NCBI GenBank assembly: GCA_948469375.1
Contig: CAOKLO010000016.1
Span: 1-59,303 of the forward strand
Reading direction: 5' to 3'
From: an uncultured bacterium
GTDB lineage: Bacteria > Bacillota > Clostridia > Oscillospirales > Oscillospiraceae
Length of the DNA: 59,303 bases
Under the pieces are notes generated by a model that saw only the letters and a list, made by a program, of their open reading frames with translations, did not search any database and was not told where the DNA came from. The position numbers and the translations under genes are program-made. This document shows positions 1 through 59,303 of this stretch, piece by piece. The number at the start of each line of letters is the position of its first letter. Position 1 is the stretch's first letter.

Positions 1-455
1 GTAAAAGTTATTTTGCCGGTTGCATTGCCAACGCCCTGATGGAACAGGAGGTGGCTGTCCGCATGACAAACTTTGCACTGATACTGAATGACCTGACCGC
101 CAGCTTTGAGGGCCGGAACGAGTACATAGCCAGATTGTGCCGCGCCCCTCTGCTGATACTGGACGATTTTGGAATGGAGCGTGGGACGGAGTACGGTTTG
201 GAACAGGTCTACAACGTGGTTGACAGCCGTTACCGCAGCCGCAGGCCGCTGATTGTCACCACCAATCTGTCCCTCCAGGACTTGCAGCACCCCCAGGACA
301 CCGCCCATGCCCGTATCTATGACCGCCTGTTGGAGATGTGCGCCCCCATCCGTTTTTCCGGCGAGAACTTCCGCAGGGCAACGGCGCAGGACAAGCTGGC
401 ACGTCTGAAAAATCTGATGGAACCACCAGCCCTCTCCCCTGCCGCAGATGACTAA
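1..455 (+). CDS. DnaC/IstB-like ATP-binding protein (5' end cut by window)
   Basis: The reading frame is open from base 3, so the gene starts before the window. The first two visible codons are K-S, the end of a Walker A (GKS) loop. A Walker B segment LLILDDFG follows about 40 residues later, and VTTN near residue 85 fits a sensor-1 asparagine. This is the AAA+ fold of DnaC/DnaI helicase loaders and IstB; DnaC-like proteins of this kind are standard in conjugative elements, where they probably support element replication. Function is inferred from fold and context. Only about 150 residues are visible; the C-terminus ends with a proline/alanine-rich tail. It lies 250 bases upstream of the recombinase, on the same strand. 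Confidence 0.75.
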   Translation, partial: KSYFAGCIANALMEQEVAVRMTNFALILNDLTASFEGRNEYIARLCRAPLLILDDFGMERGTEYGLEQVYNVVDSRYRSRRPLIVTTNLSLQDLQHPQDTAHARIYDRLLEMCAPIRFSGENFRRATAQDKLARLKNLMEPPALSPAADD

Positions 456-504
456 TGGACAGGCAATTTCGCATAGGCTGTTGTGAAAGGCTGGGTGATG
501 TGAT

Positions 505-639
505 TTGCAGACACAGGAGCTATGCAAAAGTATTTTCAAAGACGGAACCACAGAAACCACCCGTGAAAATTTCACGCACAAGCTGACTGAGCTAATCAAT
601 CAGCTGGAAAAGGGAAAACAGACCATCGAGCAAAAATAA
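505..639 (+). CDS. Short element-encoded protein (about 44 aa)
   Basis: A small open frame with a possible TTG start at 505 runs to TAA at 637-639. The product is polar and ends in a predicted helix (ELINQLEKGKQTIEQK). Short proteins of this look occur just upstream of recombinases in Tn4451/Tn1549-like elements and are sometimes labelled TnpW, but I cannot confirm membership. No strong ribosome-binding site is visible, so the start is uncertain and it may not be translated from here. Confidence 0.35.
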   Translation: MQTQELCKSIFKDGTTETTRENFTHKLTELINQLEKGKQTIEQK

Positions 640-640
640 T

Positions 641-690
641 GTGACAAGCTGTTTCCTCTGTGCTATACTGTAGGCAGGAAACAGCTTGTC
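641..690 (+). promoter_or_regulatory. Recombinase promoter inside a perfect inverted repeat
   Basis: A -35 box GTGACA (641-646) and a -10 box TATACT (664-669, preceded by TG for an extended -10) are 17 bases apart. A 15-base perfect inverted repeat, GACAAGCTGTTTCCT (643-657) and its complement (676-690), flanks the promoter: one arm overlaps the -35 box and the other covers the transcription start. A repressor, or the recombinase itself, bound to both arms would block transcription. The repeat could also be a recombination site or fold as an RNA hairpin at the transcript start. Confidence 0.6.
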
Positions 691-712
691 CTATCTCTGA
701 GGAGATATGACT

Positions 713-2266
713 ATGAAAGCAGCGATCTACTGCCGTTTATCCGAGGAAGATAGAAACAAGCAATTTGAAACCGACGACAGCAACAGCATTCAGAACCAAA
801 AGGCCATGCTGCTGCAATACGCGATGGAACAGGGGTGGGAAGTTTATAACCTTTACAGTGATGATGATTACACAGGTTCAGACCGCAGACGGCCCGAATT
901 TAACCGCTTGCTGGAGGACGCCAAGGCTCACCGCTTTGACATCGTTCTCTGCAAGACCCAATCCCGCTTTACCCGTGAGCTGGAGCTGGTAGAAAAGTAC
1001 ATCCACGGCCTCTTCCCTATCTGGGGCATCCGCTTTGTCAGCATCGTGGACAACGCCGACACCGCCAACAAGGGCAACAAGAAGTCCCGGCAGATCAACG
1101 GGCTGGTGAACGAGTGGTATCTGGAGGATATGTCGGAGAACATCCGCAGCGTCCTCACCAACCGGCGGCAGAATGGTTTTCACATTGGGGCCTTTGCCCT
1201 CTATGGCTACAAAAAAGACCCCGACCAGAAAGGCCATCTTCTCATTGACGAGGAGGCCGCCGCCGTTGTCCGGGAGGTGTTCACCCTCTTTTCCCAAGGC
1301 TACGGCAAGACGGCCATCGCCCGGATGCTCAACGACCGTGGCATCCCCAATCCCACCGAGTACAAGCGGCTCTACGGCCTGCGCTACCAGCAGCCCAAGC
1401 GGAAAAACAGCACCCTTTGGAAGTATTTCGCTATTTCCGATATGCTCACCAACGAAATCTATATCGGGAACATGGTGCAAGGCAAATACGGAAGTGTGTC
1501 CTACAAGACCAAGCAGAATAAGCCACGTCCCCAAAGCGAGTGGTATCGCGTGGAGGGAACCCACGAGGCCATCATTGACCGCCTCCTCTGGAACCGGGTG
1601 CAGTCCATGATCGCGGAGCGGGCCAAGCCCTTTGACTGTGGCACTGTGGGATTGTTCGCCAGGAAAGCAATCTGCGCCAACTGCGGCTATACCATGCGTT
1701 CCTCCAAAAATCGCGGGCGGCACTACCTCCAATGCTCCAACCGCCATGTGGCAAAGGACGCCTGCATCGGCTCTTTCATTTCGGTGGAAAAGCTGGAGCG
1801 GATGGTCATTGACGAGCTGAACCGACTGGCGGCGGCATATCTGGACAAGGACGAGCTGGAGCGGAATATTGAGTTTTGCGAAAATCTGCAAGGGCAGAAA
1901 AAGCAGCTTCTGGACACCCTCGCCGCCTATGAGAAACGAATTGCCGAGTACACCAAGGGTCTGCGGGATTTATATATGGATAAGGTCAAGGGCCTGCTCA
2001 ATGACAGCGACTTCTCCGCCCTCTCCAAGGAGTTTTCTTCCGAGAAATCCCGGCTGGAGCGTGTCCTACTGGACAGCCAGCGGCAGCTGGCGGAGCTGGA
2101 GGACAGGATTGCCGTGGGAGACAACCGAAAGGCTTTGGTGGAGCGGTATGTAAACCTGGAACACTTGACACGGGAAATCGTAGAAATCCTCATCGACCAC
2201 ATCACTGTAGGCAAGCGCATCCCCAAAACGAAGGATGTTCCCATTGAGATACACTGGAACTTTTAG
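713..2266 (+). CDS. Large serine recombinase (TnpX/TndX-like)
   Basis: Site-specific recombinase that would excise and integrate the element. The N-terminal resolvase domain has the catalytic serine in YCRLSEED (Ser10) and the arginines of TQSRFTRELE; a recombinase domain follows (around residues 165-290, with GIPNP and a KNSTLWKYFAISDMLTNEIYIG region), then a zinc ribbon with Cys321, Cys324 and two further cysteines near 341 and 352, and a coiled-coil C-terminus with many E/K/L residues (about 375-465). At 517 aa it has the usual size of the family. The ATG at 713 is preferred to that at 707 because the GAGGAG ribosome-binding site lies about 8 bases before it but only 2 before the other. 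The stop is about 20 bases from the junction with cotJC. Confidence 0.93.
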   Translation: MKAAIYCRLSEEDRNKQFETDDSNSIQNQKAMLLQYAMEQGWEVYNLYSDDDYTGSDRRRPEFNRLLEDAKAHRFDIVLCKTQSRFTRELELVEKYIHGLFPIWGIRFVSIVDNADTANKGNKKSRQINGLVNEWYLEDMSENIRSVLTNRRQNGFHIGAFALYGYKKDPDQKGHLLIDEEAAAVVREVFTLFSQGYGKTAIARMLNDRGIPNPTEYKRLYGLRYQQPKRKNSTLWKYFAISDMLTNEIYIGNMVQGKYGSVSYKTKQNKPRPQSEWYRVEGTHEAIIDRLLWNRVQSMIAERAKPFDCGTVGLFARKAICANCGYTMRSSKNRGRHYLQCSNRHVAKDACIGSFISVEKLERMVIDELNRLAAAYLDKDELERNIEFCENLQGQKKQLLDTLAAYEKRIAEYTKGLRDLYMDKVKGLLNDSDFSALSKEFSSEKSRLERVLLDSQRQLAELEDRIAVGDNRKALVERYVNLEHLTREIVEILIDHITVGKRIPKTKDVPIEIHWNF

Positions 2267-2283
2267 CCACAGGTTGCACTTTC

Positions 2284-2487
2284 GTGATTGCACCAGAACA
2301 AAAGGCCCGCCTCACTTACGATAACATCCTGCGCTTGTCCGACGATCCGGATGTGAGCAACGTTATCCGCTTCCTGCGGGAACGAGAAATCGTCCATTTC
2401 CAACGTTTTGGCGAAGCAATCGCCCTAGCCAAGGAACGGTTGGATCAAAAGAACGTCTACTTTACCAACCCTGCTTTTGACAAATAA
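2284..2487 (+). pseudogene. cotJC: 3' remnant of cotJC, interrupted by the element
   Basis: The 66 or so residues match the C-terminal third of CotJC (spore coat, manganese-catalase family): EQKARLTYDNIL, SDDPDV, RFLREREIVHFQRFGEA and the NPAFD end are characteristic. Known CotJC proteins are about 190 aa and have an ED-IAAEEKAR segment where this sequence begins with IAPEQKAR, so roughly 125 N-terminal residues are missing. The in-frame GTG has no ribosome-binding site and the bases before it (from about 2267 to 2283) look like element DNA. The gene was therefore split by the insertion; its 5' part should lie beyond the other end of the element. Excision would restore it. Confidence 0.85.
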
Positions 2488-2506
2488 CCCTTCTTGAAGT
2501 TAAGAA

Positions 2507-2537
2507 GGCCCGCCCCAGAACTTGGGGCGGGCCCTTT
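2507..2537. terminator. Bidirectional terminator between cotJC and the nuclease gene
   Basis: A perfect 10-base-pair GC hairpin (2507-2516 with 2524-2533) sits between two converging genes. T-rich sequence follows on the plus strand and a TTCTTAACTT run follows on the minus strand. Confidence 0.8.
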
Positions 2538-2540
2538 CAG

Positions 2541-3275
2541 CTATTTTTCCCAACTGTCTCCTGTCGCATAGTCAATGACTACACCAGGCTGAACGTTGTA
2601 AACATATACGTTGAAGCAAATTCCCTCTCCTTCATCCTCAACAGAAAACGCCTCCATCTGAACTCCGCTGGCTACCAGGTTGCCTCCATCAAAAACCGGT
2701 GTCACACGATAGAGCACATGGTTTTCCGTTTCCTCCACATAGTCGTCTACCATATTCTCAAAGGGCAGCATCCCAACCACATTTAAGTATCTAGTTCCGG
2801 TGATAAGGTTCTGCCAATTGGCGTTCTCCCCCGCCAACTGGTAACCAATGAGATGGCACCGGTTGTAGAGATACTTGCCATCCACGCAGTCATACTTTAC
2901 TGTATGCCAGCCCGTAGGCTTCACCTGACCAATCTCTCCCCGAGGCTCCGTGGGCATGATATCCAAGCAGATATTGGCATAGGCCACACCGCAGCGGCCC
3001 AGCGCATCCAACTCGCTATAGATTTCAAAGGGCTCTAACGTCAAATCCTCAAGGCCAAAATCCGGCTGGTTGTCCTGAAGGACTACATAGGGCTCCCCAA
3101 AATATTCTGGGATTTGCTCCAAAGAAAAGGACTGTGCCTTGCTTTGTTCCTGGGCCCGCAGCCATGCCGACAGCACAGCCAACAAAACCAGCACCACTAC
3201 CGACAGCAGGCTGAGCGCCCTCCCACTCCCACGCTTTCCCGCCTTCCGCCTGGCGGCCGACCGTCTCCGGCTCAT
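2541..3275 (-). CDS. Membrane-anchored DNA/RNA non-specific endonuclease (EndA/NucA type)
   Basis: The protein begins with an arginine/lysine-rich cytoplasmic stretch, then one membrane segment (about residues 20-38), and then an extracellular nuclease domain. The catalytic core YNRCHLIGYQL contains His141, with Asn156 and Arg162 in NLITGTRYLN completing the beta-beta-alpha-metal pattern. The downstream LPFEN, NHVLYRVTP and YVYNVQPG segments are typical of the Endonuclease_NS_2 family, which includes the competence nuclease EndA. It may degrade extracellular DNA for nutrition or take part in DNA uptake; dprA occurs far away in this window, so a competence role is only inference. The start overlaps the stop of the upstream aminotransferase gene by 4 bases, indicating translational coupling. 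Confidence 0.88.
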   Translation of the reverse strand: MSRRRSAARRKAGKRGSGRALSLLSVVVLVLLAVLSAWLRAQEQSKAQSFSLEQIPEYFGEPYVVLQDNQPDFGLEDLTLEPFEIYSELDALGRCGVAYANICLDIMPTEPRGEIGQVKPTGWHTVKYDCVDGKYLYNRCHLIGYQLAGENANWQNLITGTRYLNVVGMLPFENMVDDYVEETENHVLYRVTPVFDGGNLVASGVQMEAFSVEDEGEGICFNVYVYNVQPGVVIDYATGDSWEK

Positions 3276-4450
3276 GACCGGACCTCCAATATACCGCTGG
3301 CCTTCACCGCCGACACGACCTCTTCCATCACCAGCGCCGGACGAACCAACGCAAACCGCACATATCCTTCACCCAGCGGCCCAAAAGCGGAACCCGGCGT
3401 GCATAACAGCCCCGTTCGATCCAGCAGCTCAAAGCAAAACTTCACGGAATCTGTGTATCCCACCGGGAGCGGCGCCCATACAAACATGCTACCCTGGCTG
3501 TCCGGCACATCCCAGCCGATGGCCCGCAGACCGCCGCACAAGGCGTCCCGCCGGGCCTGATACTCCGCCCGGTTCCGGGCCACGCTGTCCTGCGGCCCGT
3601 TGAGCGCCGCAGCCGCCGCATGTTGAATCGGCAAAAACATCCCATAATCAATCTGGGAACGAAGGCGCTTAAAGGCTCCCACTACCTCCCGATTTCCCAG
3701 TACAAAGGACACCCGGGCCCCTGTGAGATTATAGGTCTTGGACAGAGAATTGAATTCCACACCCACATCCCTCGCCCCCTCAAAGGCCAGAAAGGACTTG
3801 CCTGCCCGTCCGTCAAAGATGATATCGGAATAGGCGTTGTCGTGGATAATCACGATCTGGTTCCGCTTTGCAAATTCGACCAGCCGCGGATAAAAATCGT
3901 CTGGCGCAGCCACTCCTAGCGGATTGGCGGGATAAGACACCACCATAAACCGGGCTTTCCCTGCCAGCTCAGCATCAAAATGCTCCAAATCGGGCAAATA
4001 ACCATTTTCCTCCAACAGTGGATAATGGACGCAGTCCGCACCGCACAGATACGGTCCCAGCTCAAAAATTGGATAGCCCGGGTTGGGCACCAATACCACG
4101 TCCCCGGGATCGCACAGCGCCCAGCCGATATGCGCCAATCCCTCCTGCGAGCCATACACCGCCATCAGCTCATCGGCACCCAGCTCTACGCCATACCGCC
4201 GCCGATACCAGCGCCGCACCGCATCCGTTAGCTCCGGCGTCTCTCCCAGCGAATAGCGGTAATGATTCGGATCGGACGCGGCCTGTGCCAGAGCCTCCAC
4301 GATATGGGGCTCAGGCAGAAAGTCCGGCGTACCGATGGACAGGTTATACACCGGCTTTCCCTGTGCCAACCGTTCGTTCTTCCGATCGTCCAGCACGTTA
4401 AAGATACCCGGCTCAAAATCCTTCATTCGGCCCGCAAATTTGATTTCCAT
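3272..4450 (-). CDS. PLP-dependent class I/II aminotransferase (LL-DAP aminotransferase-like)
   Basis: Fold-type I aminotransferase of 392 aa. NSLSKTYNLTGARV holds the Schiff-base lysine (Lys238); Asp204 and Tyr207 in HDNAYSD bind the PLP ring and phosphate, NPGYP and YPANPLG are substrate-loop motifs, and a C-terminal RFALV supplies the carboxylate-binding arginine. The overall pattern (IGTPDF, GSQEGLAH) resembles the DapL-like LL-diaminopimelate and alanine/aspartate aminotransferases. The exact substrate cannot be set from sequence alone. It precedes the nuclease gene with a 4-base overlap and follows ligA by 20 bases, so it lies in a long minus-strand transcription unit. Confidence 0.85.
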   Translation of the reverse strand: MEIKFAGRMKDFEPGIFNVLDDRKNERLAQGKPVYNLSIGTPDFLPEPHIVEALAQAASDPNHYRYSLGETPELTDAVRRWYRRRYGVELGADELMAVYGSQEGLAHIGWALCDPGDVVLVPNPGYPIFELGPYLCGADCVHYPLLEENGYLPDLEHFDAELAGKARFMVVSYPANPLGVAAPDDFYPRLVEFAKRNQIVIIHDNAYSDIIFDGRAGKSFLAFEGARDVGVEFNSLSKTYNLTGARVSFVLGNREVVGAFKRLRSQIDYGMFLPIQHAAAAALNGPQDSVARNRAEYQARRDALCGGLRAIGWDVPDSQGSMFVWAPLPVGYTDSVKFCFELLDRTGLLCTPGSAFGPLGEGYVRFALVRPALVMEEVVSAVKASGILEVRS

Positions 4451-4470
4451 GGGTCATTCCCTCTTTATTT

Positions 4471-7168
<2,698 letters not shown>

Positions 7169-7209
7169 CCCCTATAGGGCACTGTATGCGACCTACGGCT
7201 CGGCCTATG

Positions 7210-8463
7210 TCAGTCTCTCAGCAGCTCCTCCACCGCCAGCAGAATACCGGTCTTGCCCGATTCATAGGTCAGTCCACCCTGCAAATAGACCGTGTACGGT
7301 TTCCGCATGGGCGCGTCGGCAGACAGCTCAATGGACGCTCCCTGGATGAACGCCCCCGCCGCCATGATGACGGGGCAGTCGTACCCCGGCATGTCCCAGG
7401 GCTCCGGGGTGACGTAGGAGTCCACCGGCGCTCCGGATTGGATCCCCTTGCAAAAACGCTTTACCGCCTCCGGACCGCCCAGATGAATCATCTGAATGAT
7501 GTCGTGCCGGACCGTGTCCGACCTCGGCTCCGTCTCATAGCCCAGCAGCTCCATGAGCCGGGCCGCAAATACGGCGGTTTTCACTGCCTGAGCCACTGTA
7601 TGGGGAGCCATAAACAGCCCTTGATAGAGCAGGCGATTATTTCCCAACGTGGAGCCGCACTCCTTGCCGATGCCCGGACAGGTGAGCCGCATGGCGGCGC
7701 CCTCCACCAAGTCCCGCCGTCCGGCGATGTATGCCCCCGTGGGGGCCAGGCCGCCGCCGGGGTTCTTGATAAGCGACCCCACCACCAGGTCAGCCCCCAC
7801 ATGGGTGGGTTCCTTCTCCTCCACAAACTCCCCGTAGCAGTTATCCACCAAAATGGCAACATCCGGGTTGTTTTTCCGCACAATGGCGCAAAGCTCCCCA
7901 ATTTTATCTACCGACAGGGACGACCGGGTGGCGTAGCCCTTGGAGCGCTGAATCAGCACCGCCTTTACCCGGGGATCGCGTACAGCCTCAGCCAGTCCCT
8001 CCCGGTCCGGGGCATCGTTCTTTAACTCCACCTGCCGGTACTCCACTCCGTAGTCGCTGAGGGAACCGTGTCCCTTATTCACAGCCCCCACCACCCCCAG
8101 CAGGGTGTCATAGGGCGCGCCCACGGCGGACACCAGCACATCCCCCGCCTTCAGCGCACCGAACAGCGCACAGGTGATGGCATGGGTGCCGTTGACGAAT
8201 TGGAGGCGTACCAAAGCGTCCTGCGTGCCAAACAGCTCAGCATAGATTTCGTCCAGCTTGTCCCGGCCTAGGTCGTCATAGCCGTAGCCAGTGGTTCCGG
8301 CAAAATAGCTCTCCGCCACCCGGTGCGCCTGAAACGCCGCTAATACCCGCTGTGTGTTCGCCTGAGCAATGGCGTCAATGCGGGAAAACTGTTCCTCCAG
8401 CCCCCGCTCCGCCTGGATGGACAGCGCCCTGACCCGTTCAGATATCTGTAAAGGAGAATTCAT
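7210..8463 (-). CDS. Methionine gamma-lyase family protein (YnbB-like, PLP enzyme)
   Basis: 417-residue PLP-dependent protein of the Met_gamma_lyase (aluminium-resistance/YnbB) family, PF06838. Visible signatures include YFAGTTGYGYDDLGRDKLDEIYAELFG near residue 60, an FVNGTHAI segment, the VDNCYGEFVEEKEPTHVGADL region that contacts PLP, and SLIKNPGGGLAPTGAYIAGR carrying the Schiff-base lysine. Despite the name, the true reaction of this family is not established; it is a relative of Cys/Met metabolism enzymes. Length and start are typical. It lies between yunB and the first M42 peptidase in the same direction. Confidence 0.88.
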   Translation of the reverse strand: MNSPLQISERVRALSIQAERGLEEQFSRIDAIAQANTQRVLAAFQAHRVAESYFAGTTGYGYDDLGRDKLDEIYAELFGTQDALVRLQFVNGTHAITCALFGALKAGDVLVSAVGAPYDTLLGVVGAVNKGHGSLSDYGVEYRQVELKNDAPDREGLAEAVRDPRVKAVLIQRSKGYATRSSLSVDKIGELCAIVRKNNPDVAILVDNCYGEFVEEKEPTHVGADLVVGSLIKNPGGGLAPTGAYIAGRRDLVEGAAMRLTCPGIGKECGSTLGNNRLLYQGLFMAPHTVAQAVKTAVFAARLMELLGYETEPRSDTVRHDIIQMIHLGGPEAVKRFCKGIQSGAPVDSYVTPEPWDMPGYDCPVIMAAGAFIQGASIELSADAPMRKPYTVYLQGGLTYESGKTGILLAVEELLRD

Positions 8464-8494
8464 TTACAACTACCACCCTATCTCTCGTTTTGCC

Positions 8495-9493
8495 CTATTT
8501 CTCCAGCTTACAGGCGGCAAATGCCGCCGCCAGACCGGCGCAGGCTTTCACGTCGCCCAAATCCACCATTTCCGTGGGCGTATGGGTATAGCGGCACGGG
8601 ATGGAAATGCCTCCCGCGTACACACCGCTCCGAGTGCTCTGCATGGGTCCCGCATCGGTGCCTCCAAACTGAAGTACGTCACGCTGGGCAGGAATACCCT
8701 TTTCCGCCGCCAGCCCCATCAGTTTTTCCACCAGCGCCGGAGGGCAGATTACGGACCGGTCCATCACCTTTACCGCCGCCCCTTTGCCGCACAGAGCGCT
8801 GGCCTGATGCTTGCTCCCTGGTTCATCGTCCGAACCGGTGACATCTACCGCAATGCCATAGTCCGGGTCAATGGCCCAGGCGGCCGTCTTGGCCCCCCGG
8901 GTCCCCACCTCCTCCTGGGTGGAGAACACAAAATACACATCATTTTCCGTCTTGCCCAGCTGCTCCATCGCCATGAGCAGAACCAGGCAGGCGATCCGGT
9001 CGTCTAGATAGGGGGAGATCACACGCCCCGCCGCCATCCGGGTTGGAGTGTCATACACTGCCGCGTCTCCGATCTGAATCAGCTTATGCGCCTCTTCCAT
9101 GCTGGACGCCCCGATGTCAATCAGGAGCCCGCTCACCTTCAGCTTTTCCAAATCGGTTCCGCTCTCAGCGCAAATCAGCCCCCTTGTGCCGTTCTGAAAC
9201 CGCACGGGGGTATATAGTACCTCCTTGGCGCTCACGCCGCCCAGAGCGCCTACGTGGGCAAAGCCCTCTTTATCAATATGGGTGACCACCAGCCCGATGG
9301 AATCCATATGGGCGGAAAACATCACCTTAGGGCCGCTTCCCTTTTTGCGGCAGATCAGGTTGCCCAGCGTATCCCGGGAAATCTCATCCACATAGGGCTT
9401 CGCCAGTTCCTTTATCACCCGGGAAATCTCCGTTTCACAGCCGGAAGGTCCAAACGCCCCCACCAGCCGGTTCAAATCATTCATCAAATCCAT
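8495..9493 (-). CDS. M42 family aminopeptidase (third of a tandem set)
   Basis: Dimetallo-aminopeptidase of the M42/deblocking aminopeptidase family, which forms large tetrahedral cytosolic complexes that trim oligopeptides. FSAHMDSIG carries the first metal histidine, YLDDRIACL the bridging aspartate, TQEEVGTRGA the catalytic Glu and metal Glu, VDVTGSD a metal Asp, and the C-terminal YTHTPTEMVDL the last metal His. 332 aa is the usual length. An AGGAGGGG ribosome-binding site precedes the ATG. It is the last of three consecutive M42 genes (16-base gap to the next), so it is probably co-transcribed with them; substrate preference within the set cannot be told. Confidence 0.92.
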   Translation of the reverse strand: MDLMNDLNRLVGAFGPSGCETEISRVIKELAKPYVDEISRDTLGNLICRKKGSGPKVMFSAHMDSIGLVVTHIDKEGFAHVGALGGVSAKEVLYTPVRFQNGTRGLICAESGTDLEKLKVSGLLIDIGASSMEEAHKLIQIGDAAVYDTPTRMAAGRVISPYLDDRIACLVLLMAMEQLGKTENDVYFVFSTQEEVGTRGAKTAAWAIDPDYGIAVDVTGSDDEPGSKHQASALCGKGAAVKVMDRSVICPPALVEKLMGLAAEKGIPAQRDVLQFGGTDAGPMQSTRSGVYAGGISIPCRYTHTPTEMVDLGDVKACAGLAAAFAACKLEK

Positions 9494-9508
9494 ATTGAAC
9501 CCCTCCTG

Positions 9509-10531
9509 TCAGCGCTCCGCCATGGCCCGGACAAACAGCCGGGCGAGGGTGAGCACCTGTTCCGCATCAGAAATACTGCACACGCTGCTAGGTGCGTGCA
9601 GGTAGCGCACCGCCGCCGAAATGCCGGTGACCCGCACGCCGGCTTTTGTGCGCTGGATGGCCTGGCCATCGGTTCCGCCGGACAAATAATGCTTCATCTG
9701 CCAGGGCAAGCCGTTCTGCTCTGCCAAATCCCGCAGCAGTTCAAACAGCTCCCGGTCATAGATGGCGCCTCCGTCCATCCAGGACAGGACGGGGCCCTTT
9801 CCCGGCCAGCAGACCTGCCGGTCCGGCTCCAGAGCCGGGGTGTCGGCGGAGGTGGTGCCCTCCAGCACCAGCGCCACCTCAGGCGACACAGAAAAGGTTG
9901 CGCCAAAGGCTCCCCGCGCGCCCACCTCCTCCATGACGGTGAACGCAAAGGTACAGTCCATAGGCAGGTCTTCCTCCAGCAGCTTGACCATCGCGGCGCA
10001 GCCCACCCGGTCGTCGACAGCCTTGGCCTTGAGCATCCCTCGGCCAAACTCCACCGCGTCGCTGACAAATGTGCATATATCACCCCGCTCCACCTGAGCC
10101 AGTGCCTCATCCCGATCCTTTGCGCCGATGTCGATATAAAGATCTGTGAGCTTGGGCGTCTTTTTCCGCTCCTCAGCGGTGGTCAAGTGGATGGCCTTCA
10201 AGCCGATGACGCCGGGGATGGCCCTCTCCCCCACCGTCACCTGCTTTCCCAACAAAATACGGCGGTCAATGCCGCCTACGCAGCCGAACTTCAGATAGCC
10301 CTCGTCGGTCACCGACTTGACAATAAGCCCCACCTCGTCCATATGGGCACACAGCATCAGCCTGTTTCCCGTCTTCTTTGCGCCCCGCTTGAACACAATC
10401 AGGTTGCCCAGCGCGTCCACCCGAACGCTGTCGGCACAGGGCTCGACTCTCTGCCGGATATAGTCCCGCACCTGGTCCTCATGGGAGGACACGCCGGAGA
10501 AGGAACACAGCGTTTTCAGCGTCTCAACCAC
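9509..10531 (-). CDS. M42 family aminopeptidase (second of a tandem set)
   Basis: The same metal ligands as its neighbours are present: LCAHMDEVG, KAVDDRVGC, VMEEVGARGA, and RYLHAPSSV near the end. The longer frame up to 10564 has only a weak TTG; a GTG at 10531 follows a strong GGAAAGGAGG ribosome-binding site and gives 340 aa, in line with the family, so I use it. That start overlaps the stop of the upstream M42 gene by 8 bases, which points to translational coupling. The three paralogues differ widely outside the motifs, so they are old duplicates rather than a recent expansion, and may have different peptide specificities. Confidence 0.92.
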   Translation of the reverse strand: MVETLKTLCSFSGVSSHEDQVRDYIRQRVEPCADSVRVDALGNLIVFKRGAKKTGNRLMLCAHMDEVGLIVKSVTDEGYLKFGCVGGIDRRILLGKQVTVGERAIPGVIGLKAIHLTTAEERKKTPKLTDLYIDIGAKDRDEALAQVERGDICTFVSDAVEFGRGMLKAKAVDDRVGCAAMVKLLEEDLPMDCTFAFTVMEEVGARGAFGATFSVSPEVALVLEGTTSADTPALEPDRQVCWPGKGPVLSWMDGGAIYDRELFELLRDLAEQNGLPWQMKHYLSGGTDGQAIQRTKAGVRVTGISAAVRYLHAPSSVCSISDAEQVLTLARLFVRAMAER

Positions 10532-11561
10532 AGTCCGGCCCCTCCTTTCCCAAATCCACGACAAAGGAAGCCAGCAGCCGGGCGCAGTCCTCGATATCGC
10601 TCAGCTCCACCACCTCCACCGGGGTGTGCATATATTTCAGCGGTATGGACAGCACGGCGGTAGCAACGCCCTCATTGGCAATCTGCATAGGCCATGCGTT
10701 GGTGCCGCTGCTGCGCTCCATGACCTCCTTTTGCACCGCAAGGCGTTCAGCATCCGCCTTTTCCAGCATCCGCCGGGTCATCCAGCGGGTCATATTGGGT
10801 CCAATCCCCACCGCCGGTCCGCCGCCCATGACACAGGTTTCGTCCTTAGTGCAGTCCGGCGTTTTGCCGAAGGTCACGTCTACCGCCACACAGAAATCCG
10901 GCGCCAGCGCTTGAGCGCCCACCTTGGCCCCTACGCCGTTGAATTCCTCGCAAACGCTGCCCAAAATATACAAATCCACATCCAATTCCTTGTTCTGGAG
11001 AAGCTCAGCTGTCCGCACCAGCGCCGCAAAGCAGGCCCGGTCGTCCAGGGCTTTGGCGTGTACCTGACGCGTCCCCAGCGGGCCAAAGCCTGCCCGGTAC
11101 ACCACGGGAGTTCCGACAGGGATGCGGCGCTCTGCCTCCTCCTGGCTCAGACCCACATCTACGAACAGGTCCTTCAGCTCTGGAGCGTTTTCCCGCTCCT
11201 CTACCGAAAGCACATGGGGCGGCAGACAGGCTACCACCCCAAGCATCGGCGGCTCGGTGAGGACAGTCACCTCCCGGTCCGGCAGCATCCGGATGTCCAC
11301 CCCATTGGCCTTGAACCGCAAAAAGCCGTCCTTGTGCCCAGTGACCACCAGCCCAACCTCGTCCAGGTGGGCGTCTAGCAGCAGTTTTTTCGCCCCAGGC
11401 CTGCCGCAGCGGCGCACTCCAACCAGACTGCCCATACGGTCGGTCCATACTTGGTCCATCAGCGGCTCCAGCAGCTCTCGGGCCGCTTGAACCGCAGGAC
11501 CTTCAAACCCGGAGGGTGCGCCCACGGCGCACAGCCGATTTAATATCTGTTCTGTTTCCAC
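10524..11561 (-). CDS. M42 family aminopeptidase (first of a tandem set)
   Basis: 345 aa with the M42 pattern: LLDAHLDEVG (metal His/Asp), KALDDRACF (bridging Asp), SVCEEFNGVGA (catalytic glutamates, here with a slightly different spacing loop from the other two copies), VAVDVTFG, and KYMHTPVEVV (metal His). The start is GTG with an AGGAGAG ribosome-binding site. It begins the tandem set of three, 25 bases downstream of murD, and its stop overlaps the start of the second copy. Likely role is intracellular peptide breakdown for amino-acid fermentation; inference from family and metabolism. Confidence 0.92.
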   Translation of the reverse strand: METEQILNRLCAVGAPSGFEGPAVQAARELLEPLMDQVWTDRMGSLVGVRRCGRPGAKKLLLDAHLDEVGLVVTGHKDGFLRFKANGVDIRMLPDREVTVLTEPPMLGVVACLPPHVLSVEERENAPELKDLFVDVGLSQEEAERRIPVGTPVVYRAGFGPLGTRQVHAKALDDRACFAALVRTAELLQNKELDVDLYILGSVCEEFNGVGAKVGAQALAPDFCVAVDVTFGKTPDCTKDETCVMGGGPAVGIGPNMTRWMTRRMLEKADAERLAVQKEVMERSSGTNAWPMQIANEGVATAVLSIPLKYMHTPVEVVELSDIEDCARLLASFVVDLGKEGPDCG

Positions 11562-11586
11562 TTTTGATACTGCTCTCCTTCCACTG

Positions 11587-12966
11587 TCATTTCAGCGCAT
11601 TCACCAATTCCTTGAATCTGTTGCCCCGCTCTTCAAAGTTTTTGAACCGGTCAAAGGACGCGCTGGCGGGAGACATGATAACCACATCTCCCGGCCCGGC
11701 CAATCTCTGCGCCTGCTCTACCGCCTCCTTCAGGTCGGCGCAGTCATAGACGGCGGGCTGTCCCTCCCGATATCCAGGGGCAACCAGAGCAGCCGCTTTA
11801 ATCTTTTCTGCGGTATCCCCAGTCAAAAGAAGAACCTTGACGTGCTCCACAATCTCCGGCCCCAATACGTCATAAGGAATGTGCTTATCATAGCCGCCCG
11901 CAATGAGAATGACCTTCTGGGCGAAAGACCTCAGCCCCGCGATGGTCCGGCTGGGGCTGGAGGCAATGGAGTCGTTATAATAACGCACCCCATTCAGCTC
12001 CCGCACCAGCTCGATTCGATGCTCCACGCCGCCAAAGGTACGGGCATACTCCCGGATCACCTCATCAGGCACCAGCCCATCCACCGCCGCAATGGCTGCC
12101 ATGTAATTCTCCAGATTGTGCAGGCCGGGCAAAAGAATATCGTCGCGGGTCAGCACCGGCCTTCCTCCACAATACACCGTTTTGTCCTTCAAGCAGACCC
12201 CGCCGGACAGCGCCTTTCTCCGGCTGAATAGTGTAACCGCTCCCCTGGCCTGAGCCGCAAAGCCTGCCGTGATTTCGTTGTCCGCATTGAGCACCAGCCG
12301 ATCGCCGGAATCCTGATAGGCAAAAATGTTCCGTTTGGCGGCCACATACTCCTCCATATCCTTGTGTACATCCAGATGGTTGGGCGCCAGATTGGTAACC
12401 ACCGCAATGCCGGGACTCTGCCGTACCGTCATCAGCTGGAAGGAGGACAGCTCCAGCACCACCATATCGTCCGGGCGGATATCGTCTACCTGACACAGCA
12501 GAGGATGGCCGATATTGCCGCCGACAAAGGTACGGTAGCCCGCCGCCTTCAACAGTCCCGCAATGATGGTTGTGGTGGTGGTCTTGCCGTCGGACCCGGT
12601 CACCGCCACCATGCGGCAGGGGCACAGGTCCAAAAACGCTTCCATCTCCGATGTGAGCTCCGCTCCCGCCGCCACGGCCCTCTCAATCTGGGGCACATCC
12701 GGCCTCAAGCCTGGTGTGCGGAAAACCACATCCGCCCCATCCAGATGGTCCAGGTAATCCGGCCCCAGGGCGGCGGTCAGCCCCCGGCGTTCCAGCGTCT
12801 CAATGAGGCCGTTGAACTCCTCCCGCCGCCGCTTATCGCATACCAGCACCTTCACGCCCGCGCCCAGCAAGCCCTCTACCAGCGGCCGGTTGGACACACC
12901 CAGGCCGATCACCGCCACCTTTTTCCCCTTCAGGGAGTTAAAATATTCTTTCAGCGCCGATTCCAT
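11587..12966 (-). CDS. murD: UDP-N-acetylmuramoyl-L-alanine-D-glutamate ligase MurD
   Basis: Adds D-glutamate to UDP-MurNAc-L-Ala in the cytoplasmic phase of peptidoglycan synthesis. The N-terminal Rossmann-like domain starts GKKVAVIGLGVSNRPL, the ATP loop is VTGSDGKTTTTTII, and the C-terminal domain has the Mur ligase HRIELV and YNDSIASSPSRT motifs. The open frame extends to 13047, but a GGAGGTGG ribosome-binding site directly precedes the ATG at 12966 (MESALKEYF), giving 459 aa, typical of MurD. It is transcribed from its own promoter at 13036-13064 leftward, divergent from rnpB, and is far from any other cell-division cluster gene in this window. Confidence 0.95.
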   Translation of the reverse strand: MESALKEYFNSLKGKKVAVIGLGVSNRPLVEGLLGAGVKVLVCDKRRREEFNGLIETLERRGLTAALGPDYLDHLDGADVVFRTPGLRPDVPQIERAVAAGAELTSEMEAFLDLCPCRMVAVTGSDGKTTTTTIIAGLLKAAGYRTFVGGNIGHPLLCQVDDIRPDDMVVLELSSFQLMTVRQSPGIAVVTNLAPNHLDVHKDMEEYVAAKRNIFAYQDSGDRLVLNADNEITAGFAAQARGAVTLFSRRKALSGGVCLKDKTVYCGGRPVLTRDDILLPGLHNLENYMAAIAAVDGLVPDEVIREYARTFGGVEHRIELVRELNGVRYYNDSIASSPSRTIAGLRSFAQKVILIAGGYDKHIPYDVLGPEIVEHVKVLLLTGDTAEKIKAAALVAPGYREGQPAVYDCADLKEAVEQAQRLAGPGDVVIMSPASASFDRFKNFEERGNRFKELVNALK

Positions 12967-13035
12967 CGGTATCCCCACCTCCATGCACTCGATTTCGCTC
13001 TTTCGTATCCCAAAGGTGATTTCACATATTGATGT

Positions 13036-13064
13036 ATTATACCCCATTCAAATCCATTTGACAA
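13036..13064 (-). promoter_or_regulatory. murD promoter
   Basis: On the minus strand TTGTCA (13064-13059) and TATAAT (13041-13036) are separated by exactly 17 bases. Its -35 box shares five bases with the -35 box of the opposite rnpB promoter. Confidence 0.8.
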
Positions 13065-13086
13065 TCACCTAAAGATGAAGTACAAT
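13058..13086 (+). promoter_or_regulatory. rnpB promoter
   Basis: TTGACA (13058-13063), a 17-base spacer, and TACAAT (13081-13086) place the start at about 13092, exactly where the RNase P RNA begins. The -35 box overlaps the murD -35 box on the other strand. Confidence 0.82.
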
Positions 13087-13091
13087 CAAAA

Positions 13092-13450
13092 TTGCAAGTG
13101 CGCTGGACAGCCGCGCGGCCAGGCCGAAAGGCCGTCCGTGAGGAAAGTCCGGGCTCCACAGGGCAAGGATAACGGGTAACACCCGCCGGGGGCGACCCTA
13201 GGAAAAGTGCAACAGAAATAGACTACCCATTCCGGAAACGGGGAGGGAAAAGGTGGAAAGGCGAGGTAAGAGCTCACCCAATGGCGTGCCAAGCGCCCAT
13301 TGCTGTAAACTCTATCCGGAGCAACGCCGTGGGAACACAACAGACCGGCCCGGTCGTGTTCAGGAGGCGGCTGGAGCGCACCGGCAACGGTGCGCCTAGA
13401 TAGATGGCTGTCTTAAATGACAGAACCCGGCTTACAGGCTCACTTGCACC
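13092..13450 (+). ncRNA. rnpB: RNase P RNA
   Basis: The catalytic RNA of RNase P, which removes 5' leaders from tRNA precursors. The universally conserved GAGGAAAGTCCGGGCTCC block lies at about 13139-13157, and the partner block ACAGAACCCGGCTTACAG near the 3' end completes helix P4. The ends TTGCAAGTG and CACTTGCA pair to form P1. An AACGGTGCGCC hairpin and a GGAGGCGGCTGGAG segment also fit. The length of about 360 bases and the helix order suggest the common ancestral (type A-like) architecture rather than the Bacillus type B; that assignment needs a covariance model. Confidence 0.95.
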
Positions 13451-13453
13451 AGA

Positions 13454-13488
13454 CGGGGGACTCCGGCAGGGGTCCTCCGTTTTCTTGT
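13454..13488 (+). terminator. Terminator of rnpB
   Basis: A GC-rich stem between about 13454 and 13483 (CGGGGGA with TCCTCCG) is followed by TTTTCTT, just after the RNase P RNA 3' end. Confidence 0.65.
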
Positions 13489-13543
13489 CCAACTTAGCCT
13501 ACTATGCAACCTTTATGTCCGCAATTTCTTTTTCTTTTATCCG

Positions 13544-13572
13544 TTGCGTTCCCTCTTTTAATACTATATAAT
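13544..13572 (+). promoter_or_regulatory. Promoter of the pyr operon
   Basis: TTGCGT (13544-13549), a 17-base spacer, then a perfect TATAAT (13567-13572). The leader to the pyrC start is only about 36 bases, too short for a PyrR attenuator, so any pyrimidine control must act in another way. Confidence 0.72.
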
Positions 13573-13614
13573 GTACAAAAGCTTTTTATACAATACAGTT
13601 GGGGGGATCTCCTC

Positions 13615-14889
13615 TTGAGACTTTTGATTCGAGGCGGACGGGCCGTTGACCCTGCCCGCGGCGTCGACGACACCCTGGATATTTTGATCGATGAAGGCAG
13701 AATTGTCCAACTGGGCAAGCATTTAGAAACAGACGGCGCCCAGGCTTTAGACGCCTCCGGATTGGCAGTCGCTCCCGGGCTGGTGGACATGCACGTCCAT
13801 TTGCGGGAGCCGGGATTTGAGGCCAAGGAGACGGTATCCACAGGCTGCGCCGCCGCCGCCCGAGGCGGCGTAACCACGCTGGTGGCCATGCCCAACACCC
13901 GGCCTGTTACAGACTGCCCGGAAATTGTAACGCTTGTGCGTGACAGGGCCGCTCCCACCGGAGTGAACGTCCTCCCCGCCGGCGCAGTCACCACCGGACA
14001 AGGTGGCCGGCAGCTCACTGACTTTGCTGCTCTGAAAGCAGCGGGCGTCCCTGCTCTCACCGATGACGGCGTCCCCATCCAGAACCTGGCCCTGCTCCGG
14101 CAGGCTATGCTTTGGGCAAAGGAACTGGGCCTCCCTCTCCTGGACCACTGTGAGGACCGGGATATGGTGCAGAATTTTGCGGTCAATGAGGGAAGAATCT
14201 CCGCTCAGCTGGGCCTCCCTGGCCGCCCCGCCATTGCGGAGGAGCTTCAAATCATGCGGGATGTCATGCTGGCGGAGGAGACCGGAGCCCACGTCCACAT
14301 CTGCCACATCTCCACCGGCAAAGGGGTAGACATCGTCCGTCAGGCCAAGGCGAGGGGCATCCATATCACCTGCGAGACCTGCCCCCAATACTTCTCGCTC
14401 ACAGAGGACGAGGTGCTCCATCAGGGGACCATGGCACGGGTCAACCCGCCTCTGCGGACCCCGGCGGATATGGAGGCCATTCGGGCGGGCCTTGTCGACG
14501 GCACCATCGACGCCATTGTCACCGACCACGCTCCCCACACTGCCGAGGAAAAGTCTAAACCCCTGCCAGACGCTCCCAGCGGTATGGTGGGACTGGAGAC
14601 CTCCCTGGCGTTGGCCCTCACCGGGCTGTACCACGGCGGGCTTCTCCCCCTGAGCCGGGTGCTGGCGCTGATGTCCTCTTCCCCCGCCGCCCTGCTTGGG
14701 CTGGACAAGGGAACGCTGGACCTGGGCCGGGATGCCGACCTGGTCCTCTTTGACCCAAATCAGGAGTGGACTGTCGACAAAAACCAATTCGCATCCAAAG
14801 GCCGCAACACCCCCTTCCACGGCCGGACCATGAGGGGAAAAGTTAAATACACCATTTCCCGGGGAAACATCATTTATATGGAGGGCTGA
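13615..14889 (+). CDS. pyrC: Dihydroorotase PyrC
   Basis: Cyclises carbamoyl-aspartate to dihydroorotate, the third step of pyrimidine synthesis. The zinc-binding HVHLRE (His60, His62) lies after a small beta domain, HICHIST gives further metal histidines, and VTDHAPH carries the catalytic aspartate. The frame is open from 13504, but that N-terminus is AT-rich and precedes the likely transcription start; a TTG at 13615 has a GGGGGGA ribosome-binding site and yields MRLLIRGGRA and 424 aa, typical of the AllB/PyrC class I family. It is the first gene of the pyr operon, 3 bases before pyrF. Confidence 0.94.
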   Translation: MRLLIRGGRAVDPARGVDDTLDILIDEGRIVQLGKHLETDGAQALDASGLAVAPGLVDMHVHLREPGFEAKETVSTGCAAAARGGVTTLVAMPNTRPVTDCPEIVTLVRDRAAPTGVNVLPAGAVTTGQGGRQLTDFAALKAAGVPALTDDGVPIQNLALLRQAMLWAKELGLPLLDHCEDRDMVQNFAVNEGRISAQLGLPGRPAIAEELQIMRDVMLAEETGAHVHICHISTGKGVDIVRQAKARGIHITCETCPQYFSLTEDEVLHQGTMARVNPPLRTPADMEAIRAGLVDGTIDAIVTDHAPHTAEEKSKPLPDAPSGMVGLETSLALALTGLYHGGLLPLSRVLALMSSSPAALLGLDKGTLDLGRDADLVLFDPNQEWTVDKNQFASKGRNTPFHGRTMRGKVKYTISRGNIIYMEG

Positions 14890-14892
14890 ATC

Positions 14893-15816
14893 ATGTCATT
14901 TGATGTATTGCAGGACAAAATCAAAGCCAAAAGGAACCCCACTGTCGCCGGGCTGGACGCCCGGGTGGAATACGTTCCCCCATTCATTTTGAAAAAATAT
15001 ATCGACCTTCACGGCCAGACCCTGGAGGCCGCCGCCGAAGCCGTATTGGAATTTGACAAGGGCCTCATTGACGCGCTGGCAGATATGGTGCCCGCCGTCA
15101 AACCCCAGTCTGCCTACTTTGAGATGCTGGGCTGGCGGGGCATGAAAGCACTGGATGAGATCATCGCTTATGCCAAAAGCAAGGACCTGTTCGTCATCGC
15201 CGACGTCAAACGGGGTGATATCGGCACCACCGCCGCCGCCTACAGCGAGGCATGGCTGGGAACCACCCAGGTGGGCGGCGTCTCCCACCCTGTATTCGAC
15301 GCCGACTGCGTCACGCTCAACGGCTACATGGGCTCGGATGCCGTCAAGCCCTTCCTGAAGGACTGCACTGATTGGGACAAATGCGCCTTTGTGCTGGCCA
15401 AGACCTCCAATCCCTCCTCAATGGAGCTTCAGGATATAGTAGCCGGGGACCGGCTTGTGTACACCGTCATGGGTGATTTGATCCAGCGCTGGGGCAAGGA
15501 TACCCAGGGGAAATACGGTTACCAGGCTCTGGGCGCTGTGGTGGGCGCTACCCATCCCTCCGTGCTCAAGGAGCTGCGCCGCCGTTTGGACCGGGTGTTC
15601 TTCCTGGTTCCCGGCTATGGCGCCCAAGGCGGAACCGCCGCCGCCGTGCAATACGCCTTCGATGAGCTGGGCCGGGGCGCTATCGTCAACGCCTCCCGCT
15701 CCATCATGTGCGCCTGGCAGAAAACCGGCAAGAACGGCGAGGACTACCAGGAGGCCGCCCGGGCCGCGGCGGAAAAGATGCGGGATGAAATCAAGCAGTA
15801 TGTCACCATTTTGTAA
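14893..15816 (+). CDS. pyrF: Orotidine-5'-phosphate decarboxylase (long PyrF, type 2)
   Basis: Converts OMP to UMP, the last step of the pathway. The catalytic array is in VIADVKRGDIGTTA, with Asp104, Lys106 and Asp109. At 307 aa it belongs to the longer type 2 class (about 300 aa, found in many Clostridia, Bacteroidetes and actinobacteria) rather than the 230-aa form; the C-terminal LVPGYGAQGG phosphate loop is present. It is packed 3 bases behind pyrC and 12 bases before pyrK, so it belongs to the same transcript. Confidence 0.96.
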   Translation: MSFDVLQDKIKAKRNPTVAGLDARVEYVPPFILKKYIDLHGQTLEAAAEAVLEFDKGLIDALADMVPAVKPQSAYFEMLGWRGMKALDEIIAYAKSKDLFVIADVKRGDIGTTAAAYSEAWLGTTQVGGVSHPVFDADCVTLNGYMGSDAVKPFLKDCTDWDKCAFVLAKTSNPSSMELQDIVAGDRLVYTVMGDLIQRWGKDTQGKYGYQALGAVVGATHPSVLKELRRRLDRVFFLVPGYGAQGGTAAAVQYAFDELGRGAIVNASRSIMCAWQKTGKNGEDYQEAARAAAEKMRDEIKQYVTIL

Positions 15817-15828
15817 GGAGGGTCATTT

Positions 15829-16614
15829 ATGCCGGTCCAACAGATCTGTACGGTTGTTTCCATGGAACAGCTTGACTCCGTTACCTGGTGGATGGTGCTG
15901 GAGGCCGGAAAGATGGTGGAGCAGCACGGCCTGCGCGGCGGGCAGTTTCTGCACATCAAATGCGGCGACGGACAACTCCTTCGCCGCCCCATCTCCGTGG
16001 CTATCACCCAGTGGGACGATCCGGAAGATCTCGTCACGCTGATTTTCGAGGTACGGGGTGAAGGCACCCGCTGGCTGTCCCGGCGCAAGGCGGGGGATAA
16101 GCTGGACGTACTGGGCCCTCTAGGCAACGGCTTCCACGTGCCGGAGAAAGGCCGCTGCCTCCTTGTCGGCGGGGGCATCGGCGTGCCGCCGTTGATGGAG
16201 TATGCGGAGAGCCCCAAATGGTCCAAAACTGCGGTACTGGGCTACCGCACCAAGGACAAAGCCTTCCCCGCTGTGGTCAGCCGCTTCCAGGAGAATTGTG
16301 AGCGGACTTACCTCTGCACCGATGACGGCACCCTGGGTCGCTACGGCTTTGTGGACGACCAAGTTCGGGATATCCTTGCAAAGGATAAAGACTTTACAGT
16401 TGTTTTGGCCTGCGGCCCCAAGCCCATGCTGAAAAGTGTGGCAAGGGTTGCTGCGGAGTTTGGCATCCCCTGCCAGGTGTCCATGGAAGAGCGGATGGCC
16501 TGCGGCGTGGGGGCCTGCCTGGGCTGTGCCATCCGGATGAAGGATGGCACCATGAAGCACGTCTGTAAGGACGGCCCGGTATTCGACGCCGAGGAGGTGG
16601 ACTGGGATGCGTGA
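15829..16614 (+). CDS. pyrK: Dihydroorotate dehydrogenase B electron-transfer subunit PyrK
   Basis: Passes electrons from PyrD to NAD+ through FAD and a 2Fe-2S cluster. Residues RRPIS (52-56) bind FAD, LLVGGGIGVPPL (111-122) is the NAD-binding loop, and cysteines 225, 230, 233 and 246 in MACGVGACLGCA and HVCKDGPVF hold the 2Fe-2S cluster. 261 aa is typical. It ends by overlapping the start of pyrD by 8 bases, fitting a 1:1 complex with its partner. An AAGGAGGG site precedes the ATG. Confidence 0.96.
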   Translation: MPVQQICTVVSMEQLDSVTWWMVLEAGKMVEQHGLRGGQFLHIKCGDGQLLRRPISVAITQWDDPEDLVTLIFEVRGEGTRWLSRRKAGDKLDVLGPLGNGFHVPEKGRCLLVGGGIGVPPLMEYAESPKWSKTAVLGYRTKDKAFPAVVSRFQENCERTYLCTDDGTLGRYGFVDDQVRDILAKDKDFTVVLACGPKPMLKSVARVAAEFGIPCQVSMEERMACGVGACLGCAIRMKDGTMKHVCKDGPVFDAEEVDWDA

Positions 16615-17623
16615 ACCATATCATCTTCTTCCCGAGGTCACGGTGGGGTGCGCTGGAAACAGCTGCAAACCGCAACCGACCTTCCCCGCCCCGGAAGAGC
16701 CGGACATCTCCCACATCGACCAGTCAGCGGAGCTGGCGGGCGTCATATTGAAGAACCCGGTGGTGGTGGCCTCCGGCACCTTCGGATTTGGACGGGAATA
16801 CGGACAATTTTTTGACCTGTCCCAGTTGGGCGGCATATGCTGTAAAGGGATAACACTTTATCCAAGAGAGGGCAACCCCGCTCCCCGTATTGCCGAAACT
16901 CCCATGGGCATTCTTAACTCTGTAGGCTTACAAAATCCGGGGGTGGACACGTTTATTGAGCATGAGCTCCCCTTCCTGCGTCAATACGACGTGAGGGTCA
17001 TCGCCAATATTTCAGGGAATTCGCCTGAGGAATACGGCGAAATGTGCGAAAAGCTGTCCGCCGCTGGAGTGGATATGATCGAGGTCAATATCTCCTGCCC
17101 CAATGTAAAGGCGGGCGGTCTGGCCTACGGTACCCGCCCTGATCTGGCAGCAGAGGTCACAAAAATGGCTAGAAGTCATGCCTCCGTCCCCGTGATGGTC
17201 AAGCTCTCCCCCAATGTCACCGATATTACCGAAATTGCCCGCGCCGTGGCGGACGCGGGGGCAGATGCCCTTTCCCTCATCAACACCCTGCGGGGGATGC
17301 GGATCGATGTGAACACCCGCCGTCCCATTTTAAAAATGAATACCGGTGGCCTGTCCGGTCCTGCCGTCCTGCCTATTGCCGTTCGTATGGTGTGGGAGGT
17401 GGCAAACGCCGTCAGCTTACCTATACTGGGCATAGGCGGCGTGTCCACCGGAGAAGACGCCGCCCAGCTCATGCTAGCTGGGGCCTCCGCCGTAGCGGTG
17501 GGCACCGCCCTGTTTGCCGATCCCTATAGTCCATTGAAGGTGCGGGACGGTCTGGCTGAGATTGCCGCAAGGCAGAGCCTGACCGCAGTCCGGGAGCTCA
17601 CCGGCGGCGCGCAGCCCTGGTAA
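16607..17623 (+). CDS. pyrD: Dihydroorotate dehydrogenase B catalytic subunit PyrD
   Basis: FMN enzyme that oxidises dihydroorotate to orotate; class 1B because it needs PyrK. The TIM barrel starts at about residue 43 (LAGVILKNPVVVASGTFGFG); the catalytic cysteine is Cys164 in VNISCPNVK, and INTLRGM, NTGGLSGPA and GIGGVSTGEDA bind orotate and FMN. Usual class 1B proteins are about 300-310 aa; here there are roughly 35 additional N-terminal residues with Cys15 and Cys20. The GGAGGTG site before the ATG at 16607 supports this start, so the extension is probably real. The start overlaps pyrK by 8 bases. Confidence 0.95.
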   Translation: MREPYHLLPEVTVGCAGNSCKPQPTFPAPEEPDISHIDQSAELAGVILKNPVVVASGTFGFGREYGQFFDLSQLGGICCKGITLYPREGNPAPRIAETPMGILNSVGLQNPGVDTFIEHELPFLRQYDVRVIANISGNSPEEYGEMCEKLSAAGVDMIEVNISCPNVKAGGLAYGTRPDLAAEVTKMARSHASVPVMVKLSPNVTDITEIARAVADAGADALSLINTLRGMRIDVNTRRPILKMNTGGLSGPAVLPIAVRMVWEVANAVSLPILGIGGVSTGEDAAQLMLAGASAVAVGTALFADPYSPLKVRDGLAEIAARQSLTAVRELTGGAQPW

Positions 17624-17642
17624 CAAGAAAGAAGGAATTCCA

Positions 17643-18791
17643 ATGACCACAATCTATCTCATCCGCCACGGTCAGGCGGAGGGCAATTTATACCGCCGCT
17701 GTCACAGCTGGCACAACGGCCTGCTCACTCTTAAGGGCCGCGAACAGGTCAAAGCTCTGCAAGAACGGTTTGAGTACGTCCACTTCGACGCAGTATATTC
17801 CAGCGACCTTTACCGGGCCATGTCCACCGCCGGCGCCATCTACCGCCCCCGGGGCCTCACGCTGCGGGTAGACCCAAACCTGAGGGAGATCGGCGCAGGC
17901 GTCTGGGAGGACGTGATGTGGGGCCAGCTGCTCCACGACCACAGGGAAAGCCTGACTGCCTTTCTGCACTGCGACCCCGCCTGGAGTGTGGAGGGCAGCG
18001 AAACCTTTCCCCAGGTCCGCCAGCGCGTCCAAGCCTCGATAGAGCGCATCGCCGCCGCCCATCCGGACCAGACGGTGGCAGTGGTATCCCACGGCTGCGC
18101 CATCCGGGCCGGGTTGTCCGCCTGGCTGGGCGTGGATGTGGACGAGATGGGAACTATTCCCCTGGCCAACAACACCGGAGTCGCTAAGCTGGAGGTGGAA
18201 AACGGGCAGATCAAGGTGGTCTATTACAATGACGACAGCCATCTGGAGCCTGCTCCTGCACCCCCCAAGGCCAGTAGCGCCTACGGTATTCCCGGCATGG
18301 AGCGAAACGCTCTGCGTTTTCGTCCCCTTCTTCTGCCCCAAGAAAAGGAGCAATACATATCCGCCCGCCGGGACGGCTGGCAGTCCAGCCACGGCACCAT
18401 GGATGGCTTTGATGGAGAAAAGTTCCTTGCTGTAGCGGAGCAAAACAGCGCTCACGACAAAAACTGCGTCCTGCTGGCCCTGCTGGGCGACACTCCCATG
18501 GGTGTGCTTCAAATGGACTGGAAGCAGGATGTGGAACAGCAAGTGGGCCGGGTGCCCTTTTTCTATGTGGTGCCGGAGTTCCGCTCCAGAGGCCTGGGCG
18601 TCCAGCTGCTGGGGCAGGCCGTGTGCACCTACCGGTCCATGGGGCGGCAGTTCCTGCGCCTGCGCTGCGCACCGGAAAATGAGCGCGCCAAAAAGTTCTA
18701 CCACGCTCACGGGTTTTACAAGGTGGGAGAGGAGCCCGGCGGCATAGGACATTTGGATACAATGGAAAAATATATCGGGTTGGAGCTGTAA
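17643..18791 (+). CDS. Fusion of histidine phosphatase and GNAT acetyltransferase
   Basis: Residues 1 to about 200 are a histidine phosphatase (phosphoglycerate-mutase-like): YLIRHGQAEGN contains the phosphorylated His9, YSSDLYRAMSTA the second arginine, and VAVVSHGCAIRAGL the second catalytic histidine (about 146). After a proline/alanine-rich linker (about 205-216) comes a GNAT N-acetyltransferase domain, with PFFYVVPEFRSRGLGVQLL forming the acetyl-CoA loop (motif A, R/Q-x-x-G-x-G/A-like) and NERAKKFYHAHGF the motif B. Substrates are unknown. The gene starts 19 bases after pyrD, with AAGAAGGAA before the ATG, so it is probably co-transcribed with the pyr genes; a nucleotide-related phosphatase role is a guess. 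Confidence 0.88.
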   Translation: MTTIYLIRHGQAEGNLYRRCHSWHNGLLTLKGREQVKALQERFEYVHFDAVYSSDLYRAMSTAGAIYRPRGLTLRVDPNLREIGAGVWEDVMWGQLLHDHRESLTAFLHCDPAWSVEGSETFPQVRQRVQASIERIAAAHPDQTVAVVSHGCAIRAGLSAWLGVDVDEMGTIPLANNTGVAKLEVENGQIKVVYYNDDSHLEPAPAPPKASSAYGIPGMERNALRFRPLLLPQEKEQYISARRDGWQSSHGTMDGFDGEKFLAVAEQNSAHDKNCVLLALLGDTPMGVLQMDWKQDVEQQVGRVPFFYVVPEFRSRGLGVQLLGQAVCTYRSMGRQFLRLRCAPENERAKKFYHAHGFYKVGEEPGGIGHLDTMEKYIGLEL

Positions 18792-18806
18792 GAGGAGGTA
18801 TCTCCT

Positions 18807-19202
18807 ATGTATACAATTTTGATCCTGCTCTTGATTTTTCTTCCACTGATAGGCATTCTCTGCTATTTCGGAATTATAACCACCCGGGTTGGCAGCGGCT
18901 GGCTAATCGCCGATTTCAGCTTCCCCACCCGGTGGGAAGGAAGGCTTCAGAGCTCCTCCGGCTTATTCCGACGAAACTTTGTGATTTTTCAGAAATACAG
19001 TACGCTCGCTGTGGAAATTGAAACGACCTCCGGAACTTTGGATTTTGAGGTAACCGCACCCGACGGCTCCGCCCTATCCCCCACTTCCGGTGTCTATGGG
19101 CGGGACGCTTCCATCCTCATCGACGTAAGCCGGCTAAAGCGTTGCTCCGTCACTCTGCGGGCGGACCACTTTGATGGGCAATTTCACATTGGGCTCCAAT
19201 AA
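18807..19202 (+). CDS. Small membrane-anchored protein of unknown function
   Basis: 131 aa with one N-terminal transmembrane segment (about 3-25) and a C-terminal domain with alternating hydrophobic residues suggesting a beta sandwich (TLAVEIETTSGTLDFEVTAPDG). I do not recognise the family. An AGAGGAGG ribosome-binding site lies 8 bases before the ATG. It follows the phosphatase-acetyltransferase gene by 15 bases and is closed by a terminator, so it is the likely last gene of the pyr transcript. Confidence 0.7.
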   Translation: MYTILILLLIFLPLIGILCYFGIITTRVGSGWLIADFSFPTRWEGRLQSSSGLFRRNFVIFQKYSTLAVEIETTSGTLDFEVTAPDGSALSPTSGVYGRDASILIDVSRLKRCSVTLRADHFDGQFHIGLQ

Positions 19203-19219
19203 GCGCATTTGAAAAACCG

Positions 19220-19254
19220 CAGGGCGGCTGGACATATCCAGCCGCCCTGTTTTA
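19220..19254. terminator. Bidirectional terminator after the pyr operon
   Basis: A 13-base-pair perfect hairpin (19220-19232 with 19237-19249) is followed by TTTTAATT on the plus strand and preceded by AAAAA, which gives a T run on the minus strand. It serves both the pyr transcript and the convergent lipoprotein gene. Confidence 0.88.
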
Positions 19255-19255
19255 A

Positions 19256-19672
19256 TTACCGCATGGCCCCGCCAATATCCCGGGCAGCGTTGCCCACGGC
19301 GTCGCCCGCGTCACGGACTGCGTCGCCCGCTCCTTGAACCAGATCGCCTGCGGCGTCGCCGATATCATCCACCATATTTCCGGTGCCGCCGTCCGGCTTC
19401 CCGTCGTTGTTTTGGTCATTGGTGCCGCCTGCGCCGCCGCCCTGGGCCGCGTCGTTGCCTACATTGGCGCTGTGTTGAGCACCGCCGCCAACGTCAGCAC
19501 TGTTCCGAACGTCGTCCACTCTGTCACTGGCTTTGTCATTGTGATCGGACGACACATTATTGCTGGGCTGTTCGGAAGCCGCGCTGTTATTATCACGATT
19601 GGCAGAGCAGCCTGTCAGCGCCATGACCATGACACAGGCCATAGAAAGAGCGAAACACTTCAGCTTCATCAT
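19256..19672 (-). CDS. Small low-complexity lipoprotein
   Basis: 138 aa. A lipoprotein signal peptide ends in the lipobox ALTGC with Cys22 as the acylated residue. The mature part is rich in Asn, Asp, Gly and Ala, with a disordered region followed by a C-terminal run of short imperfect GDAxxxAGDAV repeats (about residues 100-138), likely an amphipathic helix. I know no function; similar Asp/Gly/Ala-rich lipoproteins occur in related Clostridia. A strong AGGAGG site lies 6 bases before the ATG. It is a single-gene unit ending in a shared terminator. Confidence 0.75.
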   Translation of the reverse strand: MMKLKCFALSMACVMVMALTGCSANRDNNSAASEQPSNNVSSDHNDKASDRVDDVRNSADVGGGAQHSANVGNDAAQGGGAGGTNDQNNDGKPDGGTGNMVDDIGDAAGDLVQGAGDAVRDAGDAVGNAARDIGGAMR

Positions 19673-19789
19673 TACATGCCTCCTGCTTTTTCTTCATGTT
19701 CCCCGCAACTCATTATGTGCCGGTCTGGTCCATTCAAAGCAGGTATTTTTTGTTTTTTTATCCAAACAAAGCTGTTTTGTCTCAGATCT

Positions 19790-20010
19790 TCGGCAGCTTG
19801 CCAGGAAGCGGGCAATGTCCTCGTCCGCAGGAATCGTGCCGGCCATCACGTATCGCGGAACTGCTCATAGTCCAACCATATCAAAGCAGCCGGTCGCGGT
19901 ACGGGGGTTATGACCAACGCCATTTTGACCGTCAAAATGAATCGTTTGCTTGCGAGTTTGACTGTGACATGAAGGAGACGATGAGCTGGGAACGAGGGAT
20001 GGTGAATGGA
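19790..20010 (-). pseudogene. Decayed protein-coding remnant with frameshifts
   Basis: On the minus strand a coding-like stretch can be read only by changing frame twice: ALIWLDYEQFRDT in one frame, then VMAGTIPADEDIARFLAS in a second (one base short at RDT/VMAG), then LPKI and a stop at about 19791-19793 in a third. Each change equals the loss of one base, which is what a decaying gene shows. I cannot name the family. No intact start or ribosome-binding site is present. Confidence 0.4.
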
Positions 20011-20140
20011 GAAAATGGGTCCCATACGACACTTTTTCCGGCGGCTGGTCTATCTTTGGCACAGACACAGAGTCCATGGAGTTCGCAGGGGATAGGACGT
20101 TTGTCCAGGAAATGCTGGAAGTGGTGCGCTGAGCTCTTCC
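19940..20140 (+). other. Gene-free interval with a second coding-like fragment
   Basis: Between the lipoprotein gene and the riboflavin operon (19673-20220) there is no intact gene. Apart from the minus-strand remnant, a plus-strand fragment reads DGEWRKWVPYDTFSGGW and then MEFAGDRTFVQEMLEVV before a TGA at about 20130. It has no start codon in a plausible place. Its composition looks like protein, so it may be the tail of another broken gene; it may also be chance. Confidence 0.25.
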
Positions 20141-20177
20141 AGCCCTGCGGACACTCCCAAAACAAACGCGGAACTGG

Positions 20178-20216
20178 CAAACGGGCGGTTATCCACCACG
20201 GATGACCGCCCGTTTC
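20178..20216 (-). terminator. Terminator of the riboflavin operon
   Basis: An 11-base-pair hairpin made of AAACGGGCGGT and ACCGCCCGTTT lies directly beyond the ribH stop codon. The last stem bases provide the short T tract on the minus strand. Confidence 0.7.
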
Positions 20217-20220
20217 AATT

Positions 20221-20688
20221 TCAAGCCTCCAGCTCCTGGATGAGGTTCACCATCTCAATGGCCCCCACGGCGCAGTCGTAGCCCTTGTTCCCGGCCTTGG
20301 TGCCCGCCCGTTCAATGGCCTGCTCAATGTTCTCGGTGGTGAGCACCCCGAACATCACCGGCACGCCGGTCTCCAGCGACACAGCGGCGATGCCCTTGGA
20401 AGCCTCATTGCACACATAGTCATAGTGGCTGGTGGACCCCCGGATCACCGCGCCCAGGCAGATCACCGCGTCATACTTCCCGCTTTTCGCCATTTTGGAA
20501 GCGATGAGCGGAATCTCAAATGCTCCGGGCACCCAGGCCACATGGATGTCCTCCTCCCGCACGTCGTGGCGGAGCAGCCCATCCATAGCACCGCTGAGCA
20601 GCTTGGAGGTGATAAACTCGTTAAAGCGGGAGGCCACAATGCCCACCTTAATTTCCTTGGATACCAGTTTGCCTTCAAATGTTTTCAT
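20221..20688 (-). CDS. ribH: 6,7-dimethyl-8-ribityllumazine synthase
   Basis: Condenses the ribityl-aminouracil with dihydroxybutanone phosphate, forming the icosahedral or pentameric lumazine synthase. [43 protein letters not shown] (with the catalytic His in the STSHYDYV segment) and [11 protein letters not shown] are the standard motifs. The frame runs to 20709, but the ATG at 20688 (MKTFEGKLV) follows AGAAAGGAAG and gives 155 aa, the normal size. It is the last gene of the rib operon, about 20 bases after ribBA. Confidence 0.97.
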
Positions 20689-20709
20689 GATGATGCTTCC
20701 TTTCTGCAT

Positions 20710-21909
20710 TTAGTAGCTCAAAATATGTCCCATCCGGGCCTGCTTGGTCCGCAGATAAAACAAATCGTGGGCGGTGGCCGCCATCTGGATGGGCTCCCGC
20801 CGGGTAATCTCCAGCCCAAACTCGGACAGCTGGTACACCTTGTCTGGGTTGTTGGTAAGCAGACGCATACTCTTAACCCCTAGCTCCCGCAGAATCTGGG
20901 CGCCAATGTAATACTCCCGCTCATCCCCAGCGAAGCCCAGGGCCAAGTTGGCCTCCAGGGTATCCATGCCCTGCTCCTGAAGCTCGTAAGCCCGCAGCTT
21001 GTTGATGAGTCCGATGCCCCGGCCCTCTTGGCGCATATACAGCAGGATGCCCCGGCCCTCTTTTTCGATCTGAGTCATGGCAGAGGCCAGCTGCTGTCCG
21101 CAGTCGCAGCGCAGGGAGCCGAAAGTGTCTCCGGTGAGGCACTCGGAGTGGACCCGGCACAGCACGTCCTTTCCGTCGCCGATATCGCCCTTCACCAGCG
21201 CCACATGATGCTCGCCGTTCAGCCGGTTCACAAAGCCGCAGGCGGTAAACTCGCCATATTTGGTGGGCAGCTTTATGGTGGTCACCCGGTCCACCAACTG
21301 CTCGTGGCACTTACGGTAGTTTTGCAGGTCTTTGATGGTGATAAACTTCATATCCCAGCGCTTTGCCAGCTCCATCAATTCGGGCGTGCGCATCATGGTG
21401 CCGTCCTCCCGCATGATCTCGCAGCAAAGACCGCACTCCTTCAGCCCCGCCAGACGGCACAGGTCCACGGTGGCTTCAGTGTGGCCCTCCCGCTCCAGAA
21501 CGCCGTTTTTCTTGGCCAGCAGAGGGAACATATGCCCCGGCCTGCGGAAATCCTCCGGCCTGGTTTCCTCTGCCACGCAGGCCATGGCGGTGACGGACCG
21601 CTCGGCGGCGGAAATGCCGGTGGAGGTGGAGGCGTGGTCGATGGAAATGGTGAAGGCGGTCTCATGGTTGTCGGTGTTGGTGCGCACCATCTGGGGGATT
21701 CTCAGCCGTTCCACGTATTCCTCCGACATGGGCATACAGATCAGTCCCTTGCCGTGGGTGGCCATAAAGTTGATGTTTTCCGTGGTGGCGAACTGGGCGG
21801 CACAGATGAAATCGCCCTCGTTTTCCCGCTCCGGATCGTCCGTCACAAGAATGATTTTTCCCTGCCGCAGCTCTTCCAGAGCCTCTTCTACGGTGTTGAA
21901 TGGTACCAT
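20710..21909 (-). CDS. ribBA: Bifunctional DHBP synthase/GTP cyclohydrolase II RibBA
   Basis: The N-terminal half (about 1-205) is 3,4-dihydroxy-2-butanone-4-phosphate synthase: [15 protein letters not shown] holds the acidic metal ligands and [10 protein letters not shown] the substrate loop. The C-terminal half is GTP cyclohydrolase II with the zinc cysteines in [15 protein letters not shown] and the catalytic REGRGIGL. Both entry reactions of riboflavin synthesis are thus in one chain. The open frame extends to 22218 over ribE, but an AGGAGGGAC site just before the ATG at 21909 fixes the start; 399 aa is usual. Confidence 0.97.
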
Positions 21910-21923
21910 AATTTCTGTCCCTC

Positions 21924-22571
21924 CTAAAATCCGTACCGGGACAAGAATTCCCGGGTGATGGCGCTGCCTTCCCGCCGTGGTTGGCCGGTACTCAGCAGCT
22001 TTTCCACATATTTTCCGATCACGTCCGTCTCCAGGTTCACCAGGTCGCCCTCCCGGCGCTCCTGTAACACGGTCTGCGCCACAGTGTGGGGAATGGCAGA
22101 AATGGAAAAATCCGCCTGCGTGACCCTTGCCACGGTGAGACTGATGCCGTCTATGGCAACAGAGCCCTTCTCCACAATATAGTGCAGCACCTCCGGGGCC
22201 GTCCCCACCGTATACCAAACAGCGGTATCGTCCCGGCGTATGTGGAGGAGTTTTCCCAGCCCATCCACATGGCCGGACACAATATGTCCGCCAAAGCGCC
22301 CATCCGCCGGCATGGCCCGTTCCAGATTCACATGGGAGCCGGAAGTCAGCCCTGCCAGCGCAGAGCGGTTCAATGTCTCATGCATAACGTCTGCCGAAAA
22401 GCTGTCGCTCCCCAGCAACCTGACGGTGAGGCAGATACCGTTGACCGCGATGCTGTCGCCGATTTTGGTACCCTCTAGGACGGTCTCCGCCCGAATGGTC
22501 AGGACGGCGGAGTGTCGGCCTTTTTTGACGCGCTCTACGGTGCCGATTTCTTCAATGATCCCGGTGAACAT
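21924..22571 (-). CDS. ribE: Riboflavin synthase alpha chain
   Basis: Dismutates two lumazine molecules to riboflavin and the ribityl-aminouracil. The two homologous barrels are visible: [12 protein letters not shown] at the N-terminus with [14 protein letters not shown], and the second repeat with [11 protein letters not shown] and [13 protein letters not shown]. 215 aa matches the family. The start overlaps ribD by 20 bases, so the two are coupled, and ribBA follows after 14 bases. Confidence 0.96.
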
Positions 22572-23655
22572 ATTCTACCTCGCTTTCCAGCAAAAAGTCC
22601 TCGCCTAGCTGGGTAATTGTGGTGTTTTTCAGCCGAAACGCTTCGGCTGGAGACGAAACGCCCAGGCCCTCCACCGGTGTTTTTGCATCCCGGCCACCGA
22701 ATATCTTGGGCGCGACATACGCCTGCACCTTCTGCACCACGCCGCTTTTCAGCGCGGCCCAATTCAGTGTGCCGCCGCCCTCCAGCAGGACGCTGTCGAT
22801 CTGCTCCTGCCCCAACATTTTCACGAACTGCTTCAGGTCCACATGATTGCCCTTTCCGCCTACGGTCAGGACACGGCACCCGGCCTTTTCATAGGCTGAG
22901 TGCTTTTTATTGTCCGCGCAGCACGTGGCCAGGATGGTGGGCGCTTCCTTTGCGGTGGTCACCACCTGGGCCGTCAGCGGAGTACGCAGATGGGTGTCGC
23001 AAATGATGCGGACAGGATTTTTCCCATCAGGCAAGCGGCAAGTCAGCAGCGGATCGTCCGCCAATACTGTTCCAACCCCTGCCATAATGGCACTGTACCG
23101 ATGCCGCTGCCGTTGGACATGGGTCCTGGCCTCCTCCCCAGTGACCCACTGGGAGGCCCCGGTATAGGCTGCGATTTTCCCATCCATGGTCATGGCGTAT
23201 TTCATCACCACAAGTGGCTGCGCCGTTTGGATGTAGTGGAAAAACACTTCGTTGAGCCGGTTGCACTCCTCCCGAAGAATACCTTCCACCACCTCCACGC
23301 CGTGCTCCCGCAGAATCCTGATCCCCTTCCCCGCCACCAGTGGATTGGGATCCCCAGATCCCACCACCACCCGGCGGATTCCCGCCTCTAGGATAGCGTC
23401 GGTGCAGGGCGGCTGGCGCCCGTGGTGACAACAGGGCTCCAGCGTGACGTACAGCACCGCTCCCCTTGGGTCCTGGACGCAGGAGGCCAACGCATTTCGT
23501 TCCGCATGGGGCTGGCCGCACCGTTTGTGCCATCCCTGCCCAATGATCTGCCCATCCTTTACGATGAGCGCCCCCACCATGGGATTGGGCGAAGTCCAGC
23601 CCAGGCCCTGCTCCGCCAGCTCCAGCGCCAAACGCATATAGTCACGGTCTCTCAC
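22552..23655 (-). CDS. ribD: Bifunctional riboflavin deaminase/reductase RibD
   Basis: Deaminates and then reduces the pyrimidine intermediate of riboflavin synthesis. The N-terminal deaminase (about 1-145) has the zinc motif PHAERNAL and PCCHHGRQPPC; the C-terminal reductase (about 147-360) starts VVMKYAMTMDGKIA and has LLEGGGTLNWA. The start is GTG (MRDRDYM) preceded by GAGGTGAT. 367 aa is typical. It is the first gene of the rib operon, controlled by the FMN riboswitch about 160 bases upstream. Confidence 0.96.
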   Translation of the reverse strand: MRDRDYMRLALELAEQGLGWTSPNPMVGALIVKDGQIIGQGWHKRCGQPHAERNALASCVQDPRGAVLYVTLEPCCHHGRQPPCTDAILEAGIRRVVVGSGDPNPLVAGKGIRILREHGVEVVEGILREECNRLNEVFFHYIQTAQPLVVMKYAMTMDGKIAAYTGASQWVTGEEARTHVQRQRHRYSAIMAGVGTVLADDPLLTCRLPDGKNPVRIICDTHLRTPLTAQVVTTAKEAPTILATCCADNKKHSAYEKAGCRVLTVGGKGNHVDLKQFVKMLGQEQIDSVLLEGGGTLNWAALKSGVVQKVQAYVAPKIFGGRDAKTPVEGLGVSSPAEAFRLKNTTITQLGEDFLLESEVEYVHRDH

Positions 23656-23678
23656 ATCATCACCTCAAAGCAACACAA

Positions 23679-23708
23679 AATGCCTTGAACAAAGTCGTTC
23701 AAGGCATT
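23679..23708 (-). repeat. Perfect 12-base inverted repeat in the ribD leader
   Basis: AATGCCTTGAAC (23679-23690) and its exact complement (23697-23708) flank a 6-base loop, between the riboswitch terminator and ribD. On the rib transcript the stem is followed by TTTTGTGTT, so it could act as a second, weaker terminator or as an mRNA-stabilising 5' hairpin. Confidence 0.7.
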
Positions 23709-23741
23709 GGAAATAGCCGGGGGTCCCCGCGTCCATTAAAC

Positions 23742-23775
23742 AAAAAACTCCGGAACGGTACACCATTCCAGAGCA
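23742..23775 (-). terminator. Riboswitch-controlled terminator
   Basis: Downstream of the FMN aptamer the minus strand carries the stem CTCTGGAATGG/CCGTTCCGGAG with a 4-base loop and then TTTTTTG. This is the expected off-switch when FMN is bound. Confidence 0.8.
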
Positions 23776-23814
23776 AAGCCAGGAGCGCGTGGATAAACTC
23801 TCCCCACGTCTCAC

Positions 23815-23926
23815 AAATCTTCTTTTTATCCAGACTATACTGTCGGCCTCGGAGTTTCACCGAGTCTGCCTTTCGGCCCGTGGGCTTTACCACCGGTGGG
23901 GAATTGCACCCCGCCCTGAAGATTTC
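23815..23926 (-). promoter_or_regulatory. FMN riboswitch (RFN element)
   Basis: The minus strand has the canonical RFN signature in order: a 5' stem base AAATCTTC, GGGCGGGGTGCAATTCCCCACC, CGGTGGTAAAGCC, CCGCGGGCC-like GGGCCGAAAGG, ACTCGGTGAAACTCCGA and GGCCGACAGTATAGTCTGGAT, closing with GAAGATTT. It binds FMN and lowers expression of the rib operon by premature termination. Both closing stem arms are visible. It lies between the promoter (23944-23972) and ribD. Confidence 0.96.
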
Positions 23927-23943
23927 TATTCAATTTACAGCAT

Positions 23944-23972
23944 AGTATACACACTTGCGCTGCTCTTGTCAA
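23944..23972 (-). promoter_or_regulatory. Promoter of the riboflavin operon
   Basis: A consensus TTGACA (23972-23967), 17-base spacer and TATACT (23949-23944) place the start a few bases before the RFN element. Confidence 0.85.
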
Positions 23973-24020
23973 GCCCCTTCTGGTTGAATGTGAGCATCTA
24001 TGTATCAGCTAAATCCTTTT

Positions 24021-24063
24021 CAAAAAGAAAGCGGTCATTTCTTAATGAAATGACCGCTTTCTT
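24021..24063 (-). terminator. Terminator of the tRNA-Arg gene
   Basis: A 17-base-pair perfect hairpin, AAGAAAGCGGTCATTTC (24025-24041) with its complement at 24047-24063, begins right after the encoded CCA and is followed by TTTTTG on the minus strand. Confidence 0.88.
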
Positions 24064-24140
24064 TGGTACGGCTGAAGGGATTCGAACCCCCGACCTTTTG
24101 GTTCGTAGCCAAACACTCTATCCAGCTGAGCTACAGCCGC
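24064..24140 (-). tRNA. tRNA-Arg (anticodon ACG)
   Basis: A complete cloverleaf on the minus strand: acceptor GCGGCTG/CAGCCGT, D arm TAGCTCAGCTGGATAGAG, anticodon stem TTTGG/CCAAA with loop CTACGAA giving ACG, T arm GGGGGTTCGAATCCC, and an encoded CCA. The A34 would need TadA-type editing to inosine to read all CGN-type codons it serves (established for this tRNA). Confidence 0.97.
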
Positions 24141-24162
24141 ATACGCTCCTTAGAGCTTGCTT

Positions 24163-24191
24163 ATAATACCACATCAGTTTGGAAAATGCAA
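24163..24191 (-). promoter_or_regulatory. Promoter of tRNA-Arg
   Basis: TTGCAT (24191-24186), a 17-base spacer and TATTAT (24168-24163) lie about 23 bases before the mature tRNA. Confidence 0.65.
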
Positions 24192-24227
24192 GTGTTTTTT
24201 TCTCTTTTTCCAAAATTTTTTTATTTG

Positions 24228-24272
24228 TGACAAATGCAGGGGCCGGATATATCCATCCAACCCCTGCGCACA
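24228..24272 (-). terminator. Possible terminator after the SLH gene
   Basis: GCAGGGG...CCCCTGC forms an imperfect hairpin just after the stop codon of the SLH gene; the T-rich stretch begins only about 20 bases later, so the efficiency is uncertain. Confidence 0.45.
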
Positions 24273-24273
24273 C

Positions 24274-25326
24274 TCATCTTGCGGCCCAGCCTGTAAACCG
24301 GTGGAGTATAGCAGCCACCTCCGCCCGGGTAGCATCTCCGTTTGGCAGCAGCAAACCGTTGCTGCCGTTAAGAATTCCCGAGCCCACCGCCCAGGAGACG
24401 GCCTGCTGCCCCCAGGACGCCACCGCCCCGGCATCCCCAAATCCGGACAGGTTGGCGGAAGCGCTCACATCATAACCCATCCTTTGGGCATAACGATAGA
24501 GAATCACCACGATCTCCTGACGGGTCACATGGGAGAAGGGGTCGAAGCGACTGGGTTCCACCCCGGACACCACCCCTAGAGAACCCGCCCAGACCGTTCC
24601 CGCAGTGTACCACTGCCCATCAGGAATGTCCCGAAACAGCGCGGAATAATTTACCGCAGGCTCCCCTGCCATACGGTGGAGCACCGTAGTCATCATACAG
24701 CGCTGCATCTTATCCTCGGGGGCAAATCTGGTGGGGCTGTCTCCATGAAACAGCCTGTTTTGATACACATAGGCCACGTCGTCGTAATACCACGCCCCCT
24801 GCCCTACATCCGTAAAGGGCAGGCTTACCGGAGGCTGCACCGGATCTCCCGCGGCAACGCTCCATTTACCCTCCGCCATCCACTGGGCGGCACTGGAGGC
24901 TACTATCAGCGTGACATCCGTTCCCGCCAAATAGCGATGGCCCGCGCTGAGCGCTCCGCCCACAGACACCTCACTGCCTGCCGTGGCGTCTATCAGGGCC
25001 CCGCTGCGCACCATACCGCTCCCCGACATCCAGATCAAACCAGAGCCGGTCGTGCCGGTCATGATGTCTCCATTGACCCCCGCCTGGACCGTAAAGGAAC
25101 CCGCTCCGCCGCTGATCTGCCCCGCCTGGACAGTGGCCTCATTGTAGATGGCCGTGGTATCCCGATCCACCTCCTGCTTCACCGTGGCCTTCAAATCGTT
25201 CCAGAAGGTCCCGGTCAAGTAGCTGAGAGACACCAGAATCTCAGACTGGCTGGCAGAAAACGCCGCCAACACCCCTCCTGCCAATAAGACCAGAGCCACC
25301 GCACCGGACACAAATTTTTTTTTCAT
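24274..25326 (-). CDS. Exported SLH-domain surface protein
   Basis: 350 aa. An N-terminal signal peptide (MKKKF, then a hydrophobic core to about residue 24) is followed by a roughly 140-residue Gly/Ser/Thr-rich region of unknown fold and then three S-layer homology modules (from about residue 168, beginning LPFTDVGQGAWYYDDVAYVYQ; 229, LFRDIPDGQWYTAGTVWAG; 293, GFGDAGAVASWGQQAVSWA), each ending in a TRxE/VAAIL-type motif. SLH modules bind secondary cell-wall polymers, so the protein should sit on the wall. The start overlaps the rex stop by 4 bases (ATGA), with an AGGAGGAACC site, so it is translated with the redox repressor. Confidence 0.88.
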   Translation of the reverse strand: MKKKFVSGAVALVLLAGGVLAAFSASQSEILVSLSYLTGTFWNDLKATVKQEVDRDTTAIYNEATVQAGQISGGAGSFTVQAGVNGDIMTGTTGSGLIWMSGSGMVRSGALIDATAGSEVSVGGALSAGHRYLAGTDVTLIVASSAAQWMAEGKWSVAAGDPVQPPVSLPFTDVGQGAWYYDDVAYVYQNRLFHGDSPTRFAPEDKMQRCMMTTVLHRMAGEPAVNYSALFRDIPDGQWYTAGTVWAGSLGVVSGVEPSRFDPFSHVTRQEIVVILYRYAQRMGYDVSASANLSGFGDAGAVASWGQQAVSWAVGSGILNGSNGLLLPNGDATRAEVAAILHRFTGWAAR

Positions 25327-25961
25327 GGTTCCTCCTCAGAAATCATGTAGCTCAAGGTAAGTAAACTGTCGGCAAAATGGACATCCTCAATTTGGACGCC
25401 GGGCATATCCTGCTGGGGGAGCTCCACATTTGTAAAGTTCCAGATCCCCGTCACCCCGCACTCAGCCACCCTCCGGGCAGTGTCGCCCGCCACCCCCGCC
25501 GGGACAGTGAGCACACATACGCTCACCGGATCATTCCTGAGATATTCCTCCAATGAATCCACATGATGAATCGGGGTTCCGCTCAGCTCCTTTCCAACCA
25601 GCTCCGGGTCCACATCAAAGGCCGCCACCAGCTGAAACCCGTTAGATTGAAACGGGAAATTCTCCATCAGCGCCCGGCCCAGATTGCCCGCACCCAGAAT
25701 TGCCACCGTATGCTTCCGGTTCATGCCCAAAATGTCCGCCACCTCAAGGCGAAGCCGCTCCACGTTATAGCCGTACCCCTGCTGACCAAAGCAGCCGAAG
25801 CAGGACAGGTCCTGCCTGATCTGGGAAGCGGTAAGCCCCATGGATTTTGCCAGAAAGCTGGAGGAAATGCGCACGATTCCGCTGCGGCGCAGCTCGTCCA
25901 GGTGCCGGTAATACCGGGGCAGACGACGGATAACCGCAGAGGATATTTTATCTTTTTTCAT
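25323..25961 (-). CDS. rex: Redox-sensing transcriptional repressor Rex
   Basis: Dimeric repressor that senses the NADH/NAD+ ratio. The N-terminal winged helix (RRLPRYYRHLDELRRSGI, SSFLAKSMGLTASQIRQDL) binds DNA; the Rossmann domain starts VAILGAGNLGRAL and continues with AAFDVDPELVG; a C-terminal helix swaps between subunits. 212 aa is normal. Rex usually controls fermentation and respiration genes; here the only coupled gene is an SLH protein. It has a strong promoter (25996-26024). Confidence 0.95.
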   Translation of the reverse strand: MKKDKISSAVIRRLPRYYRHLDELRRSGIVRISSSFLAKSMGLTASQIRQDLSCFGCFGQQGYGYNVERLRLEVADILGMNRKHTVAILGAGNLGRALMENFPFQSNGFQLVAAFDVDPELVGKELSGTPIHHVDSLEEYLRNDPVSVCVLTVPAGVAGDTARRVAECGVTGIWNFTNVELPQQDMPGVQIEDVHFADSLLTLSYMISEEEP

Positions 25962-25995
25962 GACACAATCGTTCCTTGCCTAAAGTTTTTCATTC

Positions 25996-26024
25996 ATTTT
26001 ACCCTAAGCCGGCATGTTTGTCAA
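25996..26024 (-). promoter_or_regulatory. rex promoter
   Basis: TTGACA (26024-26019), 17-base spacer, TAAAAT (26001-25996). The TTGTCAATTTCATTGA stretch around it is loosely like a Rex operator (TTGTGAAA-n4-TTTCACAA), but the match is too weak to claim autoregulation. Confidence 0.75.
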
Positions 26025-26100
26025 TTTCATTGATGCGGAATTCACAATTTTCCATAGTTACGCATAGACTGTCTCATATCAAAACAAGGAGGAGTTGTCC

Positions 26101-26490
26101 ATGCCTCAAACAGGCACCCTTATTGTACGCGCCTTTACCTCCCAGGCCCAGCTGCCCGTATCCGGCGCCACTGTCATCATCTCCAGCCGCGAGGAAGACG
26201 GCCGCCGCAAAGTATTTTCTATCCAGACCACCGATGAGAGCGGCGGAACCAAGCCCTTTGAGCTGGAGGCCCCCGACGAAGCCCTGGGTCAGGGCCCGGG
26301 GCAGGCCGCCCCCTTTTCCAACTACTCTCTGGTTGTGGAGCACCCAGAGTATTTTCTGGCCACCTTTGAACAGCTTCAGGTGTTCCCCGGCATCGAAACG
26401 GTGCAGAACGTTCCCCTGGTCCCCCTGCCCCAGCCCTCCACAGGCGGTAACTTCACCGATCCGGTGGTAGTCACCCCCCAGCCATTGTAA
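26101..26490 (+). CDS. SleC propeptide-like protein (small, carboxypeptidase-regulatory-like fold)
   Basis: 129 aa with no signal peptide. The beginning GTLIVRAFTSQAQLPVSGA, the repeated hydrophobic strands and the FPGIETVQNVPLVPLP end look like the N-terminal, pro-domain-like part of the clostridial cortex-lytic enzyme SleC, which has a transthyretin-like beta fold. The start is ATG at 26101 because GGAGGAG lies 7 bases before it. The next gene encodes the SpoIID/peptidoglycan-binding part, so the SleC-like architecture appears split over two adjacent proteins, 24 bases apart. Family assignment is from pattern memory and is moderate. Confidence 0.7.
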   Translation: MPQTGTLIVRAFTSQAQLPVSGATVIISSREEDGRRKVFSIQTTDESGGTKPFELEAPDEALGQGPGQAAPFSNYSLVVEHPEYFLATFEQLQVFPGIETVQNVPLVPLPQPSTGGNFTDPVVVTPQPL

Positions 26491-26514
26491 GCGGCCCCAC
26501 ATAAGGAGGTATCT

Positions 26515-27699
26515 ATGCCTGTTACAGTCACGCCCTACATACCGCAGACCATCACCGTCCATACCGGCCCGGCCAACCAGTGGGCCGAAAATGTCACCGT
26601 CCCCTTCTCGGACTACATTAAGAATGTAGCCTCCAGTGAAATCTATCCCACCTGGCCGGAAGCCGCCCTCCGGGCCAACATTCTGGCCCAGATATCCTTT
26701 GCTCTCAACCGGGTGTATACAGAATATTACCCCAGCCGAGGCTACGATTTCGACATAACTGGCTCCACCATCAATGACCAAAAGTTCATTAAGGGCCGCA
26801 GCATTTTCGACAACGTAGCAAAAATCGTGGATGAGCTGTTCACCACCTACATCCGCCGCAAGGGCTTTGTAGAGCCCCTGTCCGCTCGGTTCTGCAACGG
26901 CACCACCGTCACCTGCGACGGACTCTCCCAGTGGGGCAGCGAAGCGCTGGCCCGCCAGGGCAAAAGCTATCTTGAAATTCTCCGCCATTACTACGGGGAC
27001 AACATTGAGCTGGTGTCCAACGCCCCCATTCGAGACATCGCCTACTCCTATCCCGGTTACCCCTTGCAAAACGGCTCCTCTGGCAATTATGTCACGGTGC
27101 TTCAGGTGATGCTCAACCGCATCTCCCTCAATTACCCCGCCATTCCCCGCATCACTCCGGTAGACGGCGTTTTCGGCGCCCAAACCGAGGACGCCGTCAA
27201 GCGCTTCCAAGGCATCTTCAACCTCACTCCTGACGGCATCGTGGGTCAGGCCACCTGGTATAAGCTGGTATTCCTCTATGTAGGCGTCACCAACCTGTCG
27301 GAGCTGGTAAGCGAGGGCCAGCCCTACACCCAGATCCAGGGTCCCGCCTCCGGCGTCACTCTCCGGGAGGGCAGCACCGGCATCTCCGTATCCGCGCTGC
27401 AATACTTCATCTCCATTATCGGCCAGTTCAATTCCGACGTACCCGTGCTGGCCATCGACGGCATCTTTGGGCCCAAAACCGCCGCCGCAGTCAGCACTGT
27501 TCAAGGCCTGCTGGGCCTGCCCGTCACCGGCACGGTGAACGATACCACCTGGCAGCGCATCTATGACGAATATCTGGGCATCGCCCGTACCGTTCTGGCC
27601 GGAGCCAACCTGCCCACCGGAACACAGCAGATTCAACAGTCGGTGCAGGCGGGCCAGTTCCCGGGCTATAACCTCACCTTTGGAAACTCTGACGCCTGA
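26515..27699 (+). CDS. SleC-like protein: SpoIID-type domain plus two peptidoglycan-binding domains
   Basis: 394 aa. The N-terminal part (about 1-175: VPFSDYIKNVASSEIYPTWP, ANILAQISFALNR, CNGTTVTCDGLSQWGSEALA) has the SpoIID/LytB pattern with the catalytic-region glutamate in SSEIYPTWPEAALRA; SpoIID is a lytic transglycosylase. Two PG_binding_1 domains follow (about 195-255, VDGVFGAQTEDAVKRFQ; 290-352, IDGIFGPKTAAAV). No signal peptide is visible, which fits proteins made in the mother cell or forespore. Probably a spore cortex-lytic or cortex-modifying enzyme. Downstream is another peptidoglycan-binding protein. Confidence 0.78.
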   Translation: MPVTVTPYIPQTITVHTGPANQWAENVTVPFSDYIKNVASSEIYPTWPEAALRANILAQISFALNRVYTEYYPSRGYDFDITGSTINDQKFIKGRSIFDNVAKIVDELFTTYIRRKGFVEPLSARFCNGTTVTCDGLSQWGSEALARQGKSYLEILRHYYGDNIELVSNAPIRDIAYSYPGYPLQNGSSGNYVTVLQVMLNRISLNYPAIPRITPVDGVFGAQTEDAVKRFQGIFNLTPDGIVGQATWYKLVFLYVGVTNLSELVSEGQPYTQIQGPASGVTLREGSTGISVSALQYFISIIGQFNSDVPVLAIDGIFGPKTAAAVSTVQGLLGLPVTGTVNDTTWQRIYDEYLGIARTVLAGANLPTGTQQIQQSVQAGQFPGYNLTFGNSDA

Positions 27700-27715
27700 A
27701 AGGAAGGGAACTATT

Positions 27716-28258
27716 ATGAATGAATCCAGCACATCTGAAATGAACGAGGCCCAACACAGCAGCCAGCCCGTCCGCTCCCTCCAATATATGCTCAATCAAC
27801 TGGCCATTCACAACAGCACCTTGACCCGGCTGGCGGTAGACGGCGTCTTCGGCGAACGCACTCTGGAGGCCGTCATGGTATTTCAGCGGGAATATCACCT
27901 TCCTGTAAACGGCGTGGTGGACTTGAACACCTGGAACACCATCCGGACGGCATATTTCCAGATCGAACTGCTCTATGGCTTTCCTCCAGCGCTGAATGTA
28001 CTGCCCAGCGGCACGTACACCGCAATTGAGGGCACAGAGTGTCACGCCATTCTCATTGTTCAGGCCATGTTCGGCTCCCTTACCAAGGTGATGACCAACT
28101 TCAGCCCCTGCCTGTTCAACGGCTGCAATGACGGCGACACCCACAAAAACATTCGGGAGATCCAGCGTCTGGCTGGGCTGCCCATCACCGGCACGCTGGA
28201 CCGCTCCACCTGGGCCTATATGGTCCAGCTCTACCAGGCGCTTGTCACCAGAGGCTGA
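27716..28258 (+). CDS. Peptidoglycan-binding domain protein
   Basis: 180 aa made almost entirely of two PG_binding_1-like domains: one at about 20-75 with VDGVFGERTLEAVMVFQREYHLPVNGVVD, the other at about 105-175 with NIREIQRLAGLPITGTLDRSTW. There is no catalytic domain and no signal peptide. The ATG at 27716 follows AAAGGAAGG and replaces a longer frame that overlaps the previous gene. It is the third gene of the putative cortex-related operon and may help target or anchor the SleC-like partner. Confidence 0.8.
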   Translation: MNESSTSEMNEAQHSSQPVRSLQYMLNQLAIHNSTLTRLAVDGVFGERTLEAVMVFQREYHLPVNGVVDLNTWNTIRTAYFQIELLYGFPPALNVLPSGTYTAIEGTECHAILIVQAMFGSLTKVMTNFSPCLFNGCNDGDTHKNIREIQRLAGLPITGTLDRSTWAYMVQLYQALVTRG

Positions 28259-28273
28259 GCCGTCAAATCCCCC

Positions 28274-28302
28274 TTGCCATTTCTCCTCCGATTCGATATA
28301 AT
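28274..28302 (+). promoter_or_regulatory. Promoter of the DUF4364/CmpB gene pair
   Basis: TTGCCA (28274-28279), 17-base spacer, TATAAT (28297-28302), about 40 bases before the start codon. Confidence 0.75.
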
Positions 28303-28340
28303 ATCCTATAACGTCAAGCAGACGCAAGGGAGGTATCCAT

Positions 28341-28874
28341 ATGGCTGGATTTATCCATGATAAGCTGGACATCAAGCTGCTGGTGCTATACATTATGGAC
28401 CGGGTGGCCGCCGCCATTGATTTTGCCACTCTCACGGATTTGTCCATGTGTGACAGCGGCGTGGATTACTTCCAATTTGCTGAGGCGGTATCTGAGCTGA
28501 CCGAAAGCGGCCATCTGGACCAGCAGGAGGAGTTCTACGCCATCACCGACAGGGGCCGCCGGACCTGCGCCGCCGGAGAGAGCAGCCTCTCTCCCGTCAT
28601 ACGGCAGCGGTGTGACCGTCGGCTGGCACCCCTGAATCAGGCACTGAAGCGTAAGGCCCAGGTGCGGGCCCAGGTTGGGGAACAGCCCCTGGGCTTTGAC
28701 GTGCGCCTGTCCATGGCCGATGACCAGGGCAGCCTGTTTTCGCTGACCTTGCTTGCCCCCACCCGGGAAGACGCGCAGCACATTGCCGACGGCTTTCTGG
28801 AGCACCCGGACCGGGTGTACAATGGACTGCTGGGCGTACTGCTTACTAATGATGACAGGGGTGAACGCCATTGA
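28341..28874 (+). CDS. DUF4364 family protein (winged-helix-like)
   Basis: 177 aa. The first 75 or so residues (LDIKLLVLYIMDRV, ITDRGRRTCAA) resemble a winged-helix DNA-binding fold, followed by a mixed alpha/beta domain ending in a DDRGERH tail. DUF4364 proteins are common in Clostridia and are thought to be transcriptional regulators; no target is known. A GGGAGG site precedes the ATG. The stop overlaps the start of the CmpB-like membrane gene by 4 bases, so they are coupled. Confidence 0.8.
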   Translation: MAGFIHDKLDIKLLVLYIMDRVAAAIDFATLTDLSMCDSGVDYFQFAEAVSELTESGHLDQQEEFYAITDRGRRTCAAGESSLSPVIRQRCDRRLAPLNQALKRKAQVRAQVGEQPLGFDVRLSMADDQGSLFSLTLLAPTREDAQHIADGFLEHPDRVYNGLLGVLLTNDDRGERH

Positions 28875-29677
28875 ATTTTATGGGCTTTCCCATCTCCAAC
28901 CTGTTTCTCTATTTCATCCTGTACGCCTTCCTGGGTTGGGTGATGGAGACCTGCTACTGCTCCATCATGGAGCACCGTCTGGTATCCCGGGGCTTTCTTT
29001 ACGGCCCAATTTGCCCCATTTACGGCGGCGGGGTCACGCTGATGATTCTGTTTTTCACCCCGCTGAAAAGGAATCTGGTGCTTTTTTATATTGTGGCCGT
29101 GGTGGTTATGACCTCCTGGGAATATTTTGTGGGCTGGATGCTGGAGGTCACCACCCATGTGAAGTATTGGGACTATTCCCAATATAAATTCAACCTGAAG
29201 GGCCGGGTATGCCTGTGGGTAGCCCTGACTTGGGGCGTACTGTCCTACATCGTGATTTTCTTTATCCACCCCCCTATTCAGTCACTGGTAGAAGACCTGC
29301 CCATATGGCTGGAGTTCATGCTGTGCGGTGCCTTTTTGGCGTTACTGGCGGTGGACGCCACCCTCACCATCCGGAACCTTGTGCTGGTGGCCATGCATGT
29401 GGAAAGCGTCACTCAGCTGGGACAAGAGTTCCAGCTCCAGGCGGCGCTTGGAAAGGCCGAGCTGGAGGACAGCGTCGCCGCCCTGCGGGAGCGCTACAGC
29501 GAACAGGTGGCTCAGCTGGAACAGGTCAGCCGCCGTTTCCGCAACGCCTACAGCACCATGAGGGCCGGACGCCGGTATTCCGTCAGTCACGAGGATATTT
29601 TGGCCGCTGCCGCGCTTGCAAAAGAAGAACTGCTCCGCCGCAAGAACACACTGAAAGCCCGCCGCGGCAGGCACTAA
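28871..29677 (+). CDS. Membrane protein of the CmpB (putative ABC permease) family
   Basis: 268 aa with about four transmembrane segments in the first 170 residues (LFLYFILYAFLGWVMETCY, VTLMILFFTPL, LVLFYIVAVVVMTSWEYFVGW, SYIVIFFIHPPIQ) and a charged C-terminal coiled region (about 190-268). The GWVMETCYCSI and RGFLYGPICPIYG motifs define the PF06541 family, labelled putative ABC transporter permease although no ATPase is near. The role is unknown. It overlaps the DUF4364 gene and is closed by a terminator. Confidence 0.85.
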   Translation: MNFMGFPISNLFLYFILYAFLGWVMETCYCSIMEHRLVSRGFLYGPICPIYGGGVTLMILFFTPLKRNLVLFYIVAVVVMTSWEYFVGWMLEVTTHVKYWDYSQYKFNLKGRVCLWVALTWGVLSYIVIFFIHPPIQSLVEDLPIWLEFMLCGAFLALLAVDATLTIRNLVLVAMHVESVTQLGQEFQLQAALGKAELEDSVAALRERYSEQVAQLEQVSRRFRNAYSTMRAGRRYSVSHEDILAAAALAKEELLRRKNTLKARRGRH

Positions 29678-29690
29678 GCGGCAAAGCTAT

Positions 29691-29732
29691 AAAAATGACC
29701 CGCTGAATTGCTCCGGCGGGTCATTTTTATTT
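29691..29732. terminator. Bidirectional terminator
   Basis: AAAATGACCCGC and GCGGGTCATTTT pair around an 11-base loop, with T-rich sequence on both strands, between the CmpB gene and the convergent nucleoside-transport operon. Confidence 0.85.
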
Positions 29733-29745
29733 TTCTTGTTTGGAT

Positions 29746-30777
29746 TCAGCGCTGACCCTTGTCGTAAGGAATACCCTCCGCCTTGGGCGCGCGGGACTTC
29801 TTGGAAGTAAAGGCCAGCACCACCAGCGTGATGAGATAGGGCAGCATCCGGTAAAAATTGGCGCTGATGCCCAATTCCTTCAGCATATACACGCCGTCGC
29901 CGTTGATGTCGATGCTGGTATAGGAGGCGGCGATGCACTTGAACAGACCGAACAGCAACGCAGCGCCGGCAATGTTCAACGGCTTCCAGTTGCCAAAGAT
30001 CATGACGGCCAGGGCCAAGAAACCGAAGCCGGCCACATCGCCGTTGGCGGCACAGTTGGCGGTAGTCAGAGCATATACAAAGCCCCCCATGCCTGCCAGG
30101 GCCCCAGAAATTGTGGTACCGGCGTACCGCATTTTATAGACATTGATGCCCAAGGAGTCGGCAGCTTGAGGATTTTCGCCGCAGGAGCGCAGCCGCAGTC
30201 CGAATTTCGTCTTATAGAGTAGAATGGACAGCACCACAAACAGAATGATACACACATAGGTGGCCATGTAAACTCTGTGGCCAAAGGTTTCCCCAAAAAA
30301 GCCGATATCAGTTTTCGGGTCGATGCCGAAGGTGGTCTTTTTGATCATAAACCAGCTGGCCGCGTCACCCTCAATCATGCCCAGGGTGTTTTGGTTGGCG
30401 ATGATGCGGATGAGGAACAGTACCAGGGCGGGAGCCATCAGGTTCAGCGCAGTTCCACCAATGGTCTGGTCCGCCCGCAGGTTCACTGAGGCAAAGGACA
30501 GCAGCAGTGAGAACACCGCGCCCAGCGCTGCGGCCCCCAGCATGGCCAGCAGCTCCAGCCCCTGCATAGCCAGCCAGTTTCCGGCGGCATAGGCCTCGCT
30601 GAATATCTCCATCCCCTGCATGGTTCGGACAAAGAGAACCCCGGTAAAGGCGCCAAAAATCATAATGCCTTCCAGCGCCAGGTTGATGATGCCGCTGCGC
30701 TCCGCAAACACACCGGCCAGCGCTACAATCAGCAGAGGGACGGCATAGAGCAGCGTCTGTTGAATCAAAAACGTCAT
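29746..30777 (-). CDS. Nucleoside ABC transporter permease (NupQ/YufQ type)
   Basis: 343 aa with about eight to ten hydrophobic segments; the BPD_transp_2 permease family is shown by GIINLALEGIMIFGAF near the N-terminus and GLRLRSCGENPQAADSLGINV (EAA-like loop) near 210. It is the second permease of a BMP-dependent nucleoside importer. Its start overlaps the stop of the first permease gene by 4 bases. It is the last gene of the unit and is followed by a terminator. Confidence 0.92.
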   Translation of the reverse strand: MTFLIQQTLLYAVPLLIVALAGVFAERSGIINLALEGIMIFGAFTGVLFVRTMQGMEIFSEAYAAGNWLAMQGLELLAMLGAAALGAVFSLLLSFASVNLRADQTIGGTALNLMAPALVLFLIRIIANQNTLGMIEGDAASWFMIKKTTFGIDPKTDIGFFGETFGHRVYMATYVCIILFVVLSILLYKTKFGLRLRSCGENPQAADSLGINVYKMRYAGTTISGALAGMGGFVYALTTANCAANGDVAGFGFLALAVMIFGNWKPLNIAGAALLFGLFKCIAASYTSIDINGDGVYMLKELGISANFYRMLPYLITLVVLAFTSKKSRAPKAEGIPYDKGQR

Positions 30778-32090
30778 ACCTGCGCCCCTCCTTTCTCAGC
30801 ATGTCCCTCATCCACCGGTTCCTTCTCCGTGTCCAGTGGCGGACTTTCCGTTTCCGGCTGGTCCTTGGCGGAAACTACAGGCTTGCTCTTTTTGCGAGTA
30901 TTCAGCATCATCTTGATCAGCAAAGAGAAGGCGCTGAGATAGACAATGACAGAGATAATCACATCGGTGATATACTCGTTGTAGGCGGTCAGATTGGTCA
31001 TCTGAAGGCCCACGATGTTCAGCATGGACATGAAGCAGCCGGTAAAGATCACGCCGATGGGATGGTTGGCCGCCAGCAATGCCACCGGAATGCCGTTGAA
31101 CCCCGTAGCGGGCAAAGTCTGATAGGTGGACCAGAAAAACTCCGTATTACCCGCCAGACAATACAGCGCCGCGCCCGCCCCGGACAGCGCCCCGGCAATG
31201 CCCATGGACAGCACAATATTCCGCTTGTCGTTGATGCCAGCATATCGGGCGGCATGACGGTTAGAGCCGCAGGCTTTCATCTGATAGCCCAGCGTGGTCT
31301 TGGTCATCAAGATGTACACCCCGATGGCAATGAGGATGGCCACCAGAATACCCGCGTTGACCTGAGAGCCGGGAAAGAGCTTGTCCAGTCCCATTTTAGC
31401 GGTCTGCACGCCGTTGCCGTCCACATAGGTCCACACCCCATCCACCATGGTCCGGCCATAGGCGGTTTTGTAGACATAACCGCTCTTTGTGTTTTCCACG
31501 GTATTTTGGAACATGGTATTGGCTTCAAAAAACCAGGTCACCAGGTTGGCGGCGATCCAGTTGGTCATGATGCAGGCCAGCACCTCATTGATATTGAGAA
31601 ACGCCTTCACAATGCCTGGAACACAGCCCCACAACGCGCCCGCCAGCATACCGCCCAGGAACGCCAGCAGCCAAATGAGGGGGCTGGGCAGTGCGGCGGA
31701 CGGGATAGACAAAGCAATGGCTAGGGTGGCCATGGTACCCATCAGATACTGACCGGGGGCGCCAATGTTGAACAAGCCCGTCTTAAAGGCCACCGACACA
31801 GACAGACCGGTGAGGATCAGCGGCGTGGCTCGGAACAGCATATTGCCGATGCTCTGGGGATTGACGCCCCAGGTCAGCGCACCCGCCGCGTCCCGGCCGG
31901 TACTGAACAGGCCGAAGAAAATCAAGCGGATGCCCTCCCAGGCGCTGGCCAGGCCCAAGTTGCTGCTGAGCAGACCCATTACCAGAATCAGGAGACTACC
32001 CACCACCAGCCCGATGAGGATGGAAATCAAGGAGGCAATGACGGTTTTTGTCCCGTCCTTCTGCCAGAGATTTGGTCCACTATTTTTCAT
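30774..32090 (-). CDS. Nucleoside ABC transporter permease (NupP/YufP type)
   Basis: 438 aa; N-terminal membrane segment at about 15-45, then multiple hydrophobic helices, with GLFNIGAPGQYLMG and YQMKACGSNRHAARYAGIN marking the BPD_transp_2 family and the coupling loop to the ATPase. Compared with the second permease it has a longer N-terminus, a periplasmic loop (about 195-260) and a charged C-terminal tail. It overlaps the ATPase gene and the other permease by 4 bases at each end, typical of a tightly coupled operon. Confidence 0.92.
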   Translation of the reverse strand: MKNSGPNLWQKDGTKTVIASLISILIGLVVGSLLILVMGLLSSNLGLASAWEGIRLIFFGLFSTGRDAAGALTWGVNPQSIGNMLFRATPLILTGLSVSVAFKTGLFNIGAPGQYLMGTMATLAIALSIPSAALPSPLIWLLAFLGGMLAGALWGCVPGIVKAFLNINEVLACIMTNWIAANLVTWFFEANTMFQNTVENTKSGYVYKTAYGRTMVDGVWTYVDGNGVQTAKMGLDKLFPGSQVNAGILVAILIAIGVYILMTKTTLGYQMKACGSNRHAARYAGINDKRNIVLSMGIAGALSGAGAALYCLAGNTEFFWSTYQTLPATGFNGIPVALLAANHPIGVIFTGCFMSMLNIVGLQMTNLTAYNEYITDVIISVIVYLSAFSLLIKMMLNTRKKSKPVVSAKDQPETESPPLDTEKEPVDEGHAEKGGAQV

Positions 32091-33628
32091 GCCGGCCGAC
32101 CTCCCTCCTCCATGCGTTTCGCACCCGCCATATACAGGCCAAGCTCCTGCACATTCGTCTGCTTGGGATCGAACTCGCCCACAATCTCACCCTCATACAT
32201 CACCAAAATGCGGTCGGACAGGTTCATTACCTCGTCCAGCTCCAGGCTGACCAGCAGCACCGCGCGGCCCTTATCCCGCTCCGCCACCAGTTGGCCGTGG
32301 ATATACTCAATCGCGCCCACATCCAAGCCACGGGTGGGCTGAACGGCCACCACCAGCGGCTTCTCCCGATCAAGCTCCCGGGCGATGATAGCCTTTTGCT
32401 GGTTGCCGCCGGACATGGACCGAGCAATGGTAATAGGCCCCTGGCCGGAGCGCACGTCATACTGCTCAATAAGCTCCTCGGCGTACTCCCGCACCGCGCC
32501 TTGGTTGATAAAACCGGCTTTCTGGAACCTGGGCTCGTCGAAACGCTGGAGCACCAGATTCTGCTCCAAGGTAAAGTCCAGTACCAAACCGTGCTTGTGC
32601 CGGTCCTCCGGGATGTGGCTCATATCACTGCCCCGATGGCGGATGGATGCGTGGGAGATGTCCTTTCCGCACAGGGTAACAGTGCCGCCGGAGCTTTTTT
32701 CCAGCCCGGTGAGTCCATAGACCAGCTCGGTCTGGCCGTTTCCGTCGATGCCCGCGATGCACAAAATCTCCCCTGCACGCACATCAAAGCTGACGTGGTT
32801 CACCGCGTTGCGCTTGTGGGCCTTTGAGGGCACGCAGAAGTCCCGCAGAGACAGCACCGCCTCGCCGAGCTTGGCGGGCTCCTTTTGGACCTCCAGCTGC
32901 ACCGAGCGGCCCACCATCATATCGGACAGAGACTGCTTATCCGTATCCTTGGCGTTCACAGTGCCGATGTACTTGCCCTTGCGCAGCACAGTGACCCGGT
33001 CGGACACCGCCATGATCTCGTTGAGCTTGTGAGAGATGAACAGGATGGACTTGCCCTCCTTAGCAAACTCCTTCATGGTGTCCATCAGCTCATCGATCTC
33101 CTGGGGCGTAAGAACGGCGGTGGGCTCGTCAAAGATGAGGATCTCATTATCCCGGTAAAGCATTTTGAGGATCTCAACCCGCTGCTGCATTCCAACGGTG
33201 ATGTCCTCCACCTTGGCGTCCAGGTCCACCTTCAGCCCATAGCGCTCAGACAGCGCCTCCACCTTGGCCCGGGCTTCCTTCTTTTGCAGGAATCCCATTT
33301 TAGTGGTCTCCGCGCCCAAAATGATGTTGTCCAGCACGGTGAACACCTCAATGAGCTTGAAGTGCTGATGCACCATGCCAATACCCAAGGCCGTAGCGTC
33401 GTTGGGGTTGTTGATCTTGACCTCCTGGCCGTTCTTTTTGATGACCCCCGCCTCCGGCCGATACAGGCCGAACAGCACGCTCATCAGCGTGGACTTCCCC
33501 GCTCCGTTCTCTCCCAGCAGAGCATGAATCTCCCCCCGCCGGAGCTGGAGCGTAATGTCGTCATTGGCAATAATGCCCGGAAACTCCTTGGTGATGTGCA
33601 GCATCTCGATGACATGTTCCGTTGCCAT
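32087..33628 (-). CDS. Nucleoside ABC transporter ATP-binding protein (double NBD, NupO/YufO type)
   Basis: 513 aa with two nucleotide-binding domains. The first has Walker A GENGAGKST (about 38-46), Walker B LIFDEPTA and the HKLNEI switch; the second (from about 255) has an altered Walker A (GIDGNGQTE) but a normal signature SGGNQQKAIIARE. Such asymmetry is usual for the sugar/nucleoside (CUT2-like) class. It energises the two permeases downstream. A GAGAAGGG site precedes the ATG. The BMP gene lies 159 bases upstream. Confidence 0.94.
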   Translation of the reverse strand: MATEHVIEMLHITKEFPGIIANDDITLQLRRGEIHALLGENGAGKSTLMSVLFGLYRPEAGVIKKNGQEVKINNPNDATALGIGMVHQHFKLIEVFTVLDNIILGAETTKMGFLQKKEARAKVEALSERYGLKVDLDAKVEDITVGMQQRVEILKMLYRDNEILIFDEPTAVLTPQEIDELMDTMKEFAKEGKSILFISHKLNEIMAVSDRVTVLRKGKYIGTVNAKDTDKQSLSDMMVGRSVQLEVQKEPAKLGEAVLSLRDFCVPSKAHKRNAVNHVSFDVRAGEILCIAGIDGNGQTELVYGLTGLEKSSGGTVTLCGKDISHASIRHRGSDMSHIPEDRHKHGLVLDFTLEQNLVLQRFDEPRFQKAGFINQGAVREYAEELIEQYDVRSGQGPITIARSMSGGNQQKAIIARELDREKPLVVAVQPTRGLDVGAIEYIHGQLVAERDKGRAVLLVSLELDEVMNLSDRILVMYEGEIVGEFDPKQTNVQELGLYMAGAKRMEEGGRPA

Positions 33629-33739
33629 AACCCTTCTCCCGCCTCCTTCTCTCTTACTGAAAGACCGAAATTTCGTGTCTTTTATTTATTATAAATCATA
33701 TTGGGTCAAAACACAAGAAATTTATCTATCCTGCACAAA

Positions 33740-33776
33740 AGAAAGCGGAGGGCGCTTACGCGCCCTCCGCTTTGCA
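33740..33776 (-). terminator. Hairpin between the BMP gene and the ATPase gene
   Basis: AAAGCGGAGGGCGC pairs with GCGCCCTCCGCTTT around a short loop and is followed on the minus strand by TTCTTTTG. It probably ends or attenuates transcription after the binding-protein gene, giving more BMP than membrane subunits. Confidence 0.75.
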
Positions 33777-33786
33777 AAGGCAGATA

Positions 33787-35019
33787 TCAATCGGTGTTCA
33801 AAATCACGTTGGTCCACTCGGTATCGGTCAGCTTGGCAAAGTCGGCCTCAGTCTCCATGCTGTCCACGACCAGCTTGCCGGAAACCATGTCGGCCAGCTG
33901 AGCCTCATACTCCTCGACGGAGTAGTTCTTCATGCTCCAGGTGGCGGTGGGCAGGCCGATGGCGTCGTCCTTGGCGCCCAGAGAGGTGGCGGTGCCGCCA
34001 ATCTCGTCAAAGCTGTTGTCATACACCTTGGCCACGGCCCACTGCACGGCGCTGGACAGGCCCTTCATGGCGGAGGTGACAACATAGTTGGACTCGAAAG
34101 ACTGGTCCACGTCCACGCCGATGACAAAGCCGTCATTGGCACCGGCAGCGGCGACGATGGACTGGAACATGGAGCCGCCGCAGGCAAAGACGATCTCAGT
34201 GCCGGTGTTGTACCAGCCGCTGATCATGGTCTGCAGCTCGCTGGAAGCCTGGAAGGAGGCGCCGTACTGCCAGGAGTAGTTGATCTCAACGGTCTTGTCC
34301 ATCTCGGCAGCCGCCGCGTTGGCGCCCTGCACGAAGCCGTAGCCGAACCGGCAGCAAGCCGGGTTGGTGCCGCCGCCGCCGCCGGAGAAGCCCAGCTTCT
34401 CATAGCCTTCCTTGACCACGGCGTAGCCGGCCAGATAGCCGCTCTGATGCTCCGCGAAAGCGATAGCGGCCACGTTGTCACAGCCATCGATGGGGGAGCC
34501 GTCGATGAAGATGAAGGGCACGTCGGGGAACTCGGCGGCGGCCTTCGACAAAGCGGCGGTCTGCATGAAGCCGGCGCACACAACAACCTCAGCGCCGCCG
34601 TTCACGGCGGCCTTCATGGCGTCGTAGCGGTCATCGTCCGTAGCCGCGTCGCCGTTGGCGGGCTGGTAGTACTTGTAGCTCTTGTTGTTGGCAGCGGCGT
34701 AAAGCTTCACACCGTCAAAGGTGCCCTGGTTGAAGGACTTGTCCTTCAACTGGCCTACATCAGTGATGAAGGCCACCTGATACTTGCCGTCGGAGGAGGT
34801 CATGGAATCCTCAATCTTGTCGGGGTCGGTCTCAGGGGCGCCGGGGTTCTCCTCGCCGCCCTGCTCGGGCGCGTCGCTCTCCTCCGTGCCGGCCTCACTG
34901 GCAGGAGGCTCACTAGCGGGAGGCTTACTGGTGTCTTCGTTCCCGGAATTGTTGCTGCTACACGCGAACAGGCTGACCATCATAGCCAGAGCCAGCAGCA
35001 TTGCAAAGAGCTTTTTCAT
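33787..35019 (-). CDS. BMP-family nucleoside-binding lipoprotein (NupN/BmpA type)
   Basis: Extracellular substrate-binding protein of the nucleoside importer. The signal peptide ends with the lipobox SLFAC (Cys20 from the start used); a linker rich in Ser, Pro and Glu (about 25-70) is followed by the BMP domain with VAFITDVGQLKDKSFNQG, FIFIDGSPIDG and IGVDVDQSFE. The ATG at 35019 is preferred to the frame start at 35028 because AAAGGAATG then spaces correctly. 410 aa. It has its own promoter and a structured leader, and a hairpin ends it before the ATPase gene. Confidence 0.94.
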   Translation of the reverse strand: MKKLFAMLLALAMMVSLFACSSNNSGNEDTSKPPASEPPASEAGTEESDAPEQGGEENPGAPETDPDKIEDSMTSSDGKYQVAFITDVGQLKDKSFNQGTFDGVKLYAAANNKSYKYYQPANGDAATDDDRYDAMKAAVNGGAEVVVCAGFMQTAALSKAAAEFPDVPFIFIDGSPIDGCDNVAAIAFAEHQSGYLAGYAVVKEGYEKLGFSGGGGGTNPACCRFGYGFVQGANAAAAEMDKTVEINYSWQYGASFQASSELQTMISGWYNTGTEIVFACGGSMFQSIVAAAGANDGFVIGVDVDQSFESNYVVTSAMKGLSSAVQWAVAKVYDNSFDEIGGTATSLGAKDDAIGLPTATWSMKNYSVEEYEAQLADMVSGKLVVDSMETEADFAKLTDTEWTNVILNTD

Positions 35020-35039
35020 CGCATACATTCCTTTCTTTT

Positions 35040-35126
35040 CATCTTTTTTGAACGGCGGAAGCCGTTCTCACTCCCCGTCCTCAAAAGAGCGGGAACTCAA
35101 CATCTGTGCTCCCGCCCCTCGGACGA
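35040..35126 (-). promoter_or_regulatory. Structured leader of the BMP gene
   Basis: The roughly 100-base leader can fold into an outer helix (CGTCC with GGACG) enclosing a strong GC stem (GCGGGA with TTCCCGC), followed by a separate hairpin GAACGG/CCGTTC close to the ribosome-binding site. It is not a purine riboswitch by sequence. It may be a regulatory RNA, but I cannot prove a ligand. Confidence 0.4.
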
Positions 35127-35130
35127 ACCC

Positions 35131-35159
35131 ATTATATCGCGCCCTGCCACAAAATACAA
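35131..35159 (-). promoter_or_regulatory. Promoter of the nucleoside-transport operon
   Basis: TTGTAT (35159-35154), 17-base spacer, TATAAT (35136-35131). Confidence 0.75.
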
Positions 35160-35212
35160 GGATTATTTGCAATATACACGGATTTTTCACAATTCTTGAC
35201 GAAATGCACGGC

Positions 35213-35878
35213 TTAGTAGCCCTGCGCCTGCTGTCCCTTCACCAGCTTGACGATACGGCTGGTGCCCAGGCGGTCCGCGCCCAAAGCCTGGAAGTCCGCC
35301 GCGTCCTGGAGGCTGGAGATCCCCCCCGCCGCCTTGATTCTCACGTGGGAAGCCACGTTGGCCTTGAACAGGGCCACGTCCTCCCGGGTAGCCCCGGCGG
35401 TGGAAAAGCCGGTGGAGGTCTTGATATAGTCCGCGCCACTTTCCGACACAACCCGGCACATACGCACCTTCTCCTCCTCGGTGAGCAGGCAGGTCTCGAT
35501 GATGACCTTCAGCACCAGCTCTCCGCAGGCGGCCTTGACGGCTTTGATCTCGGCCAGCAGGTCGTCCCACCGGCCGTCCTTGGCCCAGCCGATATTGATG
35601 ACCATGTCGATCTCCTTCGCCCCATTGGCGATGGCGTCCTTGGCCTCGAACACCTTGACGGCGGTGGTGGAATAGCCGTTGGGAAAGCCGATGACGGTGC
35701 ACACGGGGAGCTTGTCCTCCAGGTATTCCGCCGCCTGCTTTACATAGCTGGCCGGGATGCACACACTGGCACAGCCGTAGGCGGCTCCGTCGTCACAGAT
35801 CTGCTTGATCTCCTCCCAGGTGGCGGTCTGGGTGAGCAGAGTGTGGTCTACCGCCGCTAAAATGGCCTTATTGTCCAC
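35213..35878 (-). CDS. deoC: Deoxyribose-phosphate aldolase
   Basis: Splits 2-deoxyribose-5-phosphate into acetaldehyde and glyceraldehyde-3-phosphate in deoxynucleoside breakdown. Schiff-base lysine Lys153 lies in YIKTSTGF; Asp91 in EIDMVINIG and the [10 protein letters not shown] strand are the other hallmarks. The longer frame begins at 35938 but GAGGTGATTCC precedes a GTG at 35878, giving 221 aa, the usual length. It is upstream of the nucleoside importer in the same direction, separated by about 190 bases that include that operon's promoter, so uptake and catabolism of deoxynucleosides are linked by position. Confidence 0.95.
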
Positions 35879-35991
35879 TGGAATCACCTCATTATAATAG
35901 TATAGCTTTATTGTACTATGGACAGGCTGAAAAAGCAAGGTTCTCCCTTGTTTTGACGCTAATTTGATTTACGCAACCGCCAGTTGTCAAA

Positions 35992-36049
35992 TTGGACACT
36001 GTTTTTGGTTGCCATATCCACTGGTTTTTGCTAAGATAAAGCTGTCCAA
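35992..36049 (+). promoter_or_regulatory. Promoter flanked by an inverted repeat (XRE gene at 36086)
   Basis: TTGCCA (36009-36014) and TAAGAT (36032-36037, with TG before it) are 17 bases apart. TTGGACA (35992-35998) and its complement TGTCCAA (36043-36049) bracket the promoter, a layout that fits an operator for the regulator itself. Confidence 0.55.
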
Positions 36050-36085
36050 AGGCGCCGGACAGTTTTTCTTTGGAGGTATCGCAAT

Positions 36086-36871
36086 ATGGATTTTCGAGAG
36101 CGCTTGTTTGACCTGCGCCGTCAGGCCGGACTGAGTCAAGAGGAGCTGGCCAACCTGGTGGGAGTCACCCGGCAGGCAGTGCAGAAGTGGGAATCGGGCA
36201 CGTCCCGCCCGGATATGGACAACCTGGTGTCCCTGGCGGAGTATTTCAATGTATCCCTAGACTATCTGATCGCAGGCAGGGAACCCACTTCCCCGTCCGC
36301 GCCCACCATCATCAACAACTACTATAATGAAGAAGCGCCGGCGCATTATGAATACAAAAGCAAACGCACCCTGTTCGGCCTGCCGCTGGTCCATATCAAC
36401 TGCGGCTTTAGCCGCAATCATTGGGCCCGGGGAATCATCGCCATCGGCAACGTCGCCACAGGGTTCGTCGCTCTGGGCGGCATAGCCTTTGGCCTGTTCA
36501 CCTTGGGCGGCATCGGTGTCGGGCTGCTGCTGGCTCTGGGGGCCATATCCATCGGCGCAGTCTCCATTGGCGGAATCGCAGTGGGATTGCTGGTCTGGGG
36601 CGGAATTGCGCTGGGCTGGCTGGCCGTAGGCGGTATGTCCTTGGGCGTATATGCCGCCGGAGGCGCGGCGGTGGGTTCTCAGGTTGCTGTGGGCGCAGCT
36701 GCGGCATCTCAACGGCTAGCCATTGGGATGGACGCCGAGGGCGCTCAGGCCATCCTGGTCCCATTGGAGGGGCTGAAGCCCCTCCAACTGGCTAAGGCCT
36801 GCGCCGCCATCGACGCCGCCTGCGCGGGTGCGCCTGGCTTTGTCCCCTGGCTGTTAAAGCTGTTCCTCTGA
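36086..36871 (+). CDS. XRE regulator with glycine-rich hydrophobic repeat domain
   Basis: 261 aa. Residues 4-60 are a helix-turn-helix of the Cro/CI type (LRRQAGLSQEELANLVGVTRQAVQKWE, then NLVSLAEYFNVSLDYLI). A spacer with many Asn/Glu/Tyr follows, then a domain of roughly 115 residues (about 115-230) made of short repeats of the form xGGIAxGLL or xGAISIG, small and hydrophobic throughout. Such repeats suggest membrane association or a glycine-zipper/beta-solenoid structure. The C-terminus is an ordinary helix. Function unknown; perhaps a membrane-tethered regulator. A TTTGGAGGTATCG site precedes the ATG. Confidence 0.8.
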   Translation: MDFRERLFDLRRQAGLSQEELANLVGVTRQAVQKWESGTSRPDMDNLVSLAEYFNVSLDYLIAGREPTSPSAPTIINNYYNEEAPAHYEYKSKRTLFGLPLVHINCGFSRNHWARGIIAIGNVATGFVALGGIAFGLFTLGGIGVGLLLALGAISIGAVSIGGIAVGLLVWGGIALGWLAVGGMSLGVYAAGGAAVGSQVAVGAAAASQRLAIGMDAEGAQAILVPLEGLKPLQLAKACAAIDAACAGAPGFVPWLLKLFL

Positions 36872-36958
36872 TAAAAAATACGGCGGGTCCAGTCGGGCCC
36901 GCTGAATTTTTATTATTATAGTTCAACATTTGGTTGATTTTTGGCAACAATGCCGTTA

Positions 36959-36987
36959 TTGAATTCAACCATTGTTTTTGCTATCAT
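36959..36987 (+). promoter_or_regulatory. Promoter of the second XRE gene
   Basis: TTGAAT (36959-36964), 17-base spacer, TATCAT (36982-36987) with TG before it. GGTTGA (36932-36937) and TCAACC (36965-36970) form an inverted repeat that could be an operator. Confidence 0.6.
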
Positions 36988-37016
36988 ACAACCATTAAGC
37001 GAAACGAGGTGCTTTT

Positions 37017-37919
37017 ATGGCAAATGTGTTGAGTGAACGCATCGCAGAGCTGCGCCGCGAGCGCGGATTCACCCAGGAGCAGCTGGGCCAGCTAGTGGGC
37101 GTGTCCGCCCAGGCGGTGAGCAAATGGGAAAAGGGCGGCGCGCCGGATGTGGAGCTCCTCCCCGCCCTGGCCGACCGGCTGGGGGTGACCATCGACGGCC
37201 TCTTCGACCGGGAGTGCGGCGAAACTGTGGATGTTCAAAAGGTCGTTGGCCGCTGGCTTCTCTCCCTTCCCGATGAAACGCGGCTGAGCCAGGTCTGCCG
37301 TTTGCTCTGGGGGGCGTTCGGCGGCATTTTCGGCGGCAAGGTGGAGATGCCCAGGGTGGACTACCTGGATCACGGCGAGCACTATCTGGATCTGGAGGAC
37401 AACCATGGCCTGAAGAACAAGCTGATGCTCAGCCAGATTCGGATGGGCGGCGGAATCATGCTGGACCTGCACGCGGAGGATTTCTCCTTCGCCACCATTT
37501 GGCCGGAGCCCCAGGAGGGCTACGCCGCCTACTTCGCCCCAAAAGACCAATACCGCCGCCTGTTCGAGGTATTGGTCAAGCCGGGCTGTTTGGAGCTGTT
37601 GGAATATATGTACAGCCGGAAGAGGCATTTTTACATTCCCAATGCGATGGCCGCCCCGCTGGGCCTGCCCTGCGGGCAGGTTGAATCCCTCATGGAGGAA
37701 CTGAGCCGGCTCGCCATCCTGGATTCAATGGAATTGGAGCTGGAAAACGGAATGGTGAAGGCCTACTCCACCTATGAGGACGGGGCGTTCGTCCCCTTCT
37801 TCTATATGGCCCGGTGCTTAATGCAGGCGGGGCTGAATATGATAAACCTGTTTGACCGAAACGACCCCATTCTGCGGGGCGCAAGCTGGAAGGATTCGGA
37901 GGAAAGCGATCATGAATAA
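37017..37919 (+). CDS. XRE-family regulator coupled to an ABC exporter
   Basis: 300 aa. Residues 6-65 form the helix-turn-helix (IAELRRERGFTQEQLGQLVGVSAQAVSKWE), the rest (about 75-300) is a domain with alternating helices and strands and segments like YLDLEDNHGLKNK and LMEELSRLAIL that I do not recognise. The stop overlaps the start of the ABC transporter gene by about 8 bases, so the regulator and exporter are co-translated. The regulator could sense a compound that the exporter removes, but this is inference. Confidence 0.8.
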   Translation: MANVLSERIAELRRERGFTQEQLGQLVGVSAQAVSKWEKGGAPDVELLPALADRLGVTIDGLFDRECGETVDVQKVVGRWLLSLPDETRLSQVCRLLWGAFGGIFGGKVEMPRVDYLDHGEHYLDLEDNHGLKNKLMLSQIRMGGGIMLDLHAEDFSFATIWPEPQEGYAAYFAPKDQYRRLFEVLVKPGCLELLEYMYSRKRHFYIPNAMAAPLGLPCGQVESLMEELSRLAILDSMELELENGMVKAYSTYEDGAFVPFFYMARCLMQAGLNMINLFDRNDPILRGASWKDSEESDHE

Positions 37920-39624
37920 GAGAACACCCTCCGCCCAAGCCTATTTCCGGGCCTTTTATCAGGGCGGCAAGCTGCTGTTTACGGCGGCTCTCCTCACGTC
38001 GGCACTCATGGTGCTTATGCACCTTATGGCGTCCTGGATGCTGGGCGAAATCATCGATATCATCGCGCTGGAGGATCTGGACCGGCTGTGGAACCTATTA
38101 AAGCTGACGGCAGTTTTCTGCGCCGTTTTCTTTGGGGTACAGCTGTGCAATGCCCGAACACGGTCCGCGTTCATCCGGCAGGCGCTGACCGGGTATAAGT
38201 CTCTGGCCTTTTCCCGCCTGTCTCAAAAGAGAATCAGCGCCTTTTCCCAGGAGAGCACGGGCCGATATCTGTCCATCCTGACCAATGACGTGAATACCCT
38301 TGAGGAAAACTACCTGAATCACTTTTTTGACCTGGTATTTCACGGTGTTATGTTTATCTCTACCCTGATTATGATGTTTTGGTTCAGCCCTACCCTGACC
38401 ATTGCCGCGATTCTCCTGTGCCTGCTGCCTCTGGCCACGGCACTGCTCATGGGCCAGCCGCTGGCTGCGCTGGAAAAGACCGTCAGCGACCAAAACGAGG
38501 GCTTTGTGGCCCGAGTCAAGGACCTGCTCAACGGTTTTTCCGTCCTCAAAAGCTTCAAAGCGGAGGCGGAGGCCCAAAAGCTTTTCTCCGCAGCCAGCCT
38601 GTCCGCAGAGGACGCCAAGCGGAACCGGCGCTGGTATGAGGGTCTGCTCACCTCTGTCGTCAGCGGCTTCAGCTTTATCATGCAGTTCGGCGTATTTTTC
38701 ATCGGCGCGTACCTGGCCATTCGCGGGGACATCACCGCCGGAACGGTGATGATTTTCCTGAACCTCTGCAACGGCCTCCTCTCCCCCATTCAGACCGTTC
38801 CGAAATACTGGGCCAGCCGCAAGGCCGCTGCCGGGCTGGTGGAAAAGCTGGCCCAGGTCACCGAGGAGAATGCCGGTCGGACCGGCGAGCCCATCCCCCC
38901 CGTCCTCAGCGACAGCATTTGCCTGGAGCATGTCACCTTCGGCTATGAACCGGACCAGCCCGTCCTCAAGGACCTGTCCCTCCGGCTGGAGCCGGGGAAA
39001 AAATATGCCCTGGTAGGCGGCTCCGGCTCGGGCAAGTCCACCCTGCTGAACCTGCTCATGGGGGCCTATGACGGATACCACGGCTCCATTGCCATCGACA
39101 GTCGGGAACTGCGGGAGGTTGACCCGGACAGTCTCTATGACCTGACGAGTCTCATCGGCCAGGACGTGTTTCTGTTTGACGACACCATCCGAAACAACAT
39201 CACCATGTTCCGGAATTTCCCAGACTCTTTGGTATCAGAAGCTGTGAAGTGTTCCGGCTTGTCAGGGCTTTTATCCCAGCGGGGAGAAAACTACCGATGC
39301 GGCGAAAATGGCGCTGATCTGTCCGGCGGGGAGCGCCAGCGGGTATCCATCGCCCGGTGTCTGCTCCGGGAAACGCCGGTGCTTCTGTTGGACGAGGCCA
39401 CCGCCGCTCTGGACAATCAGACCGCCTTTGCCGTCACCGACGCCATTCTGCATCTGGACGGGCTCACCCGGCTGGTGGTCACCCACCGGCTGGAAGCCGC
39501 GTTGATGGAGCAATACGACGAGATCGTGGTCCTCCGGGACGGCCGAGTCCGCGAGCAAGGCACCTTCAGCCAGCTGATGGAGCAAAAAGGTTACTTCTAT
39601 TCCCTGTTTACCCTGGCAGGGTAG
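37912..39624 (+). CDS. ABC exporter, fused membrane and ATPase domains
   Basis: 570 aa half-exporter. About six transmembrane segments lie in the first 300 residues (FTAALLTSALMVLMHLM, LTAVFCAVFFGVQLC, FDLVFHGVMFISTLIMMFW, LTIAAILLCLLPLATALL and others), with loop segments like FSRLSQKRISAFSQESTGR. The nucleotide domain has Walker A GGSGSGKST (Lys375), Q-loop SLIGQDVF, signature LSGGERQR and Walker B VLLLDEATAAL, then the switch VVTHRLE. Homodimer or partner is unknown. The ATG at 37912 is preceded by GGAGGAAAG; the longer frame start is not. Substrate cannot be predicted (peptide or lipid-like compounds are exported by such proteins). Confidence 0.93.
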   Translation: MNKRTPSAQAYFRAFYQGGKLLFTAALLTSALMVLMHLMASWMLGEIIDIIALEDLDRLWNLLKLTAVFCAVFFGVQLCNARTRSAFIRQALTGYKSLAFSRLSQKRISAFSQESTGRYLSILTNDVNTLEENYLNHFFDLVFHGVMFISTLIMMFWFSPTLTIAAILLCLLPLATALLMGQPLAALEKTVSDQNEGFVARVKDLLNGFSVLKSFKAEAEAQKLFSAASLSAEDAKRNRRWYEGLLTSVVSGFSFIMQFGVFFIGAYLAIRGDITAGTVMIFLNLCNGLLSPIQTVPKYWASRKAAAGLVEKLAQVTEENAGRTGEPIPPVLSDSICLEHVTFGYEPDQPVLKDLSLRLEPGKKYALVGGSGSGKSTLLNLLMGAYDGYHGSIAIDSRELREVDPDSLYDLTSLIGQDVFLFDDTIRNNITMFRNFPDSLVSEAVKCSGLSGLLSQRGENYRCGENGADLSGGERQRVSIARCLLRETPVLLLDEATAALDNQTAFAVTDAILHLDGLTRLVVTHRLEAALMEQYDEIVVLRDGRVREQGTFSQLMEQKGYFYSLFTLAG

Positions 39625-39627
39625 GCA

Positions 39628-39660
39628 AAGCCCTCCGGTGATACCGGAGGGCTTATTTTA
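39628..39660. terminator. Bidirectional terminator between the ABC exporter and DUF362 genes
   Basis: AAGCCCTCCGGT and ACCGGAGGGCTT pair around a 3-base loop; ATTTTA follows on the plus strand. Confidence 0.82.
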
Positions 39661-40809
39661 TCGGTCCAGCAGTCTCGCAACAGTTGTGCGGCGCACCTTC
39701 ATTGCACTTTTGGGGCAAAACTCCTGACAGCAGAAGCAGCGAATACATTTTTTGCGGTTGATGCCCGGCTTGCCGCCCTTCAATGTGATGGCGTCGGCGG
39801 GACACACTTCCCGGCACACGCCGCATCCCACGCATTCAGCGGATTTGACCTGGGGCCGTTGGGTCAACAGCTTCTCCATAATCACTCCTTTCATCCGCTT
39901 GCGCAGGCTTGTTCCATCTCCCCGAAACAGGTGACTGTTGCTAGTGGCAATGCGCTGAAAATCCGAAATCGCAAAGGCGGCGGGGTCGCCCTCCACCGTC
40001 AGCTCCGCCGCTGACGGCGGAATCAGTCCCCGTTCCAGCGCCGCTTCCAGGGTGGGCACCTCCTCCCGTTTCAGCCCGATCAGTCCGGCACACACCAGAT
40101 CCACCTTGTGGGGGCTGTCTCCCGCCAGCAGCGCCCCCATGTGCCGGGGCGTGCCTCCGGTGGGGCCGTTGCCCTCCATACACTCCACCGCGTCTACGAT
40201 GGTGAGTTGCGGCTTGAAATACTCGTTCAAATCCACAATCATCCGGGCAAAATCCCTCGGGTCCGGGTAGCGGAAATGGCTCTCCGGCTTCACCGTGCCC
40301 GGGATACTCCCGAACATATTTTTTGCCCCGCAGGTCATAGCCATCATACCGTGAGTTTTCAGCTTACAGAAATCAATGATGGCGTCCGCTCCATCCAAAT
40401 AAGACGTGTAGCGAAACTGACGGCATACCTTTCCCTCTGGAAACCGCGCCTCACTCTCCGCAAAATTCTGATTCAGCCGTCCGCCGCATTGCTCTACCGC
40501 CTTCATCCCTGCAGCGGCGTATACTTTATTCACAAAGGCGGCATTGTACAGCCCGCCGGGGCTGTCCCCCACCACCACGTCCGCCCCCTGCTCCACAAGC
40601 ATCCGTATCAGCGAACACAGCAAGCCGGGATGGGTCGTTGCCGCCTGCTCCGGCTTGGCGGAGGTCACCAAATTCACCTTGATGACAATTCTCATCCCCG
40701 TACCTACCCACTCCAGCCCGCCCAGCGGTTCCAGCACCCGCTCCAGCGCGGTCCTGGTCTCTCCCTCCGAATAATCCGCGCAAGGCACAATTACCACATC
40801 AGGCTTCAT
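39658..40809 (-). CDS. DUF362 protein with two 4Fe-4S clusters
   Basis: 383 aa. The DUF362 domain (about 1-300) has VNLVTSAKPEQAATTHPG, VVGDSPGG and KTHGMMAMTCGAKNMFGSIPG; the C-terminal ferredoxin-like part has two clusters, CVGCGVCREVCP and CIRCFCCQEFCP. DUF362-Fe-S proteins are common in anaerobes and are thought to take part in electron transfer, but their reaction is not known. The ATG at 40809 (MKPDVVIVP) has GAGGTG at a proper distance, unlike the earlier ATG at 40818. It is a single gene between terminators. Confidence 0.88.
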   Translation of the reverse strand: MKPDVVIVPCADYSEGETRTALERVLEPLGGLEWVGTGMRIVIKVNLVTSAKPEQAATTHPGLLCSLIRMLVEQGADVVVGDSPGGLYNAAFVNKVYAAAGMKAVEQCGGRLNQNFAESEARFPEGKVCRQFRYTSYLDGADAIIDFCKLKTHGMMAMTCGAKNMFGSIPGTVKPESHFRYPDPRDFARMIVDLNEYFKPQLTIVDAVECMEGNGPTGGTPRHMGALLAGDSPHKVDLVCAGLIGLKREEVPTLEAALERGLIPPSAAELTVEGDPAAFAISDFQRIATSNSHLFRGDGTSLRKRMKGVIMEKLLTQRPQVKSAECVGCGVCREVCPADAITLKGGKPGINRKKCIRCFCCQEFCPKSAMKVRRTTVARLLDR

Positions 40810-40833
40810 CGCATTCACCTCTGATTGAAAAAG

Positions 40834-40862
40834 GCTGCCGCATCTGCGACAGCCTTTTCAGA
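40834..40862 (-). terminator. Terminator of the ispH/rpsA operon
   Basis: A GC-rich stem (AAGGCTGTCGC with GCGGCAGCCTT) is followed by TTTTTC on the minus strand, 16 bases after the ispH-rpsA stop. Confidence 0.85.
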
Positions 40863-40877
40863 AATCCAATTGGGAGC

Positions 40878-42827
40878 TTACTCCTCCACGGACTCCTCGT
40901 CCTCGTTGTCCACAGAGGCAGACTCCAGCAGGGCGCGGATGGACAGGGAAACCTTCTTGTTCTCCTCGTCAATGGCGGTGATCTTAGCGTCCACAGTGTC
41001 GCCCTCGCTCACCACATCGCCGGGCTTCTCCACCCGGTGATCAGCCAGCTGGGAGATATGGATCAGGCCGTCCACACCGGGAACAATTTCGGCGAAAGCG
41101 CCGAAGGTCATCAGCTTGACCACGCGCACCGAGGCCACATCGCCCACGGAATACTTTTCGCTGAACACAGTCCAGGGCTCCTGGCTGTGGTCCTTCACAC
41201 CCAGGGAAATCTTCTTCTTCTCCGGGTCAAAGGAAATGACGTACACCTCGATGGGATCACCCACAGAGACCACCTCGGAGGGAGTCTTGATGCGGGACCA
41301 GGACAGCTCGGAGATGTGAACCATGCCGTCCACGCCGCCAATGTCCACAAAAGCGCCGTAAGAGGTCAGGCTCTTGACGGTGCCGCTGTAGCGCTTGCCC
41401 ACCTCAATGTTTTCCCAGATGGCGGCGGCAGCGGCGGCGCGGGCCTCAGCAGCCACGGCCCGGATGGAGCCCACCACCCGGCGGCGGGCTCGGTTCACCT
41501 CAGTGATGCGCAGCTGCACACGGGTCTTGACCATCTCGGACAGGTCAGCCCCGCGGGGCTTGCCGGACTGAGAGGCGGGGATAAACACGCGGATACCTTT
41601 GACATTGGCCACCAGACCGCCCTTGTTCTCCTCAGTGATAATGCCCTCCAGAACGTCCTTGTTCTCCACGGCATTCTCGACGGTCTCCCAGTTCTTGTCG
41701 GCGTCCAGGCGCTTCTTGGACAGCTTGACCACGCAATCGCGGTCGCTGACCAGCATAACGATGGCCTCAATCTCCTCGCCCACCTTAGCCAGGTCCTCCA
41801 CCTTCACGTCTGGGTCGTCGCTCAGCTCGGACAGGGGGATGGTGCCGGGATACTTGACGCCCAGCTCCACCTGCACTTCAGTCGGCGTAATGGCCGCGAC
41901 TGTTCCAGTGACCCGATCCCCCGTATTCAAAATTTTGAACGACTCCTCCAGCATCTCCGCGAAGGACTGTTCAATCTCCATAATTTCATCGCTCATTTTG
42001 TTGCTGACCTCCTTTATTATCCACTCCGGCGTGGATGCGCCGGCAGTGATTCCAAGCGTGCCGACCTGGCGGAACTGTTCCCGGTCAATGCCTGTTCCCC
42101 GCTCCGTCTGTATTACCACCGGACATTGGCCGATGCACAGCTGAGTCAGCCTCCTGGTGTTGGAGCTTTTCGGGTCGCCAATGACAATCATGGCCCCGCA
42201 TTGAGCGGCTAGTTCCAGCGCTTCAGATTGCCGCCTGGACGTAGCATTACATATTGTATCAAAAAATTCCGCGTTTGTACACACTTTTTTTGCGTTTTCC
42301 ACGATTTTTTCCCAATTCGCCAAAATGGCCGTGGTTTGGGACACGAAAGTCAGGGGTTGTTCGGAAAAATCCGACACTTTTTTCATGATTTGTTCCAATT
42401 CATCCCATCCGGAAACCACTTTTCCCCGCCGGGTGCACCCCAGAATTCCCAAAATCTCCGGGTGGTCCGCCTCCCCGACGACCACTGGAATTCGACCTTG
42501 GGCCTCTGCGTCCCGCACAATATCGTGAATGCGTGTGACATTAGGACAGGTGGCGTCCAGCACTTGACAGCCCCGGGCCGTTAGCGCCTCGTATACCCCG
42601 TCCGGCTCTCCGTGGGCCCGGATCAGAACGGAAGAGCCCTTTGGAGCCTCCTCTGGCGCGGAGATGGTCACCGCCCCCATCTCCTCCAGCCGCCGGATTA
42701 CATGGTCGTTATGGGTGATGTGGCCCAATAGAAATACGGGCCCCTGCGCGGCAGCCCTTTCCGCCATCTCCACCGCCCGGCGCACCCCGTAGCAAAACCC
42801 GGCGCTTTTTGCCACCCGGACGATCAT
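40878..42827 (-). CDS. ispH: Fusion of IspH and ribosomal-protein-S1-like domains
   Basis: 649 aa. Residues 1 to about 280 are 4-hydroxy-3-methylbut-2-enyl diphosphate reductase, the last step of the MEP isoprenoid pathway; cysteines 12 (AGFCYG), 94 (DATCPNV) and 193 (TICNATSRRQ) bind the Fe-S cluster. A linker with acidic residues leads to four S1 RNA-binding domains (starting near 303, 388, 475 and 560), with the typical VGxxxxGxVxxxxxYGAFVD sequence in the third. This fusion is known in many Clostridia and replaces a separate rpsA; the two activities may be coordinated. It overlaps plsC by 4 bases. Confidence 0.95.
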   Translation of the reverse strand: MIVRVAKSAGFCYGVRRAVEMAERAAAQGPVFLLGHITHNDHVIRRLEEMGAVTISAPEEAPKGSSVLIRAHGEPDGVYEALTARGCQVLDATCPNVTRIHDIVRDAEAQGRIPVVVGEADHPEILGILGCTRRGKVVSGWDELEQIMKKVSDFSEQPLTFVSQTTAILANWEKIVENAKKVCTNAEFFDTICNATSRRQSEALELAAQCGAMIVIGDPKSSNTRRLTQLCIGQCPVVIQTERGTGIDREQFRQVGTLGITAGASTPEWIIKEVSNKMSDEIMEIEQSFAEMLEESFKILNTGDRVTGTVAAITPTEVQVELGVKYPGTIPLSELSDDPDVKVEDLAKVGEEIEAIVMLVSDRDCVVKLSKKRLDADKNWETVENAVENKDVLEGIITEENKGGLVANVKGIRVFIPASQSGKPRGADLSEMVKTRVQLRITEVNRARRRVVGSIRAVAAEARAAAAAAIWENIEVGKRYSGTVKSLTSYGAFVDIGGVDGMVHISELSWSRIKTPSEVVSVGDPIEVYVISFDPEKKKISLGVKDHSQEPWTVFSEKYSVGDVASVRVVKLMTFGAFAEIVPGVDGLIHISQLADHRVEKPGDVVSEGDTVDAKITAIDEENKKVSLSIRALLESASVDNEDEESVEE

Positions 42828-43420
42828 ACCGCCTGCTCTCCCAGCGCCTTGATCCCTGCCAGCAGCTCGTCGGCAATGCGCTGGTAGTCGTCGGCGGAAG
42901 GCTTGCGTCCCTCAAACTTCGGGTGATAAGGCTCGCCAAACACCACTGCGGTTTTGCGAAAGCGCCGCTTTTGAGGCGAGATGTACACCGGGACCAGGGG
43001 TGTTCCGGTGCGGGTGGCAAACATGGCCGCGCCGGTGTGCGCCTGTGAATCCTCCCCATCCTTCACCCGGGTTCCCTCGGGGAACATGAGCAGCTTTTCC
43101 CCTTTTTTCAAAACCCGTAGACACTCCTTTACCGCACCCATGTCAGATTTGCCCCGGTTCACACCGATGATTCCCGCTTTTTTCAGCAGAAAACCAATCA
43201 CCGGCCATTTCATAATCTCCGCTTTTGCCATGACGTGGGTCTGCCGCCTGCCGCTCATTGCGCATACCACATACAGCGGGTCGCCCAAGGTGGTGTGGTT
43301 GCCGCAGATCACAGCCCCTCCCTCCGGGATGTTTTCCGCTCCAATCGCCTTCCAGGGATGGAAAAGCTTCATAAAAATCCAAATAATGGGATAGATCACA
43401 GCATATACCTTATTACTCAT
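42824..43420 (-). CDS. plsC: 1-acyl-sn-glycerol-3-phosphate acyltransferase PlsC
   Basis: Makes phosphatidic acid from lysophosphatidic acid at the membrane. The catalytic HxxxxD is in CGNHTTLGDPL; FPEGTR in LLMFPEGTRVKDG binds glycerol-3-phosphate; one hydrophobic helix precedes the catalytic domain. 198 aa is typical. It overlaps cmk by 8 bases and ispH by 4. A partner, plsX, is elsewhere in this window (52.3 kb). Confidence 0.95.
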   Translation of the reverse strand: MSNKVYAVIYPIIWIFMKLFHPWKAIGAENIPEGGAVICGNHTTLGDPLYVVCAMSGRRQTHVMAKAEIMKWPVIGFLLKKAGIIGVNRGKSDMGAVKECLRVLKKGEKLLMFPEGTRVKDGEDSQAHTGAAMFATRTGTPLVPVYISPQKRRFRKTAVVFGEPYHPKFEGRKPSADDYQRIADELLAGIKALGEQAV

Positions 43421-44108
43421 TCCCGCACTCCCCCATCCCGAACCGGTCTTGGGCCATCCTCAGCAGAAGCTGAAAGCTCTCTTCCAAATCCAGCCCGGTG
43501 GTATCCGCCAAAACCGCGTCCTTCGCTTGCTTCAGAGGAGCGGTCTTACGCCCCATATCCCGCCGGTCGCGCTCAATGACCTCCTGCAAAACCTGCTTAA
43601 GCTCAGCCTGCTGGCCCCGCGCCAAAAGCTCCTTGTAGCGGCGCTCCGCCCGGGCCTCCGGGGCAGCTGTAAGGTATATTTTCAAATCCGCCTGAGGCAG
43701 CACCACCGTGCCGATATCCCGGCCGTCCATGATGACATCGTGTTCCCGGGCGGTCTGGCGCTGCATCTCCATCAGATAGTCCCGCACGCTTGGAAGTGAG
43801 GCCGCTTTGGAGGCAACGGCGGAAATCTCATTCTCCCGGATTGCCGTCGTCACATCCTCTCCGTCCAGGAACATATGCTGGAGTCCATCCTCTCCGTAAC
43901 CCATGCTGATGGTCAGCTCCGGCAGCATTTCCGACACATTTTCCCCATCCGAAGGATCGATTCCCCTTCGGCAAGCCGCCAATCCTACGGTACGATAGAT
44001 TGCCCCGGTATCCACATACAGGAACCCCAGCTCCTGAGCCAAACGCTTGGCCAGAGTGGATTTCCCCGCGCCGGAAGGTCCATCGATCGCGATGCTGCGA
44101 TAATTCAT
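43413..44108 (-). CDS. cmk: Cytidylate kinase
   Basis: Phosphorylates CMP and dCMP to diphosphates. The P-loop GPSGAGKST lies at residues 10-18; a long NMP-binding insertion, RDIGTVVLPQADLKIYLTA, the AEARAERRYKEL lid and DRRDMGRKTAPLKQAKDAV follow. 231 aa is the normal bacterial size. It sits in the classical clostridial block HI0933-cmk-plsC-ispH/rpsA and its coding region overlaps plsC. Confidence 0.97.
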   Translation of the reverse strand: MNYRSIAIDGPSGAGKSTLAKRLAQELGFLYVDTGAIYRTVGLAACRRGIDPSDGENVSEMLPELTISMGYGEDGLQHMFLDGEDVTTAIRENEISAVASKAASLPSVRDYLMEMQRQTAREHDVIMDGRDIGTVVLPQADLKIYLTAAPEARAERRYKELLARGQQAELKQVLQEVIERDRRDMGRKTAPLKQAKDAVLADTTGLDLEESFQLLLRMAQDRFGMGECGNE

Positions 44109-44124
44109 GGGAAGACCCCTTTCC

Positions 44125-45372
44125 TTAAATATTGTTTACTCGCTCCGCCGCGGCCAGCCCGGCGGTGTATCCGGTAGACCAGGCAATCTGCAAATTAAAG
44201 CCGCCGGTGTAAGCATCCACATCCAACAGCTCTCCGGCGATGAACAACCCCTTTGCCTTTTTCGACTCCATCGTCTTGGGGTCCACCTCGCCCACAGCCA
44301 CACCGCCGGAGGTAATCACCGCCTCCTCCACCGGCCTGGTTTCTGAAAGGGAAATCGAAATATCCTTCAAGCTCTCCAGCAGCCTGCGCCGCTGCTCTCT
44401 CCGGACGTCGTGAACCTTGGTATCCCCCGGAATTCCGGTGCGCTCCAGCAGCACCGGAACCATGGATCGGGGGACCAGACCGCCCAAAACGTTGGCAAAA
44501 TCCTGATTTGCCCGCTCCTCAAAGTCCCGCAGCAGGCGGGCGTCCAGCTTCTGCTCATCCAGCGCGGGCTTTAAGTCGATGTGGGCAATGTATTGGGACC
44601 TTCTAAAATCCATATGCGCAGAGGCAGACAGCACCAGCGGTCCCGACAGGCCGAAGTGGGTGAACAACAGCTCCCCCTGCTCCTGAAACACCGTCTTTCC
44701 ACGCTCATTCTTCACCTTCAGCTCCACGTTCCGTAAGGACAGCCCCTGGAGCTGGGCGCAGCATGGATCGTCCGACTCCAGTGGAATCAAAGACCCTCGA
44801 ATTGGAACGATGGTGTGTCCCGCCGACCGGGCCAGCGCATAGCCGTCCCCGGTAGAGCCCGTTTGGGGATAGGAGGCTCCCCCCGTGGCCAAAACGCACG
44901 TTTCACAGCTTAACTTGCCGCTGTTTTCCGTTTCCACCCCGGTCAAGAAGCCGTCCCGAACGATCAGCCCGACAACCCGGTCCCGGCGCAGCTCCACCCC
45001 CTGACGGCGCAGCTCAAAAAACAGCGCGTCCACAATATCGGCGGCTTTGTCCGAGACAGGAAAGACACGGTTTCCCCGCTCCGTTTTCAATGGAACGCCC
45101 AGCTGCTCAAAAAACACCATCGTATCTGCTGAGGCAAAACGGTTGAAAGCGCTGTAAAGGAATTTGCCATTACGCGGAATTGCCGCCATCAGCTCCGGCA
45201 CGTCGCAACTGTTTGTGACGTTGCAGCGGCCTTTTCCTGTAATATACAGCTTCCGCCCCACCTTCTCGTTGGGCTCCAGCAACAGCACGTCTGCCCTGGC
45301 CCGGGCGGCGGTGACCGCGGCCATCATGCCCGCCGCGCCGCCTCCGGCCACGACTACTTTATTTGTCCTCAT
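44125..45372 (-). CDS. HI0933/BaiN-family flavoprotein (NAD(P)/FAD-dependent oxidoreductase)
   Basis: 415 aa. N-terminal FAD loop VVVAGGGAAGMMAAVTAARA, then GRKLYITGKGRCNVTNS and NGKFLYSAFNRF characteristic of the HI0933 family, and a C-terminal GELLDVDAYTGGFNLQIAWSTG. BaiN, a member, takes part in bile-acid dehydroxylation in some gut Clostridia, but most members have no assigned substrate, so bile-acid activity must not be assumed here. ATG at 45372 overlaps the RpiR stop by 14 bases; the frame extension to 45426 has no good signal. Confidence 0.88.
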   Translation of the reverse strand: MRTNKVVVAGGGAAGMMAAVTAARARADVLLLEPNEKVGRKLYITGKGRCNVTNSCDVPELMAAIPRNGKFLYSAFNRFASADTMVFFEQLGVPLKTERGNRVFPVSDKAADIVDALFFELRRQGVELRRDRVVGLIVRDGFLTGVETENSGKLSCETCVLATGGASYPQTGSTGDGYALARSAGHTIVPIRGSLIPLESDDPCCAQLQGLSLRNVELKVKNERGKTVFQEQGELLFTHFGLSGPLVLSASAHMDFRRSQYIAHIDLKPALDEQKLDARLLRDFEERANQDFANVLGGLVPRSMVPVLLERTGIPGDTKVHDVRREQRRRLLESLKDISISLSETRPVEEAVITSGGVAVGEVDPKTMESKKAKGLFIAGELLDVDAYTGGFNLQIAWSTGYTAGLAAAERVNNI

Positions 45373-46231
45373 ACTCCACCTTTTCGTACACCTGATACTC
45401 GTCCCAAATGCGCTCCAATCGTTCAAATGTGGCGGTGACCTCGGCGGACCGCTTCCGCCCCACTGCCACGATCAGCGCATTGATGATGGACAGCGGCGCC
45501 ACCAGCGAATCGGCAAAAGAGACCATATCGCTCTTGGCCAGCAGGCGGTAGTTGGCAGTGTCGTACAGCGGCGACATCTCGCTGTCGGTGACGGCGATCA
45601 CCGTGGCTCCCTGGTCCCGGGCAAACTCCATGGCCCGCACAGAACGGGTGGAGTACCGGGGAAAGCTGATGCCGATGACCACATCCCCTTCCCCCACCCG
45701 GAGCATCTGCTCGAACATCTCACTGGCCAGACTGGTCTGCACCTGGCTGACATTGTCAAAAATTAGCTTGAAATAGAAGGTAAGGAAATCGGACAGAGCC
45801 GCCGACGAGCGCACTCCCAAAACATAAATGCGCCGGGCGGACACAATGGCGTCTACGGCGGCGGCAAAATCCTCCCGGTTCAGCTCATTCAGCGTCATGC
45901 GCAGCTTTTCAATGTCCGACTGCACCACCTTGTCCAGCACGTCTTGAGCGCCCAGCCGGTCATAGGATACCTCAATGCGCTGCACGGTGGTAAGCTTGCC
46001 TCGAATCATCTCCTGCATGGCCTTCTGCATGGCGGGATATCCATCATAGCCCAGCTCGGCGGCAAAGCGGACCACCGTGGACTCGCTGATCTGCACTGCC
46101 TGACCCAGCCGGGCCGCCGTCATAAAGGCGGCTTTATCGTAGTTGTCCAGAATATACCGGCCGATCAGCCTCTGTCCCTTGGAAAAGGTGCTCATCCTGC
46201 TCTGGATGACGGTCAAAATATCACGGCTCAT
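45359..46231 (-). CDS. MurR/RpiR-family transcriptional regulator
   Basis: 290 aa. The N-terminal HTH_6 domain (about 1-80: KGQRLIGRYILDNYDKAAFMTAARLGQAVQISESTVVRFAAELG) binds DNA; the C-terminal SIS domain (about 115-260) with RIYVLGVRSSAALSDF, ISFPRYSTRSVRAM and SPLYDTANY binds sugar phosphates. Such regulators usually control sugar or amino-sugar genes; no such genes are next to it, so its target lies elsewhere. It overlaps the HI0933 gene and is separated by 115 bases from rluB upstream. Confidence 0.9.
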   Translation of the reverse strand: MSRDILTVIQSRMSTFSKGQRLIGRYILDNYDKAAFMTAARLGQAVQISESTVVRFAAELGYDGYPAMQKAMQEMIRGKLTTVQRIEVSYDRLGAQDVLDKVVQSDIEKLRMTLNELNREDFAAAVDAIVSARRIYVLGVRSSAALSDFLTFYFKLIFDNVSQVQTSLASEMFEQMLRVGEGDVVIGISFPRYSTRSVRAMEFARDQGATVIAVTDSEMSPLYDTANYRLLAKSDMVSFADSLVAPLSIINALIVAVGRKRSAEVTATFERLERIWDEYQVYEKVEYEDK

Positions 46232-46346
46232 AGCGCAACAACCCTACCCTCTTTTTATCCTCCCGCAGGCACAGCCCTCTGTGCCCAATAGATGTATCAT
46301 ACCGTCTCCCGCCTAAAAATGCAAGAGGTTTTGAAAGTATTCCTGT

Positions 46347-47048
46347 TCAATCCTGCAAAGCCGCCAATTCCATCACCGACAGAGGCCGCCATTTTCCCAG
46401 CTTCAGCCCACCCAGCCGGACCTCGCCCTCCCGCACCCGCTGAAGGCGCTCTACCTTCAGCCCGGCAGCCGCGCACATCCGGCGCACCTGCCTGTTTTTG
46501 CCCTGGTGGATGACGACGGTGAGCGTCTGAGGACCTGTCCGCTCCACCTGGTCGGCGGTGAGCTCCTCCCCATCCGACCACACCGAGGCGGACAGGACTG
46601 GCAGCGCCTGGTCCACATCACCCCTCACCCACACCCGGTATTCCTTCTCCACCTCGTGGGAGGGATGGGTGAGCCGGTGGGTAAGTTCGCCGTCGTCGGT
46701 GAGCAGCAGCAAGCCCTCCGAGTCCATGTCCAGCCGCCCCACCGGCCACACCCGGGCAGAGCAGTCCGTCACCAGCTGAGCCACCGTTTTCCGCCCCTTT
46801 TCATCGGACAGCGTGGTAACATATCCTCTGGGTTTATTTAGCATAATGTAGGTGTGCCCCCCGGGGGCGGACAGCGGAACGCCGTCCACCTCCACGCAGT
46901 CGCGGACAGGGTCCGCCCTGTCCCCTAGCTGGGCCTGCCGGCCGTTGACAGTCACCCGTCCGGCCAGGATGTACTCCTCTGCCCGGCGGCGGGAGCATAT
47001 CCCCGCCGCCGACAGAAGCTTTTGCAGCCGTTCCTCCACCGCCGCCAC
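46347..47048 (-). CDS. rluB: 23S rRNA pseudouridine synthase RluB-like
   Basis: 233 aa. An N-terminal S4 RNA-binding domain (RLQKLLSAAGICSRRRAEEYI) is followed by the RsuA-family catalytic domain; WPVGRLDMDSEGLLLLTDDG holds the catalytic Asp107, and NRQVRRMCAAAG is the C-terminal RNA-contacting motif. RluB modifies position 2605 of 23S rRNA in E. coli; RsuA-family members are close, so the target could differ. It follows dacF by 12 bases in a typical cluster. Confidence 0.93.
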   Translation of the reverse strand: MAAVEERLQKLLSAAGICSRRRAEEYILAGRVTVNGRQAQLGDRADPVRDCVEVDGVPLSAPGGHTYIMLNKPRGYVTTLSDEKGRKTVAQLVTDCSARVWPVGRLDMDSEGLLLLTDDGELTHRLTHPSHEVEKEYRVWVRGDVDQALPVLSASVWSDGEELTADQVERTGPQTLTVVIHQGKNRQVRRMCAAAGLKVERLQRVREGEVRLGGLKLGKWRPLSVMELAALQD

Positions 47049-47060
47049 CTCTTTCCGATT

Positions 47061-48164
47061 TTACGCAGCACCGCCCAGCAGCGCCCCAAGGCGCTGCCAG
47101 AGGGTCAGCGGTTCCCGCACGTCCAGCCCTGCCCCGCTCTGAGCCACAAGAGGGACTCGGGCCGCGATTTCGCCGTCTTTCCTCCAAACCGCCTCGCCCA
47201 TCGGCTGGCCCGCCTCAAAGGGAGCCCGGACAAAATCCGCCAGTTCCACATCCATGGTCAAGGCCTCCGTCTCCTTCAGCGGGTAACCCGCTTCTTCGGC
47301 CGTTACCGCTGCAACCGTGGGAATCAAGCTACCCTCCACTGTCACCGAACCCAATGCCTCTCCCCGTCCACACAGCGCCTGTCTGGGATAGGTCTTAAAG
47401 CCATAATCCAACAGCTTCATATGGTCGTTCCAATCGTCCCCATCGTTCAGCGTAACGCAGATCAGCGTCTGGCCCTCCCGTGTGGCGGCGGACACCAAGG
47501 TACGCCCCGCCTTCTCCGTAAAGCCGGTCTTCATCCCCACACAGCCCTCGAAGCGGTAGAGCAGCTTGTTATGATTGACAAAGGTCCTGGTCCCGATGGT
47601 GATGGACCGTGTGGCACAAATTTCCGCCACCGTTTCGTTTTTTAAACACGCCTGGGCCGCAAGGGCCATGTCATAAGCCGTGGAATAGTGGTTGTCGTCA
47701 TTCAGCCCGCTTGGATTGGCAAAAGAGCTGTCCCTCATCCCCAACTCCGCCGCCCGCCGGTTCATCAGCGCCACAAACTCCTCCACGCTCCCCGCCGTGT
47801 GGCAGGCGATGACCATGGCGGCGTCATTGCCCGACTGGAGCAGCAGACCGTACAGCAGCCCCCGCAGGGTGATCTCCTCCCCTGCCTTGAGGTAAATGGA
47901 CGAGCCTTCACTGCCCAGCCATTCGCCCTTGACGGTCACCACCGCGTCCAAGTCCTCCGCCTGCTCCACCGCCACCAGGGCGGTCACCAGCTTGGTGATG
48001 CTGGCAATGAGCCGGGGCTGATGGCTGTTCTGTTCATAGAGCACCCGGCCGCTCTCCGCGTCCATCAGGATGGCGCATGAGGCGTTGGTGCCCACGGCAC
48101 AGGCGGGCGGGCACGCCAAGATCAATGCCGCCAACACGGCCAGCGCAGCAGTCATTTTTTTCAC
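47061..48164 (-). CDS. dacF: D-alanyl-D-alanine carboxypeptidase DacF
   Basis: Penicillin-binding protein that trims peptidoglycan stems. A signal peptide ends at about residue 23 (PACA); the active-site SxxK is SITK (Ser55, Lys58), SGN is in LLQSGNDAA, and the KTG triad is in GMKTGFTEKAG. A C-terminal beta domain and a hydrophobic end (about 345-367) suggest membrane association. 367 aa fits DacF. DacF in B. subtilis acts in sporulation; here it lies next to gerW. Confidence 0.94.
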   Translation of the reverse strand: MKKMTAALAVLAALILACPPACAVGTNASCAILMDAESGRVLYEQNSHQPRLIASITKLVTALVAVEQAEDLDAVVTVKGEWLGSEGSSIYLKAGEEITLRGLLYGLLLQSGNDAAMVIACHTAGSVEEFVALMNRRAAELGMRDSSFANPSGLNDDNHYSTAYDMALAAQACLKNETVAEICATRSITIGTRTFVNHNKLLYRFEGCVGMKTGFTEKAGRTLVSAATREGQTLICVTLNDGDDWNDHMKLLDYGFKTYPRQALCGRGEALGSVTVEGSLIPTVAAVTAEEAGYPLKETEALTMDVELADFVRAPFEAGQPMGEAVWRKDGEIAARVPLVAQSGAGLDVREPLTLWQRLGALLGGAA

Positions 48165-48171
48165 AAAAGGT

Positions 48172-48200
48172 CACTCCCATCCGAATGCTCAGATGGGAGT
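48172..48200 (-). other. Hairpin in the gerW-dacF spacer
   Basis: ACTCCCATC and GATGGGAGT form a stem around a 9-base loop, 15-45 bases upstream of dacF. There is no T run directly after it, so it is more likely an mRNA processing or stability element than a terminator. Confidence 0.35.
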
Positions 48201-48209
48201 AGTATTGCC

Positions 48210-48611
48210 TTATTGAACGGGATTATCCTCGCCGGTCTTTTTGTCGATATAGCCGGTCACCCGCTCAAACATCTCGGGCACCAGGTCCACCACCCGGCTG
48301 ACGGTGTCCCCCGGCGGAGGCGCCACGGGCAGCAGGCGGACACAGCCGTCCTTTACCACCAGAAAGGCCACAGGGAACACATGGACGCCGGCTCCCGCGC
48401 CGCCGCCGAAATTTTTGGGCACGTTCTGGGTCTTTCCGAAATCAGAACCTCCGGTGGCAAACCCAAAGGACAGCCGGGACACCGGGATCAGCGTCACTCC
48501 GTCCTGGGTGGTGATAGGCTGCCCCACCACCGTGTTGGCGTCCACCATTTCCCGGATCTTGTTCATGGTGGTCTGGAGCACCTCGTTGATGGGATGGTTG
48601 TTTTCACTCAT
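48210..48611 (-). CDS. GerW family sporulation protein (YtfJ)
   Basis: 133 aa. A KIREMVDANTVVGQPI start, then TLIPVSRLSFGFATGG and GAGAGVHVFPVAFLVV mark the YtfJ/GerW family. B. subtilis YtfJ (GerW) is a spore protein needed for L-alanine germination. It overlaps the DUF2953 gene by 8 bases, and this pair is conserved in Clostridia. Cytoplasmic; no signal peptide. Confidence 0.9.
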   Translation of the reverse strand: MSENNHPINEVLQTTMNKIREMVDANTVVGQPITTQDGVTLIPVSRLSFGFATGGSDFGKTQNVPKNFGGGAGAGVHVFPVAFLVVKDGCVRLLPVAPPPGDTVSRVVDLVPEMFERVTGYIDKKTGEDNPVQ

Positions 48612-49236
48612 GACTCAATGCCTCCTGTCTTTTGACTGCGGACCTCCCGCTCTTGATCCATGTGAACAGCGCCTTTACGCCGTAACGCACACCCAGCGCC
48701 ACAATCTGGCCCACGGTCAAAGTAACCGCCGCCTGAAGTTCCACCGCCGGTCTGGCCGCGCTGTAATCCATACCGATTTGGAATGAGTGCCGTTTTACCT
48801 TAAAATTATGGTCAAAAACCGGCCAAAGCATACCCAAAACCACATTGGCCTGTCCATAGCCCAGAGCGACGGACGCGGGATCGCCGCCCCCCCAGATCAG
48901 CTCCAGCTCCAAATTGTCGATGCGGATTTTTCTCTTCAGCGAACCGCAGAACTGAGCGGCCACAGGCAACAGCTTCATCAGCCGGGACAAGGTGCCGGGC
49001 TGACCCTCTGGGGCGGGCTTTTTTTCCTTTGGCGTTTTTTCTTTCCTCGCCTTATTCTCCTTTTTTGGCGTTTTTTCTTTCTTCGGTTTCATCGGGAGAA
49101 TTTGGATTTTGAACGGCCCCACCAGAGCGGCAGCAAACAGTCCGGCCTGCCCATAGCGCACCCTGCCCCCGATCCGGATGAGGGAAATCAGCCACAGGAC
49201 CAGCAGGATGATGAGCAACACCTTTAAAAAGGTCAT
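48604..49236 (-). CDS. DUF2953 membrane protein
   Basis: 210 aa with one N-terminal transmembrane segment (about 4-20), a basic low-complexity stretch rich in KKEK and KPAPEG-type repeats (about 55-85), then a DUF2953 domain with VALGYGQANVVLGMLWP and near-C-terminal hydrophobic helix. The family accompanies scpB and ytfJ in spore formers and is thought to be sporulation-associated; its role is unknown. It overlaps scpB by 4 bases and gerW by 8. Confidence 0.82.
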   Translation of the reverse strand: MTFLKVLLIILLVLWLISLIRIGGRVRYGQAGLFAAALVGPFKIQILPMKPKKEKTPKKENKARKEKTPKEKKPAPEGQPGTLSRLMKLLPVAAQFCGSLKRKIRIDNLELELIWGGGDPASVALGYGQANVVLGMLWPVFDHNFKVKRHSFQIGMDYSAARPAVELQAAVTLTVGQIVALGVRYGVKALFTWIKSGRSAVKRQEALSHE

Positions 49237-49862
49237 TGGCTCTCCTCCTCGCCCGTATTCGCCTCGGACACTTCCGGCTCTTCACTCTCCGCCTCCCGAA
49301 GGCGGCGCAGGGCAGACTCCATCTCCATGGTGAGCTGAAGATCCTCTTGGCTGGAGGAGGTCAAATCGGGCAAATCGTCCAGGGAGGCCAGCCCAAAGGA
49401 GCGCAGAAAATTCTTTGTGGTGCGAAACTGCATGGGCCGCCCCGGCACCGCCAGACGCCCCGCCTCCCGAATCAGCTCTCGCTCCAGCAGAAGTCCCACG
49501 GTATAGGAGCTGTCAACCCCGCGGACCTGTTCAATATAAGCCCTGGTCACCGGCTGAAAGTAGGCGATGATGGCCAGCACCTCCAAGGCGGGCTGGGACA
49601 GCTTGGCAGGCTTCCGGCTTTCCAGCGCCTTGCGGATATACGCCGCCTGCTCCGGCGCGGAGCACATCTGCCAGCTGTTCTCCATCCGCACCAGCCGGAT
49701 CCCCCGCCGCTCGTAGCTGTACGCATCCGCAATACGCTGGCACACGCTGTCCACCGTCTCCCGGTCCTGACCCAGAGTGAGGCACAGACGCTCCACACTC
49801 ATCGGGTCCCCTGATGCAAAGAGGATGCCCTCAATGGCGCTTTCCAGCTCCTTTAATTCCAT
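49233..49862 (-). CDS. scpB: Segregation and condensation protein B
   Basis: Kleisin-interacting subunit of the SMC-ScpAB condensin complex that organises and segregates the chromosome. Two winged-helix domains are shown by LESAIEGILFASGDPMSVERL, then KPAKLSQPALEVLAIIAYFQPVTRAYIEQVRGVDS and FLRSFGLASLDDLPDL. 209 aa is standard; a Glu/Ser-rich acidic tail follows. It overlaps the DUF2953 gene and lies about 70 bases after scpA. Confidence 0.95.
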   Translation of the reverse strand: MELKELESAIEGILFASGDPMSVERLCLTLGQDRETVDSVCQRIADAYSYERRGIRLVRMENSWQMCSAPEQAAYIRKALESRKPAKLSQPALEVLAIIAYFQPVTRAYIEQVRGVDSSYTVGLLLERELIREAGRLAVPGRPMQFRTTKNFLRSFGLASLDDLPDLTSSSQEDLQLTMEMESALRRLREAESEEPEVSEANTGEEESQ

Positions 49863-49895
49863 GCGGGTATCCTCCTCCCGTTGTTTTCACGCTGC

Positions 49896-49922
49896 GAAGC
49901 GGCCGGGTCGCTCGGTCGCTTC
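49896..49922 (-). repeat. Hairpin-forming repeat between scpA and scpB
   Basis: GAAGCGGCCG (49896-49905) and CGGTCGCTTC (49913-49922) pair with one mismatch around a 7-base loop. There is no T run, so it is not a good terminator; it may be a REP-like element or an RNA stability hairpin. Confidence 0.4.
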
Positions 49923-49932
49923 TCCGTGCTTC

Positions 49933-50733
49933 TCAATAACTCTCCACCGTCACGTCCACATCCTCCGGCGCGTCGTCCACCGTACTGGTGACAGTGCAGT
50001 CCTCCGCTGTCCCCGCCAGGTGAATGCGGCTGGCCTTGCACAGCTCCAGGATGGCCAAAAATGTGGCCACCACCTCGGATCGGCTGCGGCTTGTCTGAAA
50101 CAGCGCCTTGAACCGGGCCACGCCAAACTGGATGAGCCTGTCCAAAATAGACCGAGCCTTGTCTGCCACCGGATAGGGCTCCCGGCCCACAATACCCTCA
50201 AACGCCTCCGCCAGAAGGGGCTGCTTGCCGTCCGTCCGGGTCAGCACCGAACGGATCGCCATGAAAATATCCGCCTTGTCATGGACATAGCAGTAGGCCA
50301 TCTCTGCCTTCACCGGCTCGGGCCGTTTGGGGAGATAATCCCTGCCAAATTCGTAGCGCCCGTTCAACTGCCCGGTGACGTCCTTGATCTTTACATAGGT
50401 CTCCTGACTCTTGTGCTCCTCCAGGGCGGCCATCAACTCTTCCATCTCGCTCAGCGCCACCTCGTCGTCAATGGAAAGCAGCATCCGGGTCTTAATATAA
50501 ACCAGATGTGCCGCCATGGTGACAAACTCGCTGGCTACCTCCAGGTTCAGCTCCTCCCGCTGGGCCATCCAGGCCAGATACTGGTCCAGCAGTTCGGAGA
50601 TCACAATGTCCCGAATCTCAATTTTGTTCTTGCTCAGCAGGTGCAGGATCAAATCCAGGGGGCCGTCGAAGTCCTCCAGGTCCTCCTGCTTGGCCTTCAC
50701 CACCTTGTCCAGGTGGTAGATGGGGGCTTCCAT
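49933..50733 (-). CDS. scpA: Segregation and condensation protein A
   Basis: The kleisin of SMC-ScpAB. FDGPLDLILHLLSKNKIEI is the N-terminal SMC-neck contact and VTMAAHLVYIKTRMLL the next helix; a C-terminal winged helix (about 195-235) contacts the SMC head. 266 aa. The ATG at 50733 (MEAPIYHL) is chosen because GGGAGGGGAGCC precedes it; the ATG at 50751 has a weaker site. The smc gene is not nearby. Confidence 0.94.
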   Translation of the reverse strand: MEAPIYHLDKVVKAKQEDLEDFDGPLDLILHLLSKNKIEIRDIVISELLDQYLAWMAQREELNLEVASEFVTMAAHLVYIKTRMLLSIDDEVALSEMEELMAALEEHKSQETYVKIKDVTGQLNGRYEFGRDYLPKRPEPVKAEMAYCYVHDKADIFMAIRSVLTRTDGKQPLLAEAFEGIVGREPYPVADKARSILDRLIQFGVARFKALFQTSRSRSEVVATFLAILELCKASRIHLAGTAEDCTVTSTVDDAPEDVDVTVESY

Positions 50734-50778
50734 GGCTCCCCTCCCTTCCATAATAGGGATATTATAGCAAATTTTTTC

Positions 50779-51180
50779 TCAAAAAACAAGGGCGGCTGAG
50801 AGAAACCACATCAGTACATTACCCAACACCCCGACCACAACATGATAAATCGTCCAACGGTTGAAGTTCAACAGCTTGACCGTCAATGCGTCATCGAGCC
50901 GTTTGGCTTCTTCCATGATGTATGGGTCCCAACTCTCTCCTTTACCAATGCGGCACGCCCGCAGAAGAACATCGGGGTATTTTCCCCTGGCAAGTGAAGT
51001 CGCCTGATTGGACAAGATCCCGCCGCAGACTATGACAAGCACCACGTGGGCGGGCAGCAATACGATTGCGCATTGATAAAACACAATTGCCAACACAATG
51101 AGCAGCTTTTGAATGGTCAAGCACATCCGCTGCCTTTGCAAAAGCTTCCGCATACGTTCTTGCAGTTCGGCCTTATCCAA
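50779..51180 (-). CDS. Small membrane protein of unknown function
   Basis: 133 aa with a charged N-terminal helix (ELQERMRKLLQRQRM), two membrane segments near 23-55 (LIVLAIVFYQCAIVLL, HVVLVIVCGGIL) and one at the C-terminus (about 110-132, VVVGVLGNVLMWFLSAALVF). I do not recognise it. It lies between rnc and scpA, 17 and 45 bases from them, on the same strand. Confidence 0.65.
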   Translation of the reverse strand: MDKAELQERMRKLLQRQRMCLTIQKLLIVLAIVFYQCAIVLLPAHVVLVIVCGGILSNQATSLARGKYPDVLLRACRIGKGESWDPYIMEEAKRLDDALTVKLLNFNRWTIYHVVVGVLGNVLMWFLSAALVF

Positions 51181-51197
51181 ATCGCAGTCTCCTCAGC

Positions 51198-51869
51198 TCA
51201 CCCGTTCAGCTTTTCCAGCGCCGCCTTGGCCGCCATCTGCTCGGCCTCCTTCTTGGTCCGTCCCGCGCCGGTGCCGATCACTTTCCCGTCCACCGACGCC
51301 TCCATCTCGAAGCTGCGGCAGTGGTCCGGCCCGCTCTCCCGCACCAGGCGGTAGCTCACCGCCGCCCCCGGTGTGCGCTGGACCAGCTCCTGGAGGGCGG
51401 TCTTGTAGTCCCGGTCGGCGGCCTTCTCCCGCTCCTTATCCAAGATCAGCGCCCGGATGATGGGCCGCACCGCCTCCATCCCCCCATCCAGGTAGACGGC
51501 GGCCAGCATGGCCTCGGTGGCGTCCGCCAGGATGGAGGGCCGCTTCCGGCCGCCCCCGGCGTCCTCGCCGCGGCCCAGCCTGAGATACCGGCCCAGCCCC
51601 AGGCCCTGGGCCACCTCGTGCAGACTGCCCTCGCACACCAGCACCGCCCGGGTGCGGGTCAGCTCCCCTTCGGGCATGTTCGGGTGCTCCTGGAACAGGT
51701 AATCCGCCACCACAACCCCCAGCACCGAGTCGCCCAGGAACTCCAGCCGCTCATTGCTGGTCAGCCCCGCGCCCCGGTGCTCGTTGGCATAGGAGCTGTG
51801 GGTCATGGCGTGCTCCAGCAGCCCGCGGTCCCGGAAACGGTAGCCCAGCTTTTCTTCCAATTCATTCAT
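51198..51869 (-). CDS. rnc: Ribonuclease III
   Basis: Cleaves double-stranded RNA in rRNA and mRNA maturation. The catalytic signature NERLEFLGDSVL is near residues 38-49, with the second acidic site in DATEAMLAAVYLD; a double-stranded RNA-binding domain follows (about 150-220, YKTALQELVQRTPGA to KKEAEQMAAKAALEKL). The ATG at 51869 follows GGAGGATATTT and gives 223 aa; the longer frame includes the terminator sequence and is not credible. It follows acpP and plsX as in many Firmicutes. Confidence 0.97.
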   Translation of the reverse strand: MNELEEKLGYRFRDRGLLEHAMTHSSYANEHRGAGLTSNERLEFLGDSVLGVVVADYLFQEHPNMPEGELTRTRAVLVCEGSLHEVAQGLGLGRYLRLGRGEDAGGGRKRPSILADATEAMLAAVYLDGGMEAVRPIIRALILDKEREKAADRDYKTALQELVQRTPGAAVSYRLVRESGPDHCRSFEMEASVDGKVIGTGAGRTKKEAEQMAAKAALEKLNG

Positions 51870-51887
51870 AAATATCCTCCACCACGG

Positions 51888-51916
51888 AAAAAGCCCCGCC
51901 TTGGCGGGACTTTTCA
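51888..51916 (-). terminator. Terminator or attenuator between acpP and rnc
   Basis: AAAAGTCCCGCC pairs with GGCGGGGCTTTT around AA, followed by a T run on the minus strand. It follows the acpP stop by about 15 bases. Confidence 0.75.
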
Positions 51917-51931
51917 CCGAACATTGTAAGC

Positions 51932-52165
51932 TCAGATATCCAGATGCTCCTGCATGTACTTATACAGGTCACCCACCGTGATAATGGATTCGATGTCCTC
52001 GCTGTCCATCTCCTCCATGCCGAACTCCTCCTCCAGCGCCATGGACAGGTCCATCAAGTCCACGGAATCCGCGCCCAGGTCGTCCACAAAAGCGGTGTCA
52101 ACCGTAACGTTATCGGGCTCCACGCCAAATTGCTCGGCAATCAGCTTACACAGTTTCTCAAACAT
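51932..52165 (-). CDS. acpP: Acyl carrier protein
   Basis: 77 aa, strongly acidic, with the phosphopantetheine attachment site DSVD (Ser34) in DLGADSVDLMDL. It carries growing acyl chains in fatty-acid synthesis. It lies between plsX (96-base gap) and rnc, a common arrangement that links phospholipid and fatty-acid synthesis. Its own terminator follows. Confidence 0.97.
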   Translation of the reverse strand: MFEKLCKLIAEQFGVEPDNVTVDTAFVDDLGADSVDLMDLSMALEEEFGMEEMDSEDIESIITVGDLYKYMQEHLDI

Positions 52166-52261
52166 ATTCGAGCAGCTCCTTTATACGTTGCTTTAATCAA
52201 CATCATAATAGGGGCTTTCAGGCTGACTGTCAATAGTATTTTTGACAATTTTTTTCTGAAA

Positions 52262-53311
52262 TCATCCTTCGCCCTCGTCAGCAGCCGCGGGGCGCACCGG
52301 CAGCCGCATATATCCCATGTTCTCCGTGATGTCCTCAATGATGCCGGAGCGGCTGAACTCCACCGCCTGGCGGATAGCATTCTTTATGGCGTACCCGTTG
52401 GACGAGCCGTGGGCCTTGATGACCGGCTTGGCCAGCCCCACCAAAGCCGTGCCTCCCACCTCGTTGGAATCCAGCAGCTTTTTAAATTTCCGCAGTCCAT
52501 CCTTCATCAGCAGCGCGGCAATTTTGGTCTTCAGGCTGGTCGTAAACATCTTTTTCATCTCCCGGGTAAGAAACAGCCCCGCGCCCTCCACCGTCTTAAG
52601 GAAGATGTTGCCGGAGTAGCCGTCCGCCACAATGACGTCCACGGCACCCTCCACCGCCTCCCGGGCCTCCACGTTTCCCACAAAGTTGATACGGCCCTCC
52701 TCCTTGGCCCTTTGCAGCAGCTTATAGGTCTCCTTCTGAAGGGCAGTACCCTTGGAGGGCTCCGTGCCGATGTTCAGCAGACCCACCTTGGGCTCGGGAC
52801 GGCCCAGCACCCGCTCCGCGTAATAGCTGCCCATAAAAGAGAATTGGAGCAGAAATTCCGGCGTGCCCTCAGCGGTGGCCCCGCAGTCCACCAGCACGGC
52901 TCCCCCGCCGCCTGTGGGCACTACGGGGGCCATAGCGGCCCGGCGGATACCTTTGATCCGCTTTATCAGCAGCGTCGCGCCCGACAGCAGCGCCCCCGTG
53001 GACCCGGCGGACACGAAGGCGTCCCCCTCCCCGCACTTGAGCAGGTTCAGTCCCACGGTCAAAGACGAGTCCTTTTTCTCTTTGAACGCGGTGGCGGGAT
53101 TGTCGCACATCTCCACCACTTGGTCGGCGTGGGTGATGGACAGACCCTGAGGCAATTCGCCTACGCCCTCCTTTTTGAGGGCTTCCAAAATATCTTCTCC
53201 CCGGCCCACCAGGACCACTTCCACCCCGTACTCCTTGATTGCCTGCAAGGCTCCCTGTACCGGCGCCTGCGGGGCGTTGTCGCCGCCCATAGCGTCTACG
53301 ATAATGCGCAT
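52262..53311 (-). CDS. plsX: Phosphate acyltransferase PlsX
   Basis: Converts acyl-ACP to acyl-phosphate, the first step of the PlsX/PlsY route to phosphatidic acid. The N-terminal MRIIVDAMGGDNAP and the GAKTGALLSGATLL-like segment (STGALLSGATLLIKRIKGI), plus NIGTEPSKGT, are typical. 349 aa. It is followed by acpP, which supplies the substrate, and preceded by trmFO by 11 bases. Confidence 0.96.
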   Translation of the reverse strand: MRIIVDAMGGDNAPQAPVQGALQAIKEYGVEVVLVGRGEDILEALKKEGVGELPQGLSITHADQVVEMCDNPATAFKEKKDSSLTVGLNLLKCGEGDAFVSAGSTGALLSGATLLIKRIKGIRRAAMAPVVPTGGGGAVLVDCGATAEGTPEFLLQFSFMGSYYAERVLGRPEPKVGLLNIGTEPSKGTALQKETYKLLQRAKEEGRINFVGNVEAREAVEGAVDVIVADGYSGNIFLKTVEGAGLFLTREMKKMFTTSLKTKIAALLMKDGLRKFKKLLDSNEVGGTALVGLAKPVIKAHGSSNGYAIKNAIRQAVEFSRSGIIEDITENMGYMRLPVRPAAADEGEG

Positions 53312-53322
53312 ATCCGGCCTCC

Positions 53323-54624
53323 TTATAATCTCTCTTTCAGCGCGTCCACCAGCGCTAGCGAGCGCTGGGACAGCAATCCGTTTTTATTTCGCTTGCCCTT
53401 CACCTTGTGGTCCAGCGGGGGCATAATGCCAAAGTTGATGTTCATGGGCTGAAAATCCGTGACGCTCTCGTTGCTGATGTACCAGGCCAGCGCGCCGACG
53501 GCGGTCTCCCGGGGAAAGTCCAGCGGCTCCTGTCCCAACAGCCTCCGGGCCAGTTCTACTCCCGCCAGAAAGCCGGAGGCGGTGGACTCCACATAGCCCT
53601 CCACCCCGGTGATCTGCCCGGCAAAGGAGATGCGCTCATTTCCCCGCACCCGGTAATAGCGGTCCAGCAGCCGGGGCGAATTCAGGTACGTATTGCGGTG
53701 CATGACCCCATAGCGCACGTATTCCGCGTTTTTCAGCGCCGGGATCATGGAAAATACCCGCTTCTGCTCACCCCATTTGAGATGAGTCTGGAAGCCCACC
53801 AGATTGTACAAAGTACCTTGGGCGTTGTCTCGGCGCAACTGCACCACGGCATAGGGCTCCCGACCGGTGCGTGGGTCGGGGAGGCCCTTTGGCTTCAGCG
53901 GCCCAAAGGACAGCGTCTGCATGCCCCGCCGGGCCATGACCTCTACAGGCATACAGCCCTCAAACACGCGCTTGTCCTCAAAGCCGTGGACCTCCGCCTC
54001 TTCGGCAGCGCACAGCTCCCTCCAGAAGGCCAGATATTCCTCCTCAGACAGGGCGCAGTTGATGTAATCCGCCGTCCCCTTGTCATAGCGGGAGGCAAAC
54101 CAAGCGTGATTCATATCGATGCTCTCAAAGGTGACAATGGGTGCCGCCGCGTCGAAAAAGTTCAGATAGCTGTTCTCCGGAAACAGCCCCGCAATGGCCT
54201 GGGACAGCGCGTCCGAGGTCAGCGGGCCGGAGGCCACCACCACCTCTCCGTCAGGAATAGCGGTTACCTCCTCCTCTGCCACGGTGATATCTGGGTGGCT
54301 CCGGACCGCATCCGTGACGGCTTTAGAGAAGCCCTCCCGGTCCACTGCCAGCGCCCCGCCGGCCTCCACGCGAGTCTGGTCGGCGCAGCGCAGAATCAGC
54401 GAACCGCAGCGGCGCAGCTCCTCCTTCAGCAGCCCCACGGCGTTTTCCAGCTGGTCGGAGCGCAGGGAGTTGGAGCACACCAGCTCGGCAAAGCCGGAGC
54501 TGTTATGGGCGGGGGTCATTTTCCGGGGTTTCATCTCCATTAGGGTGACGGAGACACCCCGCTGGGCAAGCTGCCAGGCACACTCACACCCGGCCAGGCC
54601 CGCGCCGATGACGGTTACATTCAT
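53323..54624 (-). CDS. trmFO: tRNA (uracil-54-C5) methyltransferase, folate-dependent, TrmFO
   Basis: FAD/folate enzyme that forms ribothymidine 54 in tRNA. The FAD loop VIGAGLAGCECAWQLA is at the N-terminus and LVCSNSLRSDQ, QLRRDNAQGTLYNLVGFQTHLKWGEQ and the C-terminal NINFGIMPPLD are typical family motifs. 433 aa. The second ATG (54624) is chosen since AAGGA is 8 bases before it but only 2 before the first. It lies between topA and plsX; 11 bases separate it from plsX. Confidence 0.95.
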   Translation of the reverse strand: MNVTVIGAGLAGCECAWQLAQRGVSVTLMEMKPRKMTPAHNSSGFAELVCSNSLRSDQLENAVGLLKEELRRCGSLILRCADQTRVEAGGALAVDREGFSKAVTDAVRSHPDITVAEEEVTAIPDGEVVVASGPLTSDALSQAIAGLFPENSYLNFFDAAAPIVTFESIDMNHAWFASRYDKGTADYINCALSEEEYLAFWRELCAAEEAEVHGFEDKRVFEGCMPVEVMARRGMQTLSFGPLKPKGLPDPRTGREPYAVVQLRRDNAQGTLYNLVGFQTHLKWGEQKRVFSMIPALKNAEYVRYGVMHRNTYLNSPRLLDRYYRVRGNERISFAGQITGVEGYVESTASGFLAGVELARRLLGQEPLDFPRETAVGALAWYISNESVTDFQPMNINFGIMPPLDHKVKGKRNKNGLLSQRSLALVDALKERL

Positions 54625-54636
54625 GGTCATTTTCCT

Positions 54637-54774
54637 TTACTTAGGGATATCGGTGCGGCCCAGGAGATAGTCCGCAGAAACATCATAATAATCGGATAAT
54701 TCTTTCAAAACAGGCGCATCCGGGTCCCTATCATTATTTTCATAACGCTGATAGGTCCGCTCTGGAATTATTCA
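54637..54774 (-). pseudogene. Truncated XRE-type helix-turn-helix remnant
   Basis: Between topA and trmFO the minus strand reads IPERTYQRYENNDRDPDAP and then VLKELSDYYDVSADYLLGRTDIP before a stop. These are helices 3-5 of a Cro/CI regulator; the first two helices are missing and a TGA stands just upstream in frame, so it is a broken 3' fragment. It is short and not expressed as such. It may be left from an excised or decayed mobile gene. Confidence 0.72.
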
Positions 54775-54781
54775 ACTGACC

Positions 54782-57109
54782 CTACTCCGCCGCCTTTTTT
54801 GCGGTTTTTTTCGTAGCTGTCGTCTTTTTCGCTGTGGTTTTCTTGGTCGCAGTCTTCTTTGCCGCCGTAGTCTTGGAGGCGGACGCGGTTTTCTTCGCCG
54901 TGGTCTTCTTGGCGGCGGGCTTCTTCTCTGCGGTCTGGACGCTCTCTCCTTCGGCAGCGTCCTCCGTCTTTTTCTTGTATCCTCCCCGCTTGTCCTCCGG
55001 CGTAAAGTTGGAGCAGTCCGGATTGATGCAGAAGGGCCGCTTAAATCCCCGCCCGGACAGCTTGAACATAGTCTGGCCGCAGACCGGGCAGTTATCCTTC
55101 ACCGGCACGTCCCAGGTCATGAAATCGCAGCGCTTTTCCTCCGCCTTACTGTTCAGGTACTCACAGCAGTAGTATGTGTACTGCTTATTGTTCTTTTTGC
55201 TCACGCCGGTGCGCTTCACCAGACGCCCGCCGCACTTGGGGCACTTTCCCGGCATCTCCACCACCAGCGGCTTGGTAAAGGTGCACTCCGGCCAGCCGGG
55301 GCAGGCCAAAAACCGCCCAAACCGGCCCATTTTCACCACCATTTTCTTCCCGCACAGGTCACAGATTTCGTCGGACTCCTCGTCGGGCACTTTAATACGC
55401 TCGCCGTCCAGCTCGGATTCGGCCTTTTTCAGCTCTGCGTCAAACCCCGTGTAGAATTCGCCCAGCACCTGCTTCCACGCTACGTCGCCGGTCTCAACCT
55501 TGTCCAGCTTGCCCTCCATCTGGGCGGTGAAGTCGATGTCCACGATGTCTGGAAATTTCTCCTTCATCAAACCCGTCACCACCTCGCCCAGAGGCGTAGG
55601 ACGCAGGTATTTGCCCTCCTTCACCACATACTGCCTGTCTGTGATGGTGGAGATGGTGGGCGCATAGGTGGACGGACGGCCCACCCCCTTTTCCTCCAAC
55701 GCCTTGATGAGGGTGGCCTCGGTAAACCGGGCCGGGGGCTGGGTGAAATGCTGCGCGGGAGCCAGACCGTTGAGCTTCAGCACCTCCCCCTCTTTCAAAT
55801 CGGGCAGCGGAGACTGGGGCGCCTCCTCATCCTCATCCCGTCCCTCCTCGTAAACTGCTGTAAAGCCGTTAAACTTTACCGAAGAATGACTGGCACGGAA
55901 CCGGTAGCCCGCAGACTCGGTTTCAATGGTTACGCTGTCATACACTGCCCCTGCCATCTGGCAAGCCAGGAAACGGCTCCAGATCAGCTTGTACAAGCGG
56001 TACTGGTCGGCGGTGAGGCTTTTTTTCAGGTCCTCCGGGGTCAGGTTCACGTCGGAGGGGCGAATGGCCTCGTGGGCGTCCTGCGCGTTGCCCTTGGACT
56101 TGAAGCGCCGAGTCTTTTCCGGATAATACTGCTTGCCGTAGCGGCTCTGAATGAAGGTCTTGGCCGCCGCCAGCGCCTCCTCGGACAGCCGCAGGGAGTC
56201 GGTACGCATATAGGTGATAAGACCCACGGTGCCCACGCCCTGAATATCGATGCCCTCATAGAGCTGCTGGGCAATGGACATGGTGCGCCTGGGAATCATA
56301 TTCAGCTTACGGGACGCCTCCTGCTGGAGCGTAGAAGTGGTGAAGGGAGGGGCGGGACTGCGGTTTTTGTCCTGCCTCTTCACGCTTTTCACTGTAAAGG
56401 AATTTTCCTTAATGGCATTTATAATGCCATCCACCTGCTCCTTGCTGGACAGCTCCATCCGCTTGTCTTTTCCGTAGAAGTCGGCCTTGAAGCCACCCAG
56501 GTTGGGAGCAATGCGAGACAGGTCGGCGGTAATAGACCAGTATTCCTGAGGCGTAAAGGCCCGGATTTCCTCCTCCCGCTCCACCGCCAGCCGGGTGGCC
56601 ACGGACTGCACCCGTCCGGCGGACAGCCCCCGGCGGATCTTCTTCCACAGCAGCGGGGACAGCTGATAGCCCACGATGCGGTCCAGCACCCGCCGGGCCT
56701 GCTGGGCGTCCACCAGGTCCTGATCGATGTCTCTGGGATTGGCGATAGACTCCTTCACCACCTTCTGGGTGATCTCGTTGAAGGTCACCCGGCAAGTCCT
56801 CTCCTTGGGCACACCCAGCACGCTCTGGAGATGCCACGAGATGGCCTCCCCCTCCCGGTCAGGGTCGGTGGCCAGATAGATTTTATCGCTGGCCTTGGCG
56901 GATTTACGCAGGTCCTTGATGACATCCGCTTTATCCTTGATGTTCTCATAGTCCGGTTCAAAAGTGGATACGTCCACCCCCAGCTTGCTCTTGGGCAGGT
57001 CCCGGATGTGGCCCATGGACGCCTTTACCTCAAAGCCGGGACCCAGATATTTCCCAATGGTTTTCGCCTTGGCGGGCGACTCCACGATGACCAAATTTGT
57101 GTTTGCCAT
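54782..57109 (-). CDS. topA: DNA topoisomerase I
   Basis: Relaxes negative supercoils. The Toprim domain begins LVIVESPAKAKTI; the DPDREGEAI motif binds Mg2+; the active-site Tyr300 is in YMRTDSLRLS. Three C-terminal zinc motifs follow: CDLCGKKMV...CPGWPEC, CPKCGGRLV...C, CPVCGQTM...CINPDC. After them is a 40-60 residue Lys/Ala/Thr-rich tail that resembles eukaryotic histone H1 and is used by some bacteria for DNA binding. ATG at 57109 (MANTNL) with GAGG upstream; 775 aa. dprA precedes it by 9 bases. Confidence 0.96.
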   Translation of the reverse strand: MANTNLVIVESPAKAKTIGKYLGPGFEVKASMGHIRDLPKSKLGVDVSTFEPDYENIKDKADVIKDLRKSAKASDKIYLATDPDREGEAISWHLQSVLGVPKERTCRVTFNEITQKVVKESIANPRDIDQDLVDAQQARRVLDRIVGYQLSPLLWKKIRRGLSAGRVQSVATRLAVEREEEIRAFTPQEYWSITADLSRIAPNLGGFKADFYGKDKRMELSSKEQVDGIINAIKENSFTVKSVKRQDKNRSPAPPFTTSTLQQEASRKLNMIPRRTMSIAQQLYEGIDIQGVGTVGLITYMRTDSLRLSEEALAAAKTFIQSRYGKQYYPEKTRRFKSKGNAQDAHEAIRPSDVNLTPEDLKKSLTADQYRLYKLIWSRFLACQMAGAVYDSVTIETESAGYRFRASHSSVKFNGFTAVYEEGRDEDEEAPQSPLPDLKEGEVLKLNGLAPAQHFTQPPARFTEATLIKALEEKGVGRPSTYAPTISTITDRQYVVKEGKYLRPTPLGEVVTGLMKEKFPDIVDIDFTAQMEGKLDKVETGDVAWKQVLGEFYTGFDAELKKAESELDGERIKVPDEESDEICDLCGKKMVVKMGRFGRFLACPGWPECTFTKPLVVEMPGKCPKCGGRLVKRTGVSKKNNKQYTYYCCEYLNSKAEEKRCDFMTWDVPVKDNCPVCGQTMFKLSGRGFKRPFCINPDCSNFTPEDKRGGYKKKTEDAAEGESVQTAEKKPAAKKTTAKKTASASKTTAAKKTATKKTTAKKTTATKKTAKKAAE

Positions 57110-57118
57110 GTTCCTCAA

Positions 57119-58363
57119 CTACCCCATTTTCAATTTGACGACGGCCCGAAACCGTTTGCCGCTCTCCTCGGCCACATAGCCTTGAATTTGCAGCACCGTG
57201 AGGGCGGACAGCACCCGCCGGGCGGGGAGCTGGGTGCGCTCCACCAGATCGTCCGCCTGGACGGCCCCGCCGTTCAGGGCCAGCAGCACGGTGCGCTGGT
57301 CGTCCGTCAGCTTATCTTTACACTCTGCCCAGCGAAGATATACCACATCGTCCCTCTCTTCTCCGGCAGGCTTTTCTTTTGTTCTGCGGCCCTGTATGTG
57401 CTCCGACGCCGCGGCGGCGTCCTCCAGCCGTTGCCGTTCCGCCTCCGGCGGCAGGGCAGCGCTCCGGCCCAGCCGCAGCTTACCCGGAAACCTGTCCACA
57501 AATTCACACAATACGTCGTCCGCCTCCATGATGAGCTTGGCACAGCCCTCCTGAATCAGACGGTTGGTTCCCTCGCTCTTGGGCGCGTCGATGGGGCCGG
57601 GGACGGCAAACACCTCCCGGTTCTGCTCCAGCGCATGGTTGATAGTCAGCAGCGTTCCGCTGGCCCGGGCACTCTCCACGGCGATCACGCCCTCAGACAG
57701 TCCGCTGATGATGCGATTTCGGATCGGGAAATGCTCGCCCCGGTGCTCTGTTCCAGGCGGATATTCGGAAATCAGCGCACCCACCGCCGCCACATCCTCG
57801 TAAAGCCCCTTATGATACCGGGGATAGACGCGGTCGATGCCACCCGCCAGCACGGACACCACCGGTCCGCCCACCTTCAACGCACCCCGCACACAGGCGG
57901 CGTCAATACCTTGAGCCATGCCGGTCACAACAAGCGCTCCCTTCCGGGTGAGCTCGGCAGACAGCTTTGTGGCGGCCTGAATTCCATAGGGCGTAGCCTC
58001 CCGCGCACCCACCATACCTATGGCAACCTGCGCGTCAAAGGCGATCTGCCTTCCCTTCCAGTACAAAACCATGGGCGGCTGGTGGATTTCTTTGAGCAGC
58101 CTTGGATAAGTGGAATCCTGACGGGTGAGCAACTGAATGCCAAACCGTTCACAGTCTCCCAGCACCACGTCGGCCTGATCCAGCGATTTATTCATCAACG
58201 AGCGGATGGCCGCATCCGTCAGGCCGCCCACCATCCGATACGCCTCTTCGTCGGCGGCATGGACCAATTCCGGAGTGCCGAAGTGCTCCAGCACCCGCAC
58301 GCAGTTTTGCCCTGTCAAGCCCTTGCGCAGGCTCAGCCAGATCCAATGCTTCAGATTAGACAC
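57119..58363 (-). CDS. dprA: DNA-processing protein DprA
   Basis: Loads RecA on incoming single-stranded DNA in natural transformation. The Rossmann-like domain has VAIGMVGAREATPYG, the DNA-binding loop LVVTGMAQGIDAACVRGAL and ISEYPPGTEHRGEHFPIRNRIISGLSEGVIAVE, all diagnostic. The N-terminal SAM-like region and a C-terminal winged helix (ALNGGAVQADDLVERTQLPARRVLSALTVLQIQGYV) are present; 414 aa. dprA is also kept by non-competent bacteria. It precedes topA, as in many Firmicutes. Confidence 0.95.
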   Translation of the reverse strand: MSNLKHWIWLSLRKGLTGQNCVRVLEHFGTPELVHAADEEAYRMVGGLTDAAIRSLMNKSLDQADVVLGDCERFGIQLLTRQDSTYPRLLKEIHQPPMVLYWKGRQIAFDAQVAIGMVGAREATPYGIQAATKLSAELTRKGALVVTGMAQGIDAACVRGALKVGGPVVSVLAGGIDRVYPRYHKGLYEDVAAVGALISEYPPGTEHRGEHFPIRNRIISGLSEGVIAVESARASGTLLTINHALEQNREVFAVPGPIDAPKSEGTNRLIQEGCAKLIMEADDVLCEFVDRFPGKLRLGRSAALPPEAERQRLEDAAAASEHIQGRRTKEKPAGEERDDVVYLRWAECKDKLTDDQRTVLLALNGGAVQADDLVERTQLPARRVLSALTVLQIQGYVAEESGKRFRAVVKLKMG

Positions 58364-58370
58364 GATTGGG

Positions 58371-59162
58371 TCACCTCTCTATCTGCTCTCCCCTGCCATC
58401 ACTGCGGGCCATCTCCCACAGCACCACAGACGCGGCGGCGGCGGCATTCAGCGACTCACACCTGGCCCGCATGGGAATTCTGACCGTTTTTTTGCACAGC
58501 TCCAGAGCCTGTCTGGACACACCTCGGCCCTCGCTTCCGATAATCACAGCCGCCCGCTCCAGGGAAACGGACCGTACATCCACAGTATCCTCCCACAGGG
58601 CTGTGGCATAAATCGGGATGCCCACCCGGGCCAGCTTTTCCGCCGCTGTCTCCAGCGTGCTCTCATAAACCGGCAGGCGGAACACCGCCCCCATGGTGGA
58701 GCGCACCGTTTTTGGGCTCCAGGGGTCGGCGCAGCCATTGCACAAGATGAGCCCGTCTGCGCCGAACGCATCGGCAGTACGCCAAATCGTCCCCACATTG
58801 CCGGGGTCCTGTACCCCGTCCAGCAGCAGATATCGCCGGCCTGTGAGCTGTTCCGGCAGTAAAAGATTTTTCCCTTTGCAGATGAAAACAACCCCCTGCG
58901 GGCTTTCCGTGTCCGCAATAGAGGCCAGCAGGCCGTCCGCCACCTCCACCACCCGCGCCTGAGCGGGCAGTTCAGGAAGGGACACGCCGTGAGCATAAAT
59001 TACCGCCTCCAGCTCAGCCCCCCAGCGCAGCGCCTCGGCCAGCAGCTTGGGCCCTTCAGCGGCGAAAGCACACTCCCCACGCCGGAAAGAACGCCGGCTG
59101 TTCAGCTTTCTTACCCGGCTCAGCAGAGGGTTTGCCTTGCTGGTAATGACTTCCCGCTCCAC
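58371..59162 (-). CDS. TrmH/SpoU-family RNA 2'-O-methyltransferase
   Basis: 263 aa. The N-terminal substrate-binding domain (about 1-95, RRGECAFAAEGPKLLAEAL) leads to a SPOUT domain with the trefoil-knot motifs LLLDGVQDPGNVGTIWRTADAFG, VIIGSEGRGVSRQ and LNAAAAASVVLWEMAR, which bind S-adenosylmethionine. Targets are an rRNA or tRNA nucleotide; RlmB-like. GGAGGGAACACA precedes a GTG at 59162, so I take that start over the longer one at 59204. Seven bases upstream of dprA. Confidence 0.92.
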   Translation of the reverse strand: MEREVITSKANPLLSRVRKLNSRRSFRRGECAFAAEGPKLLAEALRWGAELEAVIYAHGVSLPELPAQARVVEVADGLLASIADTESPQGVVFICKGKNLLLPEQLTGRRYLLLDGVQDPGNVGTIWRTADAFGADGLILCNGCADPWSPKTVRSTMGAVFRLPVYESTLETAAEKLARVGIPIYATALWEDTVDVRSVSLERAAVIIGSEGRGVSRQALELCKKTVRIPMRARCESLNAAAAASVVLWEMARSDGRGEQIER

Positions 59163-59188
59163 TGTGTTCCCTCCCTGTTTCAATGCGC

Positions 59189-59222
59189 AAAAGCATACCG
59201 GCACGGTCGCCGGTATGCTTTT
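59189..59222 (-). terminator. Terminator of the gene at the window end
   Basis: AAAAGCATACCGGC and GCCGGTATGCTTTT form a 14-base-pair perfect stem around a 5-base loop, just upstream of the TrmH-family gene and just after the last stop codon. T-rich ends are present on both strands. Confidence 0.85.
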
Positions 59223-59229
59223 GCGAGTT

Positions 59230-59303
59230 TTAATCCAGCGGCTTCATCGTGGGGAATTGTTTCGCCACTCCGCACACTGTTACATAAGTTATCAAATCCT
59301 GAC
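59230..59303 (-). CDS. 3' end of an unidentified minus-strand gene (cut by window)
   Basis: A frame open to the window edge ends with KQFPTMKPLD and TAA at 59232-59230, right before a terminator, so it is probably the end of a gene lying mostly outside the window. About 23 residues are visible, too few to assign. Confidence 0.45.
   Translation of the reverse strand, partial: QDLITYVTVCGVAKQFPTMKPLD

Follow-up and report, generated by a model that had tools for sequence, protein, structure and literature searches.

The spore-coat gene cotJC of gut Clostridia as an insertion site for elements carrying serine recombinases

A spore-coat gene of which only the last third remains poses the question of whether it is a relic, or a gene that can be made whole when it is needed. 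Such a remnant occurs in the window analysed here, a stretch of 59,303 nucleotides from an uncultured Oscillospiraceae bacterium, in which a large serine recombinase gene is followed by the end of cotJC. The features at issue lie close to the left edge of the window:

3-455, plus strand: 3' part of an IstB/DnaC-like ATPase gene, its 5' end past the contig edge (PF01695, E 4.9e-10; an IstB-type gene likewise precedes the recombinase at locus L058, discussed below)
641-669, plus strand: sigma-A-like promoter of the recombinase, GTGACA - 17 - TATACT (from the sequence; similar ones stand upstream of many relatives)
643-690, no strand: perfect 15-bp inverted repeat (643-657 / 676-690) over the promoter, a possible operator (from the sequence)
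707-2266, plus strand: large serine recombinase of 519 aa, with Resolvase, Recombinase, Zn_ribbon_recom and DUF4368 domains (open reading frame and domain matches)
2273-2295, no strand: right arm of the element's attachment site (alike in the right junctions of relatives; inverted repeat of the left arm on contig C59)
2296-2297, no strand: GA core common to both junctions, the first two bases of the Glu-136 codon (junction sequences of the window, C59 and relatives)
2296-2487, plus strand: 3' third of cotJC from Glu-136 to the end, stop at 2485-2487 (PF05067; joined protein against an intact relative)

The earlier note on this DNA had recognised the C-terminal third of CotJC, in frame and 3' of a serine recombinase gene, and held that the gene was split, with its N-terminal two thirds gone. 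Both points are borne out. The Pfam profile PF05067 (Mn_catalase) matches the window translation (E 3e-11, profile positions 147-198), and the frame is open as far as the stop, although the listed start of this frame, a GTG at 2284, falls in element DNA, cotJC proper being 2296-2487. The missing 5' two thirds, which the note had suggested looking for, are present at the end of another contig, C59, of the same genome. This assembly (G000) comprises 143 contigs, of which the window is contig 16, with a listed completeness of 91.6% and contamination of 6.24%. A profile search of it at E values up to 10 returned two Mn_catalase matches only, one in the window (2287-2442, profile positions 147-198) and one on C59 (50-457, minus strand, profile positions 1-150), with complementary breakpoints, and found no second copy of cotJC. 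On C59, a gene that we take from its position and sequence to be cotJB-like is followed by cotJC running to ...EDMAA, after which the last 49 bases of the contig depart from the consensus. The window lacks the 5' half because on its left side the contig ends while still within the element, through which C59 and the window would be joined. A sporulation gene is split here by an element with its own site-specific recombinase. Past the cotJC stop, at 2505-2540, the window carries a terminator-like sequence (GGCCCGCCCC...GGGGCGGGCC then T).

The two junctions share a short core. That on C59 reads ...GATATGGCAGCG-GA-TGGGG and that in the window ...GATTGCACCA-GA-ACAAAAGG, with GGCAGCG-GA-TGGGGCGATGGCG as the left junction and GATTGCACCA-GA-ACAAAAGGCC as the right. 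Among relatives, the right arm approximates to GTTGTTCTTATATGATTGCA(G/C)CA and the left arm to TGG(T/G)GCAATNNTATAAGAACAAC, so that GA is flanked by a pair of inverted arms; those of the window's own element pair at 17 of 25 positions, which none of 2000 shuffles equalled. The earlier note had the CotJC match begin at about 2287, at a GA dinucleotide; the GA core is real, but it lies at 2296-2297, the GA at 2287 being part of the element's right arm. When C59 and the window are joined at the core, an in-frame cotJC of 198 codons results, the protein of which can be aligned from end to end with an intact CotJC from the same genus (G010; 94% identity), the comparison that the note had proposed. 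The note had also called for relatives with an empty site, and the element-free locus of G010 (L006), which is intact across the join, is one on this alignment: its sequence is matched by C59 as far as base 1907, and by the window from base 1900 onwards. Hence, as far as sequence can tell, recombination at the shared core would restore the frame.

This junction recurs. Scanning species genomes with the window recombinase gave 406 relatives, and among the best 80 of these (78-99% identity) cotJC is broken at codon 136 in 74. The 3' piece lies within 257 nt on the same strand at 52 of the 80 loci, and is also present at five more (L074, L085, L096, L097, L102), where the alignment overran the junction. 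At another 11 the element is inverted and the 5' piece lies on the other strand, and at six the break at codon 136 is elsewhere in the locus (L081, L106, L107, L122, L123, L128). No cotJC piece was found at six of the 80 (L064, L067, L070, L075, L103, L131): the right arm is joined to other DNA in L070 and L103, L075 has an arm-to-arm junction instead, and neither kind of junction is seen in L064, L067 or L131, where the contig of L131 ends 89 nt after the recombinase. The element is reversed in L069, L071, L072, L073, L077, L087, L099, L101, L111, L118 and L129; the direction of the GA core within cotJC is nevertheless unchanged, and therefore the reversed element's own core reads TC. Near-palindromic arms combined with an altered core would explain such a flip. 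Separately, L081 of Parablautia intestinalis (11583-14233) has two tandem elements in cotJC with an arm-to-arm junction between them, the second recombinase being frame-broken. The corresponding junction of L075 (1565-1592) is close to a contig end in a metagenome assembly (G337) that also contains an intact cotJC and three pieces, possibly a mixture of excised and inserted forms, or of strains. Neither junction was accepted as an instance of excision; both lie inside assemblies, and so represent tandem insertion or an unresolved circle.

Codon 136 is not the only site. When 250 family genomes were searched with one recombinase per site (E up to 1e-80), a cotJC piece was found within 1.5 kb of the site-65 recombinase in 25 of the best 30 of 49 places, and of the site-32 recombinase in 22 of 24. 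Three changes, the minimum possible, suffice to explain the four site labels on a tree of 72 recombinases, against 30.3 when shuffled. These 72 were drawn from 139 by dropping those more than 300 nt from a break or shorter than 380 aa, and by thinning site 136 to every second; the tree includes one duplicate pair, several long branches, and some joins on long branches. As the site-136 members were mostly chosen by similarity to the window recombinase (L214 and L215 by place), the informative part consists of the site-65, site-32 and site-170 recombinases, which were picked by place; these also sort by site, with the site-65 recombinases forming two groups. The window's own genome encodes a 45% relative of the site-65 recombinase on contig 55 (L336, 3044-4669), with no cotJC piece within 1.5 kb. 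L055 (1988-3523), L058 (12892-14436) and L200 (5144-6301) show a fourth site, near codon 176, which has a recombinase next to it or close by and lies 3' of another break, at site 136 or site 65, in that cotJC.

The positions of these sites follow a pattern. The metal ligands of Mn-catalase are Glu35, Glu66, His69, Glu148 and His181, which by motif correspond to Glu35, Glu65, His68, Glu136 and His169 of CotJC. The breaks fall three to five residues before Glu35, at codons 62-65, inside the Glu136 codon, and about seven residues after His169. On this numbering, all the insertion sites are at or near metal-ligand motifs as judged from sequence, the likely reason being that the recombinases settle on well conserved DNA.

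Split copies are common in the genus and beyond it. A cotJC match is present in 37 of 42 genomes sampled from the genus, as one full-length frame in 12, and as two to four pieces in 20, with five assigned to neither class (G027, which has a contig break, and G029, G037, G038 and G040). The breaks recur near codons 32, 65, 136 and 170-176; G014, G020 and G024 have three pieces each and G034 four, hence three insertions. Across a family sample of 300 genomes at least 90% complete, PF05067 matched in 266, of which 86 (seven in the genus, 79 outside) are without a full-length hit, where a genome with no match better than E 1e-45 counted as having none, full-length matches scored 1e-48 or better, and the table was read by eye. 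A second search of the 79 gave at least two matches in 69, bringing the genomes with at least two partial matches to 76 of the 86. Among the rows listed, the match ends cluster at profile positions 32/28, 64-66/59-63 and 150-152/146-148, and G287 has four pieces. At one of the loci from the recombinase searches (L310), a listed match that appeared nearly complete (6-197) in fact breaks near codon 29, its first residues being unrelated sequence that the alignment overran. PF05067 also matches in 17 of the 18 genomes behind named loci. SpoIVA was searched for in 77 genomes, cotJC being split in 65 of them and intact in 12, and was found in all but one, G161, which has cotJC split.

Could such breaks be artefacts of assembly or binning? 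Many of the host genomes are metagenome assemblies, the two halves in G000 are on different contigs, and G027 is just such a case, in which both pieces are at contig ends and which was therefore rejected as split. However, cotJC is also split in G108 and G272, each of which is a single contig, in other genomes where the pieces share a contig, and in strain-titled genomes. Of the last, those split without a full-length copy are Flintibacter muris DSM 110149, Anaerotignum lactatifermentans DSM 14214, Parablautia intestinalis D8-82, Anaerotruncus colihominis JM4-15, Roseburia faecis M72, Pseudoflavonifractor sp. 524-17, Blautia sp. An249 (three pieces on one contig) and Caproiciproducens galactitolivorans YR-4 (three pieces). 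The split at the same cotJC sites thus extends to named strains of Lachnospiraceae, Anaerotignum and Caproiciproducens, and core and arms recur across loci. For the phenomenon as a whole an artefact is refuted, and as an explanation has next to no credibility.

Scarcely more plausible is the proposal that the halves are separate polypeptides that assemble into one enzyme, making excision needless. Both halves have open frames, and an in-frame GTG stands upstream of the 3' half, but the bases just 5' of the 3' piece are element DNA that varies between loci. Moreover, breaks at four places and up to four pieces (G034, G287) would each require a working split protein, and the site-136 break lies, on the ligand numbering above, inside a ligand codon.

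The window recombinase has the Resolvase, Recombinase and zinc ribbon domains that make up the large serine recombinase set. Its best match among solved structures is the TnpX catalytic domain (E 5e-13), and it is about 31% identical to records annotated as TndX, such that the note's comparison with the TnpX/TndX type stands at the level of the family and no closer. The recombinase of L058, where both cotJC parts are present, is 97% identical to that of the window, and its element encodes a MatE transporter, a cytidylate-kinase-like gene, a MobA/MobL relaxase, Cys_rich_VLP, RepA_N, an IstB/DnaC-like gene and the recombinase. An integrative mobilizable element is marked by a relaxase and an integrase that both lie between defined ends. 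Since the right end of the window has the last two genes of L058, the window element is probably built on the same plan, and so probably an integrative mobilizable element too, the plan being evident in L058 and extrapolated to the window. Other cargoes differ. Elements of about 3 kb in three species (L198, L199, L197) hold little beyond a pyrimidine nucleoside phosphorylase-like gene and their recombinase (domain matches in G149, aligned open reading frames in G108 and G208), and so appear from their sequences to keep a metabolic gene within a split coat gene. Another small element has, besides its recombinase, a zinc alcohol dehydrogenase and a LysR regulator (domain matches in G077, alignment in G169), that of L060 an ABC-transporter/two-component-like set (names by eye), and among IMG/VR relatives of the recombinase, in records of up to 69 kb, six of ten have a cotJC piece.

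Mobile elements might use cotJC merely as a dispensable safe site, the gene being dead while occupied and any signature of selection a leftover from before the insertion. The relaxase and RepA_N of L058, the cargo of L060 and the large IMG/VR records are in keeping with this, as are the arm-to-arm junctions of L075 and L081, elements that are not co-linear between G015 and G018, and the description, in the available text of PMC11222575, of C. difficile cotCB and cotD mutants that still form coats. A dead gene would drift, however, and this one has not. Nine species pairs with split cotJC were compared by NG86 counts over codons outside the junction (120 codons only for G007/G008), of which G015/G018 was dropped and G108/G208 not counted. 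The remaining seven gave the following values, with dS above 1 in three of them:

G077/G169: dS 0.54, dN/dS 0.005
G095/G225: dS 1.48, dN/dS 0.043
G235/G157: dS 0.74, dN/dS 0.022
G149/G208: dS 0.65, dN/dS 0.028
G108/G149: dS 1.30, dN/dS 0.082
G002/G003: dS 1.29, dN/dS 0.014
G007/G008: dS 0.20, dN/dS 0.036

No stops were found in the aligned cotJC codons of these seven pairs or of the 37 genus genomes; an apparent stop in G005 is past the break in element DNA, and those in G002, G016 and G022 vanished on realignment, which ends at the break. With dN/dS of 0.005-0.08, the gene behaves, on this indirect measure, as one still functional in the lineages of these seven pairs. The elements are co-linear over their whole length in G077/G169 and nearly so in G235/G157 and G149/G208, while in G095/G225, G007/G008, G108/G149 and G002/G003 they align in blocks only, in the same order. 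Vertical inheritance was rejected for the site-65 elements of G015/G018 (about 23 kb each), which align in patches that are not co-linear, and therefore have turned over or diverged. In G077/G169, dS is 0.58 and 0.38 for the two cotJC halves and 0.90, 0.52 and 0.57 for the three main element genes, similar values, in line with joint inheritance of gene and element. Across the genus, the pairwise median dN/dS (at least 100 codons, dS 0.1-1.2) is 0.105 where both copies are split (57 of 210 pairs passing the filter, with G027 among the 21 genomes) and 0.143 where both are intact (52 of 66 pairs), hence splitting brings no visible relaxation of selection. Codon comparison thus shows split cotJC to be under strong purifying selection in species pairs that share elements. 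Since gene and element diverged together in several pairs, such as G077/G169, with dN/dS of the gene near zero, a merely dispensable site is unlikely, if less so than the two preceding alternatives.

The reading that we hold with fair confidence is instead that the element was inserted at Glu-136 of cotJC, and is cut out by its recombinase in the sporulating mother cell to rebuild the gene. The large serine recombinase would have inserted the element by site-specific recombination at the Glu-136 codon, leaving the 5' part on C59 and the 3' part in the window with the element between. Recombination of its ends at the GA core would then rebuild the uninterrupted 198-codon gene, as the joining of the two contigs illustrates. 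Strong purifying selection on the gene while split implies that the element is removed where CotJC is needed, and excision by the adjacent recombinase, the simplest means of making cotJC whole, is the most likely one. In the likeliest arrangement, as in the skin element of C. difficile, a sigma-A promoter would drive the recombinase gene during growth, with excision set off in sporulation by a directionality factor specific to the mother cell; as the mother cell is terminal, the germ line would keep the element.

The promoters fit this arrangement in part. Sigma-A-like promoters with at most two mismatches precede 45 of 70 site-136 recombinases, against a shuffled mean of 3.3, and the inverted repeat recurs at the same place in many relatives (by eye). 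Sigma-E and sigma-K promoters were each found in one of these 70 upstream regions, with no enrichment over shuffled means of 4.0 and 0.8, and were rejected as too few to claim. Among 22 site-65 upstream regions no clear promoter was seen, with sigma-A in none, sigma-K in none, and sigma-E in two (shuffled mean 0.1, maximum 2); among only five for site 32, sigma-A and sigma-E were found once each. The absence of sigma-E or sigma-K enrichment at site 136, and of sigma-A at site 65, counts against the mechanism, as do hosts that retain an intact copy beside the pieces (G336, G337, G338) and the incompleteness of the element in G000, and many elements look mobile, so that some insertions may be recent and without developmental meaning. 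No directionality factor was identified for the cotJC elements, nor did the data examined contain an excised circle or a rebuilt gene. One pattern search of IMG/VR for the attP junction gave two hits (L135, L136), both without the left arm and with the same surrounding sequence; they were set aside as chance, the reading frames of L136 being, by eye, those of an unrelated phage.

More broadly, we lean towards viewing cotJC of gut Clostridia as a dedicated docking gene, with four sets of sites at or beside the ligand motifs, each owned by one or more recombinase lineages. The mother cell would then have to excise every element to rebuild the coat catalase, while elements of all kinds, whether mobilizable, larger and mobile, or small and metabolic, would pass through growth without cost to the spore, some of them vertically inherited and near-permanent. 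Gene-intervening elements are known in sigK, spsM, gerE and yabG, and rebuilding of sporulation genes by excision from single cases; in cotJC it is apparently common. Its extent appears new: a single gene offers four recombinase-specific sites and can hold as many as three elements together, and about 30% of the sampled family is affected. Among the literature matches listed, which covered few subscription journals, no elements in cotJC were mentioned beyond a note on the neighbour of phage phi027. If excision is developmental, these loci form a natural series of sites and recombinases, from single to triple insertions and from mobile to vertically inherited elements, through which one could ask how a terminal cell fate tames mobile elements. 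They also yield several sets of recombinases and attachment sites with a narrow target. Surveys of gut spore-formers may mis-score cotJC, and at least once spoIVA, as lost. In G234, spoIVA is split after EHSTIGV, and a serine-recombinase-like reading frame (by eye) reaches its 3' part; the two parts (L331, 1001-1489; L332, 3184-5118; contig 20, 235800-241500 and 484500-490800) share a contig and a direction but are separated by about 252 kb, reflecting either a second sporulation gene as target or a large rearrangement. A split spoIVA in G149 was rejected as an assembly break, both pieces ending at contig ends.

Among known systems, the large resolvases TndX and TnpX (Tn5397 and Tn4451 type) belong to the same recombinase superfamily, and use a GA core as the cotJC elements do. 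However, the window recombinase is only about 31% identical to TndX records, and its relatives are in cotJC at 74 of the best 80 loci. Matches to it occur in 682 phage records, each below 60% identity at its best place, and a 70.7% relative is encoded in one unannotated plasmid record of Subdoligranulum, but none approaches the 78-99% of the cotJC-bound loci. In C. difficile R20291, the attR of prophage phi027 adjoins CDR20291_1465, a CotJC homolog, according to the available text of PMC11222575; the prophage end is likewise beside such a gene, but is described as adjacent to it rather than splitting it, and phage excision is described as spontaneous. Closer is the C. difficile skin element, which splits sigK and, in the portion of PMC5025042 consulted, has the recombinase CD1231, expressed during growth under a sigma-A promoter, and the sigma-E-controlled directionality factor CD1234, with excision rebuilding sigK. 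There too a large serine recombinase gene is beside the 3' part of a split mother-cell gene, but the target is a sigma factor, whereas cotJC is a coat enzyme gene with four separate sites. Inserted elements also split sporulation genes in the cases of gin in gerE of B. cereus (a serine recombinase and no phage genes, in the excerpts of PMC5595907), SPbeta in spsM (a serine recombinase) and yin in yabG. Each of these reports, as far as the excerpts extend, concerns one element and one gene, whereas cotJC hosts up to three elements and several recombinase lineages.
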